This document shows, piece by piece, positions 1 to 64,000 of a stretch of DNA of 64,000 nt. The notes under the pieces were generated by a model. That model saw only the letters and a program-made list of their open reading frames with translations, had not been told where the DNA came from and did no database searches. The stretch spans positions 1 through 64,000 of the forward strand of contig WFNB01000068.1 of the NCBI GenBank assembly GCA_015488755.1, in the 5' to 3' direction. This stretch comes from Gammaproteobacteria bacterium (GTDB lineage Bacteria; Pseudomonadota; Gammaproteobacteria; GRL18). The position numbers and the translations under genes were made by a program. Every line of letters begins with the position of its first letter. Position 1 is the stretch's first letter.

Positions 1-288
1 GACTTTCTTTTTAGCAGCCACTTTTTTCTTAGCACTGACTTTCTTTTTAGCAGCCACTTTTTTCTTAGCGCTGACTTTCTTTTTAGCAGCCACTTTTTTC
101 TTGGCACTGACTTTCTTTTTAGCAGCCACTTTTTTCTTAGCACTGACTTTCTTTTTAGCAACCACTTTTTTCTTGGCACTGACTTTCTTTTTAGCGCTTA
201 CTTTCTTTTTAGTAGCCACTTTTTTCTTAGCGCTGACTTTCTTTTTAGCAGCTACTTTTTTCTTAGTGCTTGCTTTCTTTTTAGCTTT
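1..288. repeat. 36-bp coding tandem repeat (KVSAKKKVAAKK) in the adk tail
   Basis: A 36-bp unit is repeated in tandem with small changes and a few half-units. It encodes alternating KVSAKK and KVAAKK hexapeptides on the minus strand. The opposite strand is also open by chance and gives a spurious Phe/Leu-rich frame. The array continues past base 1, so copy number is unknown. Confidence 0.9.
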
Positions 289-1002
289 AGGCTTAGTTTC
301 TGTCTTGCTTGCTTCTTTTTCTTCTGTCTTAGTTTCAGTTTGTTGCTGTGACTTAACTAAGGGATCAAGGGCTTCAGTTAATGCATTGAAAATAGTATCG
401 ACATCACCAGAGCCATCAATGACAATGTTTTTACTCTGTTGTTTATAATAAGAAATCAGGGGTGCTGTTTGAGAACTATAAATTTTTAGGCGATGACCAA
501 TTGTTTCCTTATTATCATCGGCTCTTTGAATAAGTTTACCACCGCATTCATCACAGACTTCTGTCAGTCTAGAAGGTGAGGTGTGTATGTTGTACATTTG
601 GCCACAGTCAGCGCAGGTTCTTCTGCCTGTTAAGCGACGCATTAAGTTATCTAGATTAACATCGATCAATATCGTTTTTTCTAAGGGCTGATAAATGGTA
701 TTAAGCATATTATCCAATGCTTCAGCCTGAGGTATATTACGTGGAAAGCCATCGAGAATAAAACCATAGAAAGCATCGGGTTCTTTAAGGCGTTCTTCGA
801 TAATATTCAATACGATGGTATCTGAAACTAATTCGCCGGCTTCCATAGCCTCTTTTGCTTTTATGCCAAGCGGAGTCTCATCACGGACGGCTACACGCAA
901 TAAGTCGCCAGTAGAGATTTGGGGGATACCATATTTGGCAACCAATTTTTTTGCTTGTGTACCTTTACCTGAACCGGGTGCGCCTAAAAGAACAATTCTC
1001 AT
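1..1002 (-). CDS. adk: Adenylate kinase with histone H1-like lysine-rich C-terminal tail (3' end outside window)
   Basis: Interconverts ATP + AMP and 2 ADP in the cytoplasm. The minus-strand frame is open from ATG at 1000-1002 to the window edge (334 codons seen). Residues 7-15 form the P-loop GAPGSGKGT. The LID is the long zinc type with C130-x2-C133 and C150-x2-C153. The kinase core ends near residue 215, the normal family length. After an acidic linker, residues from about 234 to beyond 334 are a 12-residue repeat (KVSAKKKVAAKK and variants) resembling bacterial histone H1/AlgP-type tails. I checked every codon and saw no stop or frameshift between core and tail. The tail is not part of known adenylate kinases; DNA, RNA or polyphosphate binding is inference. 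The true C-terminus is not visible. Confidence 0.9.
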   Translation of the reverse strand, partial: MRIVLLGAPGSGKGTQAKKLVAKYGIPQISTGDLLRVAVRDETPLGIKAKEAMEAGELVSDTIVLNIIEERLKEPDAFYGFILDGFPRNIPQAEALDNMLNTIYQPLEKTILIDVNLDNLMRRLTGRRTCADCGQMYNIHTSPSRLTEVCDECGGKLIQRADDNKETIGHRLKIYSSQTAPLISYYKQQSKNIVIDGSGDVDTIFNALTEALDPLVKSQQQTETKTEEKEASKTETKPKAKKKASTKKKVAAKKKVSAKKKVATKKKVSAKKKVSAKKKVVAKKKVSAKKKVAAKKKVSAKKKVAAKKKVSAKKKVAAKKKVSAKKKVAAKKKV

Positions 1003-1312
1003 TTTTTTCTCTCTGCAAGGAATAATACGACTAATGACTTAGAGCAACAGCGATACTTGTGACACTTAAAAATGCAGACTTCATTATTTTAATGAATTTA
1101 GCTTCAAATGTTATGGGTATAAGCTCTCTTTAAACATTCTAACTCAGAGTTTAAGAAAGTAAAGTTTTGCTTGTATAGTTTTGCTGTTTTTTTATTTTAA
1201 TTTGATCAGAATACTTATTTATAGTGTTGCTATCTTAAGAATAATAGATACGTTAAAATGGCAAGCTTACTTCACCTGTTGATACAATTATCCTACACGA
1301 TAAATTTTTATT
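1003..1312. other. Gene-free divergent region between adk and moeB
   Basis: 310 bp, AT-rich. It must hold the promoters of adk (leftward) and of the moeB-dusC-transporter run (rightward). I see no strong motif, terminator or small gene in it. Confidence 0.5.
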
Positions 1313-2068
1313 ATGAATGACGAACAATTATTGCGCTATTCACGGCAAATTATGTTGCCTTCTGTTGGTATTGAGGGACAAGAAAAACTGCTCAATGCTA
1401 AGGTTCTTATTATTGGTATGGGTGGCCTTGGCTCTCCTATTGCTATGTATCTTGCCTCAGCAGGTGTGGGTCATTTAATTATCTGTGATTTTGATGAAGT
1501 TGATTTATCTAATTTACAAAGGCAAATAATTCATACCTCTAGTGATCGGATCGGAATAAATAAAGCAGAGTCTGCAAAACAGACATTGGAGAAATTAAAT
1601 CCGGAAATAATGATTACGGCAATAACAACACAGCTTAATCAGCAAGCGCTATTTGATCAGGTTCAGCAAGTTGATGTTGTTATTGATGGCACAGATAACT
1701 TTACTGCCCGCTTTTTATTAAATAAGGTCTGTGTGCAAACAAAAACTCCTCTAGTTTCTGGCGCAGCTATTCGTATGGAAGGACAAGTCATTGTCTTTGC
1801 TAATCAGGGCACAGGGGCATGCTATCGGTGTTTATATAAAGATGATGCTAATGATACTGCAACAACGTGTTCCGAAAATGGTGTCCTTTCTCCTGTGGTT
1901 GGAATTATCGGCAGTATTCAAGCGACAGAAGCAATGAAAATCATTATGTCGATAGGTAAGGTATTGGAGTCACGTCTACTTCTACTGGATGCTTATAGCA
2001 TGGATTGGCGGACATTAACCTTACCGAATGATCCACACTGTCCTGTGTGTTCATCAATAGAAAATTAA
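1313..2068 (+). CDS. moeB: Molybdopterin-synthase adenylyltransferase (MoeB/ThiF family)
   Basis: E1-like enzyme that adenylates the C-terminal glycine of a sulfur-carrier protein (MoaD, or ThiS in ThiF). 251 aa, close to E. coli MoeB (249). The nucleotide-binding GMGGLGSP lies near residue 36. Two CxxC pairs (CYRC near 172 and CPVC near the C-terminus) form the structural zinc site, and the TTCSENGVLSP segment holds the conserved cysteine. There is no C-terminal rhodanese domain, unlike MoeZ-type fusions. dusC follows 6 bp later, so the two are probably co-transcribed. MoeB and ThiF are hard to separate without partner genes, and none is nearby. Confidence 0.85.
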   Translation: MNDEQLLRYSRQIMLPSVGIEGQEKLLNAKVLIIGMGGLGSPIAMYLASAGVGHLIICDFDEVDLSNLQRQIIHTSSDRIGINKAESAKQTLEKLNPEIMITAITTQLNQQALFDQVQQVDVVIDGTDNFTARFLLNKVCVQTKTPLVSGAAIRMEGQVIVFANQGTGACYRCLYKDDANDTATTCSENGVLSPVVGIIGSIQATEAMKIIMSIGKVLESRLLLLDAYSMDWRTLTLPNDPHCPVCSSIEN

Positions 2069-2074
2069 TTTTTT

Positions 2075-3046
2075 ATGAAAATAATTTTAGCGCCAATGGA
2101 TGGGCTGACTGATTGTTATGCCCGTGAAATATTAACGAGTATTGGCGGCTATGACTTATGTGTAACTGAATTTTTGCGAGTGACTGATACCTTGTTTCCA
2201 AAGCGTGTTTTTTATAGACGCTTTCCAGAGCTTAAAACAAGTAATAGTACAATCAGCAAAACAAAAAGTGGCACACCTGTTTTTTTACAACTGCTTGGCA
2301 GTGATCCTTATGTCTTGGCTGATAATGCAACCAAGGCGGTGCAACTAGGTGCTAAAGGCATTGATCTTAATTTTGGTTGCCCAGCTAAAACAGTTAACCG
2401 TCGAAAGGGTGGTGCCAGCTTATTAAAATATCCTGAAAGAATTCATGAAATAGTGACTTCGGTACGTCAGGCTGTGCCGTTAGATACACCAGTAACAGCA
2501 AAAATGCGTCTTGGTTATGATGATCAATTGTTAGCTCTTGATAATGCGCTTGCCATTGAGGCAGGAGGGGTTGATTGGCTAACCATCCATGCCCGTACTA
2601 AAAAAGAGGCCTATCATCCTCCTGCACATTGGGATTCACTCTTGCCTATCTCTGAGCGACTCAGTATTCCCGTTATTGCCAATGGTGATATTTGGAGTGT
2701 GGCCGATTATTATCGTTGTTGTCAGCAAAGTGGCTGTGATAGTGTTATGTTGGGGCGAGGTGCAATGGTTACTCCAGACTTGGCATTACAAATAAAGTCT
2801 GCCTTACTAGAAAAAGAAAATATACCTTTAAGCTGGGATGCTGTCTGTGGGCTACTCAATACCTTGTATGCTTTAATGCTTCATAACTCTGAATTAAATA
2901 ATCGCTATATTGCCCCTCGGCTGAAATTATGGACAAAGTGGTTGATGCCTAATTATTATCAGGCAGAAACCTTATTTACCAAGCTAAAAAAAATAAATGA
3001 TCCTCATCAAGCAATAAAGCTTATACAAAGAAGTAAAGCAAAGTAA
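2075..3046 (+). CDS. dusC: tRNA-dihydrouridine synthase, DusC type
   Basis: FMN-dependent reductase that converts a uridine in the tRNA D-loop to dihydrouridine (U16 for DusC). 323 aa against about 315 in E. coli DusC. The N-terminal LAPMDGLTD begins the TIM barrel; NFGCPAKTV near residue 100 carries the catalytic cysteine followed by the RRKGGASLL segment; TIHARTKK and NGDIWS are FMN-site motifs. The DusC assignment rests on the GYDLCVTEFLRV start and the overall length. It lies 6 bp after moeB and 6 bp before the transporter gene. Confidence 0.87.
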   Translation: MKIILAPMDGLTDCYAREILTSIGGYDLCVTEFLRVTDTLFPKRVFYRRFPELKTSNSTISKTKSGTPVFLQLLGSDPYVLADNATKAVQLGAKGIDLNFGCPAKTVNRRKGGASLLKYPERIHEIVTSVRQAVPLDTPVTAKMRLGYDDQLLALDNALAIEAGGVDWLTIHARTKKEAYHPPAHWDSLLPISERLSIPVIANGDIWSVADYYRCCQQSGCDSVMLGRGAMVTPDLALQIKSALLEKENIPLSWDAVCGLLNTLYALMLHNSELNNRYIAPRLKLWTKWLMPNYYQAETLFTKLKKINDPHQAIKLIQRSKAK

Positions 3047-3052
3047 TTATTT

Positions 3053-3979
3053 ATGATCATTATTCTAATGCAAATGCTTAGTATTGCTGTCTTTGGTTTT
3101 ATCTGGCAGTTTATTGCTGAGAAAGTCACTAATAATGCGGTCAATGCAACAATGAGTCGGGCAGTTATTTCTGCTCTGGTTTACTATTTTATGTTGCCGG
3201 CACTTATCCTTGATGTACTTTGGCAGGCACCATTACAAGAAAATAGCATTTATATTGCCATAATGGCTGCTGGGGGCGTATTAGGTTCTCTATTGTTAGC
3301 ACTGCTCTTTAGTCGTTTTAGCACGCTACCCAGAGCAACGATTGGTGCCATTATTCTTGCGGCTAGTTTCCCCAATGCCACTTATATGGGTTTACCAGTT
3401 CTTGAAGAAACTTTCGGCTCTTGGAGTATGAGTATTGCATTGCAATATGATATGTTTGCCTGCACACCCATTCTTCTTTCTTTAGGGATTTTTATTGCCA
3501 GTTCATATGGTCAGCAGGAGAAACTAGGGATTTTATTAGTCTCCATGTTAAAAGTTCCAGCAATCTGGGCGACATTGCTCGCTATTTTATTGAATTTAAG
3601 TGCTATACCCATACCTGATTTCTTATATGGTATTTTCCATAAAATGGGCAACACCGTTATCCCTCTAATGCTTTTTTCTCTTGGCCTAAGTCTTCCTGTA
3701 CGCTTGATTTCGTTAAAGCACATCAAAGCGGTTATTGTGATCAGTTGCATACAATTACTTATTATGCCGATGATTGTTTGGCTTATTGGTCAGTCTGTAC
3801 CGATTTCCTCTGATTATTTAGCGCCTGTTGTGATTGAAGGGGCAATGCCTAGTATGCTCTTAGGGCTAGTCTTATGTCACCGTTATAAACTGGATGTGGG
3901 TCTTTATGCCAGCGCAGTGACGATAAGCAGTTTAGCATCATTACTTAGCTTACCCTTAGTGCTAAAATTATTAGTATAA
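3053..3979 (+). CDS. AEC (auxin efflux carrier) family transporter
   Basis: 308-aa inner-membrane protein made almost entirely of hydrophobic helices (about ten), with the family's internal duplication and a helix break containing ASFPNATYMGLPVL near residue 105. AEC/YfdV/MdcF members are secondary transporters of organic anions or unknown substrates. The substrate here cannot be inferred. It is the last gene of the moeB-dusC run and ends 31 bp from the convergent GAF gene. Confidence 0.8.
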   Translation: MIIILMQMLSIAVFGFIWQFIAEKVTNNAVNATMSRAVISALVYYFMLPALILDVLWQAPLQENSIYIAIMAAGGVLGSLLLALLFSRFSTLPRATIGAIILAASFPNATYMGLPVLEETFGSWSMSIALQYDMFACTPILLSLGIFIASSYGQQEKLGILLVSMLKVPAIWATLLAILLNLSAIPIPDFLYGIFHKMGNTVIPLMLFSLGLSLPVRLISLKHIKAVIVISCIQLLIMPMIVWLIGQSVPISSDYLAPVVIEGAMPSMLLGLVLCHRYKLDVGLYASAVTISSLASLLSLPLVLKLLV

Positions 3980-4010
3980 TGATTTATTTAGGTTCAAGGG
4001 CTGTATTGTT

Positions 4011-4529
4011 TTATTGTTGCTCTATTTGTGAGTTTAAGCGCACTGCTTCAAGAGTACCTACTAAATCATTGCTAATTTCAGTGGCGATGGCCAGATGCAG
4101 TTCAGTAAAAAATTGGGCTGTATTATGGTGTAGAGTAATAATGGCGATAATTTCATCAAAGAAAATAAAGGGAATGGCCATGGCAGAGTGCACTTCATCA
4201 CCCTCATCACCTAACTCGATCCAACGTTCATCTTTTCGGGTATCACTGCTTAACGCACCTTGTCGATTATGATAAGCCCAAGCAGACAGCCCCTTGGTCA
4301 TAGTTTCTTTTACCTTATACTCAACTACTTTGACAAAGCTACTTTCGTAAGCCAAAAGTTGAAAGGTGATTTTGTTTTTTTCAATAAGAAAAAATGAGCC
4401 ATTATTAGCCCCTAATTCCTTAATGGTTAATGCTAATACCTGACTGCTCATGGCTTTTATATCATGGCGCAATTTAGCATCATTGGTTATTGTTTTCCGT
4501 AGTGATCGAATACGCTGAAGATCAATCAT
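4011..4529 (-). CDS. Stand-alone GAF-domain protein
   Basis: 172 aa, soluble. A GAF fold spans roughly residues 25-165: an N-terminal helix, a sensor core and a C-terminal helix. GAF domains bind small ligands or mediate dimerisation; the ligand is unknown. An AGGA ribosome site lies 8 nt before ATG. It sits 42 nt downstream of the GAF-GspE ATPase gene on the same strand, making it the last gene of the signalling cluster. A role as a partner or competitor of the ATPase's own GAF domain is inference. Confidence 0.7.
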   Translation of the reverse strand: MIDLQRIRSLRKTITNDAKLRHDIKAMSSQVLALTIKELGANNGSFFLIEKNKITFQLLAYESSFVKVVEYKVKETMTKGLSAWAYHNRQGALSSDTRKDERWIELGDEGDEVHSAMAIPFIFFDEIIAIITLHHNTAQFFTELHLAIATEISNDLVGTLEAVRLNSQIEQQ

Positions 4530-4571
4530 ATTATTTTTCCTATTGTTTATTCTGCTTTTTCAGAGTTAAGT

Positions 4572-6854
4572 TTACTCGGCTACCACTTGCATTAGTTGGC
4601 TATAATCACTATCACCTTGAATGATTTTCATGACACCATCTTGTAAAAGAGTACGCATGCCATCTTTTGTTGCCTGTGCCTTTAATTGTTCAATACTAGC
4701 ATTTTTATACACTAGCTTTTTCATAGCATCACTAGCAACTAATAATTCATGAATACCTGTTCTGCCACGATAGCCGGTATCATTACATTTGCTACAACCA
4801 ACGGCTTTATTTAAACGGATGTCTTCGCTGGAAATATTTAATTGTGAAAAGTCATGTTCTCCATAAGTATGGATGAGTTGTGCTATTTCTTTTTGGCTTG
4901 GTTTATAGCTTTGCTTACAACTACTACACAAGGTTCGCATAAGCCGTTGTGCTAGAATCCCAAGTAGTGCATCAGAAAAGTTAATGGGATCCATTCCCAG
5001 TTCTAATAGTCGGGTAATGGTTTCTGGTGCAGAGTTGGTATGCAGTGTGGATAGAACCAAATGACCGGTTAAAGACGCTTCGATACCAATGCCAGCAGTT
5101 TCTGAATCACGCATTTCACCAATAAGGATAATATCAGGGTCAGCTCTTAAAAATGAACGCATGGCCGCGGCAAAGTCAAAACCTACTTTGTTATTAATTT
5201 GTACCTGTTGTAAGCCTGGCTGAGTGATCTCGACAGGATCTTCAGCGGTCCAAATTTTTTTCTCTGTAGTATTTAGGTGACCAAGCACAGCATGTAATGT
5301 GGTTGTTTTACCAGAACCTGTTGGTCCAACAACCAGAAAAAGGCCATGAGGATGTGTTGTTAAGGTAAGCACATTGGCCATATTTTCTTTACTTAGATTA
5401 AGCTTTTCTAATGGTAAAGCACCACCACCTGCCAATAAACGCATAACGACAGATTCACCATTCACTGTAGGAATGGTCGCGACTCGTAGTTCTAGCTCTT
5501 TACCTCTAACCTTTAGTTTGCATTTACCATCTTGGGGTATTCTGCGCTCTGCTAGATCCAAACGAGACATGACCTTAATTCTAGCCACTACAGCATCCAT
5601 ATTATTACTTGGGACTTTCAGTAATTCTTGGCAGACACCATCAACACGAACACGTACGATGCCAGGTTCATTGTTTTTTGCCGGTTCAATATGAATATCT
5701 GAGCCACCCATGCGTGCGGTTTCACTGATGAGTTGATTAACGAGTTGCACTGTGGGTGATGAGGCTTCTAAAGCGCTATTTAAGTCCTCTCCAGCAGCAA
5801 CTTCTGATGGTGATGCCACTGTTTTATTTTGTTCTTTTACCTCCATTTTTGAGACAACATCAAACATATTAGGCTTATCAATATTATGAGCATTGATATT
5901 TAGGTAACGTAATATATCTTCAACCAAGCCGACTCTAAAAATGTATTTATCAGCATTAATAATGGTTTGAATTTCCATTATTTTATCGGTATCACTGGGA
6001 TCGTCTAGGAGAATAATAACTTCTTCTTTTGTTCCAGCAATAGGTAACCATAAATTATTGATTAAAAAAGGAATTTTTAAATCATCAAAAAATAGTTTGG
6101 GTAAATTTAAAGTCTCTTGATAGCCCATAAAGGGGACTTGATAATAGTTTTCCAAAGATGTGCCAATTTCATCGAGTGAAATACCCTTTGTGTGGATTTG
6201 CTCAGATATAGACAGTTTATTCGTTTGAGACTGTTTCTCAAATTGTTGTAATTCTGAAGCGCTTATTAATTTTTGCTGCACAAGATAGTCATAAGGACCT
6301 TGAGTGCTTTGTAATTCAGTATGAAATTTTTTGCCAACAATTTGTGCTAAATGCATTGCATGGTGGGTGTCTTCACGAGAAAAAGCACCACCATCTGTTT
6401 TATTGATAATTTGTAAGACACCTAATAAAACCGGCCCCTCTTTAATAGGTACTGCGATCATTGTACGGTGCTGTAGCCCAGCTTTTTCACTAAAGGCATG
6501 ATCAAATTGCAGTTTGGGATGAATTTTTTTCAGTTCATTGTCATTGTAGAGATCTTTAATCAAAACAGGTCGTTGACTTAAGGCAACATAACCGGCAATA
6601 GATGTGGGACTAAAAGGTACTTTTATTTCACGACTTTCTTTGCTGCTTTTAAAGGTTGCGACAATTTCTTTGCCATTACGCACACATTGATAAATAGTGA
6701 TCCGTTCTGCGCCGAGCATCTCTAAAATAGAGCCTTCTATTTCAGGCATTGCGGTCATAAACTGAGAAGCATTTTTAATTTTATGATAAATTTGGCTTAG
6801 ACGTTGTTTAAATTGTTTATCAGATTGAGATGAAGCGGCTTTGTTTTCACTCAT
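4572..6854 (-). CDS. GAF domain + GspE/PilB-type ATPase
   Basis: About 760 aa. An N-terminal GAF domain (about residues 30-190) is followed by a type II secretion N-domain (about 195-330) and a hexameric secretion ATPase. The Walker A GPTGSGKTTT, the Asp box with LRADPDIILIGEMRD, the His box LSTLHTN and the zinc site CSSC...CSKC are intact, so it should hydrolyse ATP. Family members drive pilus or type II secretion assembly in the cytoplasm. No PilC, pilin or secretin gene is nearby; neighbours are signalling genes. I chose ATG at 6852-6854 because GGAG lies 6 nt upstream; an upstream ATG at 6872 lacks a ribosome site. The c-di-GMP motif of MshE-type N-domains is not evident. Confidence 0.85.
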   Translation of the reverse strand: MSENKAASSQSDKQFKQRLSQIYHKIKNASQFMTAMPEIEGSILEMLGAERITIYQCVRNGKEIVATFKSSKESREIKVPFSPTSIAGYVALSQRPVLIKDLYNDNELKKIHPKLQFDHAFSEKAGLQHRTMIAVPIKEGPVLLGVLQIINKTDGGAFSREDTHHAMHLAQIVGKKFHTELQSTQGPYDYLVQQKLISASELQQFEKQSQTNKLSISEQIHTKGISLDEIGTSLENYYQVPFMGYQETLNLPKLFFDDLKIPFLINNLWLPIAGTKEEVIILLDDPSDTDKIMEIQTIINADKYIFRVGLVEDILRYLNINAHNIDKPNMFDVVSKMEVKEQNKTVASPSEVAAGEDLNSALEASSPTVQLVNQLISETARMGGSDIHIEPAKNNEPGIVRVRVDGVCQELLKVPSNNMDAVVARIKVMSRLDLAERRIPQDGKCKLKVRGKELELRVATIPTVNGESVVMRLLAGGGALPLEKLNLSKENMANVLTLTTHPHGLFLVVGPTGSGKTTTLHAVLGHLNTTEKKIWTAEDPVEITQPGLQQVQINNKVGFDFAAAMRSFLRADPDIILIGEMRDSETAGIGIEASLTGHLVLSTLHTNSAPETITRLLELGMDPINFSDALLGILAQRLMRTLCSSCKQSYKPSQKEIAQLIHTYGEHDFSQLNISSEDIRLNKAVGCSKCNDTGYRGRTGIHELLVASDAMKKLVYKNASIEQLKAQATKDGMRTLLQDGVMKIIQGDSDYSQLMQVVAE

Positions 6855-6916
6855 AATATGCTCCATAAACATAATATTAGAAGTATGTGGGCTTTATATC
6901 GTTTGTGGTATCTAAA

Positions 6917-7471
6917 TTAAGGCATAAATGGGAAAATAGTCTTCATGTCTTGTAGTGGTTGAGCCATTTGGTGAGTATTTGCTTGCATATGGCTAACAGA
7001 ATTATTAACGCGATTAAAGTGATATGTCATATTGCTTACTTGTGTGCTAATACGATTCATTTTAAATTCCATTTGTTCAACATAGTTTGCCATATTGTTC
7101 ACATTGTTATTCATTAATGTAATATCTGTGTTCATTATAAGCATATTGTCTGCTAAATGGGGCATATCTTGGATGCTTGTTTTCATTGCTTTGATGCTCG
7201 CATTCATGGCATTAACATCGCCAGACATCTCACCAAAATGCACATACATCTTGACCATGCTATCGCTAAGATGCTTGCTACTATGAATTAAGTCATTGCT
7301 TTTATAGATAACAAAAATCATTGCTAATACAAAAAGGATAAGCAGTAAGCGGATAAAAAGAGAGGTTTTCTTAGCAATCTTAATACCATATTGGTCTTCA
7401 GAATGCATATCATGTGAAAATTCTGCCATTGAATGATAAATGGATAAGAGTTCATCTTTCTCTAATGACAT
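6917..7471 (-). CDS. Single-pass membrane protein with long coiled coil (paralogue 1)
   Basis: 184 aa. A cytoplasmic N-terminus of about 35 residues, one membrane helix (about 37-57), then about 120 residues rich in Met, Asn and heptad spacing (M-x2-M-x3-M patterns), predicted as periplasmic coiled coil. No known domain recognised. An AGGGA site lies 7 nt before ATG. It has the same length, topology and repeat style as the gene 9 bp upstream, showing a tandem duplication. The layout resembles the stalk of chemoreceptors or YopX-like scaffolds; function unknown. Confidence 0.7.
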   Translation of the reverse strand: MSLEKDELLSIYHSMAEFSHDMHSEDQYGIKIAKKTSLFIRLLLILFVLAMIFVIYKSNDLIHSSKHLSDSMVKMYVHFGEMSGDVNAMNASIKAMKTSIQDMPHLADNMLIMNTDITLMNNNVNNMANYVEQMEFKMNRISTQVSNMTYHFNRVNNSVSHMQANTHQMAQPLQDMKTIFPFMP

Positions 7472-7480
7472 AAACTTTCC

Positions 7481-8035
7481 CTAGTAAGATTTCATTGGAC
7501 GAGATAAATTATTAACATCAATATCTATTCGATGGACGGTATTATCAAGTTGTGAGAGTGTATTGCTCATTGTGATAATATCTTTATCCATAGAAGACAT
7601 ATGCTGATTAATTGCACTCATATTGCTTGTCAAACTCTTAATATGATGACTCATGTGATTGACATTAGAGGTAATGTCATTAACCTCTCCCATAATAACA
7701 GGCATCACATCCATGCTTTTTTTCATGTCGGCAACATTTAAGCGCATTTCATGCATATCTTTAGTCATTGATGTAAAGTGAAAATTAATGGTATTTATCG
7801 TATCATTAATTTCATTGGTATGTTGTGTTAATAGTTTGATAAGAAGAAAGAAACTAAGTAGTAGTACAGCAAAAACAGTAACAAGTGCGCGAGTAACCAG
7901 AGTCATTCGTTTGGCAACTCGCATATTGATGCTAAATCGTGAGGCCATGGCTTCACGATATTTTTCGTTAATTTCTTTAATTAATTCGTCTTTAGAAAGC
8001 TGCAATAATGCAGCTTCTGTTTTTATAGCACTCAT
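7481..8035 (-). CDS. Single-pass membrane protein with long coiled coil (paralogue 2)
   Basis: 184 aa, paralogue of the next gene (same length and plan). An N-terminal soluble segment, one membrane helix at about 46-67, then an Asn/Met/Asp-rich helix with repeating MSxHxxxLxxxM-type heptads. No enzymatic motif. It lies 45 bp after the STAS gene and 9 bp before its paralogue, so these two probably form a heteromeric membrane stalk linked to the partner-switching proteins and the ATPase (inference). Confidence 0.7.
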   Translation of the reverse strand: MSAIKTEAALLQLSKDELIKEINEKYREAMASRFSINMRVAKRMTLVTRALVTVFAVLLLSFFLLIKLLTQHTNEINDTINTINFHFTSMTKDMHEMRLNVADMKKSMDVMPVIMGEVNDITSNVNHMSHHIKSLTSNMSAINQHMSSMDKDIITMSNTLSQLDNTVHRIDIDVNNLSRPMKSY

Positions 8036-8080
8036 TGTTATAACATCTACCTTTAGAGCAGGTGAAGCAAATTTAGTTTG

Positions 8081-8431
8081 TTAAATATAGTCAAGCTCAA
8101 TGGTTTTTAAGAAACACTTCATGTTTTCTAATGATTTTTTCTGCCAAGGCGTTTCAGAATTACCTAATACTTTGACCTGAATATTAGGCTTTGCTTTCAT
8201 GCTCATAACAAACTTATAAAATGTGTTAATACCTGAGCTATTTAAAAATTCAAGCTCTCTAAGATCAAGTAAAATGGAATCAATACCAGATTCAGAGACT
8301 TCTTTTAGTAGTTTTGAAATGGGTTCATAACTATTGCTGCCGTTTAAACGTAAGCTACCATTAAAAGCAATGGAATGATTTTCTTCATCATACCAGACAT
8401 GATAATGTTCACCTTTGATTTCAGTATTCAC
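8081..8431 (-). CDS. STAS-domain protein (anti-anti-sigma type, slr1659-like)
   Basis: 116 aa, a single STAS domain. In partner switching such proteins are phosphorylated by a HATPase kinase and dephosphorylated by a PP2C phosphatase. The phosphorylation loop reads LNSSGINTF, with candidate sites S65/S66. AAGGA lies 6 nt before ATG. The cognate kinase and phosphatase genes lie directly upstream on the same strand. The likely target is one of the cluster effectors (coiled-coil proteins, ATPase or cyclase); which one is not shown by the sequence. Confidence 0.8.
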   Translation of the reverse strand: MNTEIKGEHYHVWYDEENHSIAFNGSLRLNGSNSYEPISKLLKEVSESGIDSILLDLRELEFLNSSGINTFYKFVMSMKAKPNIQVKVLGNSETPWQKKSLENMKCFLKTIELDYI

Positions 8432-8507
8432 ATTTTATTCCTTTATTTTTTTGTATTAAGTAATTGATATATTTTAATGTGCTTGCATGGAGTTAAGATG
8501 CCTAATA

Positions 8508-9062
8508 TTAGATATCTGATATCATAGGCATTTTAGCCATAGTAAATACTTTGACTAAACCATTATCCTGTTCTTCAAACTTAAACCCCAGTTTCGCGTG
8601 GTAGTTTAAAATTAAGGTGATATAGCCTAAGCCAGAGCCACTGGTATCTTTTTCTATATTCTCAGTAATTTTTTCTACTAGATAAGCCTCTGGATCGGCT
8701 GCTAGTAAATTTTTTAAGAATGCTGCAAACTTGGTGACTTTTTCTTTAGATAAATTATTGGTTGTTATTAATGTAATGTTGTTTTCTTGTGTATTAATTT
8801 GGATGGACACATCCAGATCACTGGCAGAGTTAAATTTTATTGAATTTTCAAATAATTCATTAACCACATAAGAGACATTATTGAGTACCTCTTTGTGTTG
8901 TGACTCAGTACAGGATAGAACGGACTGTGTATAATAATGACTTAAATAGTCAGCCAGCTTGCTGGCCTGTTCCCAGTTTAAGGTAAAATTATCTGAGTAG
9001 AATTTCAGATAAATATCTCCTGCATCCATCTTCACATTTGTATCAAAATCCCCAACAAGCAT
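8508..9062 (-). CDS. HATPase (anti-sigma-type) protein kinase of a partner-switching module
   Basis: 184 aa when started at ATG 9060-9062, which has AAGGA 8 nt upstream. A longer frame reaches 9140 but overlaps the phosphatase gene and lacks a ribosome site. The GHKL ATP-binding fold is visible: N-box NELFENSIKF with N73, and G2 box SGSGLGY near 150. The G1 box is not canonical, as in slr1658/SiaB-like proteins. Expected role is to phosphorylate the STAS partner encoded downstream. It starts 31 bp after the phosphatase stop, in the classic phosphatase-kinase-STAS order. Confidence 0.75.
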   Translation of the reverse strand: MLVGDFDTNVKMDAGDIYLKFYSDNFTLNWEQASKLADYLSHYYTQSVLSCTESQHKEVLNNVSYVVNELFENSIKFNSASDLDVSIQINTQENNITLITTNNLSKEKVTKFAAFLKNLLAADPEAYLVEKITENIEKDTSGSGLGYITLILNYHAKLGFKFEEQDNGLVKVFTMAKMPMISDI

Positions 9063-9093
9063 AGTTTTGTCCTTATTTGCTATTAAGTATTTG

Positions 9094-11496
9094 TTATTTC
9101 TTATCACAGCCTTTAATAACGACCATGGTGACATCATCATCGGGTTTTACTTCACCCATATAATCATATAATGTTTTAATAATTGTATTGCGAATTTCGT
9201 CGGCACTGAGTGAGCGCACACTACATACTAATTCACTTAAACGCTGGATGCCAAATTGCTCACGATCTTCATTTTCTGCTTCGGTAATGCCATCTGTGTG
9301 TAATAATAAAACATCACCATTATTTAATTGTACTTTAAAATCATGTACGGCATCTGAAATATCATCCATAATACCAACAGGTAAACCTAAGTCCATGGTA
9401 TCAATAAAACTAATGTCACCATTTTCTCTGATAATAATAACATCCTCATGTTGTCCTGTGATCTTAACTTCACCTGTACTATTAAGATCTAAGAGTGATA
9501 AGGTGATAAATTTATCAGCACCAATGCGCTGAATATTACTATAAATAACCTGATTAATAATACTATAAAACTTGGTAGGATCAGTAATACCAGAAAATAA
9601 TAATGAGCGTACGGCAGTCTGTACCATTAACATAATAACACCACTTTCAAGACCATGCCCTGTGACATCTCCAATGCCAATTTTGGTATTGCCTTCTTCA
9701 TTTGTGAGTACATCATAGTAGTCACCACCCACTTCGTCAGCAGGCTTCATATAAGCGGAGATATCAAACTTAGCCATTAATTTTAGTTCTTCATTTTTGG
9801 GCAGTACCATTTTCTGAATGGTTTGTGCGACGTCAAGTTCTGAACTGAGTCGGGTATTTTCTGTTTTCAAAATAGCATTTAATTTGCCAATTTCTTTATT
9901 TGCACCTTCTAATTCTTTAGTTCTTTCATGCACAAGCCCTTCAAGTTTTTGTGTATAGAGAAGAATTTCCTTGGACATAGAATTAAATGTCCCAGCTAAC
10001 TGACCAATTTCATCATTGGATAATTTTTTGACTTCAACATCATATTCTTTCTTTTGGATTTTCTGTGCGCCTTCAACTAAGGCCTTTAAACCACGAGTCA
10101 TATTACCGGAAAATTTAAAAATAGCGACAAAAACAAAGAGTAAGGTGGCTAAACTGATAATAATGCTGCTGAGTAGGATTTTATTTTTGCTATCCTGAAT
10201 TTTATTTTGTGTAGCGGAGAGTGCCGCATAAATTTCATTTTTAGGCACAACAAATCCCAAGTTCATATATTCTTTTGTTATGCCATTTTCATGATAATAA
10301 TTCAAAGGTAACATTCTCTTTAACACAATGACATAGCCTTCGCCATTAAGGTTATCTGTTTCGATATAGGAAATTTCATCGCCAATGGGAAATTTTAAGT
10401 TAGCAAAGGTTGCCACACGACTATTAGCAAGATTTCTATCCAGTTCACTTACTCCGGGTACAGCAACACCTTTCTTTTTTTCTTCACTTTGCTTGAGTCC
10501 CATCACTTTACTGCCGTGTTCATTAACAGCGAGTATGGTACCGCTTTGATTGGCAATAAAAGCGAAGCCTGTTTGTGCTAACTTAACATCTTGAACATAT
10601 TTAATGATATGTTTTAAGTTAAAGTCTAGACCAATAGCACCGGCAAATTTACCCTTATCCCATAAAGGATAGAAAAAAGAAGTAATAAAACCACTGCCTG
10701 CGGCATCCTCATAAGGAGGCGTGACGGTGACTCTAGGTGTTTTCTTTTCTGAGTCGGGAATTTTTTCCCAGCTTTCAACTAAGGTGGGGAAAAAGAAGTC
10801 CCAAAAATTCAATTCATTATGGCCGGGATAAGAGGCATCAAACTCTGCGGCCATATTAATGCTGGGCGTAATGCGTAAGTAGGAACGTTCTTTAGCGCCG
10901 ACATAGTAAAGCCATTGGCCTTGCTTGAATAATGAGGGCATAAATAAATCAAGTATTGAGGTACGTTTGATATCCTCTAATACATCAGCACGGATTTTGT
11001 GATCATCATTTAATAAATAGCCCCAAACACTAATCACCGTATCCTTGTCCAAATTACTTTGGCTCCAGTTACCAGCCGGTTTATGTGTCTTTTTACTGGT
11101 GAACTTTGGTGTGTAGGAAAATTCATTGGAGAAATAGGGGTTATCATCAAGATCGTATTGCAGATCAGCGAGATCTTTATTATCGATAACTTTTTGCATG
11201 ATGTCATTGAGAATAAAGCCGTTACCCAATGCGGAGTTGATAGTAAAACTGATCCGTTGACTGGTTAAATCAATATAATTATTTAAATATTCTATATTGG
11301 CATTTTTTAAACCCTTGGAGATTTCAATGGTTGCTTCTTCACTCAGACTACGGATGCCAAAGACAGAGCTTGCAGCATTTAAAATGAGACCAATTAAAAT
11401 ACTGATAAATGAGATAGCAATAATTTTGGTTCTAAAACTTTGAGATTTTTTAATCTTAAATGTTTTACTATCTGCGTGTTCTAATAATTCTGACAT
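9094..11496 (-). CDS. Cache-HAMP-PP2C (SpoIIE/RsbU-type) membrane phosphatase
   Basis: 800 aa. An N-terminal membrane helix (about 23-45), a large periplasmic Cache-type sensor (about 60-425), a second membrane helix (about 430-455), HAMP (about 455-510), a coiled coil (about 515-565) and a C-terminal PP2C/SpoIIE domain. The metal-binding residues are present: EVGGDYYD, IGDVTGHG, HTDGITEAE and PDDDVTMV, so the phosphatase should be active. It would dephosphorylate the STAS protein in response to a periplasmic signal. Domain plan matches SiaA of Pseudomonas and HmpU-like phosphatases of cyanobacteria. The ligand is unknown. Confidence 0.88.
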   Translation of the reverse strand: MSELLEHADSKTFKIKKSQSFRTKIIAISFISILIGLILNAASSVFGIRSLSEEATIEISKGLKNANIEYLNNYIDLTSQRISFTINSALGNGFILNDIMQKVIDNKDLADLQYDLDDNPYFSNEFSYTPKFTSKKTHKPAGNWSQSNLDKDTVISVWGYLLNDDHKIRADVLEDIKRTSILDLFMPSLFKQGQWLYYVGAKERSYLRITPSINMAAEFDASYPGHNELNFWDFFFPTLVESWEKIPDSEKKTPRVTVTPPYEDAAGSGFITSFFYPLWDKGKFAGAIGLDFNLKHIIKYVQDVKLAQTGFAFIANQSGTILAVNEHGSKVMGLKQSEEKKKGVAVPGVSELDRNLANSRVATFANLKFPIGDEISYIETDNLNGEGYVIVLKRMLPLNYYHENGITKEYMNLGFVVPKNEIYAALSATQNKIQDSKNKILLSSIIISLATLLFVFVAIFKFSGNMTRGLKALVEGAQKIQKKEYDVEVKKLSNDEIGQLAGTFNSMSKEILLYTQKLEGLVHERTKELEGANKEIGKLNAILKTENTRLSSELDVAQTIQKMVLPKNEELKLMAKFDISAYMKPADEVGGDYYDVLTNEEGNTKIGIGDVTGHGLESGVIMLMVQTAVRSLLFSGITDPTKFYSIINQVIYSNIQRIGADKFITLSLLDLNSTGEVKITGQHEDVIIIRENGDISFIDTMDLGLPVGIMDDISDAVHDFKVQLNNGDVLLLHTDGITEAENEDREQFGIQRLSELVCSVRSLSADEIRNTIIKTLYDYMGEVKPDDDVTMVVIKGCDKK

Positions 11497-11690
11497 CTTT
11501 TATCTCTTAGTCTGCTCATCTGGTTTTTTTAGCTTAATATACCAAACAATATTCAAAATATAGGCAAGGGCATGAGTAGGACGCGGAAGCCTGAAGTAAA
11601 AACTTATGGACTCACTGAATTCCTAAATCATTTGCGTATCGTTCTAATTGTATGAATAATAACTGTGTTTATGGGCCTAATACGCTCGTG
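11497..11690. other. 194-bp gap before the phosphatase gene
   Basis: The only sizeable gap inside the signalling cluster between the STAS-methyltransferase and phosphatase genes. It may hold an internal promoter for the phosphatase-kinase-STAS half. No clear terminator or sigma-54 element is seen. Confidence 0.35.
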
Positions 11691-12851
11691 CTATGATTTT
11701 GTACCGGATGCGACCCAAATAGGCCAGCTAGCAAAACCTCGTTTTGATTCTATGGCACGAATATGGCTATTAAAACCTTGTGTAAGTTCTTTTCGATAGG
11801 TTTCATCTTTTTTATTGGCAATAGCCAGATCATTGCAAATATAATCTCGCCAGCTTTCCACCACGACTTTAAAGTCTTCTCGAGAGGTACTATCTGTTGT
11901 GATCATCATGGGATCAATGCGTATATCTTTAAGATGAGCATCTTGTAAGTAGCTATTCATTTTAGGGCCAAATTCTAAATCCATGCCTAAAAACTTAAAC
12001 ATCTTAGAGGCTTCTTCATAGGTTCTTGAAATAATTTCGGACTGCGGATAACCAAGGGTTTTTGAATAAGTTTCATTGGTTAAATAAATTTTACCGCCTG
12101 GTTTGCAGATCCGATGTAATTCTTTGAGGATCAATTCAGGCTTATCAAATATTTGTAATGATAGGCGACAAGTAACAAAATCAAATTCATTATCACGAAT
12201 AAAAAATAAATTACCGGCATCTCCATAATGATATTTCAGTTTATCGCTTAAACCATTATCCTCGGCAATGCGCCGTGCATAATTTAAGTTGGGCTTTGAG
12301 TGATCAATACCAATAATTTGACTGGGGTTAAACTCTTGATAGACGAGAGAGATAAAGTCACCCACCCCACAGCAAATATCAGCTACGGACATACCTTTTT
12401 TTAAACCATGCTCTGCTAATAGTTTTTTTTCTTGTGCCCAGATGATTTTAGTTTGGGTGCGCAATACGGGTATAAAGTGATCATTTTCAATCACTTCTTG
12501 GCCAGGATAAAAATTATTATCGTATTGTTCAATAGAAATACGATCATAAAATTGTTTAATCCAAGTCATCTTTTTTTCTGACCAAGGAATGACGCTGGAG
12601 ATAATAATTTTAATGGTTAGCTTGGGCTTGGCATTAATAATTAAACCAATGTGTTTCATGACTTCATGAAAAGCCATATTATTAATAAATTCTAGGCGAT
12701 TAAAGTTTAAATACAGCATTCCCATGGCTTTTTCAGCCGCCATAGCAAGTGTCTTATTAACTTCTAGTAACTCTTCTTGTGTTTGTGGGCGCATGCAACC
12801 AGTAAAGGTGACCATTTGATCGTTTTGATTATACATTACCTGATAAGTCAT
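11691..12851 (-). CDS. STAS domain fused to an S-adenosylmethionine methyltransferase
   Basis: 386 aa from ATG 12849-12851 (GGAG 7 nt upstream; a TTG codon just before it is a weaker choice). Residues 1-115 are a STAS domain similar to the stand-alone STAS protein of this cluster, sharing the LEF-[LI]-N segment and PW near the end. The phospho-acceptor position reads NNM (57-59) where the stand-alone protein has NSS, so it cannot be phosphorylated there. Residues about 140-290 form a class I methyltransferase: motif I VADICCGVGD, IIGIDHS, FDFVTCRLSLQIF and LHRICKPGGKIYL. The methyl acceptor is unknown. I know of no described protein with this architecture. Confidence 0.8.
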   Translation of the reverse strand: MTYQVMYNQNDQMVTFTGCMRPQTQEELLEVNKTLAMAAEKAMGMLYLNFNRLEFINNMAFHEVMKHIGLIINAKPKLTIKIIISSVIPWSEKKMTWIKQFYDRISIEQYDNNFYPGQEVIENDHFIPVLRTQTKIIWAQEKKLLAEHGLKKGMSVADICCGVGDFISLVYQEFNPSQIIGIDHSKPNLNYARRIAEDNGLSDKLKYHYGDAGNLFFIRDNEFDFVTCRLSLQIFDKPELILKELHRICKPGGKIYLTNETYSKTLGYPQSEIISRTYEEASKMFKFLGMDLEFGPKMNSYLQDAHLKDIRIDPMMITTDSTSREDFKVVVESWRDYICNDLAIANKKDETYRKELTQGFNSHIRAIESKRGFASWPIWVASGTKS

Positions 12852-12876
12852 CAATATTCTCCGTCGTATAAATTTT

Positions 12877-13365
12877 CTAAGCGGCCAGTTTCATTCTTAG
12901 TATATTAATCTCAGGTTTCTTCTGATAACTTAGTTGGACATCATAATCAGCAATAATTTCATATAAGCCAATAAAACGATGGGCTTCTTCATTGTTAACA
13001 ACACGTTTTAGCTCTGATAGATAGACTTTTTTTAGTTGTTCAGCATCATTGCAACTAAAAAAAGAATTGAAGAGCAGTTGATTTTTCTCTGACATGCTGA
13101 GGCAAAAATCAATAATAATATCACTACCAGAATCTTTAATTTCAATCATCAATGATCGGGTTTTTTCTTTAAGATGATAAATGACTTCTAATAATTCATT
13201 AATTACCGTTGAAAGCATAATAGATTGCTTGGTTGGATCAGTGGCACGACTACTGATTAATTGTGCTAAATAACTGGCTGAATAATCACAATGTCTCCAG
13301 TCGTTGGAAAATTTTTCCATTTCATAACTAACGCTAAGTAGTAATTTTTCTTCTGAGGTAGCCAT
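12877..13365 (-). CDS. Degenerate HATPase-like protein (pseudokinase paralogue)
   Basis: 162 aa. It aligns by eye with the intact HATPase of the same cluster through an aromatic-Trp N-terminal helix and the V-x-N-E-L-x-E helix. The ATP-coordinating Asn is replaced (V61 in NELLEVIYHL), and the glycine-rich G2 box is absent. It should bind a STAS partner without phosphorylating it. It lies 25 bp upstream of the STAS-methyltransferase gene, with AAGGA before ATG, so the degenerate kinase and the non-phosphorylatable STAS are encoded as a pair. The homology call rests on manual alignment. Confidence 0.55.
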   Translation of the reverse strand: MATSEEKLLLSVSYEMEKFSNDWRHCDYSASYLAQLISSRATDPTKQSIMLSTVINELLEVIYHLKEKTRSLMIEIKDSGSDIIIDFCLSMSEKNQLLFNSFFSCNDAEQLKKVYLSELKRVVNNEEAHRFIGLYEIIADYDVQLSYQKKPEINILRMKLAA

Positions 13366-13446
13366 AGACTTTCCTTGATGTTTATAAAGCCAATAAAATA
13401 AAATGTATTATTAAGAATAATTTTTGTACGGTCATATTAGCTGGTT

Positions 13447-14172
13447 TTAAAATGTTCGTGACACAGAAAAGACAAGACGACCATCGGTTGCATCCTTGCC
13501 AAACATCTCTTCAGAATTACTGTCGCTATCAATGTATTGTAGATTAAGATCAAAACCACTGATGGATTTAGATAGCCCGATACTCCAGTCAGTATACTGA
13601 TCAGCAGCAGAACCATTGTTTAAAATAGCCTTGTCATAATCACTATAGCCTAAAGATAAGTTAAGGGATAAGTCCATAGGTAAAGCAAATGAGTAGGCGC
13701 CATTAAGATACCATGCATCTTCACCGGTACCATACATATCGTTGCTATAAGAAAAACTGACGGTAAAATCACTGATAGTCGCAGCAAGCTTGTACTCATT
13801 AAAATCTTCAAAGTCATTGCCATTAGGATACATATAACGTAATGCGGCAAAGTCAAGTTGTGTATCCATGATTGTCATGACATAACCGAGATAAATATCA
13901 ACTTCAAGTGAGGTGTTATTAGCACCATTAAATTCTACATTAGAGCCCCATATACCTGCATAAAAACCATTTTCATTCGCATAGTCTAAGCTACCTTGTA
14001 TGGCAATACCATCATCTGTTTGAGTAATTCCGCGAAACATATAGTCACTATAAATGCCTATCGTTGCACTAAATGGAGAGGCTTGTGTTTCGGAAGAATC
14101 ATCAGCATAAATGAGTGTGGAGGAAAAAATAAATAGCGTTGCCCAAATGGCTTTTAGACACTTTATTCTCAT
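13447..14172 (-). CDS. TorF-family putative outer-membrane protein
   Basis: 241 aa with a signal peptide (about 1-23, ending IYA). The mature part is alternating aromatic beta strands ending in Phe, typical of an outer-membrane barrel, and contains the family start SATIGIYSDYMFRGITQT. It matches the proteobacterial conserved family TIGR02001 (gcw_chp/TorF), whose members are putative porins. AGGA precedes ATG by 7 nt. It sits between the cyclase and the degenerate HATPase, so a cell-surface role connected with the signalling cluster is possible but not shown. Confidence 0.75.
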   Translation of the reverse strand: MRIKCLKAIWATLFIFSSTLIYADDSSETQASPFSATIGIYSDYMFRGITQTDDGIAIQGSLDYANENGFYAGIWGSNVEFNGANNTSLEVDIYLGYVMTIMDTQLDFAALRYMYPNGNDFEDFNEYKLAATISDFTVSFSYSNDMYGTGEDAWYLNGAYSFALPMDLSLNLSLGYSDYDKAILNNGSAADQYTDWSIGLSKSISGFDLNLQYIDSDSNSEEMFGKDATDGRLVFSVSRTF

Positions 14173-14256
14173 AATAAATTCCTATTGTTTACCTATTGTT
14201 TTAGTAAAGAGGTAATTAGCTATATCATCTATTTTCTATGCTAATATTCTACTCTC

Positions 14257-15627
14257 TTATCGAGCAGTATAACAAATAAAAAAACCATACCTGTCATGAC
14301 TAAGAGTGTTAATTCTTGATATTTGATCCAACATGACAACTTTAGCATAAATATCATCTTTTCCTAGCATATTTATTTTAATATTTTTGAGTGTTTCTGG
14401 AATAGGTGTCGGTTGTGTGAGTTGAATAAAGGCATGACTGTCAGATTCATGGGTTAATAGGCCTGAAAATAAAGTGCTATTTATATGCTTATCATCCAAT
14501 ACAGTGAATTGTAATTCGATGCTATGGTCTAATTTTTTTATATTGAGCTTAGCTTCAGGTAAAAAATACTCTGGCAAAGAGGATAGGCCTTTAATATTGT
14601 ATATGGTAATTGCTTTTTTAATACCTTTAGGTGAGACACTCAGGGAGTCAAAAACTTGGATTTGATCGGCAATTTCATGGTATGTTTGTTGTGAAATAAG
14701 AATTTGCCCTGCGGTTGAATACGATTCAATGCGATAGGTTAAATTAACATTTGCACCGACAATACCATATTTTGTGCGTTTTTCTGAACCAATATTTCCG
14801 ACAATAACTTCACCGGTATGAATGCCTATACCCATTTCCAAATCAGCATACCCCCAAAGAGTCATTTGCTGATTAATCTCTGTCATGGCTAATTGCATTT
14901 TTAGGCTACAAGCTACTGCATTAAAGGCATCATTGCCTTTTGATATGGGTGCACCAAATAATACAAGAATACCATCTCCCATAAATTCATCAATAATACC
15001 GAGGTGTTCACTAATAATGCTTTCCATACGAGCAAAATAATAGTTGAGTATCTTGACCACAATTTCAGGTGACATTTTTTCTGAAAAACGAGTGAAACCA
15101 CGAAGATCAGAAGTGAGGATGGTGACTTTTTTACGCTCCCCCCCTAGTTCCAAACCATCTTCATTATCTAAGATAGCCGATACAATTTCACTAGAAACAT
15201 AGCGGCCAAAGGTGTTGCGGATGGCTTGTTTTTTTTCTTCTAACTCGGCGGCAATTAGATCGGCATGTTCAGCTGACATTTCAATCATCATTTCGAGATC
15301 TTCATTACCACTTAGCAATTCTTCTTGAACGGTATCGGCATGCTCAGCGGATATTTCAATCATCATTTCTAAGTCTTCATTACCACTTATGAGTTCTTCT
15401 TGAACGGTATCAGCGTGTTCAGCTGACATTTCAATCATCATTTCTAAATCTTGATTATCGGATAATAACTCGGTTTGTACTGTATCAGCATACTCGGAGG
15501 ATATATCTAATAATTTATTAAGGTCATTATTATCTTCTTCAAGTTTTTTTATTTTTCGTTGGGCTTGAGATAGCATCTGAAGCAAATCATGCTTTGTATA
15601 GTTATCTAAATGAGTATTATCATTCAT
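14257..15627 (-). CDS. Class III adenylate/guanylate cyclase with repeat coiled coil
   Basis: 456 aa, soluble. Residues about 40-140 contain near-perfect 25-residue repeats (SAEHADTVQEELxSGNEDLE core) forming a long coiled coil. The cyclase homology domain (about 150-335) shows the metal Asp in TSDLRGFTRFSE, the second Asp in DEFMGDGILVLFGAP, and GIHTGEVIVGNIG. The specificity loop reads TKYGIVGANVNL; the usual Asp of adenylate cyclases in GDxVN is Ala here, so the nucleotide made is uncertain. The last about 100 residues resemble a PilZ-like barrel (tentative). It is the first gene of the cluster and probably supplies a cyclic nucleotide signal. Confidence 0.85.
   Translation of the reverse strand: MNDNTHLDNYTKHDLLQMLSQAQRKIKKLEEDNNDLNKLLDISSEYADTVQTELLSDNQDLEMMIEMSAEHADTVQEELISGNEDLEMMIEISAEHADTVQEELLSGNEDLEMMIEMSAEHADLIAAELEEKKQAIRNTFGRYVSSEIVSAILDNEDGLELGGERKKVTILTSDLRGFTRFSEKMSPEIVVKILNYYFARMESIISEHLGIIDEFMGDGILVLFGAPISKGNDAFNAVACSLKMQLAMTEINQQMTLWGYADLEMGIGIHTGEVIVGNIGSEKRTKYGIVGANVNLTYRIESYSTAGQILISQQTYHEIADQIQVFDSLSVSPKGIKKAITIYNIKGLSSLPEYFLPEAKLNIKKLDHSIELQFTVLDDKHINSTLFSGLLTHESDSHAFIQLTQPTPIPETLKNIKINMLGKDDIYAKVVMLDQISRINTLSHDRYGFFICYTAR
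15260..15495. repeat. 75-bp tandem repeat within the cyclase gene
   Basis: Three near-identical 75-bp units plus a diverged fourth encode the 25-residue coiled-coil repeats. The units differ mostly at synonymous or conservative sites, indicating a recent in-frame duplication that changes stalk length without a frameshift. Confidence 0.8.
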
Positions 15628-15741
15628 ATCTTAGTGATCTTAAACTTTTTATTATGACTATAGAAGTCATCGATCATAGGGCTATTTAGAGTGTGAGTAA
15701 AGGCTCATTAGGTGAATGTCTATTTTATAATTTGTGCAGAC

Positions 15742-15778
15742 AAAAAAATACCCGAAAGAGGTCATCTTTCAGGTATTT
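15742..15778 (-). terminator. Rho-independent terminator of dsrA
   Basis: 14-bp inverted repeat (arms 15746-15759 and 15765-15778, one G-U pair) with a 5-nt loop, followed on the minus strand by seven U. It begins 24 nt after the dsrA stop, so the dsrA transcript should end here without a second dsr gene. Confidence 0.85.
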
Positions 15779-15802
15779 TAATCAGCTAAAGGATTTTACC
15801 TT

Positions 15803-17056
15803 TTAAGCGCTCTCTGCTTTTTTATCGTACCATTTTTTAACTTCTTCATCCCACCCGTCCATACGAACGTAGGAAGATTGGCGTGGTTCAGTGACCATAT
15901 TGGGATCCAGTTCAAGGCCAATGCCTTCAAGGTAATTGACCAAGCCGATACGCTCAATCATTTCACCTGTACGTTCATGCTCTAAGGCATTCTCAGCGAA
16001 GAAATCAATCATTTCACCTGTTAATTCAACCAGTGTTTCAATCTCTTCCATGGTATCAACTTTCATGAAAGGTGCTACCACAGTGCCCATCATATCACCG
16101 ATTTTCAGTGTCCGTTTGCCACCGATAAGAATGGTAACACCGGTATCATCACCAGGCGCTAATGCTTTGGTCATAACATTAATACAATGCATACAGCGAA
16201 CACATTCTTTATTATTAACATTCAGAGTATTATCATCATTCAGCTTAATGGCATTGGATGGGCAACGATCAGTGACATTATCAATCACATAATCACGCCC
16301 CTTTGCTTCAACAAAGGCCTTAACCTCTGCTTGATCAACTTTCATATCATCACGCCAGATACCAATAACGGCCATATCGGCTCGTTCAATTGCATTAGTG
16401 CAATCATTAGGGCAACCAGATACTTTTATTTTCCACTTATAAGGCAAAGCGGGACGATGCAAATCATCTTGAAATTCATTAACCAAATGACGCATTAAAC
16501 CTTGCTCGTTAGTGCAAGAATGTTCACAGCGAGCAGCACCGACACAGGCCATAGCAGTTCGTACACAGGGGCCCGCACCACCTAAATCAAAACCATAGGA
16601 GTTAAGTTTGTCAAAAAATGGTTGCATTTGTTCAGTGCTGGAACCAATAAACATAATATTTCCGGTTTGACCATGGAATGTTTGTAAGCCAGAACCGTGT
16701 TTTTCCCAATCATCAGCTAATTGATTTAATATATCAGCACTATAGAAATTACCAGCAGGGGGCTGAATACGTACGGTGTGAAATTCTTTTGATTCTGGAA
16801 AATGTTCTGCTACCTCTGAGAAGCGTGGAATAATACCACCCCCATAACCAAAGACAGAAACAGTACCGCCTTTCCACCAGCCCATACGAGTTTCATAGGA
16901 GTGTTCTAATTGACCGAGAAGTCCGCTGACCATAGAATTAATTCGTTGATCAGGGTGGTCATCTCTGAGGCGTTTAAATGCCGAGATAAAGCTGGGCCAT
17001 TCACCATTTTCTAGTTCATCCAGCATAGGTGTGTCATAGATTTTTACTTTAGGCAT
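15803..17056 (-). CDS. dsrA: Dissimilatory sulfite reductase alpha subunit (orphan DsrA)
   Basis: 417 aa, the usual DsrA length. DsrAB carries sirohaem-[4Fe-4S] centres and in sulfur oxidisers runs in reverse, oxidising stored sulfur to sulfite in the cytoplasm. Present are the siroheme/cluster cysteines in CVGAARCEHSC and GCPNDC, and the inserted ferredoxin domain (DRCPSNAI...CVRCMHC). The start has a strong GGAGG site 6 nt before ATG. Normally dsrB follows immediately in a dsrABEFHCMKLJOPN operon. Here a terminator follows after 24 nt, then an unrelated cyclase gene on the same strand. No dsrB is in this window. The frame is intact, so it is probably functional with a DsrB encoded elsewhere. 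Confidence 0.93.
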   Translation of the reverse strand: MPKVKIYDTPMLDELENGEWPSFISAFKRLRDDHPDQRINSMVSGLLGQLEHSYETRMGWWKGGTVSVFGYGGGIIPRFSEVAEHFPESKEFHTVRIQPPAGNFYSADILNQLADDWEKHGSGLQTFHGQTGNIMFIGSSTEQMQPFFDKLNSYGFDLGGAGPCVRTAMACVGAARCEHSCTNEQGLMRHLVNEFQDDLHRPALPYKWKIKVSGCPNDCTNAIERADMAVIGIWRDDMKVDQAEVKAFVEAKGRDYVIDNVTDRCPSNAIKLNDDNTLNVNNKECVRCMHCINVMTKALAPGDDTGVTILIGGKRTLKIGDMMGTVVAPFMKVDTMEEIETLVELTGEMIDFFAENALEHERTGEMIERIGLVNYLEGIGLELDPNMVTEPRQSSYVRMDGWDEEVKKWYDKKAESA

Positions 17057-17563
17057 AATGCCCTCCTTAAATAATTACTTCTTTTGTCGGCAAACTTGAG
17101 TTTTATATCCCAGCCATCGGGGTAATGTATGCTGTATTGATAAAAGAAGCCATATTTTGCACTATTGTGGGTAGTAATAAAAATACTTTTTATAAAAGAG
17201 GTAAAAATAACCACCCCAATAATATGGTTATAAAACAATGGCTTATGTCTGTATTTAAAATTATTCTACTTATAATGTCAATCACTTTATTGATCTATAT
17301 CAATATTTGTTTGTTTGGTGTTAAAATAAAAAAGTGAATAACCCTACAATATAAATGCAATTTCAATGAAATTCCTTATAATGAAAGCTCATGATTAGAA
17401 AGGATTTGTCATGTTGTTTTCGTATAATAATAAAAAATAATAGGTAGCACTGTACTGTCCTTAGTAAACTTACTTTTAAGCAAGTAATACTTTTGCATAA
17501 TAGGCAGACTGCTAGTTTATTGCCTATTGAAAATACTAAAATTATTGCCAATCATATGAAGTA
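17057..17563. other. 507-bp divergent control region between dsrA and the PAS/sigma-54 activator
   Basis: Contains a perfect FNR box (17290-17303) with a matching -10 for dsrA, an 8-bp inverted repeat 35 bp before the activator gene (AATAGGCA 17499-17506, TGCCTATT 17521-17528), and one TGTCATGT half-site (17407-17414). No credible gene is seen. The implied dsrA leader is about 200 nt. Confidence 0.6.
17263..17303 (-). promoter_or_regulatory. FNR/Anr box and class II promoter for dsrA
   Basis: TTGATCTATATCAA at 17290-17303 matches the FNR consensus TTGAT-N4-ATCAA exactly. On the minus strand a TAGAAT -10-like hexamer (17268-17263) lies where a class II FNR promoter (box centred at -41.5) requires it, giving a start near 17255. 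An FNR homologue would then activate dsrA under low oxygen. It could also serve the divergent activator gene. Confidence 0.6.
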
Positions 17564-19021
17564 ATGCCAATGAAAAATTTACCTACTACTTTTCCCGACT
17601 CAATTCCTAAGGAGGAAGAGCCGGTACACCTGAAAAAAGAGGACATATCTAAGCCTTCTTGTGATGATTTAATTAATATTTTTAATGACCCTTTCGTTAT
17701 TATTGATCGCCATTATCAAATTGTGGCCTCAAATAAAGCCTATCAGGCTAATTTCCACTCGTTGGATCAACTTGAAGGGAAATTTTGCTATGAGGTCTCT
17801 CACAATTATGATTTACCTTGTAGCCAACATGGTGAGCACTGCCCTTTAGAAACAGTTTTGCGTACCGGTAAATCAACCAGCGTGTTGCATATCCATAAAC
17901 ATGGTGGTGAAGAAGAGCATGTGCAAATTAGTGCTAGTCCTATTCACAATGATCGAGGTGAAATTCATTATATGGGTGAAACCATGGTGACGATTACTCA
18001 GGAAGAAAAAGATCCTCAGTTACTCATTGGTCGAACACCTGCTATTTTGCGTTTAACCAGTATTTTGCATCGTGTAGCACCGACTCAGTCCACTGTTTTT
18101 ATTGAGGGTGAAAGTGGTGTGGGTAAAGATTGTGTGGCAAATTATATCCATCATTTTTCTAAGCATAGTGGTAAGCCGATGATTGTTGTCGATTGTGGTG
18201 CTATTGGTGAAACATTAATTGAAAGTGAATTATTTGGTTATGAAAAAGGAGCTTTTACCGGAGCAAATAAGCAAAAAATTGGTTTAATTGAAGCTGCCAA
18301 TGGTAGTACTCTTTTTATTGATGAAATTGGTGAATTATCATTAGATTTGCAAACTAAATTACTAAGAGTACTTGAAAGTGGTACCATCCGCCGAATTGGT
18401 GGCACTCATTATTTTGATGTTGATGTGCGCATTATTGCTGCGACTAATCAAGATGTTAAAAAAATGGTCAGTCAGGGGACTTTTCGACAAGATCTCTATT
18501 ACCGCTTAGCAACGTTTCCTGTACTTGTCCCTCCATTACGGGATCGCAAGGCAGATATTCCAGCAATTGCAGAGCATTTTTTACGTAAAATAGAAGATGG
18601 AAAAAAACACATTCCTTTGCGTTCTGATATTATCAATATCCTTTGTTCTTATAATTTCCCCGGCAATATTAGAGAATTACGTAATATTATGGAACGGGCA
18701 GTTATCTTATCAGCAGGTGATCCGATTACTGAGGAACATCTCACTATTGATAAAAGCCCTCATCATGTGCTTGATAATGAATTTGATGATGCTGATATCG
18801 AAGACTTTCCTTTGGTATCACATAGAACGTCACAAAGTGCTTTGCAGAGACAAGCAGCCTCTAGTCATGGTGCGGTAAAAAAATCTCGCAAACCAAATTT
18901 AGAATTAATAAAACAGACTTTGGAGCGTCATGGTGGACATCGTTTATCAGCAGCTCAGGAACTGGGTATTAGTGAGAGAACGCTCTATCGTTATCTGCAA
19001 AAAATTGATGTAATGAAATGA
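17564..19021 (+). CDS. PAS-domain sigma-54 enhancer-binding protein
   Basis: 485 aa. A PAS sensor (about 33-145) is followed by an AAA+ sigma-54 activation domain (about 155-390) with Walker A GESGVGKD, the sigma-54 contact loop GAFTGA and Walker B TLFIDEIGE, then a Fis-type helix-turn-helix (about 445-482, SAAQELGISERTLYRYL). The PAS carries a cysteine set, CYEVSHNYDLPC then CP, which I recall from regulators of sulfur-metabolising bacteria and which could sense sulfur species or redox (inference). Divergent from dsrA; the two sigma-54 small-RNA candidates lie directly downstream, making them plausible targets. Confidence 0.88.
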   Translation: MPMKNLPTTFPDSIPKEEEPVHLKKEDISKPSCDDLINIFNDPFVIIDRHYQIVASNKAYQANFHSLDQLEGKFCYEVSHNYDLPCSQHGEHCPLETVLRTGKSTSVLHIHKHGGEEEHVQISASPIHNDRGEIHYMGETMVTITQEEKDPQLLIGRTPAILRLTSILHRVAPTQSTVFIEGESGVGKDCVANYIHHFSKHSGKPMIVVDCGAIGETLIESELFGYEKGAFTGANKQKIGLIEAANGSTLFIDEIGELSLDLQTKLLRVLESGTIRRIGGTHYFDVDVRIIAATNQDVKKMVSQGTFRQDLYYRLATFPVLVPPLRDRKADIPAIAEHFLRKIEDGKKHIPLRSDIINILCSYNFPGNIRELRNIMERAVILSAGDPITEEHLTIDKSPHHVLDNEFDDADIEDFPLVSHRTSQSALQRQAASSHGAVKKSRKPNLELIKQTLERHGGHRLSAAQELGISERTLYRYLQKIDVMK

Positions 19022-19039
19022 GACCATAGAGTAAAAAGC

Positions 19040-19203
19040 AAAAAAAAACCCAATCAAAAATCTTAAGCTGATTTCTCAGGAAAAGGCGATTGGGCAATTC
19101 TGACAACAAAAATGTTAAACTCTAATATGAAGAAAACTCGCTCATATTAGTTTCTCAACTAAAACGAAATAAGAGTGTAAACTCAGACACATCCCGTTCT
19201 TAT
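19040..19203 (-). ncRNA. Candidate sigma-54-dependent small RNA 1
   Basis: About 160 nt. Predicted start near 19203, 12 nt after a GG-N10-GC promoter. Three hairpins follow in order: a 5' stem (AATAAGA/TCTTATT, plus inner GTGT/ACAC, 19168-19204), a 9-bp stem CTAATATGA/TCATATTAG (19122-19150), and a terminator stem CCCAATC/GATTGGG (19049-19055 with 19088-19094) enclosing a GAAA-capped mini-hairpin and followed by nine U (19048-19040). It runs antiparallel to and stops 19 bp before the end of the activator gene. No open reading frame of note. Target unknown. Confidence 0.65.
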
Positions 19204-19213
19204 TCTTATATAA

Positions 19214-19230
19214 AGCAGTATTTGTGCCAA
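19214..19230 (-). promoter_or_regulatory. Sigma-54 promoter of small RNA 1
   Basis: TTGGCACAAATACTGCT on the minus strand: -24 GG and -12 GC separated by exactly 10 nt, with the TTGGCAC half perfect. The -12 half is TGC rather than TTGC. Confidence 0.65.
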
Positions 19231-19307
19231 CCAAATAAATATATCTATCCTATTGTTTTTTCTATTGTTTTCTGTCCTGACTTAAAAATTATAGGAGGGA
19301 AATCACT

Positions 19308-19365
19308 TGTCATGACACAAAAAAGAAAATTTCAAATACTATGACATGTCACTGTCATGTCATAG
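19308..19365. promoter_or_regulatory. Palindromic TGTCA/TGACA sites upstream of small RNA 1 promoter
   Basis: TGTCATGACA at 19308-19317 is a perfect palindrome centred about -109 from the predicted start. CTATGACATG (19339-19348) and CATGTCATAG (19356-19365) form a 10-bp inverted repeat with 7-nt loop, centred about -149, containing several TGTCA half-sites. Spacing fits upstream activator sites of sigma-54 enhancer-binding proteins. The second palindrome lies in a longer imperfect hairpin, 19326-19377. Confidence 0.5.
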
Positions 19366-19429
19366 ATGATATTTTCTGGGTGTGATGACTTCTATAACAA
19401 ATAGGGAATAATCAATGTGTTATTTATTC

Positions 19430-19614
19430 AACCTGAACTCTGGATAAGATGATCTTGAAAATAACTTCAGAGTGTTGATTAGCCTGTATTTGTGGAAGAA
19501 GTCTCTTTGGCATGGATGCCAAAGTGACGCCTACAAGGATGTATTCACGGCGACTTTTGTAACAAATGCAGGCTGATTAATACGTTACTTATTCAGTTAT
19601 CCAGAACTCAGGTT
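19430..19614. mobile_element. MITE-like element, copy 1 (185 bp)
   Basis: 185 bp bounded by 18-bp terminal inverted repeats (19430-19447 and 19597-19614, two mismatches). Inside are nested inverted repeats and a central CTTTGGCA/TGCCAAAG hairpin, so the whole folds back on itself. No coding capacity. A possible 4-bp ATTC direct repeat flanks it. The copy at 33096-33280 is the same length, in inverse orientation, about 93% identical by eye. It sits between the two small-RNA units. Confidence 0.8.
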
Positions 19615-19678
19615 ATTCAGTAAGTCAGATTAATATAACAAGGGGGGAAGTTGTTTGGAACTGAGGTTTGAAGAACTT

Positions 19679-19802
19679 AAAAAGGTACGGCAAAACGGAG
19701 GGTCGCTTGCCGTACAAGAGCTTACACTATTGAGAAAGAAGATGCCTAGTTTGAAAAGGGGAACTCAGCAATCAACTTTCTAACTATTCATAAATACTAT
19801 AG
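19679..19802 (-). ncRNA. Candidate sigma-54-dependent small RNA 2
   Basis: About 124 nt. Predicted start near 19802, 12 nt after a near-consensus sigma-54 promoter. A 6-bp pairing (19776-19781 with 19733-19738) encloses a C-rich single-stranded stretch (CCCCTTTT). The terminator is a perfect 9-bp stem GTACGGCAA/TTGCCGTAC (19685-19693 and 19707-19715) followed by five U. The 13-nt terminator loop contains CCCTCC, complementary to a strong Shine-Dalgarno sequence. No significant reading frame. Target unknown; anti-ribosome-site pairing is inference. Confidence 0.65.
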
Positions 19803-19812
19803 ACTTTAATGT

Positions 19813-19829
19813 AGCAACGTATGTGCCAA
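19813..19829 (-). promoter_or_regulatory. Sigma-54 promoter of small RNA 2
   Basis: TTGGCACATACGTTGCT on the minus strand, matching TGGCAC-N5-TTGC exactly with GG-N10-GC spacing. This is the best sigma-54 promoter in the window. Confidence 0.8.
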
Positions 19830-19931
19830 AATATTCTTCTAACAGAATGTTATGCTATCTCTTTGTATTTATTAGCTAAATTTCTTTAGTGAAAGTTCAC
19901 AATAGATTAAATTATAATAAGATTTGTAATA

Positions 19932-19959
19932 TTTGACATTGTTTTGCCAATTTTGACAT
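19932..19959. promoter_or_regulatory. TTTGACAT direct repeats upstream of small RNA 2 promoter
   Basis: TTTGACAT at 19932-19939 and 19952-19959, 20 bp apart (two helical turns), at about -131 to -157 from the predicted start. They share the TGACA half-site with the palindromes upstream of small RNA 1. Confidence 0.4.
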
Positions 19960-20018
19960 ATTTTGAGTTTGGTGAACTGCACTTCTTTTGTTGATTGATT
20001 GGAGTGCTGATTAGCCCC

Positions 20019-20687
20019 TTATTTTTGTGTGATATCAAATGCTACCATTTTATCTGCGAGTGTTGACCAATTAAGATCTCGCATCACTTTTGCCATCTGG
20101 TGCATACCACCTGTTTTTATCATTCGACGACGCTCGGCTTTATTTTTGACACCATAAAATGGCAACATAATCGTAAAGGCATCATCCTGATAGTGTTTAA
20201 TTGGAGTTAGGACATCTTTCCTACGTGTGTAATAAGCATCCTCACCCTCACTACAGGCTTTATTGAACACATTAAAACTCCGACAAGCCATCGGGCGGAC
20301 GGGATGGATACTACAGCTATTATTCAATAAAAAAGGGCAAGACTGTAGAGAATCAAGATGCTTTAATTGTGTTATCAGATCGTTACGTAGAGTGTTGCCA
20401 AGCTTATTGCTTGCTACTCCGAGGACTTCTATCGCATACCAAGACATACCCATTAATTCTAATGGATAGACGGGAATGGTTTCATGAGATTTGCAACAAG
20501 TGGCACAGCCTTGGGCGCACGCTAATATTTTTCCCTGTTTTTCTTCACGTTTAATGGCTTCACTGATCCCTTGATCAGTCACATAATAAGCATCCATTAA
20601 AATACTTAGCCAAGGTAGACGCTGTTCATAAGATGAAAAAGTAATACGCTGAGGTGGTGGGTAAGCGGTTGATGTTGTTTGCTTCAT
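20019..20687 (-). CDS. YkgJ-family cysteine-cluster protein
   Basis: 222 aa, soluble. The N-terminal CAQGCATCC and downstream C-x7-C / CRSF-x5-C cysteines match the zinc or iron-chelating YkgJ/UPF0153 family of unknown function. It starts 17 bp downstream of ftsX on the same strand, so is probably co-transcribed with ftsE-ftsX. No terminator lies directly after it. Confidence 0.75.
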   Translation of the reverse strand: MKQTTSTAYPPPQRITFSSYEQRLPWLSILMDAYYVTDQGISEAIKREEKQGKILACAQGCATCCKSHETIPVYPLELMGMSWYAIEVLGVASNKLGNTLRNDLITQLKHLDSLQSCPFLLNNSCSIHPVRPMACRSFNVFNKACSEGEDAYYTRRKDVLTPIKHYQDDAFTIMLPFYGVKNKAERRRMIKTGGMHQMAKVMRDLNWSTLADKMVAFDITQK

Positions 20688-20704
20688 TTAGATTCCAGGA
20701 TTGA

Positions 20705-21709
20705 TTACTTAGGTTCGATATCTTTTAGGTGCTTACCGACCGCAATGCGTGCGCCCAATAAGCCTAGAAAACAGCCTGAGAGCAATAGTGTGCTGCTGAT
20801 ATCAACCCCCATTAAACCTAATGAAAATAAATTATTATTATAAAGAGAAGATAGATGAGCCAAGGGATCATTCATAATAATGAGTGAAATATTGACTAAT
20901 AATACGGCAATTAAACCACTAAGTAAGCCATACCAAAAGCCAGTATAAAGAAATGGGCGCCGGATAAAGCTATCAGTGCCACCAATCAGCTTCGTGACAA
21001 TGATCTCACTGCGTCGATTTTCAATGGCTAGGCGAATGGTATTGCCCACAATTAATAAGACGGCCAGAGCCAATAGACTACCAATAATAAGGACGCCTCT
21101 TTGACCGATATTAATAATGGCATGCAAACGTTGTAACCATTGAATATCAAGTTGTACACGTTCAACAGAATTGAGTTTTTTAAGTATGACTAATAAGGCT
21201 TTAATCTGCTCTGGTGCACTATGAGTTAGGCTGGGATAAACAATTAATAAATCGGGTAAGGGGTTTTCTTTTAGTGCTTTTAGGGCATCACCAAAACCAG
21301 AGTTTTTTTGAAATTCTTGCAAAGCAGTTGTGCGATTAATGTATTTAACTTGAGCAATTTCAGGTAAGCGATCCAGCTTTTCTTTAGTTGCTTGAATGGC
21401 TTCATTTGAGGCCTCTTTTTTCATAAATAATGAAATTTGATTAATACTGTCCATATCACCGGATAATTGCCGAGCATGATCAAGTATGACATAAAGACCA
21501 GCAGGTAAAGCCAAAGCAATACCCAGTGCCGAAGCCGTCATGAGTGTGGCAAAAGGAGAGCGACTTAATAGGCCTAGAGAATAGAAAAAAACCTGTAAAT
21601 GACGAATAAAAAATTCTTTTACTCGAGATGAAAAACTGGGCTTTAATTGTCGCAATTGCACGGCAGCACCATTATTTGTGGTACTGTGATCGGGATTATG
21701 GGTCGCCAT
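20705..21709 (-). CDS. ftsX: Cell-division ABC transporter permease FtsX
   Basis: 334 aa. A cytoplasmic N-terminus (about 50 residues), membrane helix near 57, a large periplasmic domain (about 80-205) that in the family activates septal amidases via EnvC, and three C-terminal membrane helices. It works with FtsE at the septal ring. It begins 3 bp after the ftsE stop and forms part of the conserved ftsY-ftsE-ftsX order. Confidence 0.92.
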   Translation of the reverse strand: MATHNPDHSTTNNGAAVQLRQLKPSFSSRVKEFFIRHLQVFFYSLGLLSRSPFATLMTASALGIALALPAGLYVILDHARQLSGDMDSINQISLFMKKEASNEAIQATKEKLDRLPEIAQVKYINRTTALQEFQKNSGFGDALKALKENPLPDLLIVYPSLTHSAPEQIKALLVILKKLNSVERVQLDIQWLQRLHAIINIGQRGVLIIGSLLALAVLLIVGNTIRLAIENRRSEIIVTKLIGGTDSFIRRPFLYTGFWYGLLSGLIAVLLVNISLIIMNDPLAHLSSLYNNNLFSLGLMGVDISSTLLLSGCFLGLLGARIAVGKHLKDIEPK

Positions 21710-21712
21710 AAA

Positions 21713-22429
21713 TTAAGTGCTCATAATAAAAGGTGGTTGGTTATTATCTGGAGTGTGTACTTTTTGATCCGCTTGCCCATGAGCTATTTCCCCATGTGAG
21801 AGTTGAATAATACGTTTGTCTAGTTGCTTAATAAGTGGAATATCATGGGTGGCAATAAGTACCGTAACGCCCACCTGATGAAAGGCAATAAATAGGTCCA
21901 TGATCTCATGAGACAGTTCGGGGTCAAGATTTCCGGTTGGCTCATCAGCTAATAATAACGCGGGTTTATTAACAACGGCTCGGGCAATACTGATGCGTTG
22001 TTGTTCGCCACCAGAGAGGGTAATTGGGTATTTTTTTTCGAAGCGCAACAAACCTACTTTATCCAATGCGGCATGTACTCGTTTTTTAACTTCCCGTGAA
22101 GAAAAGCCACTGATGATAAGAGGCAGGGCAACATTGTCAAATACGGTACGGTCATAGAGCAGTTGGTAGTCCTGAAAAATAATGCCCATATTACGTCGTA
22201 AATAGGGCAGAGTATGACGGCCTACTTTATTAAGATTTTTGCCCCCGATAATAACGCGACCGCTGGAAGCACGTTCAATTAAGGCAATTAGTTTTAATAG
22301 GGTACTTTTTCCTGCTCCCGAATGTCCGGTTAAAAATGCCATTTCTCCAGGATGTAGGTGAAAATTAACATTTGAGAGTGCCTCATTACCACCGGGGTAT
22401 CGTTTACTGACCTGATCAAACACAATCAT
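21713..22429 (-). CDS. ftsE: Cell-division ATP-binding protein FtsE
   Basis: 238 aa ABC ATPase partner of FtsX. Walker A GHSGAGKST, signature LSGGEQQRISIA, Walker B LLLADEPTG and the H-loop ATHD are intact. It is slightly longer than E. coli FtsE (222) owing to a short polar C-terminal extension. Adjacent to ftsX and 98 bp after ftsY. Confidence 0.94.
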   Translation of the reverse strand: MIVFDQVSKRYPGGNEALSNVNFHLHPGEMAFLTGHSGAGKSTLLKLIALIERASSGRVIIGGKNLNKVGRHTLPYLRRNMGIIFQDYQLLYDRTVFDNVALPLIISGFSSREVKKRVHAALDKVGLLRFEKKYPITLSGGEQQRISIARAVVNKPALLLADEPTGNLDPELSHEIMDLFIAFHQVGVTVLIATHDIPLIKQLDKRIIQLSHGEIAHGQADQKVHTPDNNQPPFIMST

Positions 22430-22527
22430 GAATAAATAGTTTTCCAGTTATGGGTTTATGGCTTATTTTGGCCGTTAGCTATCCGTTCTAAATGTAGTGA
22501 CTACTGGTACTTAGCATTATCGGTGAC

Positions 22528-23664
22528 TTAGTTATTGTCTCGACTTAATAGTGCACTGACAAACTCCTGTGCATTAAACGGACGTAAATCATCAATGCCT
22601 TCACCCACACCAATAAAACGAATGGGAATGGCTAATTTTTTAGCTACAGCAAAGATAATACCACCCTTTGCTGTGCCATCCAGTTTGGTAACGGTAATGC
22701 CATTTAAGCCAATGCTTTTATTAAATTGCTCGGCTTGATTTAAGGCATTTTGACCGGTACCTGCATCGACTACCAGCATAACCTCATGAGGGGCACTATT
22801 ATCTAATTTAGAGGCCACCCGTTTTACTTTTGCCAGCTCTTCCATTAAATTGGCTTGAGTGTGTAAGCGTCCAGCTGTATCGGCAATGATAATATCAATA
22901 TTGCGAGCCTTGCCTGCTTCAACAGCATCAAAAATAACGGATGCAGAGTCTGCTCCAGTGTGTTGAGCAATGACTGGAATATTATTACGCTTGCCCCATA
23001 CCTGCAACTGCTCAACTGCAGCTGCACGAAAGGTATCTCCGGCAGCGAGCATAATGGAATAGCCTTCGTTTTGAAATTTCTTTGCTAATTTGCCAATTGT
23101 GGTGGTTTTCCCAGCGCCGTTAATACCGACCATTAAAATAACATAGGGATTTTTGCTGGTATCAATACGAAAGGGGATGGCTACGGGTTCTAAAATTGTG
23201 TTCATCTCTTCTTCAAGAGCATCAAAAAGAGAACTGGCATCTGATAATTGCTTACGAGAAATTCTATCTGTTAAACGTTCAATAATGGCCATACTAGCTT
23301 CAACACCCATATCTGAAACCAGTAATTGAGTTTCAATCTCTTCTAATAGTTCATCATCAATTTCTTTTTTACCGAGAATGGCATTGCTAATACCATCTGT
23401 AATTGAGCTACGAGTTTTGCTTAAGCGTTGTTTCAGGCGACCAAATAAGCCTTGCTTGCTAATTTTTTCAATGGTTTCACCAGCTTCTTTTTCTATTTGT
23501 TCAGACTCCGGTGTCTCTGAAATGTGTGCTTGAAGATCATCTGGAGATTCAATAAGTGTTTCAGTATTCTCAGTCGATGGGTTTAACTCAGCATCTTCAG
23601 ATACTTCTGAGGAACTGTTTTGCTTATTATTGGTCTCTTTATTACGCTTTAAAAAACTAAACAT
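22528..23664 (-). CDS. ftsY: Signal recognition particle receptor FtsY
   Basis: 378 aa. An acidic, Glu/Ser-rich N-terminal A region (about 1-75), then the NG GTPase domain: G1 GINGAGKTTT, DTFRAAAVEQL, G3 DTAGR, and TKLDGTAKGG. It docks the SRP-ribosome complex at the inner membrane for SecYEG insertion. First gene of the ftsYEX run, divergent from the M16 peptidases. Confidence 0.95.
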   Translation of the reverse strand: MFSFLKRNKETNNKQNSSSEVSEDAELNPSTENTETLIESPDDLQAHISETPESEQIEKEAGETIEKISKQGLFGRLKQRLSKTRSSITDGISNAILGKKEIDDELLEEIETQLLVSDMGVEASMAIIERLTDRISRKQLSDASSLFDALEEEMNTILEPVAIPFRIDTSKNPYVILMVGINGAGKTTTIGKLAKKFQNEGYSIMLAAGDTFRAAAVEQLQVWGKRNNIPVIAQHTGADSASVIFDAVEAGKARNIDIIIADTAGRLHTQANLMEELAKVKRVASKLDNSAPHEVMLVVDAGTGQNALNQAEQFNKSIGLNGITVTKLDGTAKGGIIFAVAKKLAIPIRFIGVGEGIDDLRPFNAQEFVSALLSRDNN

Positions 23665-23797
23665 GGTGTTTATTAATACTTCTATGGCTAAGGGTGGAAT
23701 AAACTAGAATAACTTAGTATTATCCTAGATTTTGTGCCAGTATACCAAGGCAATAGTATAAATAGTGATAATTTTTTAATAATACAGCGAGAAACGA

Positions 23798-25189
23798 ATG
23801 CTTATAAATGTGTTTAAGTCTGTGGGGATAAGTATTTTATCTCTATTGTTCAGTATACAAGTGGCGAGTGCGCAAAGTTCTCAAGCCAGCCAGAAGTCAT
23901 TGCTTAGCGAAAAGACCTTGAGTAATGGCTTAAAAATTATTGTTAAGCCCGATCATCGTGCCCCCGTTGTTATTTCTCAAGTCTGGTACAAAGTGGGCTC
24001 CAGCTATGAAAGTGGTGGTGCGACGGGGGTATCACATGTATTAGAACATATGATGTTTAAGGGCACAGAAAAATTTCCTGCAGGTGAATTTAATAAAATT
24101 ATTGCCCGCAACGGTGGTGAGGATAATGCCTTCACCTCTAAAGATTATACGGCTTATTATCAAAAATTAGAAAAAACTCGTTTAAAAGTCAGTTTCGAGC
24201 TTGAAGCAGATAGAATGCGAGGCTTACTTCTACCCAAGAAAGAATTTGCTAAAGAAATCATGGTGGTTATGGAAGAGCGTCGCTGGCGCACCGATGATAA
24301 GCCACAATCATTAACCTATGAGCAGTTTTACGCCACAGCCTTTGACAATAGCGGTTATCATAATCCCACCATTGGTTGGATGGATGATCTCAAAAATATG
24401 ACAGTTGATGATTTACGTCTTTGGTATCAGCGCTATTATGCTCCTAATAATGCCACAGTTGTTGTTGTTGGTGATGTCCAGCCAGAGACTGTTTTTCAGT
24501 TGGCTGAAAAATATTTTGGTTCATTGGAAGCCTTTGATATCAGCAAACAAAAACCTAGAATTGAGCGTCAGCAGAAAGGTACGAAACGTATTGAAATGCT
24601 ATTGGAAGCAAAACTGCCTTATCTTGTTATGGGTTACAAAGTCCCCGTCATTAATACCGCAACTATCAAGTGGGAACCCTATGCCTTAGATTTGCTGGCG
24701 GGGATATTAGATGCCGGAGACAGTGCACGCTTTAGCAAGCACCTAGTCAAAGGGAGTGAAATTGCCACATCAGCAGGTGCAGGCTATTCTATTGATGCCA
24801 GAGCACAAACATTATTTGTCTTGGATGGTATTCCTGCTAAAGGTAAAACAATGGTGCAGTTAGAGGAGGCTTTGCAAAAAGAGTTAGCAGAGATTAAAAC
24901 AACCTTAGTGAGCGATGAAGAGTTAAATCGAGTAAAAGCACAAGTTATTTCATCAGCTGTTTATGAGCAGGACTCTATGTTTTATCAAGGTATGAAAATT
25001 GGCATTGCTGAGACAGTGGGTATTGGCTGGCAGGAGGAAAGTCGTTATGTTGAAAATATTCAAGCCATTAGCGCAGAACAAATCCAGCAAGTAGCAAAAA
25101 AATACTTTATTGCCAATACACTCACCGTCGCCACATTAAAACCAATTAATAAATCATCAAAAAAAGCCATCACTGGGCAGGTGCAGTAA
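23798..25189 (+). CDS. M16 family zinc metallopeptidase (catalytic subunit)
   Basis: 463 aa with a signal peptide (about 1-25, ending ASA). The inverted zinc motif HVLEH, with the downstream ligand Glu in the EADRM segment, shows an active pitrilysin/PqqL-like peptidase, predicted periplasmic. The next gene, 1 bp after its stop, encodes the non-catalytic partner. The pair between ftsY and rsmD is conserved in gammaproteobacteria. Confidence 0.9.
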   Translation: MLINVFKSVGISILSLLFSIQVASAQSSQASQKSLLSEKTLSNGLKIIVKPDHRAPVVISQVWYKVGSSYESGGATGVSHVLEHMMFKGTEKFPAGEFNKIIARNGGEDNAFTSKDYTAYYQKLEKTRLKVSFELEADRMRGLLLPKKEFAKEIMVVMEERRWRTDDKPQSLTYEQFYATAFDNSGYHNPTIGWMDDLKNMTVDDLRLWYQRYYAPNNATVVVVGDVQPETVFQLAEKYFGSLEAFDISKQKPRIERQQKGTKRIEMLLEAKLPYLVMGYKVPVINTATIKWEPYALDLLAGILDAGDSARFSKHLVKGSEIATSAGAGYSIDARAQTLFVLDGIPAKGKTMVQLEEALQKELAEIKTTLVSDEELNRVKAQVISSAVYEQDSMFYQGMKIGIAETVGIGWQEESRYVENIQAISAEQIQQVAKKYFIANTLTVATLKPINKSSKKAITGQVQ

Positions 25190-25190
25190 T

Positions 25191-26633
25191 ATGAATGTAT
25201 GGACAATAAAAAGAACACTATTGATAGTAGGCTCTATATTACTGACGACTAGCTTTACATGCTTTGCACAGAATCATGGAAACAGTGTAGAGAAGTCCCA
25301 GCCATCACAGAAAGTTGTGAGCAAAGGTAAAATTTCCCAATGGTTTACCCACAATGGAATGGAAGTTTTATATCAAAAGGCAGAGACTTTGCCTATGATT
25401 GATTTTCGTTTGATTTTTGATGCTGGTGCAGCAAGAGATAGCTTATTTACGGCAAAAAATAATGTGGTACTAGCGGGTTTGGCGAAACTAACTAATGGTT
25501 TGATTTTTGAAGGCACAGCAAGCCTTAGTGCCAATCAAATTGCAGATAAGTTTGCTAGCCTAGGCGTTGAATATGGCAATGGCAGTTATCGTGATATGGC
25601 TGTGATTAATATTCGCACATTAAGCTATGAGCCACAAAAACAAGGGGCTTTAGAGCTGCTAACTCAGGTGTTAAGTCATGCTAATTTTCCTGATGATGCC
25701 CTGCAACGTGAGATTGCTCGCATGATGGTAGCATTAGATTATGAAGATCAAACGCCATCAAAACGTGCCTCACGTCTTTTCTATGAAACACTTTATGGTC
25801 ATCATCCCTATGGTACGCCCCCCAATGGTACACGAGAGAGTTTAAAGCTGATCCAACGAGAGGATCTGGCCGCCTATTATAAGCAATTTTATGTGGCTAA
25901 AAATGTTGTCCTAGCCATTGTGGGTGACCTAACATTAGTACAGGCACAAGCTTATGCAGAGAAGATATCCAATGCACTGCCTATCGGAGCTAAAGTTGCA
26001 CCTTTGCCCTTTGCACAGTCTAATAAAGAAGAAATTGTGATTAGAAAGAATCATCCATCAACCCAAACCACAGTCTTAATGGGAGAGCCTTTACTAAAGC
26101 GAGGGGATAAAGATTACTATGCCTTGTACCTAGGTAACCACATACTCGGTGGCAGTGGTTTTAGTGCTCGGCTTATGAAAGAAGTGCGGGTAAAACGAGG
26201 CTTAACCTATAGTATCGGCAGTTACCTAGTGCCTATGCATGCTCAGGGACCCTATCAATTTAGTTTCACAACCAAACAAAGTTCCACACAGGAAGCTATC
26301 CAATTAGTCAGAGATAATCTTAGGCAGTTTATTGCCAATGGCCCGACAGAGGAAGAGCTTAATAATGCCAAGCTTAATATTACAGGTAGCTTTCCATTAC
26401 GCCAGGCCAGTAATAAAGATATTGTTGAAAATTTGGCTGTGATAGGTTTTTATGATCTACCATTAGATTATCTTGAGCGCTATAATTCTCAGATTGAAGC
26501 GGTGACCTTAGAACAGATAAAATCAGCCTTTAAACGTAGAGTCCATCCAGAAAAAATGGCCACGATTATTGTTGGTCCACAGGTGGAAGATAAGACTATA
26601 AAAGCACTGATTATGCAGGATAAAAAAGAGTAA
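25191..26633 (+). CDS. M16 family peptidase-like protein (non-catalytic partner)
   Basis: 480 aa with a signal peptide (about 1-26, ending CFA). It has the M16 fold but lacks HxxEH at the expected place (LAGLAKLTNGL). The C-terminal half keeps the substrate-binding VRVKRGLTYSIGS segment. In two-gene M16 systems this subunit forms the chamber with the zinc subunit. Tightly coupled to the preceding gene. Confidence 0.88.
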   Translation: MNVWTIKRTLLIVGSILLTTSFTCFAQNHGNSVEKSQPSQKVVSKGKISQWFTHNGMEVLYQKAETLPMIDFRLIFDAGAARDSLFTAKNNVVLAGLAKLTNGLIFEGTASLSANQIADKFASLGVEYGNGSYRDMAVINIRTLSYEPQKQGALELLTQVLSHANFPDDALQREIARMMVALDYEDQTPSKRASRLFYETLYGHHPYGTPPNGTRESLKLIQREDLAAYYKQFYVAKNVVLAIVGDLTLVQAQAYAEKISNALPIGAKVAPLPFAQSNKEEIVIRKNHPSTQTTVLMGEPLLKRGDKDYYALYLGNHILGGSGFSARLMKEVRVKRGLTYSIGSYLVPMHAQGPYQFSFTTKQSSTQEAIQLVRDNLRQFIANGPTEEELNNAKLNITGSFPLRQASNKDIVENLAVIGFYDLPLDYLERYNSQIEAVTLEQIKSAFKRRVHPEKMATIIVGPQVEDKTIKALIMQDKKE

Positions 26634-26691
26634 AGCTGAATTGCTTACTCAAACTGTTACCTTATAAATAGTTAGCCAAATACTTATGTGT

Positions 26692-26735
26692 CTATTTTAC
26701 TTGAAGGGGCAATGAGGTATCTTCAAGTAGAATAG
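26692..26735. repeat. 15-bp inverted repeat before rsmD
   Basis: CTATTTTACTTGAAG (26692-26706) and CTTCAAGTAGAATAG (26721-26735) pair with one mismatch around a 14-nt loop, 14 bp before rsmD. There is no U run on either side, so it is not a typical terminator. It could be an operator or leader hairpin. Confidence 0.5.
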
Positions 26736-26749
26736 GTATAATTAACATT

Positions 26750-27340
26750 ATGAAAAAAGTAAAAACCAATCAACTACGTATTATTGGTGGCCAGTGGCGA
26801 GGTAGAAAGCTGGCGTTTGCTGATGGTGAGGGCTTACGCCCGACGATGGATCGAGTCAGAGAAACTTTATTTAATTGGCTACAAAGCAAAATTGTTGATG
26901 CGCACTGTTTGGATGCTTTTTCAGGCAGTGGTGCCTTAGGTTTTGAAGCCTTGTCCCGCTATGCCGGCAGTGTGGTAATGATTGATACCAATCCTGCCGC
27001 TATTCGAATGATCCGTGAGAATCTTGATATATTAGGGGCTGGTCACGCTCAGGTACTAAAGATGGATGCTCAGGATTATTTGCGTTCTTATACCAAGAGC
27101 ATTGCTAATGCGGCCACAGAAAAGCCATTTGACATTGTTTTTTTAGATCCGCCATTTAATAAACAATTAGTTGAGCCGTATTGTCAGCTTTTGGCTAAGA
27201 GTGGTTGTCTTGCTAAACAGGCCACTATTTATATTGAAATAGAAAAAAATACCCCACTACCAACACTACCGGATGGTTGGCATGTTGTGAAACAGAAAAA
27301 AGCCGGTCAGCTGGCTTTTTTCTTAGTGCATAATGGGTAA
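26750..27340 (+). CDS. rsmD: 16S rRNA (guanine966-N2)-methyltransferase RsmD
   Basis: 196 aa. Class I methyltransferase with GGQWRGRKL and LRPTMDRVRETLFNWL at the N-terminus, motif I DAFSGSGALGFEALSR and catalytic motif IV LDPPF. It methylates G966 in the 30S subunit. Encoded between the M16 pair and coaD as usual. A terminator-like hairpin lies inside its last codons. Confidence 0.93.
   Translation: MKKVKTNQLRIIGGQWRGRKLAFADGEGLRPTMDRVRETLFNWLQSKIVDAHCLDAFSGSGALGFEALSRYAGSVVMIDTNPAAIRMIRENLDILGAGHAQVLKMDAQDYLRSYTKSIANAATEKPFDIVFLDPPFNKQLVEPYCQLLAKSGCLAKQATIYIEIEKNTPLPTLPDGWHVVKQKKAGQLAFFLVHNG
27296..27321 (+). terminator. Terminator-like hairpin inside the 3' end of rsmD
   Basis: AAAAAAGCC (27296-27304) and GGCTTTTTT (27313-27321) form a 9-bp stem with an 8-nt loop and a built-in U run. 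It ends 19 bp before the rsmD stop, so the coding sequence overlaps it. Confidence 0.5.
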
Positions 27341-27412
27341 AGGCACTGAGCATCTATTGCTATATGCTCAGTATAGTGACTTGAATACGGGTAATCTTAG
27401 GCTAGAAAGAAA

Positions 27413-28282
27413 TCAGAGAGATAAAAGTGGTAAGCCTTGCTTTTTTAAATCTTTATTAATTTTATGAAAAGCACCGCCCTGCAATAAATAGTAGTTATTA
27501 ATCCCTTCTTTTTCAATGTAATACTGTACCCATTTTAGTTTAGTACCAGCCCAATCATAAACATATAAAGTGGCATTTTGTTGGGCAACTCGATGTAAAT
27601 ATTTTTTGAGTTTTTCTATATCAGACAAGGGAATGTACCTTTCATGCATCACACCAACAAAGACAGAAGAGCCATTATGAGTACTTTTATCTCGAATGTC
27701 TAAAATTTTAAATGTTTCCCCAGTTTTAATATCATTAGCAATCATTTGCTGAAAGTTCTTTAATGTTGTGAGGTGTTTTTTGTGTTTTTCTAATGATATG
27801 ATTTTGTTATCAGCTGATATTTTTTGATTAAATAGTAAGACTTTTTGGGGTTCTAGTGTTGCAAATTTAAAAATACCTCGATCATAAACATAAGTATTCT
27901 TTATGCCCAGTTTAACGGCTAATGTACCTGCACGATAGGAGAGATTACAGCGCTTACCATTGCAATAAAAGACGATATCACTTGGGTTTGAGCCTCTTAA
28001 TGCGGCAATTTCTTTGGTAAAGAATTCTTCGTCATCAATATCAAGATTAATGGCACCTTTTATTTTTAAAATATCAAATTCAGTTTTTGTTCTTGTATCA
28101 ATAATAATGACCTTATTCTTATCAATTTTTTTGGCGAATGCTTTTGTATCAATACAATTAACGGATAGAAAAACTTCTCTTAAAGGCAACTCTTTGTTTG
28201 GCGTGCAACGAGCTAAGGTAGTTTGAGAGCTGAGTGCAAACAGCAGTGTGATCAGGATGAATAAGTGAGTTTTAGTTGTCAT
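27413..28282 (-). CDS. Exported tandem-rhodanese protein
   Basis: 289 aa with a signal peptide (about 1-24, ending LARC). Two rhodanese domains. The first (about 45-135) has an active-site loop CNGKRC with cysteine in the catalytic position; in the second (about 165-285) the loop reads YDWAGTKL, so the catalytic cysteine is missing. It may move or bind sulfane sulfur in the periplasm, in keeping with a sulfur oxidiser (inference). Not in an evident operon. Confidence 0.75.
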   Translation of the reverse strand: MTTKTHLFILITLLFALSSQTTLARCTPNKELPLREVFLSVNCIDTKAFAKKIDKNKVIIIDTRTKTEFDILKIKGAINLDIDDEEFFTKEIAALRGSNPSDIVFYCNGKRCNLSYRAGTLAVKLGIKNTYVYDRGIFKFATLEPQKVLLFNQKISADNKIISLEKHKKHLTTLKNFQQMIANDIKTGETFKILDIRDKSTHNGSSVFVGVMHERYIPLSDIEKLKKYLHRVAQQNATLYVYDWAGTKLKWVQYYIEKEGINNYYLLQGGAFHKINKDLKKQGLPLLSL

Positions 28283-28518
28283 ATTAGATCCTTGATGAAA
28301 ACATATTGTATTAGAATAGTAGTATATTCTGATTTTTAGAAAAATGCTACATGATCAGAAAGTAAAGTAGCCATTATAAGAATAAAAAGTAAGAAAAAGG
28401 TTGGCTTTATACTTTAACCTAAATAAATCAGCTAAGACATAAAAAGGCCAGTAATAAAATTTAGCTTAAAACGGCTATTGTGGTCTGGGTAAACAAAAAG
28501 TAAAATCAATATTCTAAC

Positions 28519-28794
28519 ATGATTTATACTAGGTTAAATAAGATTATGCGCTTTGATATTGCAGATGAAGAGAAAAAGAAAGCTAAGCTGCCACACGACT
28601 TGTTTTTGGTAAATCTTATTGGTGACGTTTGTCTTTTACCAATCATAGTCACAACCTTAGTATTGATCCTTATGGGATCAGATGCCTTGCATCAAGCAGC
28701 AGAAGGTAAATTAGCAGATAAGATAATAAGTTTATATCCGAATTCTGAAGCCATAATAATTAAGTCAGCTAATACTGATGGTGGTGTAAAGTAA
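28519..28794 (+). CDS. Small single-pass membrane protein, unknown function
   Basis: 91 aa. A charged N-terminal segment, one membrane helix (about 35-52) and a short polar tail. No family recognised. The stop codon is directly followed by the coaD ATG, so the two are translationally coupled. A second ATG at 28546 is an alternative start. Confidence 0.55.
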   Translation: MIYTRLNKIMRFDIADEEKKKAKLPHDLFLVNLIGDVCLLPIIVTTLVLILMGSDALHQAAEGKLADKIISLYPNSEAIIIKSANTDGGVK

Positions 28795-29271
28795 ATGGTT
28801 AATGCAGTCTATCCAGGTACCTTTGATCCCATTACTTATGGTCACATCGACTTAGTGAAACGAGCCACAAAAATTTTTGATAATGTGGTTGTTGCTGTTG
28901 CTAGTAGCTCAGGCAAACAACCCTTGTTTACTATGCAAGAGCGAGTGACCTTAGCAAGAAATGTATTCAGTGATTATAGTAATGTTTCAGTTGTAGGCTT
29001 TGATAATTTGTTGGTAGATTTTACTAAAGACCATAATGCCAGTGTTATATTAAGAGGCTTACGAGCTGTCTCAGATTTTGAATATGAGTTTCAGTTAGCG
29101 GGTATGAATCGTAATTTAGCACCTGATATTGAGACTATTTTTTTAACCACAGCAGAGCAGTACGCCTATCTTTCCTCAACTTTGGTTAAAGAAGTTGCAC
29201 GTTTAGGAGGAAATATAACAAAGTTTGTCCCAGAGCAAGTAATAGCTGAAATCAAACAGAAATTAGGTTAG
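28795..29271 (+). CDS. coaD: Phosphopantetheine adenylyltransferase
   Basis: 158 aa, normal length. Transfers AMP to 4'-phosphopantetheine in coenzyme A synthesis. Nucleotidyltransferase motif [24 protein letters not shown] and the C-terminal [13 protein letters not shown] are all present. Its ATG abuts the stop of the small membrane protein gene. Confidence 0.95.
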
Positions 29272-29360
29272 AATCTCCGCATATTCGGGGGGATTAGCAA
29301 CAAATATTGGTGTTCATTCATAACTTTGATTAGACCTTAGAGCAGTCAATGAATGAATGA

Positions 29361-29648
<288 letters not shown>

Positions 29649-29680
29649 TTTCAATTTTATTCTTAGTAAAGACAGAGCAT

Positions 29681-29718
29681 AAAGAGCCTCTTAGATAAGA
29701 ATAGTTAAGAGGCTTTTT
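29681..29718 (+). terminator. Rho-independent terminator after the ferredoxin gene
   Basis: AAAGAGCCTCTTA and TTAAGAGGCTTTTT form a stem of about 13 bp with an 11-nt loop, 32 bp after the stop. Probably the end of the coaD-ferredoxin transcript. Confidence 0.85.
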
Positions 29719-29746
29719 AAATGCTCTCTTTTTAATGCTTTGAGTT

Positions 29747-29825
29747 AATCTGAGTTCGGGATAACAGACAGGCTAATCAATATTTTAAGCTTGTTTTCAA
29801 GATCATTTTATCCAGAGTTTAGCTT
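29747..29825. mobile_element. Truncated MITE copy (79 bp)
   Basis: Same terminal inverted repeats as the 185-bp copies (29747-29764 and 29808-29825, diverged) around only about 43 bp, which keeps the CAGGCTAATCAA segment of the full element. Its right end supplies the first two bases of the tsaC stop codon region (29824-29826). Confidence 0.6.
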
Positions 29826-30396
29826 AGTTTCCATCACGAATTACTTTATTGGTTAATGCATCTTTAATAATTGTGGGTGTCTTACTATGACCTAATTCCC
29901 CATCTAACAGATAATCTAACTCATGATCAAAATACTGGCGCACATCATCAATCGTATATGACATTTCACCGCCTGTAATATTGGCACTGGTTGAAATAAT
30001 GGCTGATTGGCATTCTTGACAAAGGGTTTGAACAATAGGGTGATCACTGATGCGCACGGCAATGCTATTAAATCGCCCTTTAATAAGTACGGATGTTTTT
30101 TCTGGAGTTGGTAAAACCCACGTAGTAGGCCCCGGCCAGCTTGTAGTAATTTTTTGCAATACCGCAGACTCTAAAGGGCAGAGGTAATCACTGAGTTGTG
30201 ATAGTTCAGATGCCAGAAGAATCAAGCCTTTTTCCATTGACCGTTGCTTTAATAATAATAATTTCTTAATACTTTGAGGTTTATCAGGTAGACAGCCTAA
30301 ACCAAAAACGGCTTCAGTTGGGTAGGCAATAATACCGCCTTTTTGTAGAACCTGTACTGCATGTTGTATCTGTTCTATTGGAATGTCTTCGGGCAT
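29824..30396 (-). CDS. tsaC: L-threonylcarbamoyladenylate synthase (Sua5/YrdC type)
   Basis: 190 aa, the length of TsaC/RimN. Makes the threonylcarbamoyl-AMP used for t6A37 in tRNA. The YrdC fold shows GGIIAYPTEAVFGLGC near the N-terminus, KQRSMEKGLILL and the SANITGGEMS segment. Lies downstream of dprA as in many gammaproteobacteria. Its last codon borders a MITE remnant. Confidence 0.92.
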   Translation of the reverse strand: MPEDIPIEQIQHAVQVLQKGGIIAYPTEAVFGLGCLPDKPQSIKKLLLLKQRSMEKGLILLASELSQLSDYLCPLESAVLQKITTSWPGPTTWVLPTPEKTSVLIKGRFNSIAVRISDHPIVQTLCQECQSAIISTSANITGGEMSYTIDDVRQYFDHELDYLLDGELGHSKTPTIIKDALTNKVIRDGN

Positions 30397-30442
30397 CTTA
30401 ATTAGACTCTATTTTTGGGCAATGTATTAATGTATTGTGCAC

Positions 30443-31579
30443 TTATCTAGGCTTAAGTGAAACTAAGCCTCCAGGATGAGATTGTATATAATCATCCACC
30501 TCAAGCAACACCAAATTAGCACTGATTTCTGAGGCACTTAATTTTGAACGATTAATAAGGCTTTCAGTGGATACAGGTTCAGAGCCTATATTTTGTAATA
30601 TTTTTTGTTGAATTTTAGGTAATAGTGAATATTTGCATGATACTGGCTTGATGGATTTATCTGGAATATCAATAGTGCCACCAGCTACCATTTGTGAAGC
30701 AAGCATTAAGGGTGAAAGTTCTTCTATGATATCTTCGGCCGTTTCAACAAGCTTGGCTCCCATTTTAATTAGCTTATGGCAGCCACGCGATAGAGGATTG
30801 TGAATAGAGCCAGGAATAGCAAAAACTTCTCTTGCTTGTTCCAGAGCTGTTTTGGCAGTGATTAACGAGCCACTTTGAAGGGCTGCTTCAACGACTAATG
30901 TACCAATACTCAGGCCACTAATAATACGATTGCGTTGGGGGAAATTATATCTTAGTGGGCCAGTGCCTAATGGGTATTCGGAAATAATAGCGCCTTTTTC
31001 AATAAGCTGCCATGCTAATTCCTTATGACGAGCAGGATAGATCCTGTCTAAGCCTGTTCCTGCAACGGCAATGCTTTGACCCTTCGCCTCAAGAGCACCC
31101 TTATGACTTTGGGCATCAATACCTAGAGCCATGCCGCTGGTGATCACCATTCCTTCCTGTGCCAAATGATGAGCAAACTGCCATGCAGTTTCACTGCCAT
31201 CAATCGTTGGATTACGACTACCAACCATTGCTAATTGAATTTTGCTTAATTGCTCAGCTTGTCCTTTAACAAACAATATAGGTGGTGGTGAATGAATTTG
31301 CTGTAATAGTGGTGGGTAGAGAGGATCTGTGTATAGTAAAACATGATTTTCAGGATCTTCCAGCCATAATAATGTTTTTTCTACTGCTAGCCAATCAGGT
31401 TCTTGCAGTGCTTTTTCAATGGCTTTTTTTTGCTTTGGGGCTAGATTAAGTTGACTCAGGCTGTCGGGCGTATTAAATAGGTGTTTGGGCTGTGTGAAGT
31501 GATCAAATAATTGGCTTAGGGTCGCAGCTCCTATGCCTGTTGCGTTGTGTAAGGCAAGCCAATAATGTAAATCTTCCAT
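30443..31579 (-). CDS. dprA: DNA-processing protein DprA
   Basis: 378 aa. Loads RecA on incoming single-stranded DNA in natural transformation. An N-terminal helix-hairpin domain (about 1-80), a Rossmann-like DNA-binding core with VGSRNPT, SGMALGIDAQSHKGAL, GTGLDRIYPARH and PQRNRIISGLS, and a C-terminal winged-helix domain (about 315-378). ATG 31577-31579 is favoured over an in-frame GTG at 31612; neither has a good ribosome site. The gene does not prove competence. Confidence 0.9.
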   Translation of the reverse strand: MEDLHYWLALHNATGIGAATLSQLFDHFTQPKHLFNTPDSLSQLNLAPKQKKAIEKALQEPDWLAVEKTLLWLEDPENHVLLYTDPLYPPLLQQIHSPPPILFVKGQAEQLSKIQLAMVGSRNPTIDGSETAWQFAHHLAQEGMVITSGMALGIDAQSHKGALEAKGQSIAVAGTGLDRIYPARHKELAWQLIEKGAIISEYPLGTGPLRYNFPQRNRIISGLSIGTLVVEAALQSGSLITAKTALEQAREVFAIPGSIHNPLSRGCHKLIKMGAKLVETAEDIIEELSPLMLASQMVAGGTIDIPDKSIKPVSCKYSLLPKIQQKILQNIGSEPVSTESLINRSKLSASEISANLVLLEVDDYIQSHPGGLVSLKPR

Positions 31580-31689
31580 AATTTTGTTAAAGTTTATCGA
31601 ATATTGACCCACCTTAAATTCTGATATTCAACTTACTTAATAGAAAGCGAATACCAGAATGAGAGTAAGTAATTATTTATGCAAAATAA

Positions 31690-32802
31690 TTACTCATTTT
31701 CCATAAGAGGTGATTTGATGACGTCACCAATGCGCAGGCTGGTTTTTGTATCAAGCACAAGTGCATAACTGAGATGATTAAATGGTCGAAATACCATTAA
31801 ATTACCACTGTTTTCATCGGGTAGTTGAATTTGTGCATCTTTCTGGATAGGGTCATCTTCGACATTCCCTTTTTTGTAAATATTGAAAACATCGCCGATT
31901 TCAATGCCATCTTTGAGTCCTGCATCAATAACAACAACATCCATAGAGCCGACCATGCTAACGCCTGGCTGGATGCCAACAGTTAACACACCGATAATAG
32001 ACGCTGATTTTTTCATTAAAGACGCTTTGGGTAAGAAATTAGCATCGACGACGGTATTTTTTGCAATGGGTATTACCCGATGTTTTCTAAAAATTTCGGC
32101 CTTAGCTTTTTCAATTAAAATACTTGATGGAGAACCACTTTTAAGCAGATGGCCTTTACCTAAATAAATAAGTTCATGACCTAATACCTTGTTTGTTTTA
32201 GGACTTCTGTAATAAGTGCCACTTCTATATACACCAAAGTTTTTATCATTAGCTCCTGTTGGAATACCCTTAACATAAATGGTATTACCTGTGCTTGCAG
32301 ACAGGTGGTTATCACTGATGCCAACAATGTAGGGTAATTGATTGTATTCGTGTGGATTAACAATTCTATTTTTTGTTAGATAGGGTGCGATAATATCCAA
32401 AGGGATAGTGGGAATGGCCAGATCCAACTCTGCGATCCTTGTTTTTGGGCTTAAGTGAACGGTACGTTTGCCGTATTTATCTCGTGTGATATAAGGTCGT
32501 CCATCAATGTAGATAAGCGTTAGATGATCACCAGGATAAATAAGATTAGGGTTTTCAATTTGCTTATTAGCTTGCCAGATTTCGGGCCAATACCATGGTT
32601 GCTCTAAGAATTTTCCAGAGATATCCCATAGAGTGTCGCCTTTTTGCACGGTGTATTGCTGTGGGTGTCCTGGTTTGAGCTTGATAGTGGTTTCATTATT
32701 TGAAGTTGCACCCTCAGCCAAAGAATCAGCTAAAGAAAGTGATGTAATGCTAAGCAATAGTGCTAGTACAGTAAAGGCAAAAAGTGTATTATTTTTTTTC
32801 AT
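31690..32802 (-). CDS. Exported LysM-domain protein
   Basis: 370 aa from ATG 32800-32802 (AGGGA 5 nt upstream; an ATG 18 bp earlier lacks a site). A signal peptide (about 1-26, ending SLA), then a LysM domain (about 47-98; YTVQKGDTLWDIS, W-P-x-I-W-x-A-N, NPNLIYPGDHL) that binds peptidoglycan. The remaining about 270 residues match the conserved protein usually encoded between dprA and def. Function unknown; probably envelope-associated. Confidence 0.82.
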   Translation of the reverse strand: MKKNNTLFAFTVLALLLSITSLSLADSLAEGATSNNETTIKLKPGHPQQYTVQKGDTLWDISGKFLEQPWYWPEIWQANKQIENPNLIYPGDHLTLIYIDGRPYITRDKYGKRTVHLSPKTRIAELDLAIPTIPLDIIAPYLTKNRIVNPHEYNQLPYIVGISDNHLSASTGNTIYVKGIPTGANDKNFGVYRSGTYYRSPKTNKVLGHELIYLGKGHLLKSGSPSSILIEKAKAEIFRKHRVIPIAKNTVVDANFLPKASLMKKSASIIGVLTVGIQPGVSMVGSMDVVVIDAGLKDGIEIGDVFNIYKKGNVEDDPIQKDAQIQLPDENSGNLMVFRPFNHLSYALVLDTKTSLRIGDVIKSPLMENE

Positions 32803-33376
32803 ATGAATCCCTAAATTCATTGGAATTTCTTATCATGATCAGACAATGATTTTCACTCTGAAACATCGTGTAAATAGAGTGAGTTGTCTAAGATTATTTT
32901 AGTAAAAAGCCTTAAATAAAACCATAAACTTTTCAAAAATTCATAGTAAAATCCAAAGATTAGCTTAAATTTATAATGTTTTTTGTTAAATATAAAGTGT
33001 TTTGTTGAAAATTACCAACCCAGTTAACACTTTTTCTACCAATGATAGCAGTTTTTTTGATAAAATTGCAGTTTTTAGAGAGTACTCACCTAATCAACCT
33101 GAGTTCTGGATAACTGAACAAGTAACGCATTGATTAGCCTGTATTTGTTACAGAAGTCGCCGTGAATACATCCTTGTAGGCTTCACTTTGGCATCCATGC
33201 CAAAGAGACTTCTTCCACAAACACAGGCCAATCAACACTCTGAAGTTATTTTTAAGATAATCTTATCCAGAGTTCAGGTTCATCATTTAGGTTAATATTT
33301 ATGCAGAGTGCATCGCATTGCAATAATACAATCAAGACAATAAACTCATTGTCATAATCAAAGAGTGTAATACTAT
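32803..33376. other. 574-bp divergent region between the LysM gene and def
   Basis: AT-rich. Holds the second full MITE copy (33096-33280). No other gene or clear motif is seen; promoters for the flanking genes are expected on either side of the MITE. Confidence 0.5.
33096..33280. mobile_element. MITE-like element, copy 2 (185 bp)
   Basis: 185 bp, reverse orientation relative to copy 1, with the same 18-bp terminal inverted repeats and central hairpin. Ends 96 bp before def, so it may affect its promoter. Confidence 0.8.
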
Positions 33377-33877
33377 ATGGCTTTATTAGATATACTTTGC
33401 TTTCCAGATGAACGACTACGGATAAAAGCAAAGCCGGTCAAAGAAATTACTCAGGCACATCAGACGCTCATTGATGATATGCTTGAAACCATGTATCAAG
33501 CGCCAGGTATTGGTCTGGCAGCCACTCAGATTAATATTCACGAACAAATTCTAGTGATTGATGTGTCAGAAGCTAAGAACACACCTTATTGTTTTATTAA
33601 TCCAGAAATTGTTTCCGATTCAGGTAAAGAAATAATGGAAGAAGGTTGTTTATCTGTCCCAGATACTTATGCTGAAGTTGAACGCGCGGATGCTGTTATA
33701 GTGAGGTATCTTGACAGAAAAGGTAAAGAGCAACAACTTGAAGCAGAAGGCTTGTTGGCCGTTTGCGTACAACATGAAATTGATCACTTGCAAGGCAAGC
33801 TGTTTGTGGATTATTTATCAAAACTCAAACGTGATCGGATACGTAAAAAACTAGAGAAGCAACAGCGTCAAAAGTAA
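33377..33877 (+). CDS. def: Peptide deformylase
   Basis: 166 aa. Removes the formyl group from N-terminal fMet. The three family motifs are intact: [17 protein letters not shown] and QHEIDHLQG (metal Cys, His, His and catalytic Glu). Followed by fmt, the enzyme that adds the formyl group to initiator tRNA. Confidence 0.96.
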
Positions 33878-33956
33878 GTTCTCTAATTTAGATAGAAACA
33901 GCTTATTATTCTATCTGAGTGTAAAATGTTTGGTCTTAGTTAAGAAGGAAAACAGA

Positions 33957-34895
33957 TTGAAAATAATTTTTGCAGGTACACCAGAATTTTCAGCGATTGC
34001 ATTGCGCTCTTTGCTGGAATCGGAGCATGAAATTATTGCTGTGTATACTCAGCCTGATCGCCCTGCGGGTAGAGGGCGAAAGCTTCAAGCCAGTCCAGTT
34101 AAAGTACTTGCTTTAGAACATGATATTCCCATTTACCAACCTGAGACCTTAAAGGATGAAGTTGCCCAGAGAGAACTAATAGCATTGCATGCTGATGTTA
34201 TGGTCGTGGTTGCTTATGGTTTACTTTTACCTGAGCCCGTTTTACAAGCGCCTAAATTCGGTTGTTTGAATATTCATGCTTCATTATTACCTCGATGGCG
34301 AGGTGCAGCGCCTATTCAGCGGGCAATTCTTGCAGGGGATAAGCAAAGTGGTGTAACCATTATGCAAATGGATGCCGGATTGGATACAGGCGATATGCTG
34401 GCTATCAAAACCTGTCCTATTGAACCGGATGATACGGGTAGCAGCTTGCATGATAAATTGGCCGCCATTGGAGCACTGGCTCTATTGCAAACTTTGGGTG
34501 ATATTGAGGACAATCGATTGAGGCCACAAAAGCAAGACGCTACTCTGGCTAATTATGCTCATAAATTAGATAAAAAAGAAGCCCTTATTGATTGGCAGCA
34601 AGCGGCATCAGTTATTGTTAGAAAGATACAGGCCTTTAATAGTTGGCCTGTGGCCTATACTTATCATCAGGCTAAATCGCTACGCTTGTGGCAAGCTGAA
34701 TTAGTGATGCAGACAAGTGCTACCGGTCGTTGTGGTGAAGTTATTGCAGAATCAGCCCAAGGTATTGATGTCATGACTAATAATGGTCTTGTTCGTATTA
34801 TAGAGCTACAATTGCCAGGTAAAAAACGCATCATGGTAAAAGACTTTATTCATGGTCAAAGTCTAATGGGTGCTGTGTTTACCATGCTAGAATAG
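33957..34895 (+). CDS. fmt: Methionyl-tRNA formyltransferase (TTG start)
   Basis: 312 aa. Formylates Met-tRNAfMet using 10-formyl-THF. The N-terminal domain has IIFAGTPEF, the catalytic Asn-x-His in LNIHASLLPRWRGAAPI, and the Asp in MDAGLDTGDML; the C-terminal OB-like domain follows. Start is TTG at 33957, with AAGGA 7 nt upstream and the length expected (E. coli 315). A further upstream TTG (33930) lacks a site. Position after def is the conserved order. Confidence 0.93.
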   Translation: MKIIFAGTPEFSAIALRSLLESEHEIIAVYTQPDRPAGRGRKLQASPVKVLALEHDIPIYQPETLKDEVAQRELIALHADVMVVVAYGLLLPEPVLQAPKFGCLNIHASLLPRWRGAAPIQRAILAGDKQSGVTIMQMDAGLDTGDMLAIKTCPIEPDDTGSSLHDKLAAIGALALLQTLGDIEDNRLRPQKQDATLANYAHKLDKKEALIDWQQAASVIVRKIQAFNSWPVAYTYHQAKSLRLWQAELVMQTSATGRCGEVIAESAQGIDVMTNNGLVRIIELQLPGKKRIMVKDFIHGQSLMGAVFTMLE

Positions 34896-34990
34896 CTTTA
34901 ATTGAGCAGTCTTAAAAATCGTGTTGTCTGGTATCTTGGCGAGCCCAAAATACTCCTTTGCTAGTATTAATTATTATGGATGCAATATAA

Positions 34991-36379
34991 ATGCAAAATG
35001 CTTCAATAGCATCTTATACTCAGTCTTCTTTAGTTTCTGGTGCCTCAGCGCGTGCGCTAGCGACTTATATTGTTCATGATTGTGTGTCATCAGGGCATTC
35101 TCTGTCGATGCTATTGCCTTCATACCTAGAGTCTCTTAAAACAGCACAGCGTCCTTTTGCCCAAGAAGTGTGTTTTGGTTCTCTGCGCTGGTACTTTCGT
35201 TTGGATAGCCTGCTTGAATGCATGCTCACTAAGCCTCTTCGGGGTAAGAAAAAAATAGTACACTCAATATTATTGGTTGGTCTCTATCAGCTTAATTATC
35301 TGGATAAGGTTGATTATGCTATTGTTAAAGAAACAGTTAATGTCTGCGATGAACTGAAGCAATCATGGGCTAAAGGTCTGGTTAATGCTATTTTAAGGCG
35401 TTTTTTAAGAGAAAAAGAGGGCTTATTGGCCGAGTTAGATAAATCGTATGAAAGTCGCTTTGCTTACCCACAATGGTTGGTGAGCGCTATTAAACGTGCT
35501 TGGCAGGGAGAAGCTATTGAAGCGTTGTTAAGTGCCGGTAATCAGCGACCACCAATGGTGTTAAGAATTAATCAACAATTTTCGTTGGCTGATTACAAGC
35601 AACAGCTTATAGATAAAGGCTATGCATTTTCATCGTTTGCCATAAGCAATAGCGCCTATCATAAACAAACCGTTATTTTAGATAAACCGGTTGCAGTTGA
35701 ACAGTTACCACTTTTTTCAGCCGGTGCGGTGAGTGTTCAAGATGCCGCGCCTCAGTTAGCAGCGCATTTATTATCCCCTCAAGCGGGAGAGACCATCCTA
35801 GATGCCTGTGCTGCTCCGGGTGGAAAGACCATGCATTTATTTGAAGTGCAGCCACATTTAGACCAAGTCATTGCTTTAGATGTGAGTGAGCAGCGCTTAG
35901 AGCGTGTTGTTGAGAATAGTCAGCGGTTAAATATCCCATCTGAAAAACTGTCCATTCTCTCTGGGGACGCCAGTGCTCAACAGTGGTGGAATGGCGAATT
36001 ATTTGATCGGATTTTACTGGATGCACCTTGCTCTGCAACCGGTGTGATCCGTAGGCATCCTGATATTAAGTTACTGCGACGTTCCCATGATATTGAGGAA
36101 CTGGTGATATTACAGGCCAATATACTGGATAATCTTTGGCTAATGTTAAAACCCGGAGGCGTTTTATTATATGCTACTTGCTCAATTCTTCGTGATGAAA
36201 ATGATAAGCAAATTGAAGCCTTTATTGCTCGACAAATGAAGAGTAAGACTCAAGTGGAAGAGCTCCTTATTGATGAAAATTGGGGGCAGGCCATGCCTTA
36301 TGGCAGACAAATTTTGCCAGGTAAAGAAAATATGGATGGTTTTTATTATGCTTTGCTAAAAAAACCGAGCAATGGTTAA
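34991..36379 (+). CDS. rsmB: 16S rRNA (cytosine967-C5)-methyltransferase RsmB
   Basis: 462 aa. An N-terminal NusB-like RNA-binding domain (about 20-165) and a C-terminal m5C methyltransferase: motif I DACAAPGGKT, motif IV LDAPCSATG and the catalytic cysteine in YATCS. Overlaps the start of the DUF4390 gene by 8 bp. Confidence 0.94.
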   Translation: MQNASIASYTQSSLVSGASARALATYIVHDCVSSGHSLSMLLPSYLESLKTAQRPFAQEVCFGSLRWYFRLDSLLECMLTKPLRGKKKIVHSILLVGLYQLNYLDKVDYAIVKETVNVCDELKQSWAKGLVNAILRRFLREKEGLLAELDKSYESRFAYPQWLVSAIKRAWQGEAIEALLSAGNQRPPMVLRINQQFSLADYKQQLIDKGYAFSSFAISNSAYHKQTVILDKPVAVEQLPLFSAGAVSVQDAAPQLAAHLLSPQAGETILDACAAPGGKTMHLFEVQPHLDQVIALDVSEQRLERVVENSQRLNIPSEKLSILSGDASAQQWWNGELFDRILLDAPCSATGVIRRHPDIKLLRRSHDIEELVILQANILDNLWLMLKPGGVLLYATCSILRDENDKQIEAFIARQMKSKTQVEELLIDENWGQAMPYGRQILPGKENMDGFYYALLKKPSNG

Positions 36380-37145
36380 ACTAATGAAATTCCGTTCTGC
36401 TGATAGTCACTTTAGCAGTAGTAAATTTGCTGTTAGCGATATGGCGTGGCCTATTGAGCGCAGGCATAAAAAACGCTGTCTAAAGTGCCAGTTTTTTAAA
36501 ATTATTGCGGTCTTAACAATAATTTCAATTGTGGTTTTTTTAGTCTTTAATATGTTGCCCAATTGGCTTAACAAGGGTGACTTTCAAGTGCTTTCTGTGG
36601 TCTCATATCAACGTGATAAGAGTACCTTTATTGATGCGGATTTAAAAATAGACTTTCCAGAAAAGGTGGTTGATGCACTTGAAAACGGTATACCACTAAC
36701 CATTGCCGTTGAGGTACAGGTGTTTCGAGAGCGCCCTTGGTGGCGTAATGTGATCATAAAACAGTCAAGGCAACTATTTGAACTACGTTATCATCCATTA
36801 ACAAATGTTCATGAAGTTAAAAATATTGCTACGGATGCTCGCTATTCATTTAATAGTCGCAAGGATGCTATGGTTGCTTTGGGGACTATTCGTATGGCTC
36901 ACTTAATAAAAAATAATAAATTAGAAAATAATAACCAATATTACGTGCAGATGCGTTTATTGCTTGATGTCAGTCACTTACCCGTAGCATTGAGGCAAGT
37001 GGCATCATTATCACCCTCATGGCGTGTTGAAAGCACTTGGTCACGTTGGCCTATTAAACTGCGTACTGACTCTCAGATATCGGTGATAGAAAGCCAGAAT
37101 GAGGCCGAATCCACCCCGCCAGTAAAAGCAATAACACCACAGTAA
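36372..37145 (+). CDS. DUF4390 membrane-anchored protein
   Basis: 257 aa. A basic N-terminus of about 40 residues, one membrane helix (about 43-63), then a beta-rich periplasmic domain (DUF4390) with DADLKIDFPEKVVDALENG and paired Arg/Trp-rich strands. Function unknown. Its place between rsmB and ntrY is conserved in many proteobacteria, suggesting an envelope role connected with the ntrYX-type system. ATG at 36372 overlaps rsmB; a second ATG at 36384 is an alternative. Confidence 0.8.
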   Translation: MVKLMKFRSADSHFSSSKFAVSDMAWPIERRHKKRCLKCQFFKIIAVLTIISIVVFLVFNMLPNWLNKGDFQVLSVVSYQRDKSTFIDADLKIDFPEKVVDALENGIPLTIAVEVQVFRERPWWRNVIIKQSRQLFELRYHPLTNVHEVKNIATDARYSFNSRKDAMVALGTIRMAHLIKNNKLENNNQYYVQMRLLLDVSHLPVALRQVASLSPSWRVESTWSRWPIKLRTDSQISVIESQNEAESTPPVKAITPQ

Positions 37146-37176
37146 ATCTATCTGAGTGAGCAAATGAGCTGAATAT

Positions 37177-39309
37177 ATGATAAGAAAAATTTTTAGTGGT
37201 CCATTTGCTATTGTTGTGATGTTGCTGATGCTGTTTTTTTCTTTGCGCATGATCAGCAGTAGCTCGATGGATGCCGAACAATTCCAACAATTATACTATT
37301 TACTCTTGGCTGTTAATCTCGCCATTTTAAGCATGTTGGTCTTTCTAATTGCCCGCCAAGGTTGGCGCTTACGAGTTCAATTAAGGCAAAAAGTTGCTGG
37401 TTCCAGATTGACCTTAAGAATGCTGATCATTTTTGTTAGTCTGGCTATTTTACCTGCTCTGGTGGTGTACAGTTTTTCCATTCAGTTTATTCATCGTAGT
37501 ATTGATAGCTGGTTTGATGTCACAGTTGAACAGGCATTAGAAGATGCTATGGATTTAAGCCGTTCGGCCATTAATGAAAAAAAGAAAACACTCTTAAAGC
37601 AAATACGTCGGATCAGTGATGAAACCTTAACAGACTTAGACTCGCTTTCTGTTATTTCACTGGCAGAAATTAGAGAAAAAAGTGGTGTGGATGAAGTGAC
37701 GCTTTTCACTGCAAAAGGGCATGTGTTGGGCTCAAGTTCTATTGAAAAAGGTGATATCGTTCCTGACCTTCCAAGCTCTGACTTACTTCTGCCCTTGCAA
37801 CAAGGGCGAGATCATGTGGTGGTTGATTTAAGTGAAGACTCAAATCGAATGATCAGAGTGCTGGTACGGATCACCTTTGAGGGTGAAAAAGGCTTTTTGA
37901 TCCTCCAAGCAATGGCGCCATTGAGTAATCGTCAGTATCGTTTGGCTGCTAGTGTACAACAAGCCTATTCAGAATATAAAGGCTTGGTGTATTTACGCAA
38001 GCCGTTAAAGCTGAGTTTTACCCTAACGTTGTCTCTGGTCTTGCTCTTAGGTATTCTCAGTGCGGTATGGGCGGCTTTTTTCTCCGCCAAACGCATTGCT
38101 GCACCCATTCGAGATTTGGCAGAGGGTACCAAAGCCGTTGCTGAAGGTGAATATCATAAACCCATTCCACTACTTAATGACGACGACTTTGGCCTATTGA
38201 TTCAGTCCTTTAATAAAATGGTGCGACGGTTGTCACAAACTCATAATGCGCTGGAAGAAAGTCATGAACAAGCAAAACAGCAAAGAGATTATCTTGAGGT
38301 TGTGCTGAGCAATCTTTCTTCTGGTGTCATCAGTGTCTCACAAGATAAAGAAATACGCACTAATAACCCAGAAGCTAGTGTTATTTTGGGGGTTAATATT
38401 AATGAATATAAACATGCGTCACTCTTTGAACTAACAAAAGCAAAGCCTGAATTGGAACCGTTTATCCATTGGCTGATGCATTCAATAGAACACCGAGTGA
38501 AGCACTGGAGTGAAGAAGTCACCTTAAGTGAGTCGGATGGGCGCAAAATTTTACTTTGCCGTGGCAATGCTCTGGTTGATGGTGGTTATGTCATCGTTAT
38601 TGAAAATGTAACCTCATTGGTTCAAGCACAAAGAGATGCGGCATGGGGTGAGGTTGCTCGACGTTTGGCTCATGAAATTAAAAACCCATTAACCCCTATT
38701 CAGCTATCGGCAGAACGCTTGCGTCATAAATACCTAAAAACAATGAATGAGCAAGATGCTCAAATGATGGATCGACTGACATCGACAATCATTAATCAGG
38801 TTGATAGTATGAAAGAAATGGTTAAAGCCTTTTCAGAATACGCTAAAATGCCTGAGTTAAAGATGAAATCCTTGGACATAGAAAAGTTGCTTGTTGAGGT
38901 GATTGAATTGTATCAGGCTAATGATAAACTACTTATTGAACAAGATCTCAACATTGCTGGCACTTTGGTAGAAGCCGATCAGGGGCGCTTGAGGCAAGTG
39001 TTTCATAATGTGATTAAAAATGCAATTGAGGCCGCTTCTGGACAAGACAAAATAAAATTAACGATACAAAGTCGTCTAACAACCATTAATAATCAGACTT
39101 GGGCTGTGTTAGCCTTAACCGATGATGGCCCCGGTTTTCCAGACACTATGATCAGTAATATTTTCGATCCCTATGTGACAAATAAACCTAAGGGTACAGG
39201 CTTGGGGCTGGCAATTGTAAAAAAAATTATTGAAGATCATGGTGGTGCGATACACGCTGAAAATTCAATTGATGGTGCTAAAATTACCATCCGCTTACCT
39301 ATCATTTAA
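37177..39309 (+). CDS. NtrY-like sensor histidine kinase
   Basis: 710 aa. N-terminal membrane helices (three within the first about 110 residues), a periplasmic segment, another helix near 290, HAMP (about 310-365), PAS (about 375-480), then HisKA with H-box RLAHEIKNPLTPIQLSAERL and HATPase with N-box NVIKNAIEAA, DDGPGF and GTGLGLAI. The H-box with LTPIQLSAERLR is diagnostic of NtrY. It would phosphorylate the response regulator encoded 30 bp downstream. Confidence 0.9.
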   Translation: MIRKIFSGPFAIVVMLLMLFFSLRMISSSSMDAEQFQQLYYLLLAVNLAILSMLVFLIARQGWRLRVQLRQKVAGSRLTLRMLIIFVSLAILPALVVYSFSIQFIHRSIDSWFDVTVEQALEDAMDLSRSAINEKKKTLLKQIRRISDETLTDLDSLSVISLAEIREKSGVDEVTLFTAKGHVLGSSSIEKGDIVPDLPSSDLLLPLQQGRDHVVVDLSEDSNRMIRVLVRITFEGEKGFLILQAMAPLSNRQYRLAASVQQAYSEYKGLVYLRKPLKLSFTLTLSLVLLLGILSAVWAAFFSAKRIAAPIRDLAEGTKAVAEGEYHKPIPLLNDDDFGLLIQSFNKMVRRLSQTHNALEESHEQAKQQRDYLEVVLSNLSSGVISVSQDKEIRTNNPEASVILGVNINEYKHASLFELTKAKPELEPFIHWLMHSIEHRVKHWSEEVTLSESDGRKILLCRGNALVDGGYVIVIENVTSLVQAQRDAAWGEVARRLAHEIKNPLTPIQLSAERLRHKYLKTMNEQDAQMMDRLTSTIINQVDSMKEMVKAFSEYAKMPELKMKSLDIEKLLVEVIELYQANDKLLIEQDLNIAGTLVEADQGRLRQVFHNVIKNAIEAASGQDKIKLTIQSRLTTINNQTWAVLALTDDGPGFPDTMISNIFDPYVTNKPKGTGLGLAIVKKIIEDHGGAIHAENSIDGAKITIRLPII

Positions 39310-39339
39310 TATTACGGGCTACAAAATTGAGGAAGAAAA

Positions 39340-40764
39340 ATGGCATCAGCTTATATACTGGTTGTTGATGATGAACCTGATATTCGAGAATTAGTGCAAG
39401 AAATTCTTCAGGACGAAGGTTATGACGTGGATATTGCAGAGCATGGTCAGGCCGCTCGAGAATCCTGTCGAAAGAGGCGACCTGAATTAGTTTTGCTGGA
39501 TATATGGATGCCGGATATTGATGGTATTAGTCTGCTTAAAGAATGGAAAGAAAATGCCGATGGTGCCGACAATGCTAACTTTCCAGTTATTATGATGTCG
39601 GGGCATGGCAGTGTTGAAACGGCCGTGGAAGCAACCCGATTGGGAGCATATGATTTTCTAGAAAAACCCCTGTCATTGGCCAAGCTGCTATTAACTATTG
39701 AGCATGCTCTGGAAGCACATAAGCTGGATAAAGAGAATCAGGGTATGCGTCAGCAACTTTTTGCTGCTGATGAACCGATTGGTAAAAGTAAAACAATGCA
39801 AGCCTTATACCAAGAAATAGAAAAAATCTCACAGCATGACTCCAGAGTGCTTTTTACAGGTGAACCAGGTAGTGGTAAAAGTAAATATTCTCGCCTTTTA
39901 CATCGCTTAAGCAATCGTTCGGAACAGCCCTATATTGAATTAGGTGTCGCGACGTTGGATGCTGACAATTCGGCCAGTGAGTTATTTGGTTCTGAAGCGG
40001 ATGGAACTGTTTATCATGGTTTGCTAGAGCAGGCAGGCAGAGGCACACTATATATTGATGATATTGGTGATATGGATCTGGCCACACAAGGGCGTTTACT
40101 GAGTACTCTAGTGACCGGTAAATTTCAGCGTATTGGTGGCCATGAGTCTATCTTACTCAATTGTCGTATTGTTACGGCCACTCATTACCCTCTAGAAGAG
40201 TTTGTGACACAAGAAAAATTCAAATCAGAGCTTTATTTTCAATTAAATGTCTTGCAAGTAAATATTGCGCCATTGCGAGAACATTGTGAAGATGTACCCG
40301 ATTTACTCAATTATTTTCGTGATCGATTTGTTCAACAAGAACAATTTAACTATCGTGATTTTTCCATTGCAGCCCTAAATAAATTAAGAAACTATAATTG
40401 GCCGGGTAATCTATTAGAACTAAAAAATCTTGTGCAGAGATTGCTCATTGTCTCAGATGAAGAAACCATTACACTTGAAGAAGTAGATGCTAGTTTAGAG
40501 TATCAGGCAAAAAAGAGAAGTAAATCCAATTTAGAAGCAAGTGATAGTACCATGCTTAATAATGCTCTTAAATCACTATTTTCACACCCATTAAAGGAGG
40601 CCAGAGAGTTGTTTGAGAAAGCCTATCTTGAAGATAAATTAATTTCTGTTGGTGGTAGTGTAGGTAAAGTGGCACAGCTTGCGGGTGTTGAGAGAACCCA
40701 CCTCTATAGAAAAATGAAAACTTTAGGTATTGATGCTAAGAAAATAGCTAAAAAGAGTAAATAG
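39340..40764 (+). CDS. NtrX-like response regulator lacking GAFTGA
   Basis: 474 aa. A receiver domain (about 4-125; phospho-Asp in LLDIWMPD), AAA+ domain with Walker A GEPGSGKS and Walker B TLYIDDIGD, and a Fis-type helix-turn-helix at the C-terminus (GKVAQLAGVERTHLYRKM). The loop expected to read GAFTGA is replaced by GSEADGTVYHG, so it probably cannot activate sigma-54 and acts otherwise, as noted for some NtrX proteins. GAGGAA lies before ATG. Co-transcribed with the kinase. Confidence 0.87.
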   Translation: MASAYILVVDDEPDIRELVQEILQDEGYDVDIAEHGQAARESCRKRRPELVLLDIWMPDIDGISLLKEWKENADGADNANFPVIMMSGHGSVETAVEATRLGAYDFLEKPLSLAKLLLTIEHALEAHKLDKENQGMRQQLFAADEPIGKSKTMQALYQEIEKISQHDSRVLFTGEPGSGKSKYSRLLHRLSNRSEQPYIELGVATLDADNSASELFGSEADGTVYHGLLEQAGRGTLYIDDIGDMDLATQGRLLSTLVTGKFQRIGGHESILLNCRIVTATHYPLEEFVTQEKFKSELYFQLNVLQVNIAPLREHCEDVPDLLNYFRDRFVQQEQFNYRDFSIAALNKLRNYNWPGNLLELKNLVQRLLIVSDEETITLEEVDASLEYQAKKRSKSNLEASDSTMLNNALKSLFSHPLKEARELFEKAYLEDKLISVGGSVGKVAQLAGVERTHLYRKMKTLGIDAKKIAKKSK

Positions 40765-40845
40765 TTTTGAGCAAAAAAATTGCTATAAATTATGGGTATT
40801 AAGTGTTTGCTATTCAATAGCATAATCATAGAGTAATCCGTTGTT

Positions 40846-42222
40846 ATGAAAATTTTAATTTTAGGTGCTGGTCAAGTGGGTTCCTCTCTTGCTGAAAACC
40901 TTGCTAATGAAAAAAATGACATTACAGTCGTTGATCTAGACGGTCGAAAATTGGCTACTTTACAAGATCGGCTGGATATTCGCACCGTAAGAGGTCGAGG
41001 TTCACACCCTGAGGTATTACGCAAAGCAGGCTGCGATGATGCAGATATGCTGATTGCGGTCACCAATAGTGATGAAACCAATATGATTGCCTGTCAGGTG
41101 GCGTATACTATTTTTCATACCCCTAAGAAAATTGCTCGGGTACGCTCTAATCAATATATAAAATACACCGAACAATTATTTTCAAACGAAGCCTTGCCTA
41201 TTGATTATCGTATCAGCCCAGAGCAGTTAGTGACTGACTATATTACTCGCCTAATTGCCTATCCAGGCGCTTTGCAAGTATTAGACTTCGCTGGTGGTCT
41301 AGTGCAATTGGTGGCTGTGCGAGCGTTTCAGGGAGGCCCTTTGTTAGGGCATGAACTACAAGAACTACGTGAACATATGCCTGGCGTTGATACGAGAGTA
41401 GCGGCAATTTATCGTAAAGGTCATCCTATCATCCCAACAGGGGATACCATTATCGAAGAACATGACGATGTTTTTTTTATTGTTGATCGGCGCAATACTA
41501 AACAGGTTATGTCAGAGCTTAGGCGCGTGGATAAGCCGTATAAGCGTGTTATGATTGCTGGTGGTGGTAATATTGGTCAACGCTTGGCTCGTACACTGGA
41601 AGGGCGCTTGCATGTAAAAATTATTGATCATAATCCCGTTAATGCCAAAATGCTCTCAGAAGAACTGGAAAAAACCATTGTCCTACTAGGTGATGCTTCA
41701 GATGAAGAATTATTAGTGGAAGAAAATATAGAAGGGACGGATGTTTTTTGTGCCTTAACCAATGATGATGAAGCCAATATTATGTCGGCATTATTAGCGA
41801 AACGTTTAGGTGCAAGAAAAGTAATGGCACTTATCAATCGAGCGGCCTATGTTGATTTAGTTGAAAGTGGTGATATTGATATTGCCATCTCCCCTCAGGA
41901 AGCAACCATAGGTAGCCTGCTGGCACATGTACGTCGAGGCGATGTTGTTATGGTGCATTCTTTACGAAAAGGTGCTGCTGAGGCAATTGAAGCTGTTGCT
42001 CATGGTGACAAGAAAACCTCTAAAGTGGTTGGTCGTTCTATTGAAGAGATACCTCTACCACCGGGAACGACAATTGGTGCTATTGTCCGCTCTGAAGAGG
42101 TGATTATTGTCCACCATGATACGGTCATAGAATCTGAAGATCATGTGATATTATTTTTGGTTGATAAAGATCGTATTGACGATGTGGAGCGATTGTTTCA
42201 AGTTTCTGTTACCTTTATATAA
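40846..42222 (+). CDS. trkA: Trk potassium uptake regulatory subunit TrkA
   Basis: 458 aa, with two RCK halves, each a Rossmann NAD-binding domain ([13 protein letters not shown] at the start and [13 protein letters not shown] near 235) and a ligand-binding RCK_C domain. Gates the TrkH channel from the cytoplasmic face. Encoded 23 bp before trkH. Confidence 0.94.
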
Positions 42223-42245
42223 CTCTAATTAGTCCGTTTAATACT

Positions 42246-43697
42246 ATGCAACCACTTGTTATTTTACGTATCATTGGTTTACTTTTGATGATATTTAGTA
42301 CCACAGTTATGCCTTCTATTATTGTTTCTTGGTGGTATCATGATTCTGAAATGGCTGCTTTTGCAAATGCCTTTTTAGTTATTTTACTCAGTGGTTTTGT
42401 TATTTGGTTTCCAGTAAGAAACAAACAACATGATTTACGCATTCGTGATGGTTTTATTGTGGTTGTTTTGTTTTGGTTTGTTTTTGGTTTAGTCGGTTCT
42501 TTGCCTCTGTATTTTTCCAATAGTTTGCATGCCAGCTTTACCGATGCCTTGTTTGAGTCTATTTCTGCATTAACTACGACTGGAGCAACTGTTTTTATTG
42601 GTTTGGATGATTTACCCCGTTCACTGCTTTATTATCGCCAACAATTGCAATGGTTAGGCGGTATGGGTATTATTGTTCTGGCGGTGGCTGTTTTACCTAT
42701 GCTGGGCATTGGTGGCATGCAGTTGTATCGAGCTGAAACTCCAGGGCCAATAAAAGATAGTAAATTGACACCGAGGATAACGGAAACGGCTAAGGCTCTC
42801 TGGTACATTTATCTTGGTTTAACAATTGCCTGTGCATGGGTATACTGGTTTGCAGGTATGACCCCGTTTGATGCCTTGGGGCATAGCTTTTCTACGGTTG
42901 CTATTGGTGGTTTTTCAACTCATGATGCCTCTATAGGTTATTTTAATAGCCGTTTAATTGAAAGTATTGCTAGTTTTTTTATGTTGATAGCCGGTATTAA
43001 TTTTGCCTTACACTTTAGTGCCATACGGACATCTAGTCTAAAACCCTACCAGTTTGATGTTGAATTTCGTGTTTATCTGGCTATTTTAGCCTTTGCTTCT
43101 ATGGTTTCTGTATCCTATCTTTATTTTACTGAAACATTTACCACTTGGTCAGATGCCATGCATCATGGTATTTTTCAAACAATTTCAATTGGGACAACAA
43201 CAGGGTTTACTACTTCAGACTATTATAATTGGCCAGGTTTTTTGCCAGTTATGTTATTGTTTTTAAGCTTTGTGGGAGGCTGTGCTGGATCGACCGGTGG
43301 TGGAATGAAAGTAATACGAGTGATCCTTCTATTTAAGCAAGGGGTCAGAGAAATTTTTCGTTTGATTCATCCTAGTGCTCAAATACCAGTAAAAATTGGT
43401 GGCAAGGCCATGCCAGAAAATGTCAGTAATGCGATTTGGGGTTTTTTTGCTTTATATGTTGCCAGCTTTAGTGTCATGATGTTGTTTTTAATGGCTTCTG
43501 GTCTGGATCAGGTGACGGCATTTTCTGCTTTAGCTGCCTGCTTAAATAATTTGGGGCCAGGCTTAGGGGATGTAGGAGCAAACTATAAAGATATTAATTA
43601 TTTTTCAAAGTGGGTGCTGTGTTTTGCTATGTTATTAGGCCGCTTAGAGATTTTTACTTTATTGGTTGTCTTAACGCCAGCATTCTGGCGACGCTAA
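42246..43697 (+). CDS. trkH: Trk potassium transporter membrane subunit TrkH
   Basis: 483 aa integral membrane protein with four pore repeats; filter segments include SALTTTGATVF, STVAIGGFSTHD, SIGTTTGFTTSD and a fourth with ACLNNLGPGLG. Works with TrkA in K+ uptake. Ends the def-to-trkH same-strand run. Confidence 0.93.
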   Translation: MQPLVILRIIGLLLMIFSTTVMPSIIVSWWYHDSEMAAFANAFLVILLSGFVIWFPVRNKQHDLRIRDGFIVVVLFWFVFGLVGSLPLYFSNSLHASFTDALFESISALTTTGATVFIGLDDLPRSLLYYRQQLQWLGGMGIIVLAVAVLPMLGIGGMQLYRAETPGPIKDSKLTPRITETAKALWYIYLGLTIACAWVYWFAGMTPFDALGHSFSTVAIGGFSTHDASIGYFNSRLIESIASFFMLIAGINFALHFSAIRTSSLKPYQFDVEFRVYLAILAFASMVSVSYLYFTETFTTWSDAMHHGIFQTISIGTTTGFTTSDYYNWPGFLPVMLLFLSFVGGCAGSTGGGMKVIRVILLFKQGVREIFRLIHPSAQIPVKIGGKAMPENVSNAIWGFFALYVASFSVMMLFLMASGLDQVTAFSALAACLNNLGPGLGDVGANYKDINYFSKWVLCFAMLLGRLEIFTLLVVLTPAFWRR

Positions 43698-43782
43698 TTT
43701 GATATCCAAACGGTATTTCTAAGTTGATTGGGTATCAATACACTGCCTATTATCCATCGACAATAATGATAAAATAAAAACT

Positions 43783-44391
43783 ATGGAAACGATTCGTTCA
43801 AAATGGAATAAGCGTTACGGCTCTGTTCATGTCCCTAATCAGGTGATTGATGTTCTGGAGATTAACCAACACTTATTGCCAAATGAGGGAAGATCACTTG
43901 ATTTAGCTTGTGGTCTTGGGGGTAATGCGCTAAGAATGGCTGAGTTAGGCTTTGAAAGCCATGCTTGGGATATTTCTGATGCAGGCATACAAAAAGTAAA
44001 TGAATTTGCTTCTGAGCGTCAACTCAATCTATTTAGCAAACAATGTGATATTTCTGAGCAACGCCAGCAGGCTGAGATGTTAGCAATAGGCTTTGATGTC
44101 ATTATTGTCAGTCGTTTTCTTTTGCGGGAGATTATGCCAACTATTATTTCAGCGCTAAGACCCCAAGGTCTTATCTTTTATCAGACCTTTATTGAAGAAG
44201 AGCCATTGCCTGTTAGCGATGCCCCGGTAGCAGGCCCACAAAATAACCACTTTCGTTTGCAATGCAATGAGCTACTTAAGCTCTTTAGTGGGTTAACCAT
44301 CCGATACTATCGTGAAGAAAGTACTCTAGGTAAGCTTGATAAAGGTCTTCGTAATGAGGCGCTATTAGTTGGCCAAAAAAAATCAGAGTGA
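43783..44391 (+). CDS. TehB-like class I methyltransferase
   Basis: 202 aa. Motif I LDLACGLGGNALRMAE, acidic residue in SHAWDIS, and GFDVIIVSRFLLREIMP resemble TehB/tellurite-resistance methyltransferases, but the acceptor is unknown. Convergent with pdxA, 20 bp away. Confidence 0.75.
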   Translation: METIRSKWNKRYGSVHVPNQVIDVLEINQHLLPNEGRSLDLACGLGGNALRMAELGFESHAWDISDAGIQKVNEFASERQLNLFSKQCDISEQRQQAEMLAIGFDVIIVSRFLLREIMPTIISALRPQGLIFYQTFIEEEPLPVSDAPVAGPQNNHFRLQCNELLKLFSGLTIRYYREESTLGKLDKGLRNEALLVGQKKSE

Positions 44392-44411
44392 TTATTTCGT
44401 TATTATGGCGC

Positions 44412-45407
44412 TTATTGCTGGCTTTTCTTCGCCTGTATCATTTGTCTTGCTATACGAATTGCGTAGTTAAGACTGCCGATATCTGCCTGACCGGTACCAG
44501 CAATATCCAATGCTGTGCCATGATCGACTGAGGTACGAATAATAGGCAGTCCTAGTGTGACATTAACCGCTTTACCGAAGCCTTGATACTTAAGCACAGG
44601 CAGGCCTTGATCATGATACATGGCTAATACTGCGTCTGCATTGGCTAAGTTTCTTGGTGAGAAAAGAGTGTCTGCAGGTAGTGGGCCTGTTAAGTTAAAA
44701 CCTTCGGCCTTTAGCTGGGTGAGTAAAGGAATGATAATATCGAGTTCTTCCCTGCCTAAATGGCCATCTTCTCCAGCATGGGGATTGAGCCCACAGACAA
44801 GGATATGGGGGGCTGTGATACCATATTTACTTTTTAAATCGTGATTAAGAATGCTTAATACTTGTCTTAGACTATCACTGGTGATGGCTTGTGGAACATC
44901 CTTAAGAGGTAGGTGAGTTGTGGCGAGGGCAACCCGCATTTCATCAGTGGCGAGCATCATGACGACTTTTTCAGTGTGTGTTTTGCCGGCCAGATATTCA
45001 GTGTGTCCGGTAAATGGGATGCCTGACTCATTGATAATGCCTTTGTGGATGGGGCCGGTGACCATGGCATCAAAGGTCTGATCCAAGCAACCTTGAACAG
45101 CGCTATCGAGACTGTTTAGAATATAAGAGGCATTGTTTCTATTTAACAGCCCACTAACGGCTGGTTCAGGCAGTGCTATGGGTAAATAATGCACGATACC
45201 TGCCGCTGGGGTGTAGTCCATGCCCTTTTTAAATTCCAATAAAGTGATGTTTTTATTAAGTTGCTTGGCTCGTGCTTGCAACATCTGTGGATCTGCCAGC
45301 AACACAATTTGAAAATCATGTAATGATTGGGCATATTCAATGCAGATATCGGGGCCAATACCAGCGGGTTCACCGGGTGTAATGGCTAAAATGTCCGGAC
45401 TTTTCAA
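44412..45407 (-). CDS. pdxA: 4-hydroxythreonine-4-phosphate dehydrogenase
   Basis: 331 aa. NAD-dependent step of pyridoxal phosphate synthesis. Motifs ITPGEPAGIGPD, GHTEYLAGKT (metal His), CGLNPHAGEDGHLG and YHDQGLPVLKY are present. The start codon is TTG; no upstream ATG fits. Follows surA by 13 bp, the standard lptD-surA-pdxA order, but rsmA does not follow. Confidence 0.93.
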   Translation of the reverse strand: MKSPDILAITPGEPAGIGPDICIEYAQSLHDFQIVLLADPQMLQARAKQLNKNITLLEFKKGMDYTPAAGIVHYLPIALPEPAVSGLLNRNNASYILNSLDSAVQGCLDQTFDAMVTGPIHKGIINESGIPFTGHTEYLAGKTHTEKVVMMLATDEMRVALATTHLPLKDVPQAITSDSLRQVLSILNHDLKSKYGITAPHILVCGLNPHAGEDGHLGREELDIIIPLLTQLKAEGFNLTGPLPADTLFSPRNLANADAVLAMYHDQGLPVLKYQGFGKAVNVTLGLPIIRTSVDHGTALDIAGTGQADIGSLNYAIRIARQMIQAKKSQQ

Positions 45408-45420
45408 GGTCTGCTAACTC

Positions 45421-46746
45421 TTAATTTTTATCAAGGCGAATATCAATGTAGGCTTCATCACGAATTTTCCGGTAAAAATCAGTCGTTTGCTCATTGATTT
45501 TACGTTTTTTAATAATGTCTCGTGCCCGTGCCTTAATGAGCTCATCGGCATCGTCATGGGTACGACGACCTAGAACTTCAATAATATGATAGCCAAAGTT
45601 TGTTTTGACAACGGGACTGATTTCACCGGGCTGTAGTTTATTCATGGCTGCTTCAAACTGAGGCACCATGGTACCTTCTTTAAACCAGCCCAAGTCACCG
45701 CCTTTTGGTGCAGAGCCTGTATCATTAGAGTATGCCTTTGCCATAGTAGCAAAGTCTTCACCATTGATAATACGTTTGCGTATTTGTTTTAAACGCTCGA
45801 TAATGCGTTTATCATCATTAATAATGCTAGGTTTAATTAAGATATGACGGGCATGAGTCTGAGTGATTTCATGGGATTGTCCCCCTTTTTCTTCGACAAT
45901 AGTAATGATATGAAAGCCGCTGGGACTGTGAATAGGGTTGGAAATCTCGCCAACCTTTAAGGTGCGTACCGTGTCAAAAAATAAACTGGGTAATTCACCT
46001 GCTTTACGCCAGCCAAGATCACCCCCTTCAAGTGCATTTTGGCCATCAGAAACAGCCAAAGCGATACTGGAAAAATCACTGCCAGATCGCAAGTCTTTTA
46101 CTAATTCCTTAGCTTTTTCTTCTGCTTTCTTTATAACCTCGGGTGATGAAGCTTCTGGTACGGCAACCAAAATGTGCTTTAAATGATAGGCCTGTTCGAT
46201 GCCACCTTGTTTTTCGATATTAAAGAGAAAATTGTCAATTTCTTGATCGGATACCTTCACCCTGTTTACGACATTGCGCTGTATCAGTCGCTTTAATAAT
46301 ATTTGGGTTTTTACCTCGTCTTTAAAGCGGCGAAAATCAATGCCTTCTCTACTGATGTTTTCTCGAAATTGATTAATAGACATGCCATTTTGGGCGGCAA
46401 TGCTATTAATGGCTCTGCTCAGTGTGGTGTCATCGACTTTTATGCCGGTTTTGCGAGCCAGATCCAATTGTATGCGTTCTAGGATCATACGTTCAAGTAC
46501 CTGCTTACCCAGAATATTAGCTGGGGGCAACTTGGCTTGCTTTTTCTTGAGGGTGTTAACAACTTGACGAAATTCGGATTTGAGTTCCAGTTGCGTGATA
46601 ACATCGTCATTAACAATGGCTACAATATTATCGAGAGGAACAATTTCTTCGGCATGGCTTGCCAAGCTTATTAAAGTACAAAGTAAAAGGCTGACATTTT
46701 TGATACTTTGTTTTATATTAATGAACGGTTTTGCATTAAATAACAT
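45421..46746 (-). CDS. surA: Periplasmic chaperone/peptidyl-prolyl isomerase SurA
   Basis: 441 aa. A signal peptide (about 1-32, ending SHA), a SurA N-domain, and two parvulin domains (about 180-280 and 290-390, each with LKHILVA/ARHILIK and GGDLGW motifs). Assists outer-membrane protein folding, including LptD encoded 8 bp upstream. Confidence 0.94.
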   Translation of the reverse strand: MLFNAKPFINIKQSIKNVSLLLCTLISLASHAEEIVPLDNIVAIVNDDVITQLELKSEFRQVVNTLKKKQAKLPPANILGKQVLERMILERIQLDLARKTGIKVDDTTLSRAINSIAAQNGMSINQFRENISREGIDFRRFKDEVKTQILLKRLIQRNVVNRVKVSDQEIDNFLFNIEKQGGIEQAYHLKHILVAVPEASSPEVIKKAEEKAKELVKDLRSGSDFSSIALAVSDGQNALEGGDLGWRKAGELPSLFFDTVRTLKVGEISNPIHSPSGFHIITIVEEKGGQSHEITQTHARHILIKPSIINDDKRIIERLKQIRKRIINGEDFATMAKAYSNDTGSAPKGGDLGWFKEGTMVPQFEAAMNKLQPGEISPVVKTNFGYHIIEVLGRRTHDDADELIKARARDIIKKRKINEQTTDFYRKIRDEAYIDIRLDKN

Positions 46747-46754
46747 TTAAAATC

Positions 46755-49496
46755 CTAATTATTCCAAGGTTCAAAGCCGGGGATGTCATCAATTAAACTG
46801 TGTCCACCACCAGCCGATTGGGAGAGCGTGCCAAGGCCTTTAAACTGTAATTGTAACATGACGTAGTTGTTAGCATCAGAAAAATAGTTATCCTGTTCAC
46901 GGCCAACAACAAAACGTAAGGCATAACAGCAACTACTATATTCCAGCCCTATTTTTGAATCGAGCGTATAACTATCACGAGATCGATCGATGGTAATGCC
47001 GGCATTGTCATCACTGGCACGATAATCATAGAGTGAATAGTACCAATGAGCTAAGGCTCGCCAGTTGCTTGCTACTTTCCAATAGCCGGACATTTCAATT
47101 TGTTCGTAGTCCTGAGCACGGTAAGAATAATCTAAATTAGCAATGTGATCGCGATCAGATTTGTATTGCAGGCGATAGCGAGCTTCTTCTGTGGCACCAC
47201 TATTTTTGGGATCATAGAGTAATGAATAAGAGGTGTACCAGCTAGGAGCAAATTGACTGCTGACCTCCATAGCGATACTGGATGATGATTCGGTGTCTTT
47301 TTTCGACTGTAGGGGATCACCATTATTATCATAATTGAGTGTAACATTACGATCTTTAAAGTAATAAATCTGTCCGATAGAAGCGCTTAAACGTTCGGCA
47401 CCGGTTTTATCATCAATAAAACGAGTGGTCAGTGCTGCAGAGAGCTGGTTGGCATCGCCTAAGCGATCAGCACCATTAAAGCGGTTTTCTCGGAATAGCT
47501 GATTAAAGCTAAAGGTATTTAGGTCAGTGTCAAAAAGTGGGATGGCAGACTGATCTTTTTCTTCAGTGTAAAGGTAGAATAGTCTGGGCTCTAATGTTTG
47601 TTGCATAGGGGTATCGAATAAAGATAAGTCGTGCTCAAAGAATAGGCCACTATCGACACTAAAAATAGGCGCTGTTCGAGACGGGCTACTATCATTCCAA
47701 TTAATAGAGCCACTGGGGTCGGTATCTTCATTATCCAGTTTGTAGGTTACCATATCTACGCTTAGCTTAGGGGTAATAAAACTATAGCTGTTTTTAAATG
47801 GCACACTGATATGAGGCTTGATATGTAGGCGACTGCCTTCAACCCGTTTGTCTTGGTAGTCGTCCCAGTTTTGGACAAACATAACAAATTCAGAGTCAAA
47901 GCCGGTGTTCAGGTTAAAGCCATAAGTGGAAAATACTTCGTTAGCAGAGAGTGTTAATTGGGGCAGACGGCTATAAGTATGGGTGCTCTTTTGTAACTCT
48001 TGATAACCTTGTGTGCGAGCCATAAAATTAAAAATATCACCACTATAATGAAGTTGGCCATCTCGTATTAGATGAGTTTTACTTTTATCTTTGAGGTTGC
48101 TACCAAAATCGTCTAGGTAGTAGTTATCGCTGACATAATTATAATTCACATTGCCAGACCAGCCATTTTTCCAGTTAGCACGTTGCTGTAAACTGAATGC
48201 GCCTCGGTTGCGAGAAATGGCATCGGGTTTTTGTTTACCACTTGGGTCAATTGGATTGCTATTACTGCCTTCACGCACAGCAACATCTGCGGCATCACGT
48301 TTGTCGTCATAGCTGCGATCATTGATCCATTCGCCATAGACCTCACCAGAGTGATTTTCACTTAGGTAGCGGTATTCACCACCCAGCATTAAGCCTCGAT
48401 CAGAGAGTAGGCGAGGCGTAATGGTGGCATCTTTATCTGGGGCAATATTAAGGTAATAAGGGGTTGCCAGCTCAAAACCATTTTTATCTGAAAAGCCAAT
48501 ATCAGGCATTAAGAAACCACTTTTACGTTCATCATTAAGTGGAAAGCTAATATAAGGGGTATAAGCAATGGGGAAGCCCTTGAATCGCATCACAGCATGA
48601 GTGGCTTCACCATAGCCCTCTTCTGTGTGTAAGGACATCTCTTGGGCACTAAGAACCCAATCTTGATCCATTGCAGGGCAGGTTGAATAGGTGGGGTTGT
48701 CCAGATTAATCTCACCGGGTTTAAAACGGATATTATCAGCTGAACCTTGAGCGGGGCGAGCGGGTAGATTATACACAGCATGGTCAATACGCCCCTTGCG
48801 TTCATCGGTCTGGTAGCGAGCATTATCACCTTTTAGAACCATGTTGGGTTCTGCAATTGTGACATTTCCCTGAGCATCAAAAAGCCCTGTGGTTTTATTA
48901 TAGGTGGCTGTATCGGATGTTAATTGTTGGACGTTTTTAGTAATAACAACATTGCCAGAAAAATCAATTTGTTCTTTGCTGGGGGATTGAGCGTTGTCTG
49001 CTTCAATATTGGTACTTTCACTGGCTTTAGCAGACATGGCATCGCGATCATACTCTGCTAGTGGTTTGACAGCACAACTTGCCCAGCTATTGGTTGCTAC
49101 AGCTGTGTTTGCCTTAATAATGGGTTTTATAAAAGCTCGTCCACCCGTTGGTCCAGAATTTGGATCAGAAAAATCAGCCGCTGGAAAAGCGGGTTTAATC
49201 GCAACAACAGGCTTATTAGGATAAGGAATATTGCTATTGGCTAATGAGTCTTTAGATGGTGCAAGAGGCCCGTCTGCAGCGGCACAATTCCATTTGCCAC
49301 CTTTTATTGCTTGGCATTGCCAGCCATTAGACTGCATACCTTCGGCCACATTAGACTGCATACCTTCGGCCATTAGTGGTGAGGAGAAAATAAGGCTGGA
49401 ATAGCACGCTAATAAAACGGAATGAGCCAAATTTTTTTGGTAGAATTTTTGTGAGTGCTTTATCGGACTCTTTTGAGAATTTTTCAATATATCCAC
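46755..49496 (-). CDS. lptD: LPS-assembly outer-membrane protein LptD
   Basis: 913 aa. A signal region (about 20-43), periplasmic OstA/LptA-like domain (about 150-270), and a C-terminal 26-strand barrel with the RKSGFLMPDIG and CCYALRFVVGREQ segments. Cysteines for the disulfides are seen near the N-terminus (WQC, WNC) and in CC near the C-terminus. Inserts LPS in the outer leaflet. Start is GTG without a clear ribosome site, so the exact start is uncertain. A 24-bp tandem duplication lies just after the signal peptide. Confidence 0.9.
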   Translation of the reverse strand: MDILKNSQKSPIKHSQKFYQKNLAHSVLLACYSSLIFSSPLMAEGMQSNVAEGMQSNGWQCQAIKGGKWNCAAADGPLAPSKDSLANSNIPYPNKPVVAIKPAFPAADFSDPNSGPTGGRAFIKPIIKANTAVATNSWASCAVKPLAEYDRDAMSAKASESTNIEADNAQSPSKEQIDFSGNVVITKNVQQLTSDTATYNKTTGLFDAQGNVTIAEPNMVLKGDNARYQTDERKGRIDHAVYNLPARPAQGSADNIRFKPGEINLDNPTYSTCPAMDQDWVLSAQEMSLHTEEGYGEATHAVMRFKGFPIAYTPYISFPLNDERKSGFLMPDIGFSDKNGFELATPYYLNIAPDKDATITPRLLSDRGLMLGGEYRYLSENHSGEVYGEWINDRSYDDKRDAADVAVREGSNSNPIDPSGKQKPDAISRNRGAFSLQQRANWKNGWSGNVNYNYVSDNYYLDDFGSNLKDKSKTHLIRDGQLHYSGDIFNFMARTQGYQELQKSTHTYSRLPQLTLSANEVFSTYGFNLNTGFDSEFVMFVQNWDDYQDKRVEGSRLHIKPHISVPFKNSYSFITPKLSVDMVTYKLDNEDTDPSGSINWNDSSPSRTAPIFSVDSGLFFEHDLSLFDTPMQQTLEPRLFYLYTEEKDQSAIPLFDTDLNTFSFNQLFRENRFNGADRLGDANQLSAALTTRFIDDKTGAERLSASIGQIYYFKDRNVTLNYDNNGDPLQSKKDTESSSSIAMEVSSQFAPSWYTSYSLLYDPKNSGATEEARYRLQYKSDRDHIANLDYSYRAQDYEQIEMSGYWKVASNWRALAHWYYSLYDYRASDDNAGITIDRSRDSYTLDSKIGLEYSSCCYALRFVVGREQDNYFSDANNYVMLQLQFKGLGTLSQSAGGGHSLIDDIPGFEPWNN
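49326..49373. repeat. 24-bp tandem duplication in lptD
   Basis: Two adjacent 24-bp copies, differing only at the last base, encode AEGMQSN twice directly after the signal peptide. In frame, so probably harmless. Confidence 0.85.
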
Positions 49497-49635
49497 TTTG
49501 ATGGTCTTATCTAAAGGTTTTTATTTTATTGATACCAATTTTTTGTTATTCAAGAGTTTATTAGAATCCACTCCAAAACCGCCATTTTAGCATTGATTCC
49601 TAAACCCTGTCGAACGGATTTTTTATTTGTGGATA

Positions 49636-50115
49636 TTAATATTTTTCTTTGAGTGTTGAACTATCCCAAGCAGTAAATACTTCGGATGCTTTTTTCAAAG
49701 CATCTGAGTCATCGGTTTGTTTCAGACTTATTTTTTTACGTGAGTTGGGCAGGCTTAATTCCTCAAAGATGAATTGATCATCAAAACCAATGGCTTGAGC
49801 TTGCTGATAGGTATTGGCATAAATAACATGCTCAATACGTGCCCAATAAATGGCTGACAGGCACATAGGGCAAGGTTCACTGCTGGCATATAGCGTACAA
49901 TCCTTTAGTGAAAAAGATTGGATGTTTTGGCAGGCGTCTCTAATGGCCTCAATTTCTGCATGTGCAGTAGGATCATTATTATGAGTGACTTGATTATTAC
50001 CTCGGCCAATGATGATATCATGCTTAACAATAACGGCTCCAAAGGGACCCCCTTGATGACTGTGTACCGATTCTAAGGCGATTTGAATGGCCTCTTTAAT
50101 AAATGCAGTGTTCAT
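49636..50115 (-). CDS. Nucleoside/guanine deaminase (GuaD-like)
   Basis: 159 aa from ATG 50113-50115, the family length; the open frame continues upstream without conserved sequence. Zinc deaminase motifs HAEIEAIRDA and SSEPCPMCLSAIYWA are intact. The C-terminal extension fits B. subtilis GuaD (156 aa), which deaminates guanine to xanthine. Related deaminases act on other purines, so the substrate is inferred. Confidence 0.83.
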   Translation of the reverse strand: MNTAFIKEAIQIALESVHSHQGGPFGAVIVKHDIIIGRGNNQVTHNNDPTAHAEIEAIRDACQNIQSFSLKDCTLYASSEPCPMCLSAIYWARIEHVIYANTYQQAQAIGFDDQFIFEELSLPNSRKKISLKQTDDSDALKKASEVFTAWDSSTLKEKY

Positions 50116-50231
50116 TTTTGCAACATAGCACAGAATGCTCAACATAGCAGTAGGCTCAAGTGATTTTTTAGGTTTTAGAAAAGGGCTAATAACTTTCTTG
50201 ATCTTAGTCATTTCTAAAATGTCGTGATTTC

Positions 50232-50255
50232 TGTTACTATTGCTCACAAGTAACA
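50232..50255. promoter_or_regulatory. TGTTACT-N10-AGTAACA inverted repeat
   Basis: Perfect 7-bp arms (50232-50238 and 50249-50255) spaced 10 bp, 36 bp before the sigma-54 activator gene and 117 bp before the deaminase gene. Looks like an operator for a dimeric regulator, perhaps the adjacent activator itself. Confidence 0.45.
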
Positions 50256-50290
50256 AAAAATTGGCACTTCATTTATCCGAGTAAATAGCT

Positions 50291-51289
50291 ATGACATTAC
50301 CCAGTTTAGCGAATGGTTTTGATCATTCGAATGAACATGATTTTGAAAATAAACTGATTGGCGAATCACCAGAATTAAATAGTGTTGTCTGGGCAGCCAA
50401 AATAACGGCTGCTTCTGATGTGACGGTGTTAATTCAAGGTGAGAGTGGTAGCGGCAAAGAGCTTTTTGCCCAGGCAATTCATAGTGGCAGTAAGCGTAAA
50501 GAACAAAAACTGGTTTCTGTTAATTGCGCGGCAATTCCTGAGAATTTAGCTGAGTCCATGTTATTTGGGCATATTAAAGGCTCTTTTACAGGTGCTATTG
50601 CTCACCAAGAGGGTTATATTCAATCGGCAGATAATGGCACACTTTTTTTAGATGAAATAGGCGAGTTGCCTCTTTCTGTACAAGCTAAGTTACTGCGTTT
50701 TCTTGAGTCATCAGAATGCCAAAAAATTGGTTCTACTGTGACCGAAAAAGTGAGTGTACGCATTATCGTGGCAACCAATCGTGATTTACGCTTAGAAATA
50801 AAAAAGGGTAACTTTCGCGAAGACTTATTTTACCGTTTGCATATTGTCCCTTTGGAAATCCCACCGCTACGTGAACGTACAGGCGATTTGCAATTATTAT
50901 TAACGCATTTTACTCGTTCACTTGCTGCACAATATAAAGTAGAGCCTTGTACTTTTAGTAACACTGCGATGAAGGCACTCAAAGTGTATTCATGGCCGGG
51001 TAATGTCCGTGAGCTACGCAATTTATGTGAGCGGATGAGTATTTTATTGGCCGGTAAGATGATTGATATTGATAATTTGCCAAATGAAATTAAAAACCCA
51101 CAACGAGCAGAGCAAGCAACTTATGTGTCATTGCCAGATAGTGGTTTATCACTAGAGCGAGTGGAGGTGGAATTGATACAACAAGCCTTAGATAAAACCT
51201 CTGGCAACCAAAGCCGTGCCGCACGTTTACTAGGGCTTACTCGTGACACGTTGATTTATAGAATGAAGAAATATGCGATTCATTCTTGA
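50291..51289 (+). CDS. PspF-like sigma-54 activator without a sensor domain
   Basis: 332 aa. The AAA+ domain (about 20-250) begins almost at the N-terminus, with Walker A GESGSGKE, loop GSFTGA (Ala to Ser variant of GAFTGA), Walker B TLFLDEIGE; a Fis-type helix-turn-helix ends the protein (SRAARLLGLTRDTLIYRM). With no receiver or PAS domain it resembles PspF, which is controlled by a bound inhibitor. No pspA is nearby. Target unknown. Confidence 0.85.
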   Translation: MTLPSLANGFDHSNEHDFENKLIGESPELNSVVWAAKITAASDVTVLIQGESGSGKELFAQAIHSGSKRKEQKLVSVNCAAIPENLAESMLFGHIKGSFTGAIAHQEGYIQSADNGTLFLDEIGELPLSVQAKLLRFLESSECQKIGSTVTEKVSVRIIVATNRDLRLEIKKGNFREDLFYRLHIVPLEIPPLRERTGDLQLLLTHFTRSLAAQYKVEPCTFSNTAMKALKVYSWPGNVRELRNLCERMSILLAGKMIDIDNLPNEIKNPQRAEQATYVSLPDSGLSLERVEVELIQQALDKTSGNQSRAARLLGLTRDTLIYRMKKYAIHS

Positions 51290-51321
51290 ATAACTAATTA
51301 TAAACATATCATTTCTGGAAT

Positions 51322-51346
51322 CGGGACTTTAGTCCCGCTCTCTTTT
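51322..51346 (+). terminator. Terminator of the PspF-like gene
   Basis: CGGGACT/AGTCCCG stem (7 bp, 2-nt spacer) followed by CTCTCTTTT, 32 bp after the stop. The GGGCT/AGCCC hairpin (51349-51361) and AAGTC...GACTT hairpin (51390-51409) follow closely. Confidence 0.6.
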
Positions 51347-51424
51347 CAGGGCTAAAAGCCCAACTCCAATAAGATAGCCTTTCTTAGTAAGTCTGCAAAT
51401 GCGGACTTTGGTATGATAGGTCGG

Positions 51425-51883
51425 TTATTCAAGCTCAAAAGAATGCGTATTCTTTTTTAATCCTAATTGCAGACAAATGTCTTCTACTAGCTCATATTGA
51501 TAATCACTTTGAATAATGGCTTTGTGACAACCATATTCTTGGGCTAAGTGGGTTGTATATTTGAGTAAGTCATTGGCAATGGTTTTTTTTTCTATGGTAT
51601 CTTCAATTGTGTTTGAGATGATAAGATCATTAATAAAAGCTGTGCTAGCACCCTCATGAGTCATCTGCATAATAATCACTAGGGTGATCACCCCAACAAT
51701 AGCTTGTTCAGTACTGGCGATGATTTGAAAATAATTAGAGTCATCTAGCATAGATTGGTATACGGTATTGGCATCATGCAATTGCATTGGTTTGCTATTA
51801 TTGGCCTTGGATGAATCAATCAGCTCTAAAATGGCTTCTAAATCACTTTCATTTGCTTTTCTTATAATAATGCTGTCAATCAT
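51425..51883 (-). CDS. GNAT-family N-acetyltransferase-like protein
   Basis: 152 aa from ATG 51881-51883, which overlaps the end of lipB by 8 bp (ATGATTGA coupling). The N-terminal IIIRKANESDLEAILELI and central VGVITLVII strand, followed by an acetyl-CoA-binding region, match the GNAT fold. The usual Q/R-x2-G-x-G/A motif is weak. Occupies the place where lipA is often found. Substrate unknown. Confidence 0.65.
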   Translation of the reverse strand: MIDSIIIRKANESDLEAILELIDSSKANNSKPMQLHDANTVYQSMLDDSNYFQIIASTEQAIVGVITLVIIMQMTHEGASTAFINDLIISNTIEDTIEKKTIANDLLKYTTHLAQEYGCHKAIIQSDYQYELVEDICLQLGLKKNTHSFELE

Positions 51884-52586
51884 TGTGTGTCTCGTAAAGT
51901 CCATTTTTCCAGAGTATGGTCTGATAACCAATGCTATTTGCTAAATGTGAGATAAGCTTTTGTTGTACGTCTTTGATTATCGTCTGTTGCATTGATTGCG
52001 TCGGGAGTAGCTCAATGCTATCAATATAATCACAAAGCTGAACGACTTCAAGGTTTTTATAACCACAAGGGTTAATTTGTGAAAAAGGGGCTAGATCCAT
52101 TGCAATGTTGAGGCTTAAGCCATGAAAGCTACAGCCCTTTTTAATACGTAACCCTAAGGCGGCAATTTTGGCCTCATTGATGTAGACACCTGGAGCCTCT
52201 TTTTTTGCTATGGCACTGAGCTGAAACTCGTAAAGAGTATTAATAATGCTTTGCTCGATAAAGGTGATAAATTGGCGAACCCCAAGAGTACGACGTTTAA
52301 TATCAATCATTAAATAAGCAATCAGTTGCCCAGGGCCATGATAAGTGACTTGGCCACCCCGATCAATTTGCACAATGGGGATGTGACTTGTGCTGATAAT
52401 ATCACTGGGGGTGGCATTTCGGCCTAGGGTGAATATAGGAGGGTGTTCCAGTAGCCATATTTCATCAGTGGTTGTCTGTTGACGCTGCTGGGTAAATTGT
52501 TGCATGGCTTGCCAAATAGGCTGGTACTCTTGTAGGCCTAAGGTACGGACAATTAATGTTTCTGTTGTGCTCAGTGGGTGACTCAT
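51876..52586 (-). CDS. lipB: Lipoyl(octanoyl) transferase LipB
   Basis: 236 aa. Transfers octanoate from acyl carrier protein to lipoyl domains. Motifs RGGQVTYHGPGQ, KIAALGLRI (catalytic Lys), GCSFHGLSLN and INPCGYKN (catalytic Cys) are intact. Follows ybeD by 9 bp. No lipA in the window. Confidence 0.93.
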   Translation of the reverse strand: MSHPLSTTETLIVRTLGLQEYQPIWQAMQQFTQQRQQTTTDEIWLLEHPPIFTLGRNATPSDIISTSHIPIVQIDRGGQVTYHGPGQLIAYLMIDIKRRTLGVRQFITFIEQSIINTLYEFQLSAIAKKEAPGVYINEAKIAALGLRIKKGCSFHGLSLNIAMDLAPFSQINPCGYKNLEVVQLCDYIDSIELLPTQSMQQTIIKDVQQKLISHLANSIGYQTILWKNGLYETHND

Positions 52587-52595
52587 ATAAAGAGC

Positions 52596-52889
52596 TTACA
52601 AAGCCATTTTAGTACGCTCATGAGCGTTTAATTCAAGATAAAGATCATCGAGTTGTTTGCGGCTGGTGGCGACCAGCTTGATGGTCACGGCAATGTACTT
52701 GCCATTACGGCTGGGGCGGGTGTGCAAGCAACTTTGGCTAACCCCCTGAACATGTTGCTGGCATACTGATAAGACATAATCAGGATAGTTATCAATATTT
52801 TCTCCCATTACTTTTAAAGAAAAGTCGCAGGGAAAATGCATTAATTGATCTTCATCGATGCTCTGGTTATTGGATGTTTTGTCGTTCAT
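52596..52889 (-). CDS. ybeD: YbeD/DUF493 family protein
   Basis: 97 aa. A ferredoxin-like fold ending with CLHTRPSRNGKYIAVTIKL and the ELNAHERTKMAL C-terminus typical of UPF0250/YbeD. Always found between dacA and lipB; proposed to modulate lipoate metabolism but not proven. Confidence 0.88.
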   Translation of the reverse strand: MNDKTSNNQSIDEDQLMHFPCDFSLKVMGENIDNYPDYVLSVCQQHVQGVSQSCLHTRPSRNGKYIAVTIKLVATSRKQLDDLYLELNAHERTKMAL

Positions 52890-52893
52890 GGCA

Positions 52894-54036
52894 TTATTCC
52901 ATCATCATTAGAGCACTGTCTTTAGCTTGTTGCCAAAGGCTACCCTCATTAACCGTTTTAAGTGCAATCAGTGCTGAGCTACTAATGACCTTATTATTCA
53001 AACGAATTTCTACATTACCTAGGTGCTGTCCTTTTTGAATAGGAGCGACTAACTGTGGGTTGATCTTAATAGCGGGTTTTAAATTTTTATATTGACCTTT
53101 AGGAATAGTGATAGCCATATCAACTGCAACGCCTACAGGTAATAGCTCGCTGTCTCCCTTGTAAATTCTAACGGTTTTTAGTGCTTTTGTTGCGGGGTAA
53201 ACAATATGGGACTCATAAAAACGGAAGCCAAAATTGAGCAACTTCTGTGATTCCTGTGCTCGTGCATCGGCACTATTTGTACCTAAAACAACAGAAATTA
53301 AACGCATATCATTTCTTTTGGCTGAAGAAAGTAGGCAATAACCTGCATCTTTAGTGTGGCCCGTTTTCATACCATCAACACTCTTATCTCGCCAGAGTAA
53401 TTTGTTACGGTTGGCTTGTTTAATATTATTGTAGGTGAATTCTTTGGTTGAGTACCATTTATAATATTGTGGAAAACGCTTAATTAGTGCCCGTGCTAAA
53501 ATAGCTAAGTCTTTAGCTGTCGTTTTGTGCTTAGGGTCGGGTAAACCGGTACTATTGATAAAATTACTATTATTCATGCCTAATTCTTGAGCATGTTGTG
53601 TCATTAAGCTGGCAAAAGCCTCTTCGCTACCAGCAATGTGCTCTGCTAAGGCGACACTGGCATCGTTACCGGATTGAATGATCATACCTTGTATGAGATC
53701 TTCTACAGAGACCTTACTATTTACTTTAATAAACATGCGTGAACCAGGTGTTTTCCAAGCTTTTTTACTGACCGTAACCCTATCATCAAGTTTAATATTG
53801 CCTTCTTCAATTTCAGAAAATACTGCGTAGGCAGTCATTACTTTGGTGATACTCGCGGGAGCCACAGGTATGTCGGCATTGTTCTGGGCAATAATTTTAT
53901 TGCTATTATAGTCGACTAAAATATAAGATTTTGCCGCAATAGCAGGTGCTTTAGGGATTACTTTAGGTACTGCATAGCTATTTAGTGTGTAGCCTATCAG
54001 CAATAGGGCGGTTATAACATAAGTAAATAATTTCAT
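52894..54036 (-). CDS. dacA: D-alanyl-D-alanine carboxypeptidase (PBP5/6 family)
   Basis: 380 aa from ATG 54034-54036 (a TTG 24 bp upstream is less likely). A signal peptide (about 1-22, ending SYA), then the low-mass penicillin-binding fold: SITK in APASITKVM, SGN in IQSGNDAS, KTG in GMKTGHT, and a C-terminal beta domain with an amphipathic helix for membrane anchoring. Trims pentapeptides in the periplasm. Confidence 0.92.
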   Translation of the reverse strand: MKLFTYVITALLLIGYTLNSYAVPKVIPKAPAIAAKSYILVDYNSNKIIAQNNADIPVAPASITKVMTAYAVFSEIEEGNIKLDDRVTVSKKAWKTPGSRMFIKVNSKVSVEDLIQGMIIQSGNDASVALAEHIAGSEEAFASLMTQHAQELGMNNSNFINSTGLPDPKHKTTAKDLAILARALIKRFPQYYKWYSTKEFTYNNIKQANRNKLLWRDKSVDGMKTGHTKDAGYCLLSSAKRNDMRLISVVLGTNSADARAQESQKLLNFGFRFYESHIVYPATKALKTVRIYKGDSELLPVGVAVDMAITIPKGQYKNLKPAIKINPQLVAPIQKGQHLGNVEIRLNNKVISSSALIALKTVNEGSLWQQAKDSALMMME

Positions 54037-54117
54037 AAAAATAGGCTCAAATAATGTCAATAGATGGTATAAAGTTGTTTGTCTTAGGCAAATAAATGGA
54101 TCATAAGTTCATCTGAA

Positions 54118-54954
54118 CTATTCAATAACAATACGAAGTTGTGAAAAACCAGCATGTTGTAGTTGTTGAGCTAAATTATCTGCTTGTTCAGCATGATCTA
54201 ACGGCCCTATGCGAACACGGTAAAATTTTTGGCCATTATTTATGGTACTGGATACTTTTGCCTGTTGCTTATTTAGATGAGCATTGGCACGATTTTTTAG
54301 CTGATAAGCATTGTGGGCATCCACAAATGCCCCTAGCTGCAAAAACAAAGCCACTTTTGATACCGGAGGATTTGGTGTATAGAGGGTTGTCTTAGGTGTG
54401 CTAGAGAGCTGTGTTTGAGCTTTATTGGGATCAATGGCCTCTACTTCAACCAAGCCTGTGCCGGTTGCTTTAATGCCCAGTTTTACTGCCGCAGTATGGG
54501 ATAAATCAATGATCCGGTTTTCATGAAAAGGTCCACGATCATTCACCTTAAGAATAACATGACGATTGTTTTTTAAATTTGTTACCTTCACATAAGTGGG
54601 TAATGGCAAGGTTTTATGAGCTGCGGTCATTTTATGCATATCATACAGTTCACCACTGGATGTACGCTTACCTTGGAATTTGCTGCCATACCATGAGGCA
54701 ATGCCTCGCTCTTTATAACCAGCACTGGAATTCATGACGTAATAACGTTTACCACGCACAACATAGGATTTGGGATTACCGTACTTGCTTCGAGTCGTAC
54801 TTTGTGGCACAGCATCGGGTATTTGCGAAACATCAACTTGCTCGCTAGGGGGGCCATCATTATGAGCGTAGGGGTTCCCACCACAAGCTGTGAGCAGACT
54901 GCATATAGCAATAATGGTTAGCCTATCAAAATGTTTAAAAAGAAAGAATGTCAT
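54118..54954 (-). CDS. rlpA: RlpA family septal ring lytic transglycosylase
   Basis: 278 aa lipoprotein (lipobox LLTAC near residue 24). A double-psi beta barrel (about 80-170; ASWYGSKFQG, KVNDRGPF) and a C-terminal SPOR domain (about 200-278) that binds denuded glycan. Cleaves glycan strands lacking stem peptides at septa. Between mltB and dacA as usual. Confidence 0.92.
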   Translation of the reverse strand: MTFFLFKHFDRLTIIAICSLLTACGGNPYAHNDGPPSEQVDVSQIPDAVPQSTTRSKYGNPKSYVVRGKRYYVMNSSAGYKERGIASWYGSKFQGKRTSSGELYDMHKMTAAHKTLPLPTYVKVTNLKNNRHVILKVNDRGPFHENRIIDLSHTAAVKLGIKATGTGLVEVEAIDPNKAQTQLSSTPKTTLYTPNPPVSKVALFLQLGAFVDAHNAYQLKNRANAHLNKQQAKVSSTINNGQKFYRVRIGPLDHAEQADNLAQQLQHAGFSQLRIVIE

Positions 54955-54959
54955 GTAAC

Positions 54960-56009
54960 TTATGGTGCCTTTTTCTTAGCCTGTTGATAGGCAGATTTTA
55001 TTTCCTGACTGAGTTGGTAGACAGCCATAGAATAGAGCGTACTGTGATTATAGCGTGAAATAACATAAAAGTTAGTATAGCCCAACCAATATTCTTTATT
55101 ATTTTTTTGTTTTAAAATGAGCAAAATAGCTTTTGCTTTATCACTCATTGCTGTTTTACCTTGTAGACCTTTGTTTTTAAAATCAGCCACACTGAGTTTA
55201 GGTTTACAACTGCGCTTACAAGCATCTTCTTTAGTGATACTATTTTCTTTTATTAATTGTAGCTTATCAGCAACAGCCTGACCTCTTTGCCAACCATGGC
55301 GTTTAAAATAATGAGCCACACTGCCAATGGCATCTGCATTGTTTGTCCAGATATTTTTTTCACCATCACCATCAAAGTCAATTGCATAGCTTTGGAAACT
55401 GCTGGGGATGAATTGACCCATGCCCATAGCACCTGCGTAAGAACCGGTTTTTGATAGGGGATCAAACTTTTGTTCCTGACTCATAATTAAAAAATGTTTC
55501 AGCTCACTACGAAAAAACTTACTACGCTTAGGGTATTTAAAGGCTAAAGTGGATAAAGCATCCATAACTCGATAGTTTCCTTGCCGCTTCCCATAATAGG
55601 TTTCAACACCAATAATAGCCACCATGATTTCAGGTGTTACACCGTATATTTTTTCTGCGTAAGCAAGTATGTCTTTATTTTCTTGCCAAAATGCTACGCC
55701 TCCCTTAATACGCTTTTGGGTCAGAAATATCTTACGGTATTCAAACCATGCTTTGCTTCTTTCAGCAGGTCTGCTCATAGCATCAAGAATTTTTTGTTTA
55801 ATTTTCACCTGGCTGAAAAGGCTTTCAAGCTGTGCCTTTTTAAAGCCATGTTTGGTGCTCATTTCATTAATGAATTTCTGTACGTCTGCATTATTGACTA
55901 AGCTATTACGCAGACTCTTAGTGCTCTCTTTTGCGTAAGTACTGCTACTGATAAAAATGCTTAGTAATAATCCGATAATGATAAATAATCGTGTGTGTTT
56001 AAAATACAT
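54960..56009 (-). CDS. mltB: Membrane-bound lytic murein transglycosylase B
   Basis: 349 aa. An exported N-terminus (about 1-26), then a lysozyme-like fold with catalytic Glu in IIGVETYYG, GAMGMGQFIPSSF and DFDGDGEKNIW calcium-site loop. No lipobox Cys near the signal end, so it may be soluble like SltB types. Ends 5 bp before rlpA. Confidence 0.9.
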   Translation of the reverse strand: MYFKHTRLFIIIGLLLSIFISSSTYAKESTKSLRNSLVNNADVQKFINEMSTKHGFKKAQLESLFSQVKIKQKILDAMSRPAERSKAWFEYRKIFLTQKRIKGGVAFWQENKDILAYAEKIYGVTPEIMVAIIGVETYYGKRQGNYRVMDALSTLAFKYPKRSKFFRSELKHFLIMSQEQKFDPLSKTGSYAGAMGMGQFIPSSFQSYAIDFDGDGEKNIWTNNADAIGSVAHYFKRHGWQRGQAVADKLQLIKENSITKEDACKRSCKPKLSVADFKNKGLQGKTAMSDKAKAILLILKQKNNKEYWLGYTNFYVISRYNHSTLYSMAVYQLSQEIKSAYQQAKKKAP

Positions 56010-56023
56010 GTAATGTTCCTGAA

Positions 56024-57130
56024 TTAATAGGCAAGTAGTTTTCTATGAGTCTGTATGGACATTAAGATACCAAAGCCAGCCATTAGGGTAACAATAGAGG
56101 TGCCACCATAGCTCACCAGAGGTAATGGCACACCCACTACAGGCAAAATACCACTGACCATACCGATGTTAACAAAAACATAGATTGCAAAGGTTAAGAT
56201 AATACTGGCACCGAGCAAACGTGAAAAGGTACCTTGTGCTTGGGAAGTAATATAAATGCCCCGAAAAATAATAAATAAATAAAGACCAAGCAAAATCAAT
56301 ATACCACTAAAACCAAATTCCTCTGCAAATACAGAGAAAATAAAATCGGTGTGTCGCTCGGGTAAAAATTCCAAATGAGACTGAGTGCCATTTAACCAGC
56401 CCTTACCAAATGCACCACCAGAGCCAATGGCAATTTTTGATTGAATAATATGGTAGCCACTGCCTAAAGGGTCAGATTCTGGGTTGAACATGGTTAATAC
56501 TCGTTGGCGTTGATAATCATGCATTAAAAAAAGCCACATGGGAATGCTAAAAGCAACAGCTGAAAAAAGAAACCCAAAAATAAGTCGCCATGAGACACCG
56601 GCCATAAAAATAGCAAAGAACCCAGCACTACTGACCAATAATGAAGTGCCTAAATCAGGTTGTTTAGCAATGAGTAGTACGGGAGTAATCAAAATAAAGA
56701 CACTAATGAGCAGGTGTTTATTTTTAGGCGGAATACTACCTCGTGATAAAAACCAAGCCAACATCATGGGCACGGCTAATTTCATCATTTCTGAAGGCTG
56801 AAAGCGAAATAAGCCCAAATCAAGCCAGCGCCTAGCACCCATGGAGACGGTACCGGCAAATAAGACAGCAAGGAGCATGATAGTCCCGACGATAAAGAGT
56901 ATGGGAGACCAGCGACACATACGATCAGGTGAAATTTGTGCAATAACCAACATAATAATAAAAGCAACGCCAATACGAACGGCTTGGCGTTGCATCATAG
57001 TAATGTCTTCACCACTAGCACTGTAGAGGATCACCTGTCCGAGAGCAATCACTGTTAATAGACTAATTAATAGTGGTAGATCAATATGTAGGCGGAATAA
57101 CAAATTGTTTGAGCTATTTTGATTAGCCAT
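56024..57130 (-). CDS. rodA: Peptidoglycan glycosyltransferase RodA
   Basis: 368 aa SEDS membrane protein with about ten helices. Conserved segments GARRWLDLG...FQPSE, LPERHTDFIFSVFAEEFG and PLPLVSYGGTS are present. Polymerises glycan in the elongasome with PBP2, whose gene lies 8 bp upstream. Confidence 0.95.
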   Translation of the reverse strand: MANQNSSNNLLFRLHIDLPLLISLLTVIALGQVILYSASGEDITMMQRQAVRIGVAFIIMLVIAQISPDRMCRWSPILFIVGTIMLLAVLFAGTVSMGARRWLDLGLFRFQPSEMMKLAVPMMLAWFLSRGSIPPKNKHLLISVFILITPVLLIAKQPDLGTSLLVSSAGFFAIFMAGVSWRLIFGFLFSAVAFSIPMWLFLMHDYQRQRVLTMFNPESDPLGSGYHIIQSKIAIGSGGAFGKGWLNGTQSHLEFLPERHTDFIFSVFAEEFGFSGILILLGLYLFIIFRGIYITSQAQGTFSRLLGASIILTFAIYVFVNIGMVSGILPVVGVPLPLVSYGGTSIVTLMAGFGILMSIQTHRKLLAY

Positions 57131-57138
57131 ATTTTTGA

Positions 57139-59145
57139 TTAGCCATAGTGCCCCTCATTATGATTAATTTCAGCCGTGCTTTCTGGGCTTAAGGTATGTT
57201 TTGGAGGTGTTTTGAGTGGTTTATTTTTTTTGGCAGGTGTCTGTTTGGTTTTTCTTGGGGCATTGAGTTGCTTATCGGTAAATTGCTGCAAATAGGCCTC
57301 AATTACTTTACCTGCAATAGGCGCTGCAATTGAACCACCATGGCCACCATTTTCAACCACTACGGCAATCGCAATTCTAGGATGTTTTACAGGAGCAAAG
57401 GACATAAATAGTGCATGATCTCTTAAGCGTTCTTCCACTTTACTGGCTTTGTAAGAGGCATCTTGAGCCACTGAAAATACTTGTGCTGTGCCCGTTTTAC
57501 CCGCAATTTTATAGCGTAAACCTGATTTGTTAAGACGTCGTGCCGTACCTCTAGAACCGTGAATCACCTCAGTCATCGCGTGATATATCTGTTGCCAATT
57601 TTGTTGGTTTTTAATAGGGATGTCATGTACCAGTTGTGGTGAAATATGACGTGCAATGGGATCGCTCTTACGTTGAATGGCATTGACTAATTGCGGTTGA
57701 AAAAGATGTCCTCCATTAGCCAGTGTTGCAGTTGCTAGAGCAAGTTGCATTGGTGTGACTAACACATAGCCTTGGCCAATACCGGTAATGACGGTTTCTC
57801 CAGGGAACCATACTTGCTTGCGTGCCTTTTTCTTCCATTGTTTTGAGGGCATTAAGCCACTGCGTTCACCGAGTATATCAACACCTGATTTTTGACCAAA
57901 ACCAAAGAGTGTCATAAATTGATGCATTCGATCAATACCTAATTGAACAGCCAGATCATAGTAAAAAACATCACAGGATTGCACAATGGATTTTTCAATA
58001 TTGGTTTTGCCATGTCCCCATTTCTTCCAGTCACGATATTTATGCGGTTTACCTTTAAGCTGGTAGTAGCCGGGGCAGAATATTTGATGATTAGGCTGAA
58101 TAACACCTAATTCCAAACCTGCTAGGGCAAAAAATGGTTTGGTTGTTGAGCCGGGAGGATAATTGCCGAGAATGGTGCGATTAAATAATGGTCGTTGCCA
58201 TGAATGGTTGAGGGCATTATAGGTTTTGGAGTCAATGCCATTGACAAATAAATTAGCATCATAGTCAGGCATACTGACCATAGCGAGCACTTGACCGTTT
58301 TCAGGGCTAATAGCAACTAAGGCTCCCCGCTTTCCCTCGAAGGCTTCAATGGCAATTTTTTGTAAATTAATGTCTAAGTTAAGCGTCAGATCATTGCCGG
58401 GTATGGGATTTTTACGCTCCAGCACTCGTAAAACTCGACCTCGAACATTGGTTTCTACTTTTTGATAACCGACTTGGCCGTGGAGTAATGCTTCATAAGA
58501 TTTTTCTATGCCTAGTTTTCCAGTGTGATTGGTACCACTATAGTTAGTCACAGGCAATCGTTTTAGCTCTTGTTCATTGATACGGCCAACATAGCCAACA
58601 ACATGAGAGGTTTCTTTACCGTAGGGGTAAAACCGGCTGAGTTGAGCCTTTATTTCAACACCGGGCAGGCGATGTAAATTAACAGAAATAGTGGCAACTT
58701 CTTCATCGGTTAAGCGAAAGCGAAGGGGAATGCCTTCAAAACGGCGCTTGCGCCGGACTTCTTTATTAAATTTTTTAATGTCAATATCACGAATAGTAAT
58801 TAAAAAGCCCAACTCTTCAAGCAGTAAATCAATATCCTTAGTTTGTTCAGGAATGATTTGTAAGGTGTAAGATGGTAAATTCTCAGCCAGAATAATGCCA
58901 TTACGATCATAGATAAGCCCACGTGTTGGTGGAATGGCCTGCACTGATACACGGTTGTTTTGTGATAAGGTGCTGAAATGTTCATGACTGGTGATCTGTA
59001 AGTAAAATAGGCGGCTAGTTAGAATACCAAATAAAACTAAAGTAAAGAAAATAGCCATAATAGTGCGATTATGAGATATTCTCTGCTCAATAAAATGATC
59101 TTTTAAATGTAATCTATCAGCCATAGCAGTTTTAATTGACACCAT
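57139..59145 (-). CDS. mrdA: Penicillin-binding protein 2 (elongasome transpeptidase)
   Basis: 668 aa. One N-terminal membrane helix (about 29-50), a dimerisation/pedestal domain, and a transpeptidase domain with STTK in PGSTTKPF, SCD in VQSCDVFY and KTGT in AGKTGTAQ. A Lys/Pro/Thr-rich C-terminal tail (about 620-668) is an extension over E. coli PBP2 (633). ATG 59145 overlaps mreD by 14 bp; ATG at 59124 is an equally good start. Confidence 0.94.
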   Translation of the reverse strand: MVSIKTAMADRLHLKDHFIEQRISHNRTIMAIFFTLVLFGILTSRLFYLQITSHEHFSTLSQNNRVSVQAIPPTRGLIYDRNGIILAENLPSYTLQIIPEQTKDIDLLLEELGFLITIRDIDIKKFNKEVRRKRRFEGIPLRFRLTDEEVATISVNLHRLPGVEIKAQLSRFYPYGKETSHVVGYVGRINEQELKRLPVTNYSGTNHTGKLGIEKSYEALLHGQVGYQKVETNVRGRVLRVLERKNPIPGNDLTLNLDINLQKIAIEAFEGKRGALVAISPENGQVLAMVSMPDYDANLFVNGIDSKTYNALNHSWQRPLFNRTILGNYPPGSTTKPFFALAGLELGVIQPNHQIFCPGYYQLKGKPHKYRDWKKWGHGKTNIEKSIVQSCDVFYYDLAVQLGIDRMHQFMTLFGFGQKSGVDILGERSGLMPSKQWKKKARKQVWFPGETVITGIGQGYVLVTPMQLALATATLANGGHLFQPQLVNAIQRKSDPIARHISPQLVHDIPIKNQQNWQQIYHAMTEVIHGSRGTARRLNKSGLRYKIAGKTGTAQVFSVAQDASYKASKVEERLRDHALFMSFAPVKHPRIAIAVVVENGGHGGSIAAPIAGKVIEAYLQQFTDKQLNAPRKTKQTPAKKNKPLKTPPKHTLSPESTAEINHNEGHYG

Positions 59146-59635
59146 ACATACGTCGAATGGTGCGCATTAAATAAAATATCCAGGGCCAACTGAACATACT
59201 GCTTAGTGCTGGCATCCAGTAAGACCAGTTTCCATGAGCATGACCAGAAATACCATTAATCCACAAAATCAGCATTTGGGATAAGGTAACTAATAATAAA
59301 ATAATTAATGACTGCTGTAGTAATGGATATAAGCGGATTCGGGCATGTAATTTATAGGCTAAGTAGGCAGTAATGGCGAGTGCTACAGCATGTAAGCCTA
59401 ATAGACTGTCCATTTGTATGTCCAATAGAAAGCCAACACTCCAGCCAGTTAAAATACCGACCCGATGGGGCAGAGCGATACACCAGTAAATAAGAATAAG
59501 GGTGACAAATTCTGGGCGATACATTTTTAGATAGTCTGGAATTTGTACCATGCAAAGTATTAAGGCAATGGCAAAGCTGAGTAAAATAACAATACCACCA
59601 TGTGATGCTGGCTTATTATTCATCGGATGAGCCAC
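59132..59635 (-). CDS. mreD: Rod-shape determining protein MreD
   Basis: 167 aa with about five membrane helices and the family WCIALPHRVG...GFLLDIQMDSLLG segment. Elongasome component. Overlaps mreC upstream (20 bp) and mrdA downstream. Confidence 0.92.
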   Translation of the reverse strand: MAHPMNNKPASHGGIVILLSFAIALILCMVQIPDYLKMYRPEFVTLILIYWCIALPHRVGILTGWSVGFLLDIQMDSLLGLHAVALAITAYLAYKLHARIRLYPLLQQSLIILLLVTLSQMLILWINGISGHAHGNWSYWMPALSSMFSWPWIFYLMRTIRRMYGVN

Positions 59636-60494
59636 TCTCTTTTGTTATTTGTTCAGATAAAAGTTGAGGCTTATTTTCCTGAGCCATAACCAATAAGACT
59701 TCTCGGCTTTGTTCTAAATGAGCAGTCGCTTCGGCAATGACTTTAGCAAAGGGTTGACCCGGATCGCGTATGATATTAATGACTTTTGCCACGGGATAAC
59801 CTTCAGGAAAACGTCCGCCTAGGCCAGAGGTAATAAGCAGATCGCCTAACTCAATATCGGCATTATTGGGCAAGTTCTGTACTTCAAGATAATTGGCAGC
59901 TCCGGTACCATACAGTACTGTGCGCAGGCCATTGCGATTAATTTGTACTGGGATGGCATGGGAAGGATCGGTAATTAAAATAGCGCTACTGGAAACAATA
60001 CCAGGATGAATAACCTGACCCATAATACCATAGGCATCAAGAATGGGCTGGCCGGCGTAAATACTATGGCGTTGTCCTTTGTTGATAACAATTTGACGTT
60101 TATAAGGATCTAAGTCAACAGCAATTGTCTCGGCAATCAGCATTTGATCTTTGAGCTTACGAGAAGATTTTAATAGTGAGCGCAGGCGAATATTTTCGGC
60201 TTGCAAAGAAGTAAACTTTTGTAGCTGTGCTTTGAGTAATAAATTATTAGTCCGATAAGACTCATTCTCAGTAATCAATGATTGATGAGAGTCTAACTGC
60301 TCATTTAGCCAAATACCGATATTAGCTGGGGTACTGGCAATGGTTTGCAGAGGATAAATAATTAGGTTAAAGAAACTCCTAACATTACGCAACATATTGG
60401 TATGATGATCAGTAATGAGTAAAATGATGGAAAAAACCATCACAAAGATCAATCGTGCCAGATAAGTAGAATCTTCATCAAATAACTGTTTTAT
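59616..60494 (-). CDS. mreC: Rod-shape determining protein MreC (apparent AUA start)
   Basis: 292 aa if started at ATA 60492-60494. A membrane helix, a coiled coil (about 75-115) and two periplasmic beta domains. The first in-frame TTG (60452) would remove part of the conserved cytoplasmic N-terminus. Upstream, the frame reads KQLF-x9-RLIFV, which aligns with the KPIF-x9-RLILA start of E. coli MreC, and GGAG lies 8 nt before the ATA. A rare AUA start or a base error in an original ATG explains this. Confidence 0.85.
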   Translation of the reverse strand: MKQLFDEDSTYLARLIFVMVFSIILLITDHHTNMLRNVRSFFNLIIYPLQTIASTPANIGIWLNEQLDSHQSLITENESYRTNNLLLKAQLQKFTSLQAENIRLRSLLKSSRKLKDQMLIAETIAVDLDPYKRQIVINKGQRHSIYAGQPILDAYGIMGQVIHPGIVSSSAILITDPSHAIPVQINRNGLRTVLYGTGAANYLEVQNLPNNADIELGDLLITSGLGGRFPEGYPVAKVINIIRDPGQPFAKVIAEATAHLEQSREVLLVMAQENKPQLLSEQITKESGSSDE

Positions 60495-60607
60495 GGCTAT
60501 GGCTCCGATGCTGGGGATGTTTTATTAATCGGCTAAACGTTATTTATTAATATCTTCAATAATGTTTATGAGACTATAAACAGGCAATCACCTTATAAAA
60601 GTGATTA

Positions 60608-61970
<1,363 letters not shown>

Positions 61971-62261
61971 ATGTCCAAGCTGGATAAAAGTGATGTTGAA
62001 AAAATTGCCTTTTTGGCAAGATTGGGCGTCGATGAACAGGATATTCCTGAATATGCCACTAATTTATCGAATATTTTGGACATGGTCGAGCAGTTAGACT
62101 CTGTGGATACGCAGGGTGTCAGGCCAATGGCACATCCTCTAGATGCCGTACAGCGTTTGCGTGCTGATGTGGTGACAGAAAGTAATGATCGGGAAAATTT
62201 ACAGGCACATGCACCAGAAGTTGAGCAAGGGCTTTATTTAGTGCCTCGCGTTGTCGAGTAA
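61971..62261 (+). CDS. gatC: Glutamyl/aspartyl-tRNA amidotransferase subunit C
   Basis: 96 aa. The family start DVEKIAFLARLGV and the RPMAHPLDAVQRLRAD segment are present. Wraps GatA and GatB and stabilises the complex that makes Gln-tRNAGln/Asn-tRNAAsn by transamidation. Confidence 0.95.
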   Translation: MSKLDKSDVEKIAFLARLGVDEQDIPEYATNLSNILDMVEQLDSVDTQGVRPMAHPLDAVQRLRADVVTESNDRENLQAHAPEVEQGLYLVPRVVE

Positions 62262-62340
62262 TCGACATAGAAGAATGCTCGAAGTAAGCAAAGTATTATA
62301 ATTATCCAGAACTATATACGAACCCTAGTTGGAAGCAAAT

Positions 62341-63795
62341 ATGCATAACAAAACCATTGCTGAACTCAGTGCCGGACTTAAAGCAGGCGAATTTACCAGT
62401 GTTGAACTCACGCAAAGTTATTTGAATCGAATTGATTCACTCGATGAACAGCTTAATAGCTTTATCACCGTGACTCCAGAACTTGCCCTTGAACAGGCTA
62501 AGCAGGCAGATGCCCAGCGAGCAACAGGTCATGTGGGTATTCTAAATGGTATTCCTCTGGCGCAGAAAGATATTTTTTGTACCAAAGGTGTGAAAACTTC
62601 CTGTGGTTCTAAAATGCTAGAGCCATTTATTTCACCTTATGATGCCACCACCATCACTAAATTTAATGATTCAGGTGCCATCATGTTGGGTAAAACCAAT
62701 ATGGATGAATTTGCCATGGGCTCATCAAATGAAACCTCATGGTATGGCCCGGTAAAAAATCCATGGCAACTTGACTCCGTTCCTGGTGGTTCTTCTGGTG
62801 GTTCCGCCGCAGTGGTTGCTGCCCGATTGGCACCTGCTGCTACAGGAACGGATACCGGAGGCTCGATTCGCCAACCGGCTTCTTTTTGTGGCATTACTGG
62901 ATTAAAACCCACCTATGGACGGGTATCCCGCTATGGCATGATTGCCTTTGCCTCAAGTTTGGATCAAGCAGGCCCTATGACTCGCACGGCAGAAGATGCT
63001 GCCCTAATGCTCAATGTGATGGCTGGTTTGGATAGTCGTGATTCTACCAGTGTTGATGAAGCCGTCCCCGATTATACGGCGGATCTTAATAACAGCCTAT
63101 CGGGTCTTAAAATTGGTTTACCTAAGGAATATTTTTCTGAAGGATTGGATGATGCTGTGGCCAAGGTCATTGAATCAGCCGTTAAAGAATATGAAAAAAT
63201 GGGCGCAAGCGTTAAAGAAATTAGTCTGCCCACCAGTAATCTTGCGGTACCCACCTATTATATTATTGCGCCATCGGAGTGCTCTTCTAATTTATCCAGA
63301 ATAGATGGTGTGCGTTATGGCTATCGCTGTGAAGATCCTAAGGATCTTAATGACCTGTATATTCGCTCCCGTGGCGAAGGTTTTGGCGCAGAAGTTAAAC
63401 GGCGAATTTTAGTGGGTACTTATGCTCTATCTGAAGGTTTTTATGATGCTTATTATGTGAAAGCACAAAAAACACGTCGCTTGATCAGTAATGATTTTAA
63501 TCAGGCATTTGCCGATGTTGATGTCATTATGGGGCCAGCAGCACCATCAACCGCATTTAAGCTGGGTGAGTTAAGCGATGATCCGATTACCATGTATTTA
63601 TCAGATATTTATACCATTGCAGTGAATTTGGCCGGTTTGCCAGGTATGTCGATACCCGCAGGTTTTGCTAATGGTATGCCGGTTGGTTTGCAATTAATTG
63701 GCCAGCATTTTGCTGAGTCCAAATTATTAAATATTGCCCATCAATTCCAACAAGAGACAGATTGGCATACGCAGACACCTGATGCATTTAAGTAA
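62341..63795 (+). CDS. gatA: Glutamyl/aspartyl-tRNA amidotransferase subunit A
   Basis: 484 aa from ATG 62341 (GGAAG 5 nt upstream; a TTG at 62329 is in frame). Amidase-signature enzyme that releases ammonia from glutamine. Catalytic Lys in LAQKDIF, cis-Ser in [10 protein letters not shown] and nucleophile Ser in [12 protein letters not shown] are all present. Confidence 0.95.
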
Positions 63796-63878
63796 TATCG
63801 GGTAACTAAATACTAACTATAAATGAGCGATTAATCGCAATCGCCAGATAGAGAAAACCTAAGAGGTTAATAATTATT

Positions 63879-64000
63879 ATGCAATGGGAAGTCGTTATTG
63901 GTTTGGAAATCCATGTTCAATTATCCACCAAATCAAAAATATTTTCTGGCGCCTCAACTGCCTATGGTGCCGAGCCAAATACTCAGGCCTGTGCGGTTGA
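63879..64000 (+). CDS. gatB: Glutamyl/aspartyl-tRNA amidotransferase subunit B (5' part)
   Basis: The first 40 codons are in the window. The N-terminus [13 protein letters not shown] is diagnostic of GatB. AAGAGG lies upstream of ATG. The rest is beyond the right edge. Confidence 0.95.

Follow-up and report, generated by a model that had tools for sequence, protein, structure and literature searches.

What is encoded in the gap of 1 kb that separates a sigma-54 activator gene (17564-19021, plus strand) from a YkgJ-like gene (20019-20687, minus strand) in the window, by which we mean the whole 64,000-nucleotide stretch of DNA analysed here? A preliminary description had read one part of this gap as a small RNA transcribed from a sigma-54 promoter, and we find the unit, hereafter sRNA2, on the minus strand exactly where it had been placed. 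According to our comparison of species, sRNA2 is almost certainly a real and previously undescribed bacterial small RNA. For the fuller reading, that it is a genuine sigma-54-dependent sRNA under the adjacent activator and most likely a trans-acting repressor operating via its C-rich core, we would give a probability of about 0.6. What the comparison establishes, at the level of sequence, is a conserved promoter, a conserved core, a paired stem and linkage to the activator and to a twin RNA, sRNA1; transcription of sRNA2, binding of the activator, use of Hfq, pairing and repression are what we infer.

The -24/-12 promoter of sRNA2, TTGGCACATACGTTGCT, lies at positions 19829-19813 of the minus strand. 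It had been described as matching the sigma-54 consensus almost fully, and the match turned out to be full: this is the sole zero-mismatch occurrence of YTGGCAYN5TTGCW in the 64-kb window. Matches with up to two mismatches are found there at chance level (55 versus 48 expected), and exact TGGCAYN5TTGCW occurs 10 times in the own genome of 3.5 Mb against 3 times for the reversed control. Single-genome statistics for sRNA2 are weak, and it is the cross-species comparison which is decisive, as far as sequences can decide. The exact consensus stands upstream of the sRNA2 core in 15 of 15 species, all of them related sulfur oxidisers, and its N5 spacer takes 10 different forms among them, which argues that both boxes are under selection and do not merely reflect recent descent. 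Other exact sigma-54 promoters of the own genome (C68:83011, C68:69193, C66:16018 and C107:9781) precede genes that we named by inspection as SoxY-like, YeeE/YedE-like, molybdopterin-oxidoreductase-like and glutamine-synthetase-like, and sigma-54 may therefore broadly serve sulfur and respiratory genes in this organism.

From this promoter, a transcript of 124 nt (19679..19802, minus strand) is predicted, starting about 12 nt after the GC of the -12 box, in agreement with the length and spacing proposed earlier, and ending at the U run. The predicted length varies from 48 to 142 nt among the 15 species; the body between promoter and core drifts from one species to another, and promoter and terminator are kept as a pair in all 15. 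At the lower extreme stands the Bathyaustriella symbiont, where the predicted sRNA2 consists of the 48-nt core only and its predicted start falls on UGUAAGCUCUUGU. In the window, 125 nt of sRNA2 fold better than 199 of 200 shuffled sequences (-30.8 kcal/mol, z -3.5). No conserved open reading frame was found in sRNA2 across the 15 species, and this, together with the pairing of promoter and terminator and the drift between them, supports the original reading of a sigma-54-dependent small RNA. We considered and rejected a hidden peptide, the longest closed reading frame being of 14 codons and not conserved. A reading frame within the core was rejected as well: in the first genus it is mostly third positions that change, yet the frame reaches the U run without meeting a stop, and it is broken in the second genus.

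The conserved 3' core of sRNA2 (19679..19728, minus strand), as delimited by an alignment of 16 copies and 52 columns, comprises the single-stranded UGUAAGCUCUUGU and the terminator hairpin. The terminator stem, GTACGGCAA paired with TTGCCGTAC, is a perfect 9-bp one, followed by a run of five U; both elements had been pointed out in the preliminary description, and the hairpin ends at 19679. The predicted fold extends the stem to 12 bp with a bulge and displays the loop ACCCUC. A simple terminator scan missed sRNA2 because the 9-bp stem closes a 13-nt loop and the limit of the scan was 8. Mean column identity of the core is 87%, and 97% of stem cells are paired, compared with 21-56% in slid controls; two stem pairs show double, pair-preserving changes (C-G to U-A and A-U to U-A). 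The UGUAAGCUCUUGU stretch and the loop are close to invariant. ACCCUC (19698..19703, minus strand), which we regard as a candidate seed against GAGGG-type ribosome-binding sites, is kept in all 16 copies as the stem varies, and gives sRNA2 the conserved C-rich apical loop characteristic of C-rich-loop sRNAs; in the second genus the stem has been rebuilt and the loop is still AACCCUC.

Using 181 bases as query, we recovered the 3' part (about 50 nt) from 14 further species belonging to the same family, with identities of 86-98%, and a search with the activator protein led to 13 named MAG contigs, including that of the symbiont of the worm Bathyaustriella thionipta. With the covariance model of the sRNA2 core (R1), 15 of 24 genomes from the order give a hit, and a sample of about 270 further gammaproteobacterial genomes gives none. 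Two extra copies occur in the genome GLR18, a second one preceded by a sigma-70-like promoter and a third that has decayed; this points to the core being a module in its own right.

The unit conserved across relatives consists of dsrA2, the PAS-AAA+-Fis activator, sRNA1 and sRNA2. The first of these, a second dsrA (15803..17056, minus strand; TIGR02064, 585.7 bits), is divergent from the activator gene and adjoins it in relatives; it is kept together with the activator and has no dsrB alongside. Another dsrA of the own genome (C81:23913-25124) is accompanied by an adjacent dsrB-like gene. Between sRNA1 and sRNA2 the window contains an inverted-repeat element (19430-19614) with 18-nt arms and 149 nt between them, which is probably an inserted repeat; its centre bears a weak resemblance to Rfam Ysr224 (24.3 bits versus a gathering threshold of 70). 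The distance between the promoters of the two sRNAs is 599 nt in the window and 284-496 nt in relatives.

The twin, sRNA1, has a predicted length of 164 nt in the window (19040..19203, minus strand) and of about 155-175 nt in most species, and ends in a terminator stem CCCAATC/GATTGGG followed by a U run. Its sigma-54 promoter, TTGGCACAAATACTGCT (19214..19230, minus strand), reads TGGCAY-N6-TGCW at the corresponding place in 15 of 15 species. The gap thus holds, as had been claimed, two promoter-to-terminator units on the same strand, the terminator of this one being near 19040. The further claim that such an arrangement is unlikely by chance is borne out by the conservation in 15 species and not by single-genome shuffles. 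The two RNAs are unrelated in sequence, and the sRNA1 model (R2) matches the same 15 genomes as sRNA2. An alignment of sRNA1 from 14 species contains 9 pairs with compensatory changes. Upstream of the sRNA1 promoter there is an A-rich element, AAACAATAGGATA (19246..19258, minus strand), possibly an IHF site; most species have it near position -30 relative to TGG, four of them as a perfect WATCAANNNNTTR. IHF matches anywhere in the sRNA region are not above chance, and it is the fixed position alone that argues for such a site.

Which protein would open these promoters? The adjacent activator combines, by Pfam and NCBIfam, a PAS_4 domain, an AAA+ domain with GAFTGA and a Fis-type helix-turn-helix. 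It is 77-84% identical over 12 species with GAFTGA invariant, and its orthologues share 73-85% identity in the N-terminal part and 65-83% in the helix-turn-helix. An orthologue is present in the genomes with the sRNAs (15 of 24) and in no other of the order, the gene in G022 being cut by a contig end; the co-occurrence of sRNA1, sRNA2 and the activator should be counted as one event and not three, because the parts are adjacent. Within the PAS domain, C75, H80, C86, H92 and C93 (residues 75-93 of the protein encoded at 17564-19021) are invariant, which hints at a set of metal or redox ligands. The AlphaFold model of this domain was too poor (pLDDT 48) and was left out of interpretation.

Enrichment of TGWCA, along with a scan of the own genome, points to candidate activator sites. 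TGWCA occurs 88 times upstream of sRNA1 versus 2.8 in shuffles (15 species, 1,500 nt) and 36 times versus 2.7 upstream of sRNA2 (15 species). For sRNA1 the candidate sites, with no strand assigned, are TGTCATGACA (19308-19317), TGACATGTCA (19342-19351) and TGTCATGTCA (19353-19362). The candidate half-sites of sRNA2, TGTCAAAATTGGCAAAACAATGTCA (19934..19958, minus strand), are weaker and less palindromic than those at sRNA1; candidate sites upstream of sRNA2 are weak in some species, and none were seen in G013. Both features expected of a sigma-54 sRNA, upstream candidate activator sites and an AAA+ activator with GAFTGA, are present here. Palindromes of the type TGWCATGWCA are found upstream of sRNA1, at the promoter of the activator itself and before a NapC-type cytochrome gene. 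Among the relatives, the ten that were read have TGTCATGACA immediately after the -10 box of the activator gene, and in the window this copy has decayed; such a position suggests negative autoregulation.

We propose that the PAS domain may sense a signal, upon which the activator would bind the TGWCA-type sites and open the sigma-54 promoters of sRNA1 and sRNA2. Intrinsic termination would then release sRNA2, whose working part, in our model, is the 3' core with its single-stranded UGUAAGCUCUUGU and the hairpin displaying ACCCUC. It would act most likely in trans and probably with Hfq, the hfq gene being present in the own genome, the loop ACCCUC(C) pairing with G-rich (GAGGG-type) ribosome-binding sites of mRNAs and so lowering their translation. 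A strict search for loop targets, GGAGGGTN2-9ATG, in five genomes gave about 98 places and no orthologous gene shared between them; GGAGGGT before ATG was no commoner than the reversed control in four of the five genomes, the exception being G009 (19 versus 6). The mRNA of dsrA2 was rejected as a target: the window has GGAGGGC as its ribosome-binding site, where AGGAGGAC, AGGAGAG or AGGAGAC stands in relatives, and the duplex is no better than with shuffled sequences. Pairing of sRNA2 with the activator leader was also dismissed, as it is striking only in G004 (L022) and near zero elsewhere; there the leader (L022:3880-4060) is complementary to the sRNA2 core at -34 kcal/mol (z -6), which could be either species-specific feedback or chance.

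Several known systems resemble this arrangement. GlmY of Enterobacteriaceae, a sigma-54 sRNA encoded beside the gene of its activator QseF (GlrR), has several activator sites and is assisted by IHF (PMC6075780); sRNA2 is likewise predicted to be a sigma-54 sRNA near its own candidate activator gene with several upstream candidate sites, but QseF is a response regulator that recognises TGTN12ACA, whereas here we deal with a one-component PAS activator and sites of the TGWCATGWCA type. In Pseudomonas, CbrB drives CrcZ and CrcY through multiple subsites and IHF, and this sigma-54 activator also drives protein-coding operons (PMC6296734), while CrcZ works by binding Hfq (PMC4063720), by way of CA motifs. 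Two sRNAs under one sigma-54 activator, a candidate one in our case, is the common feature; unlike in that system, sRNA2 has at most one CA motif and the two RNAs are unrelated in sequence and stand side by side. Qrr sRNAs of Vibrionaceae under LuxO/SypG, with their TGGCA-N7-TGC promoter and upstream activator sites (PMC10162802), share with sRNA2 the promoter type and the upstream candidate sites, but the activator here has a PAS domain and not a receiver domain. As to the mode of action, there is a likeness to sX13 of Xanthomonas, whose three C-rich hairpin loops are of a kind to pair with G-rich motifs close to translation start sites (PMC3771888), and to further C-rich-loop sRNAs such as RNAIII of Staphylococcus and HPnc5490 of Helicobacter; sRNA2 has a single C-rich loop, situated in the terminator hairpin, and its pairing is a predicted one. 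Rfam gave no gathering-level match in the window and, with E allowed up to 5, none for the transcript of sRNA1 or that of sRNA2, GlmY/GlmZ, Qrr and CrcZ included. We thus rate sRNA2 as an undescribed family within the sigma-54-controlled, probably base-pairing sRNAs. A literature search returned nothing on point for sigma-54 sRNAs in sulfur oxidisers, no sRNA work on these uncultured sulfur-oxidising bacteria and animal symbionts, and no precedent for a sigma-54 sRNA circuit tied to reverse-dsr metabolism.

Could a less elaborate explanation account for the same conservation? An efficient terminator alone would be expected to keep its stem and U run, and the promoter might then drive a short RNA with no regulatory role. 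But ACCCUC and the single-stranded stretch are nearly invariant though a terminator needs neither, the bases of the stem change in pairs while the loop does not, and no gene lies between promoter and terminator, so that we hold this explanation to be very unlikely. Still less probable, in our opinion, is that processing of a longer transcript of the upstream gene leaves the segment as its 3' end, with an incidental sigma-54 match, the alternative that the preliminary description had itself named as refuting. It is true that YkgJ is on the same strand and that its end lies 190 nt upstream, with no listed terminator in the interval. However, neither YkgJ nor FtsX stands beside sRNA2 in any of the relatives with a readable flank, where PolB, a ZnuA-like protein, a LytTR regulator and others (named by sequence inspection) are found instead, and yet the exact promoter is kept in 15 of 15 species; as upstream neighbours differ, read-through from YkgJ is not a conserved source of the RNA.

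Two other alternatives accept sRNA2 as an RNA and dispute its regulator or its role. The sRNAs might be driven not by the adjacent activator but by another sigma-54 activator with a similar helix-turn-helix, given that a second PAS-activator of about 458 aa is encoded in many genomes and that G003 and G019 have the cytochrome sites with no close orthologue of the adjacent activator detected. We consider this improbable: the sRNAs are never found without the adjacent activator, whose helix-turn-helix shares 65-83% identity between species and whose own promoter carries the palindrome. It is also conceivable, though on balance we doubt it, that sRNA2 is a decoy which titrates a protein or another sRNA, as in GlmY/RapZ or CrcZ/Hfq, and not an antisense regulator. 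Two sRNAs under one activator do recall CrcZ/CrcY and GlmY/GlmZ, and the hairpin is the most conserved part of sRNA2. Against this, across the 15 species each sRNA2 contains no more than one AANAANAA CA motif (0-1 per RNA) and no ANGGA (0-2 in sRNA1), which rules out both a CrcZ-type Hfq sponge and a CsrA sponge of the CsrB/RsmZ type; there is no Rfam match, and the duplex with sRNA1 is not above that of shuffled sequence, for which reason pairing between the two RNAs was rejected. A repressor pairing in trans through the ACCCUC loop is the reading that we prefer.

The analysis adds two undescribed sRNA families together with a candidate activator, a candidate binding site and a core sequence, and offers concrete testable predictions for the 5' end of sRNA2, its dependence on the activator and the loop seed. 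Beyond the locus, intergenic palindrome clusters of the own genome are found ahead of the gene for a NapC/NirT-family cytochrome, which has a sigma-54 promoter of its own, and ahead of a gene with a CZB domain. Of the orthologues of this NapC-type cytochrome gene with more than 68% identity, most are preceded by the palindromic sites with the sigma-54 promoter; of the paralogues at about 50%, none is. For the sites in G003 and G019, a second activator, or a block missing from the assemblies, must be allowed. The links of this system with dsrA2 and with the NapC-type cytochrome suggest that it controls the flow of sulfur and of electrons. We may even speculate, and only with low confidence, that one PAS activator commands an RNA-centred regulon in marine sulfur oxidisers, in which two unrelated sRNAs and a NapC-type cytochrome mRNA, with a conserved leader hairpin bearing a C-run loop, would together re-tune electron transport and sulfur oxidation post-transcriptionally.

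The 5' leader of the NapC/NirT cytochrome gene itself contains a conserved hairpin-like element with ACUGCGUCCCCCCCUGCAGA (L105:1222-1440, corresponding to C112 of the own genome; also L112, L114, L117, L119 and others). It has no match in Rfam and is possibly a riboregulator or a third C-rich RNA. The gene with the CZB domain, a zinc-binding chemoreceptor domain (L101:1360-1640; C96 of the own genome), is preceded by several palindromic sites located upstream of a sigma-70-like promoter.
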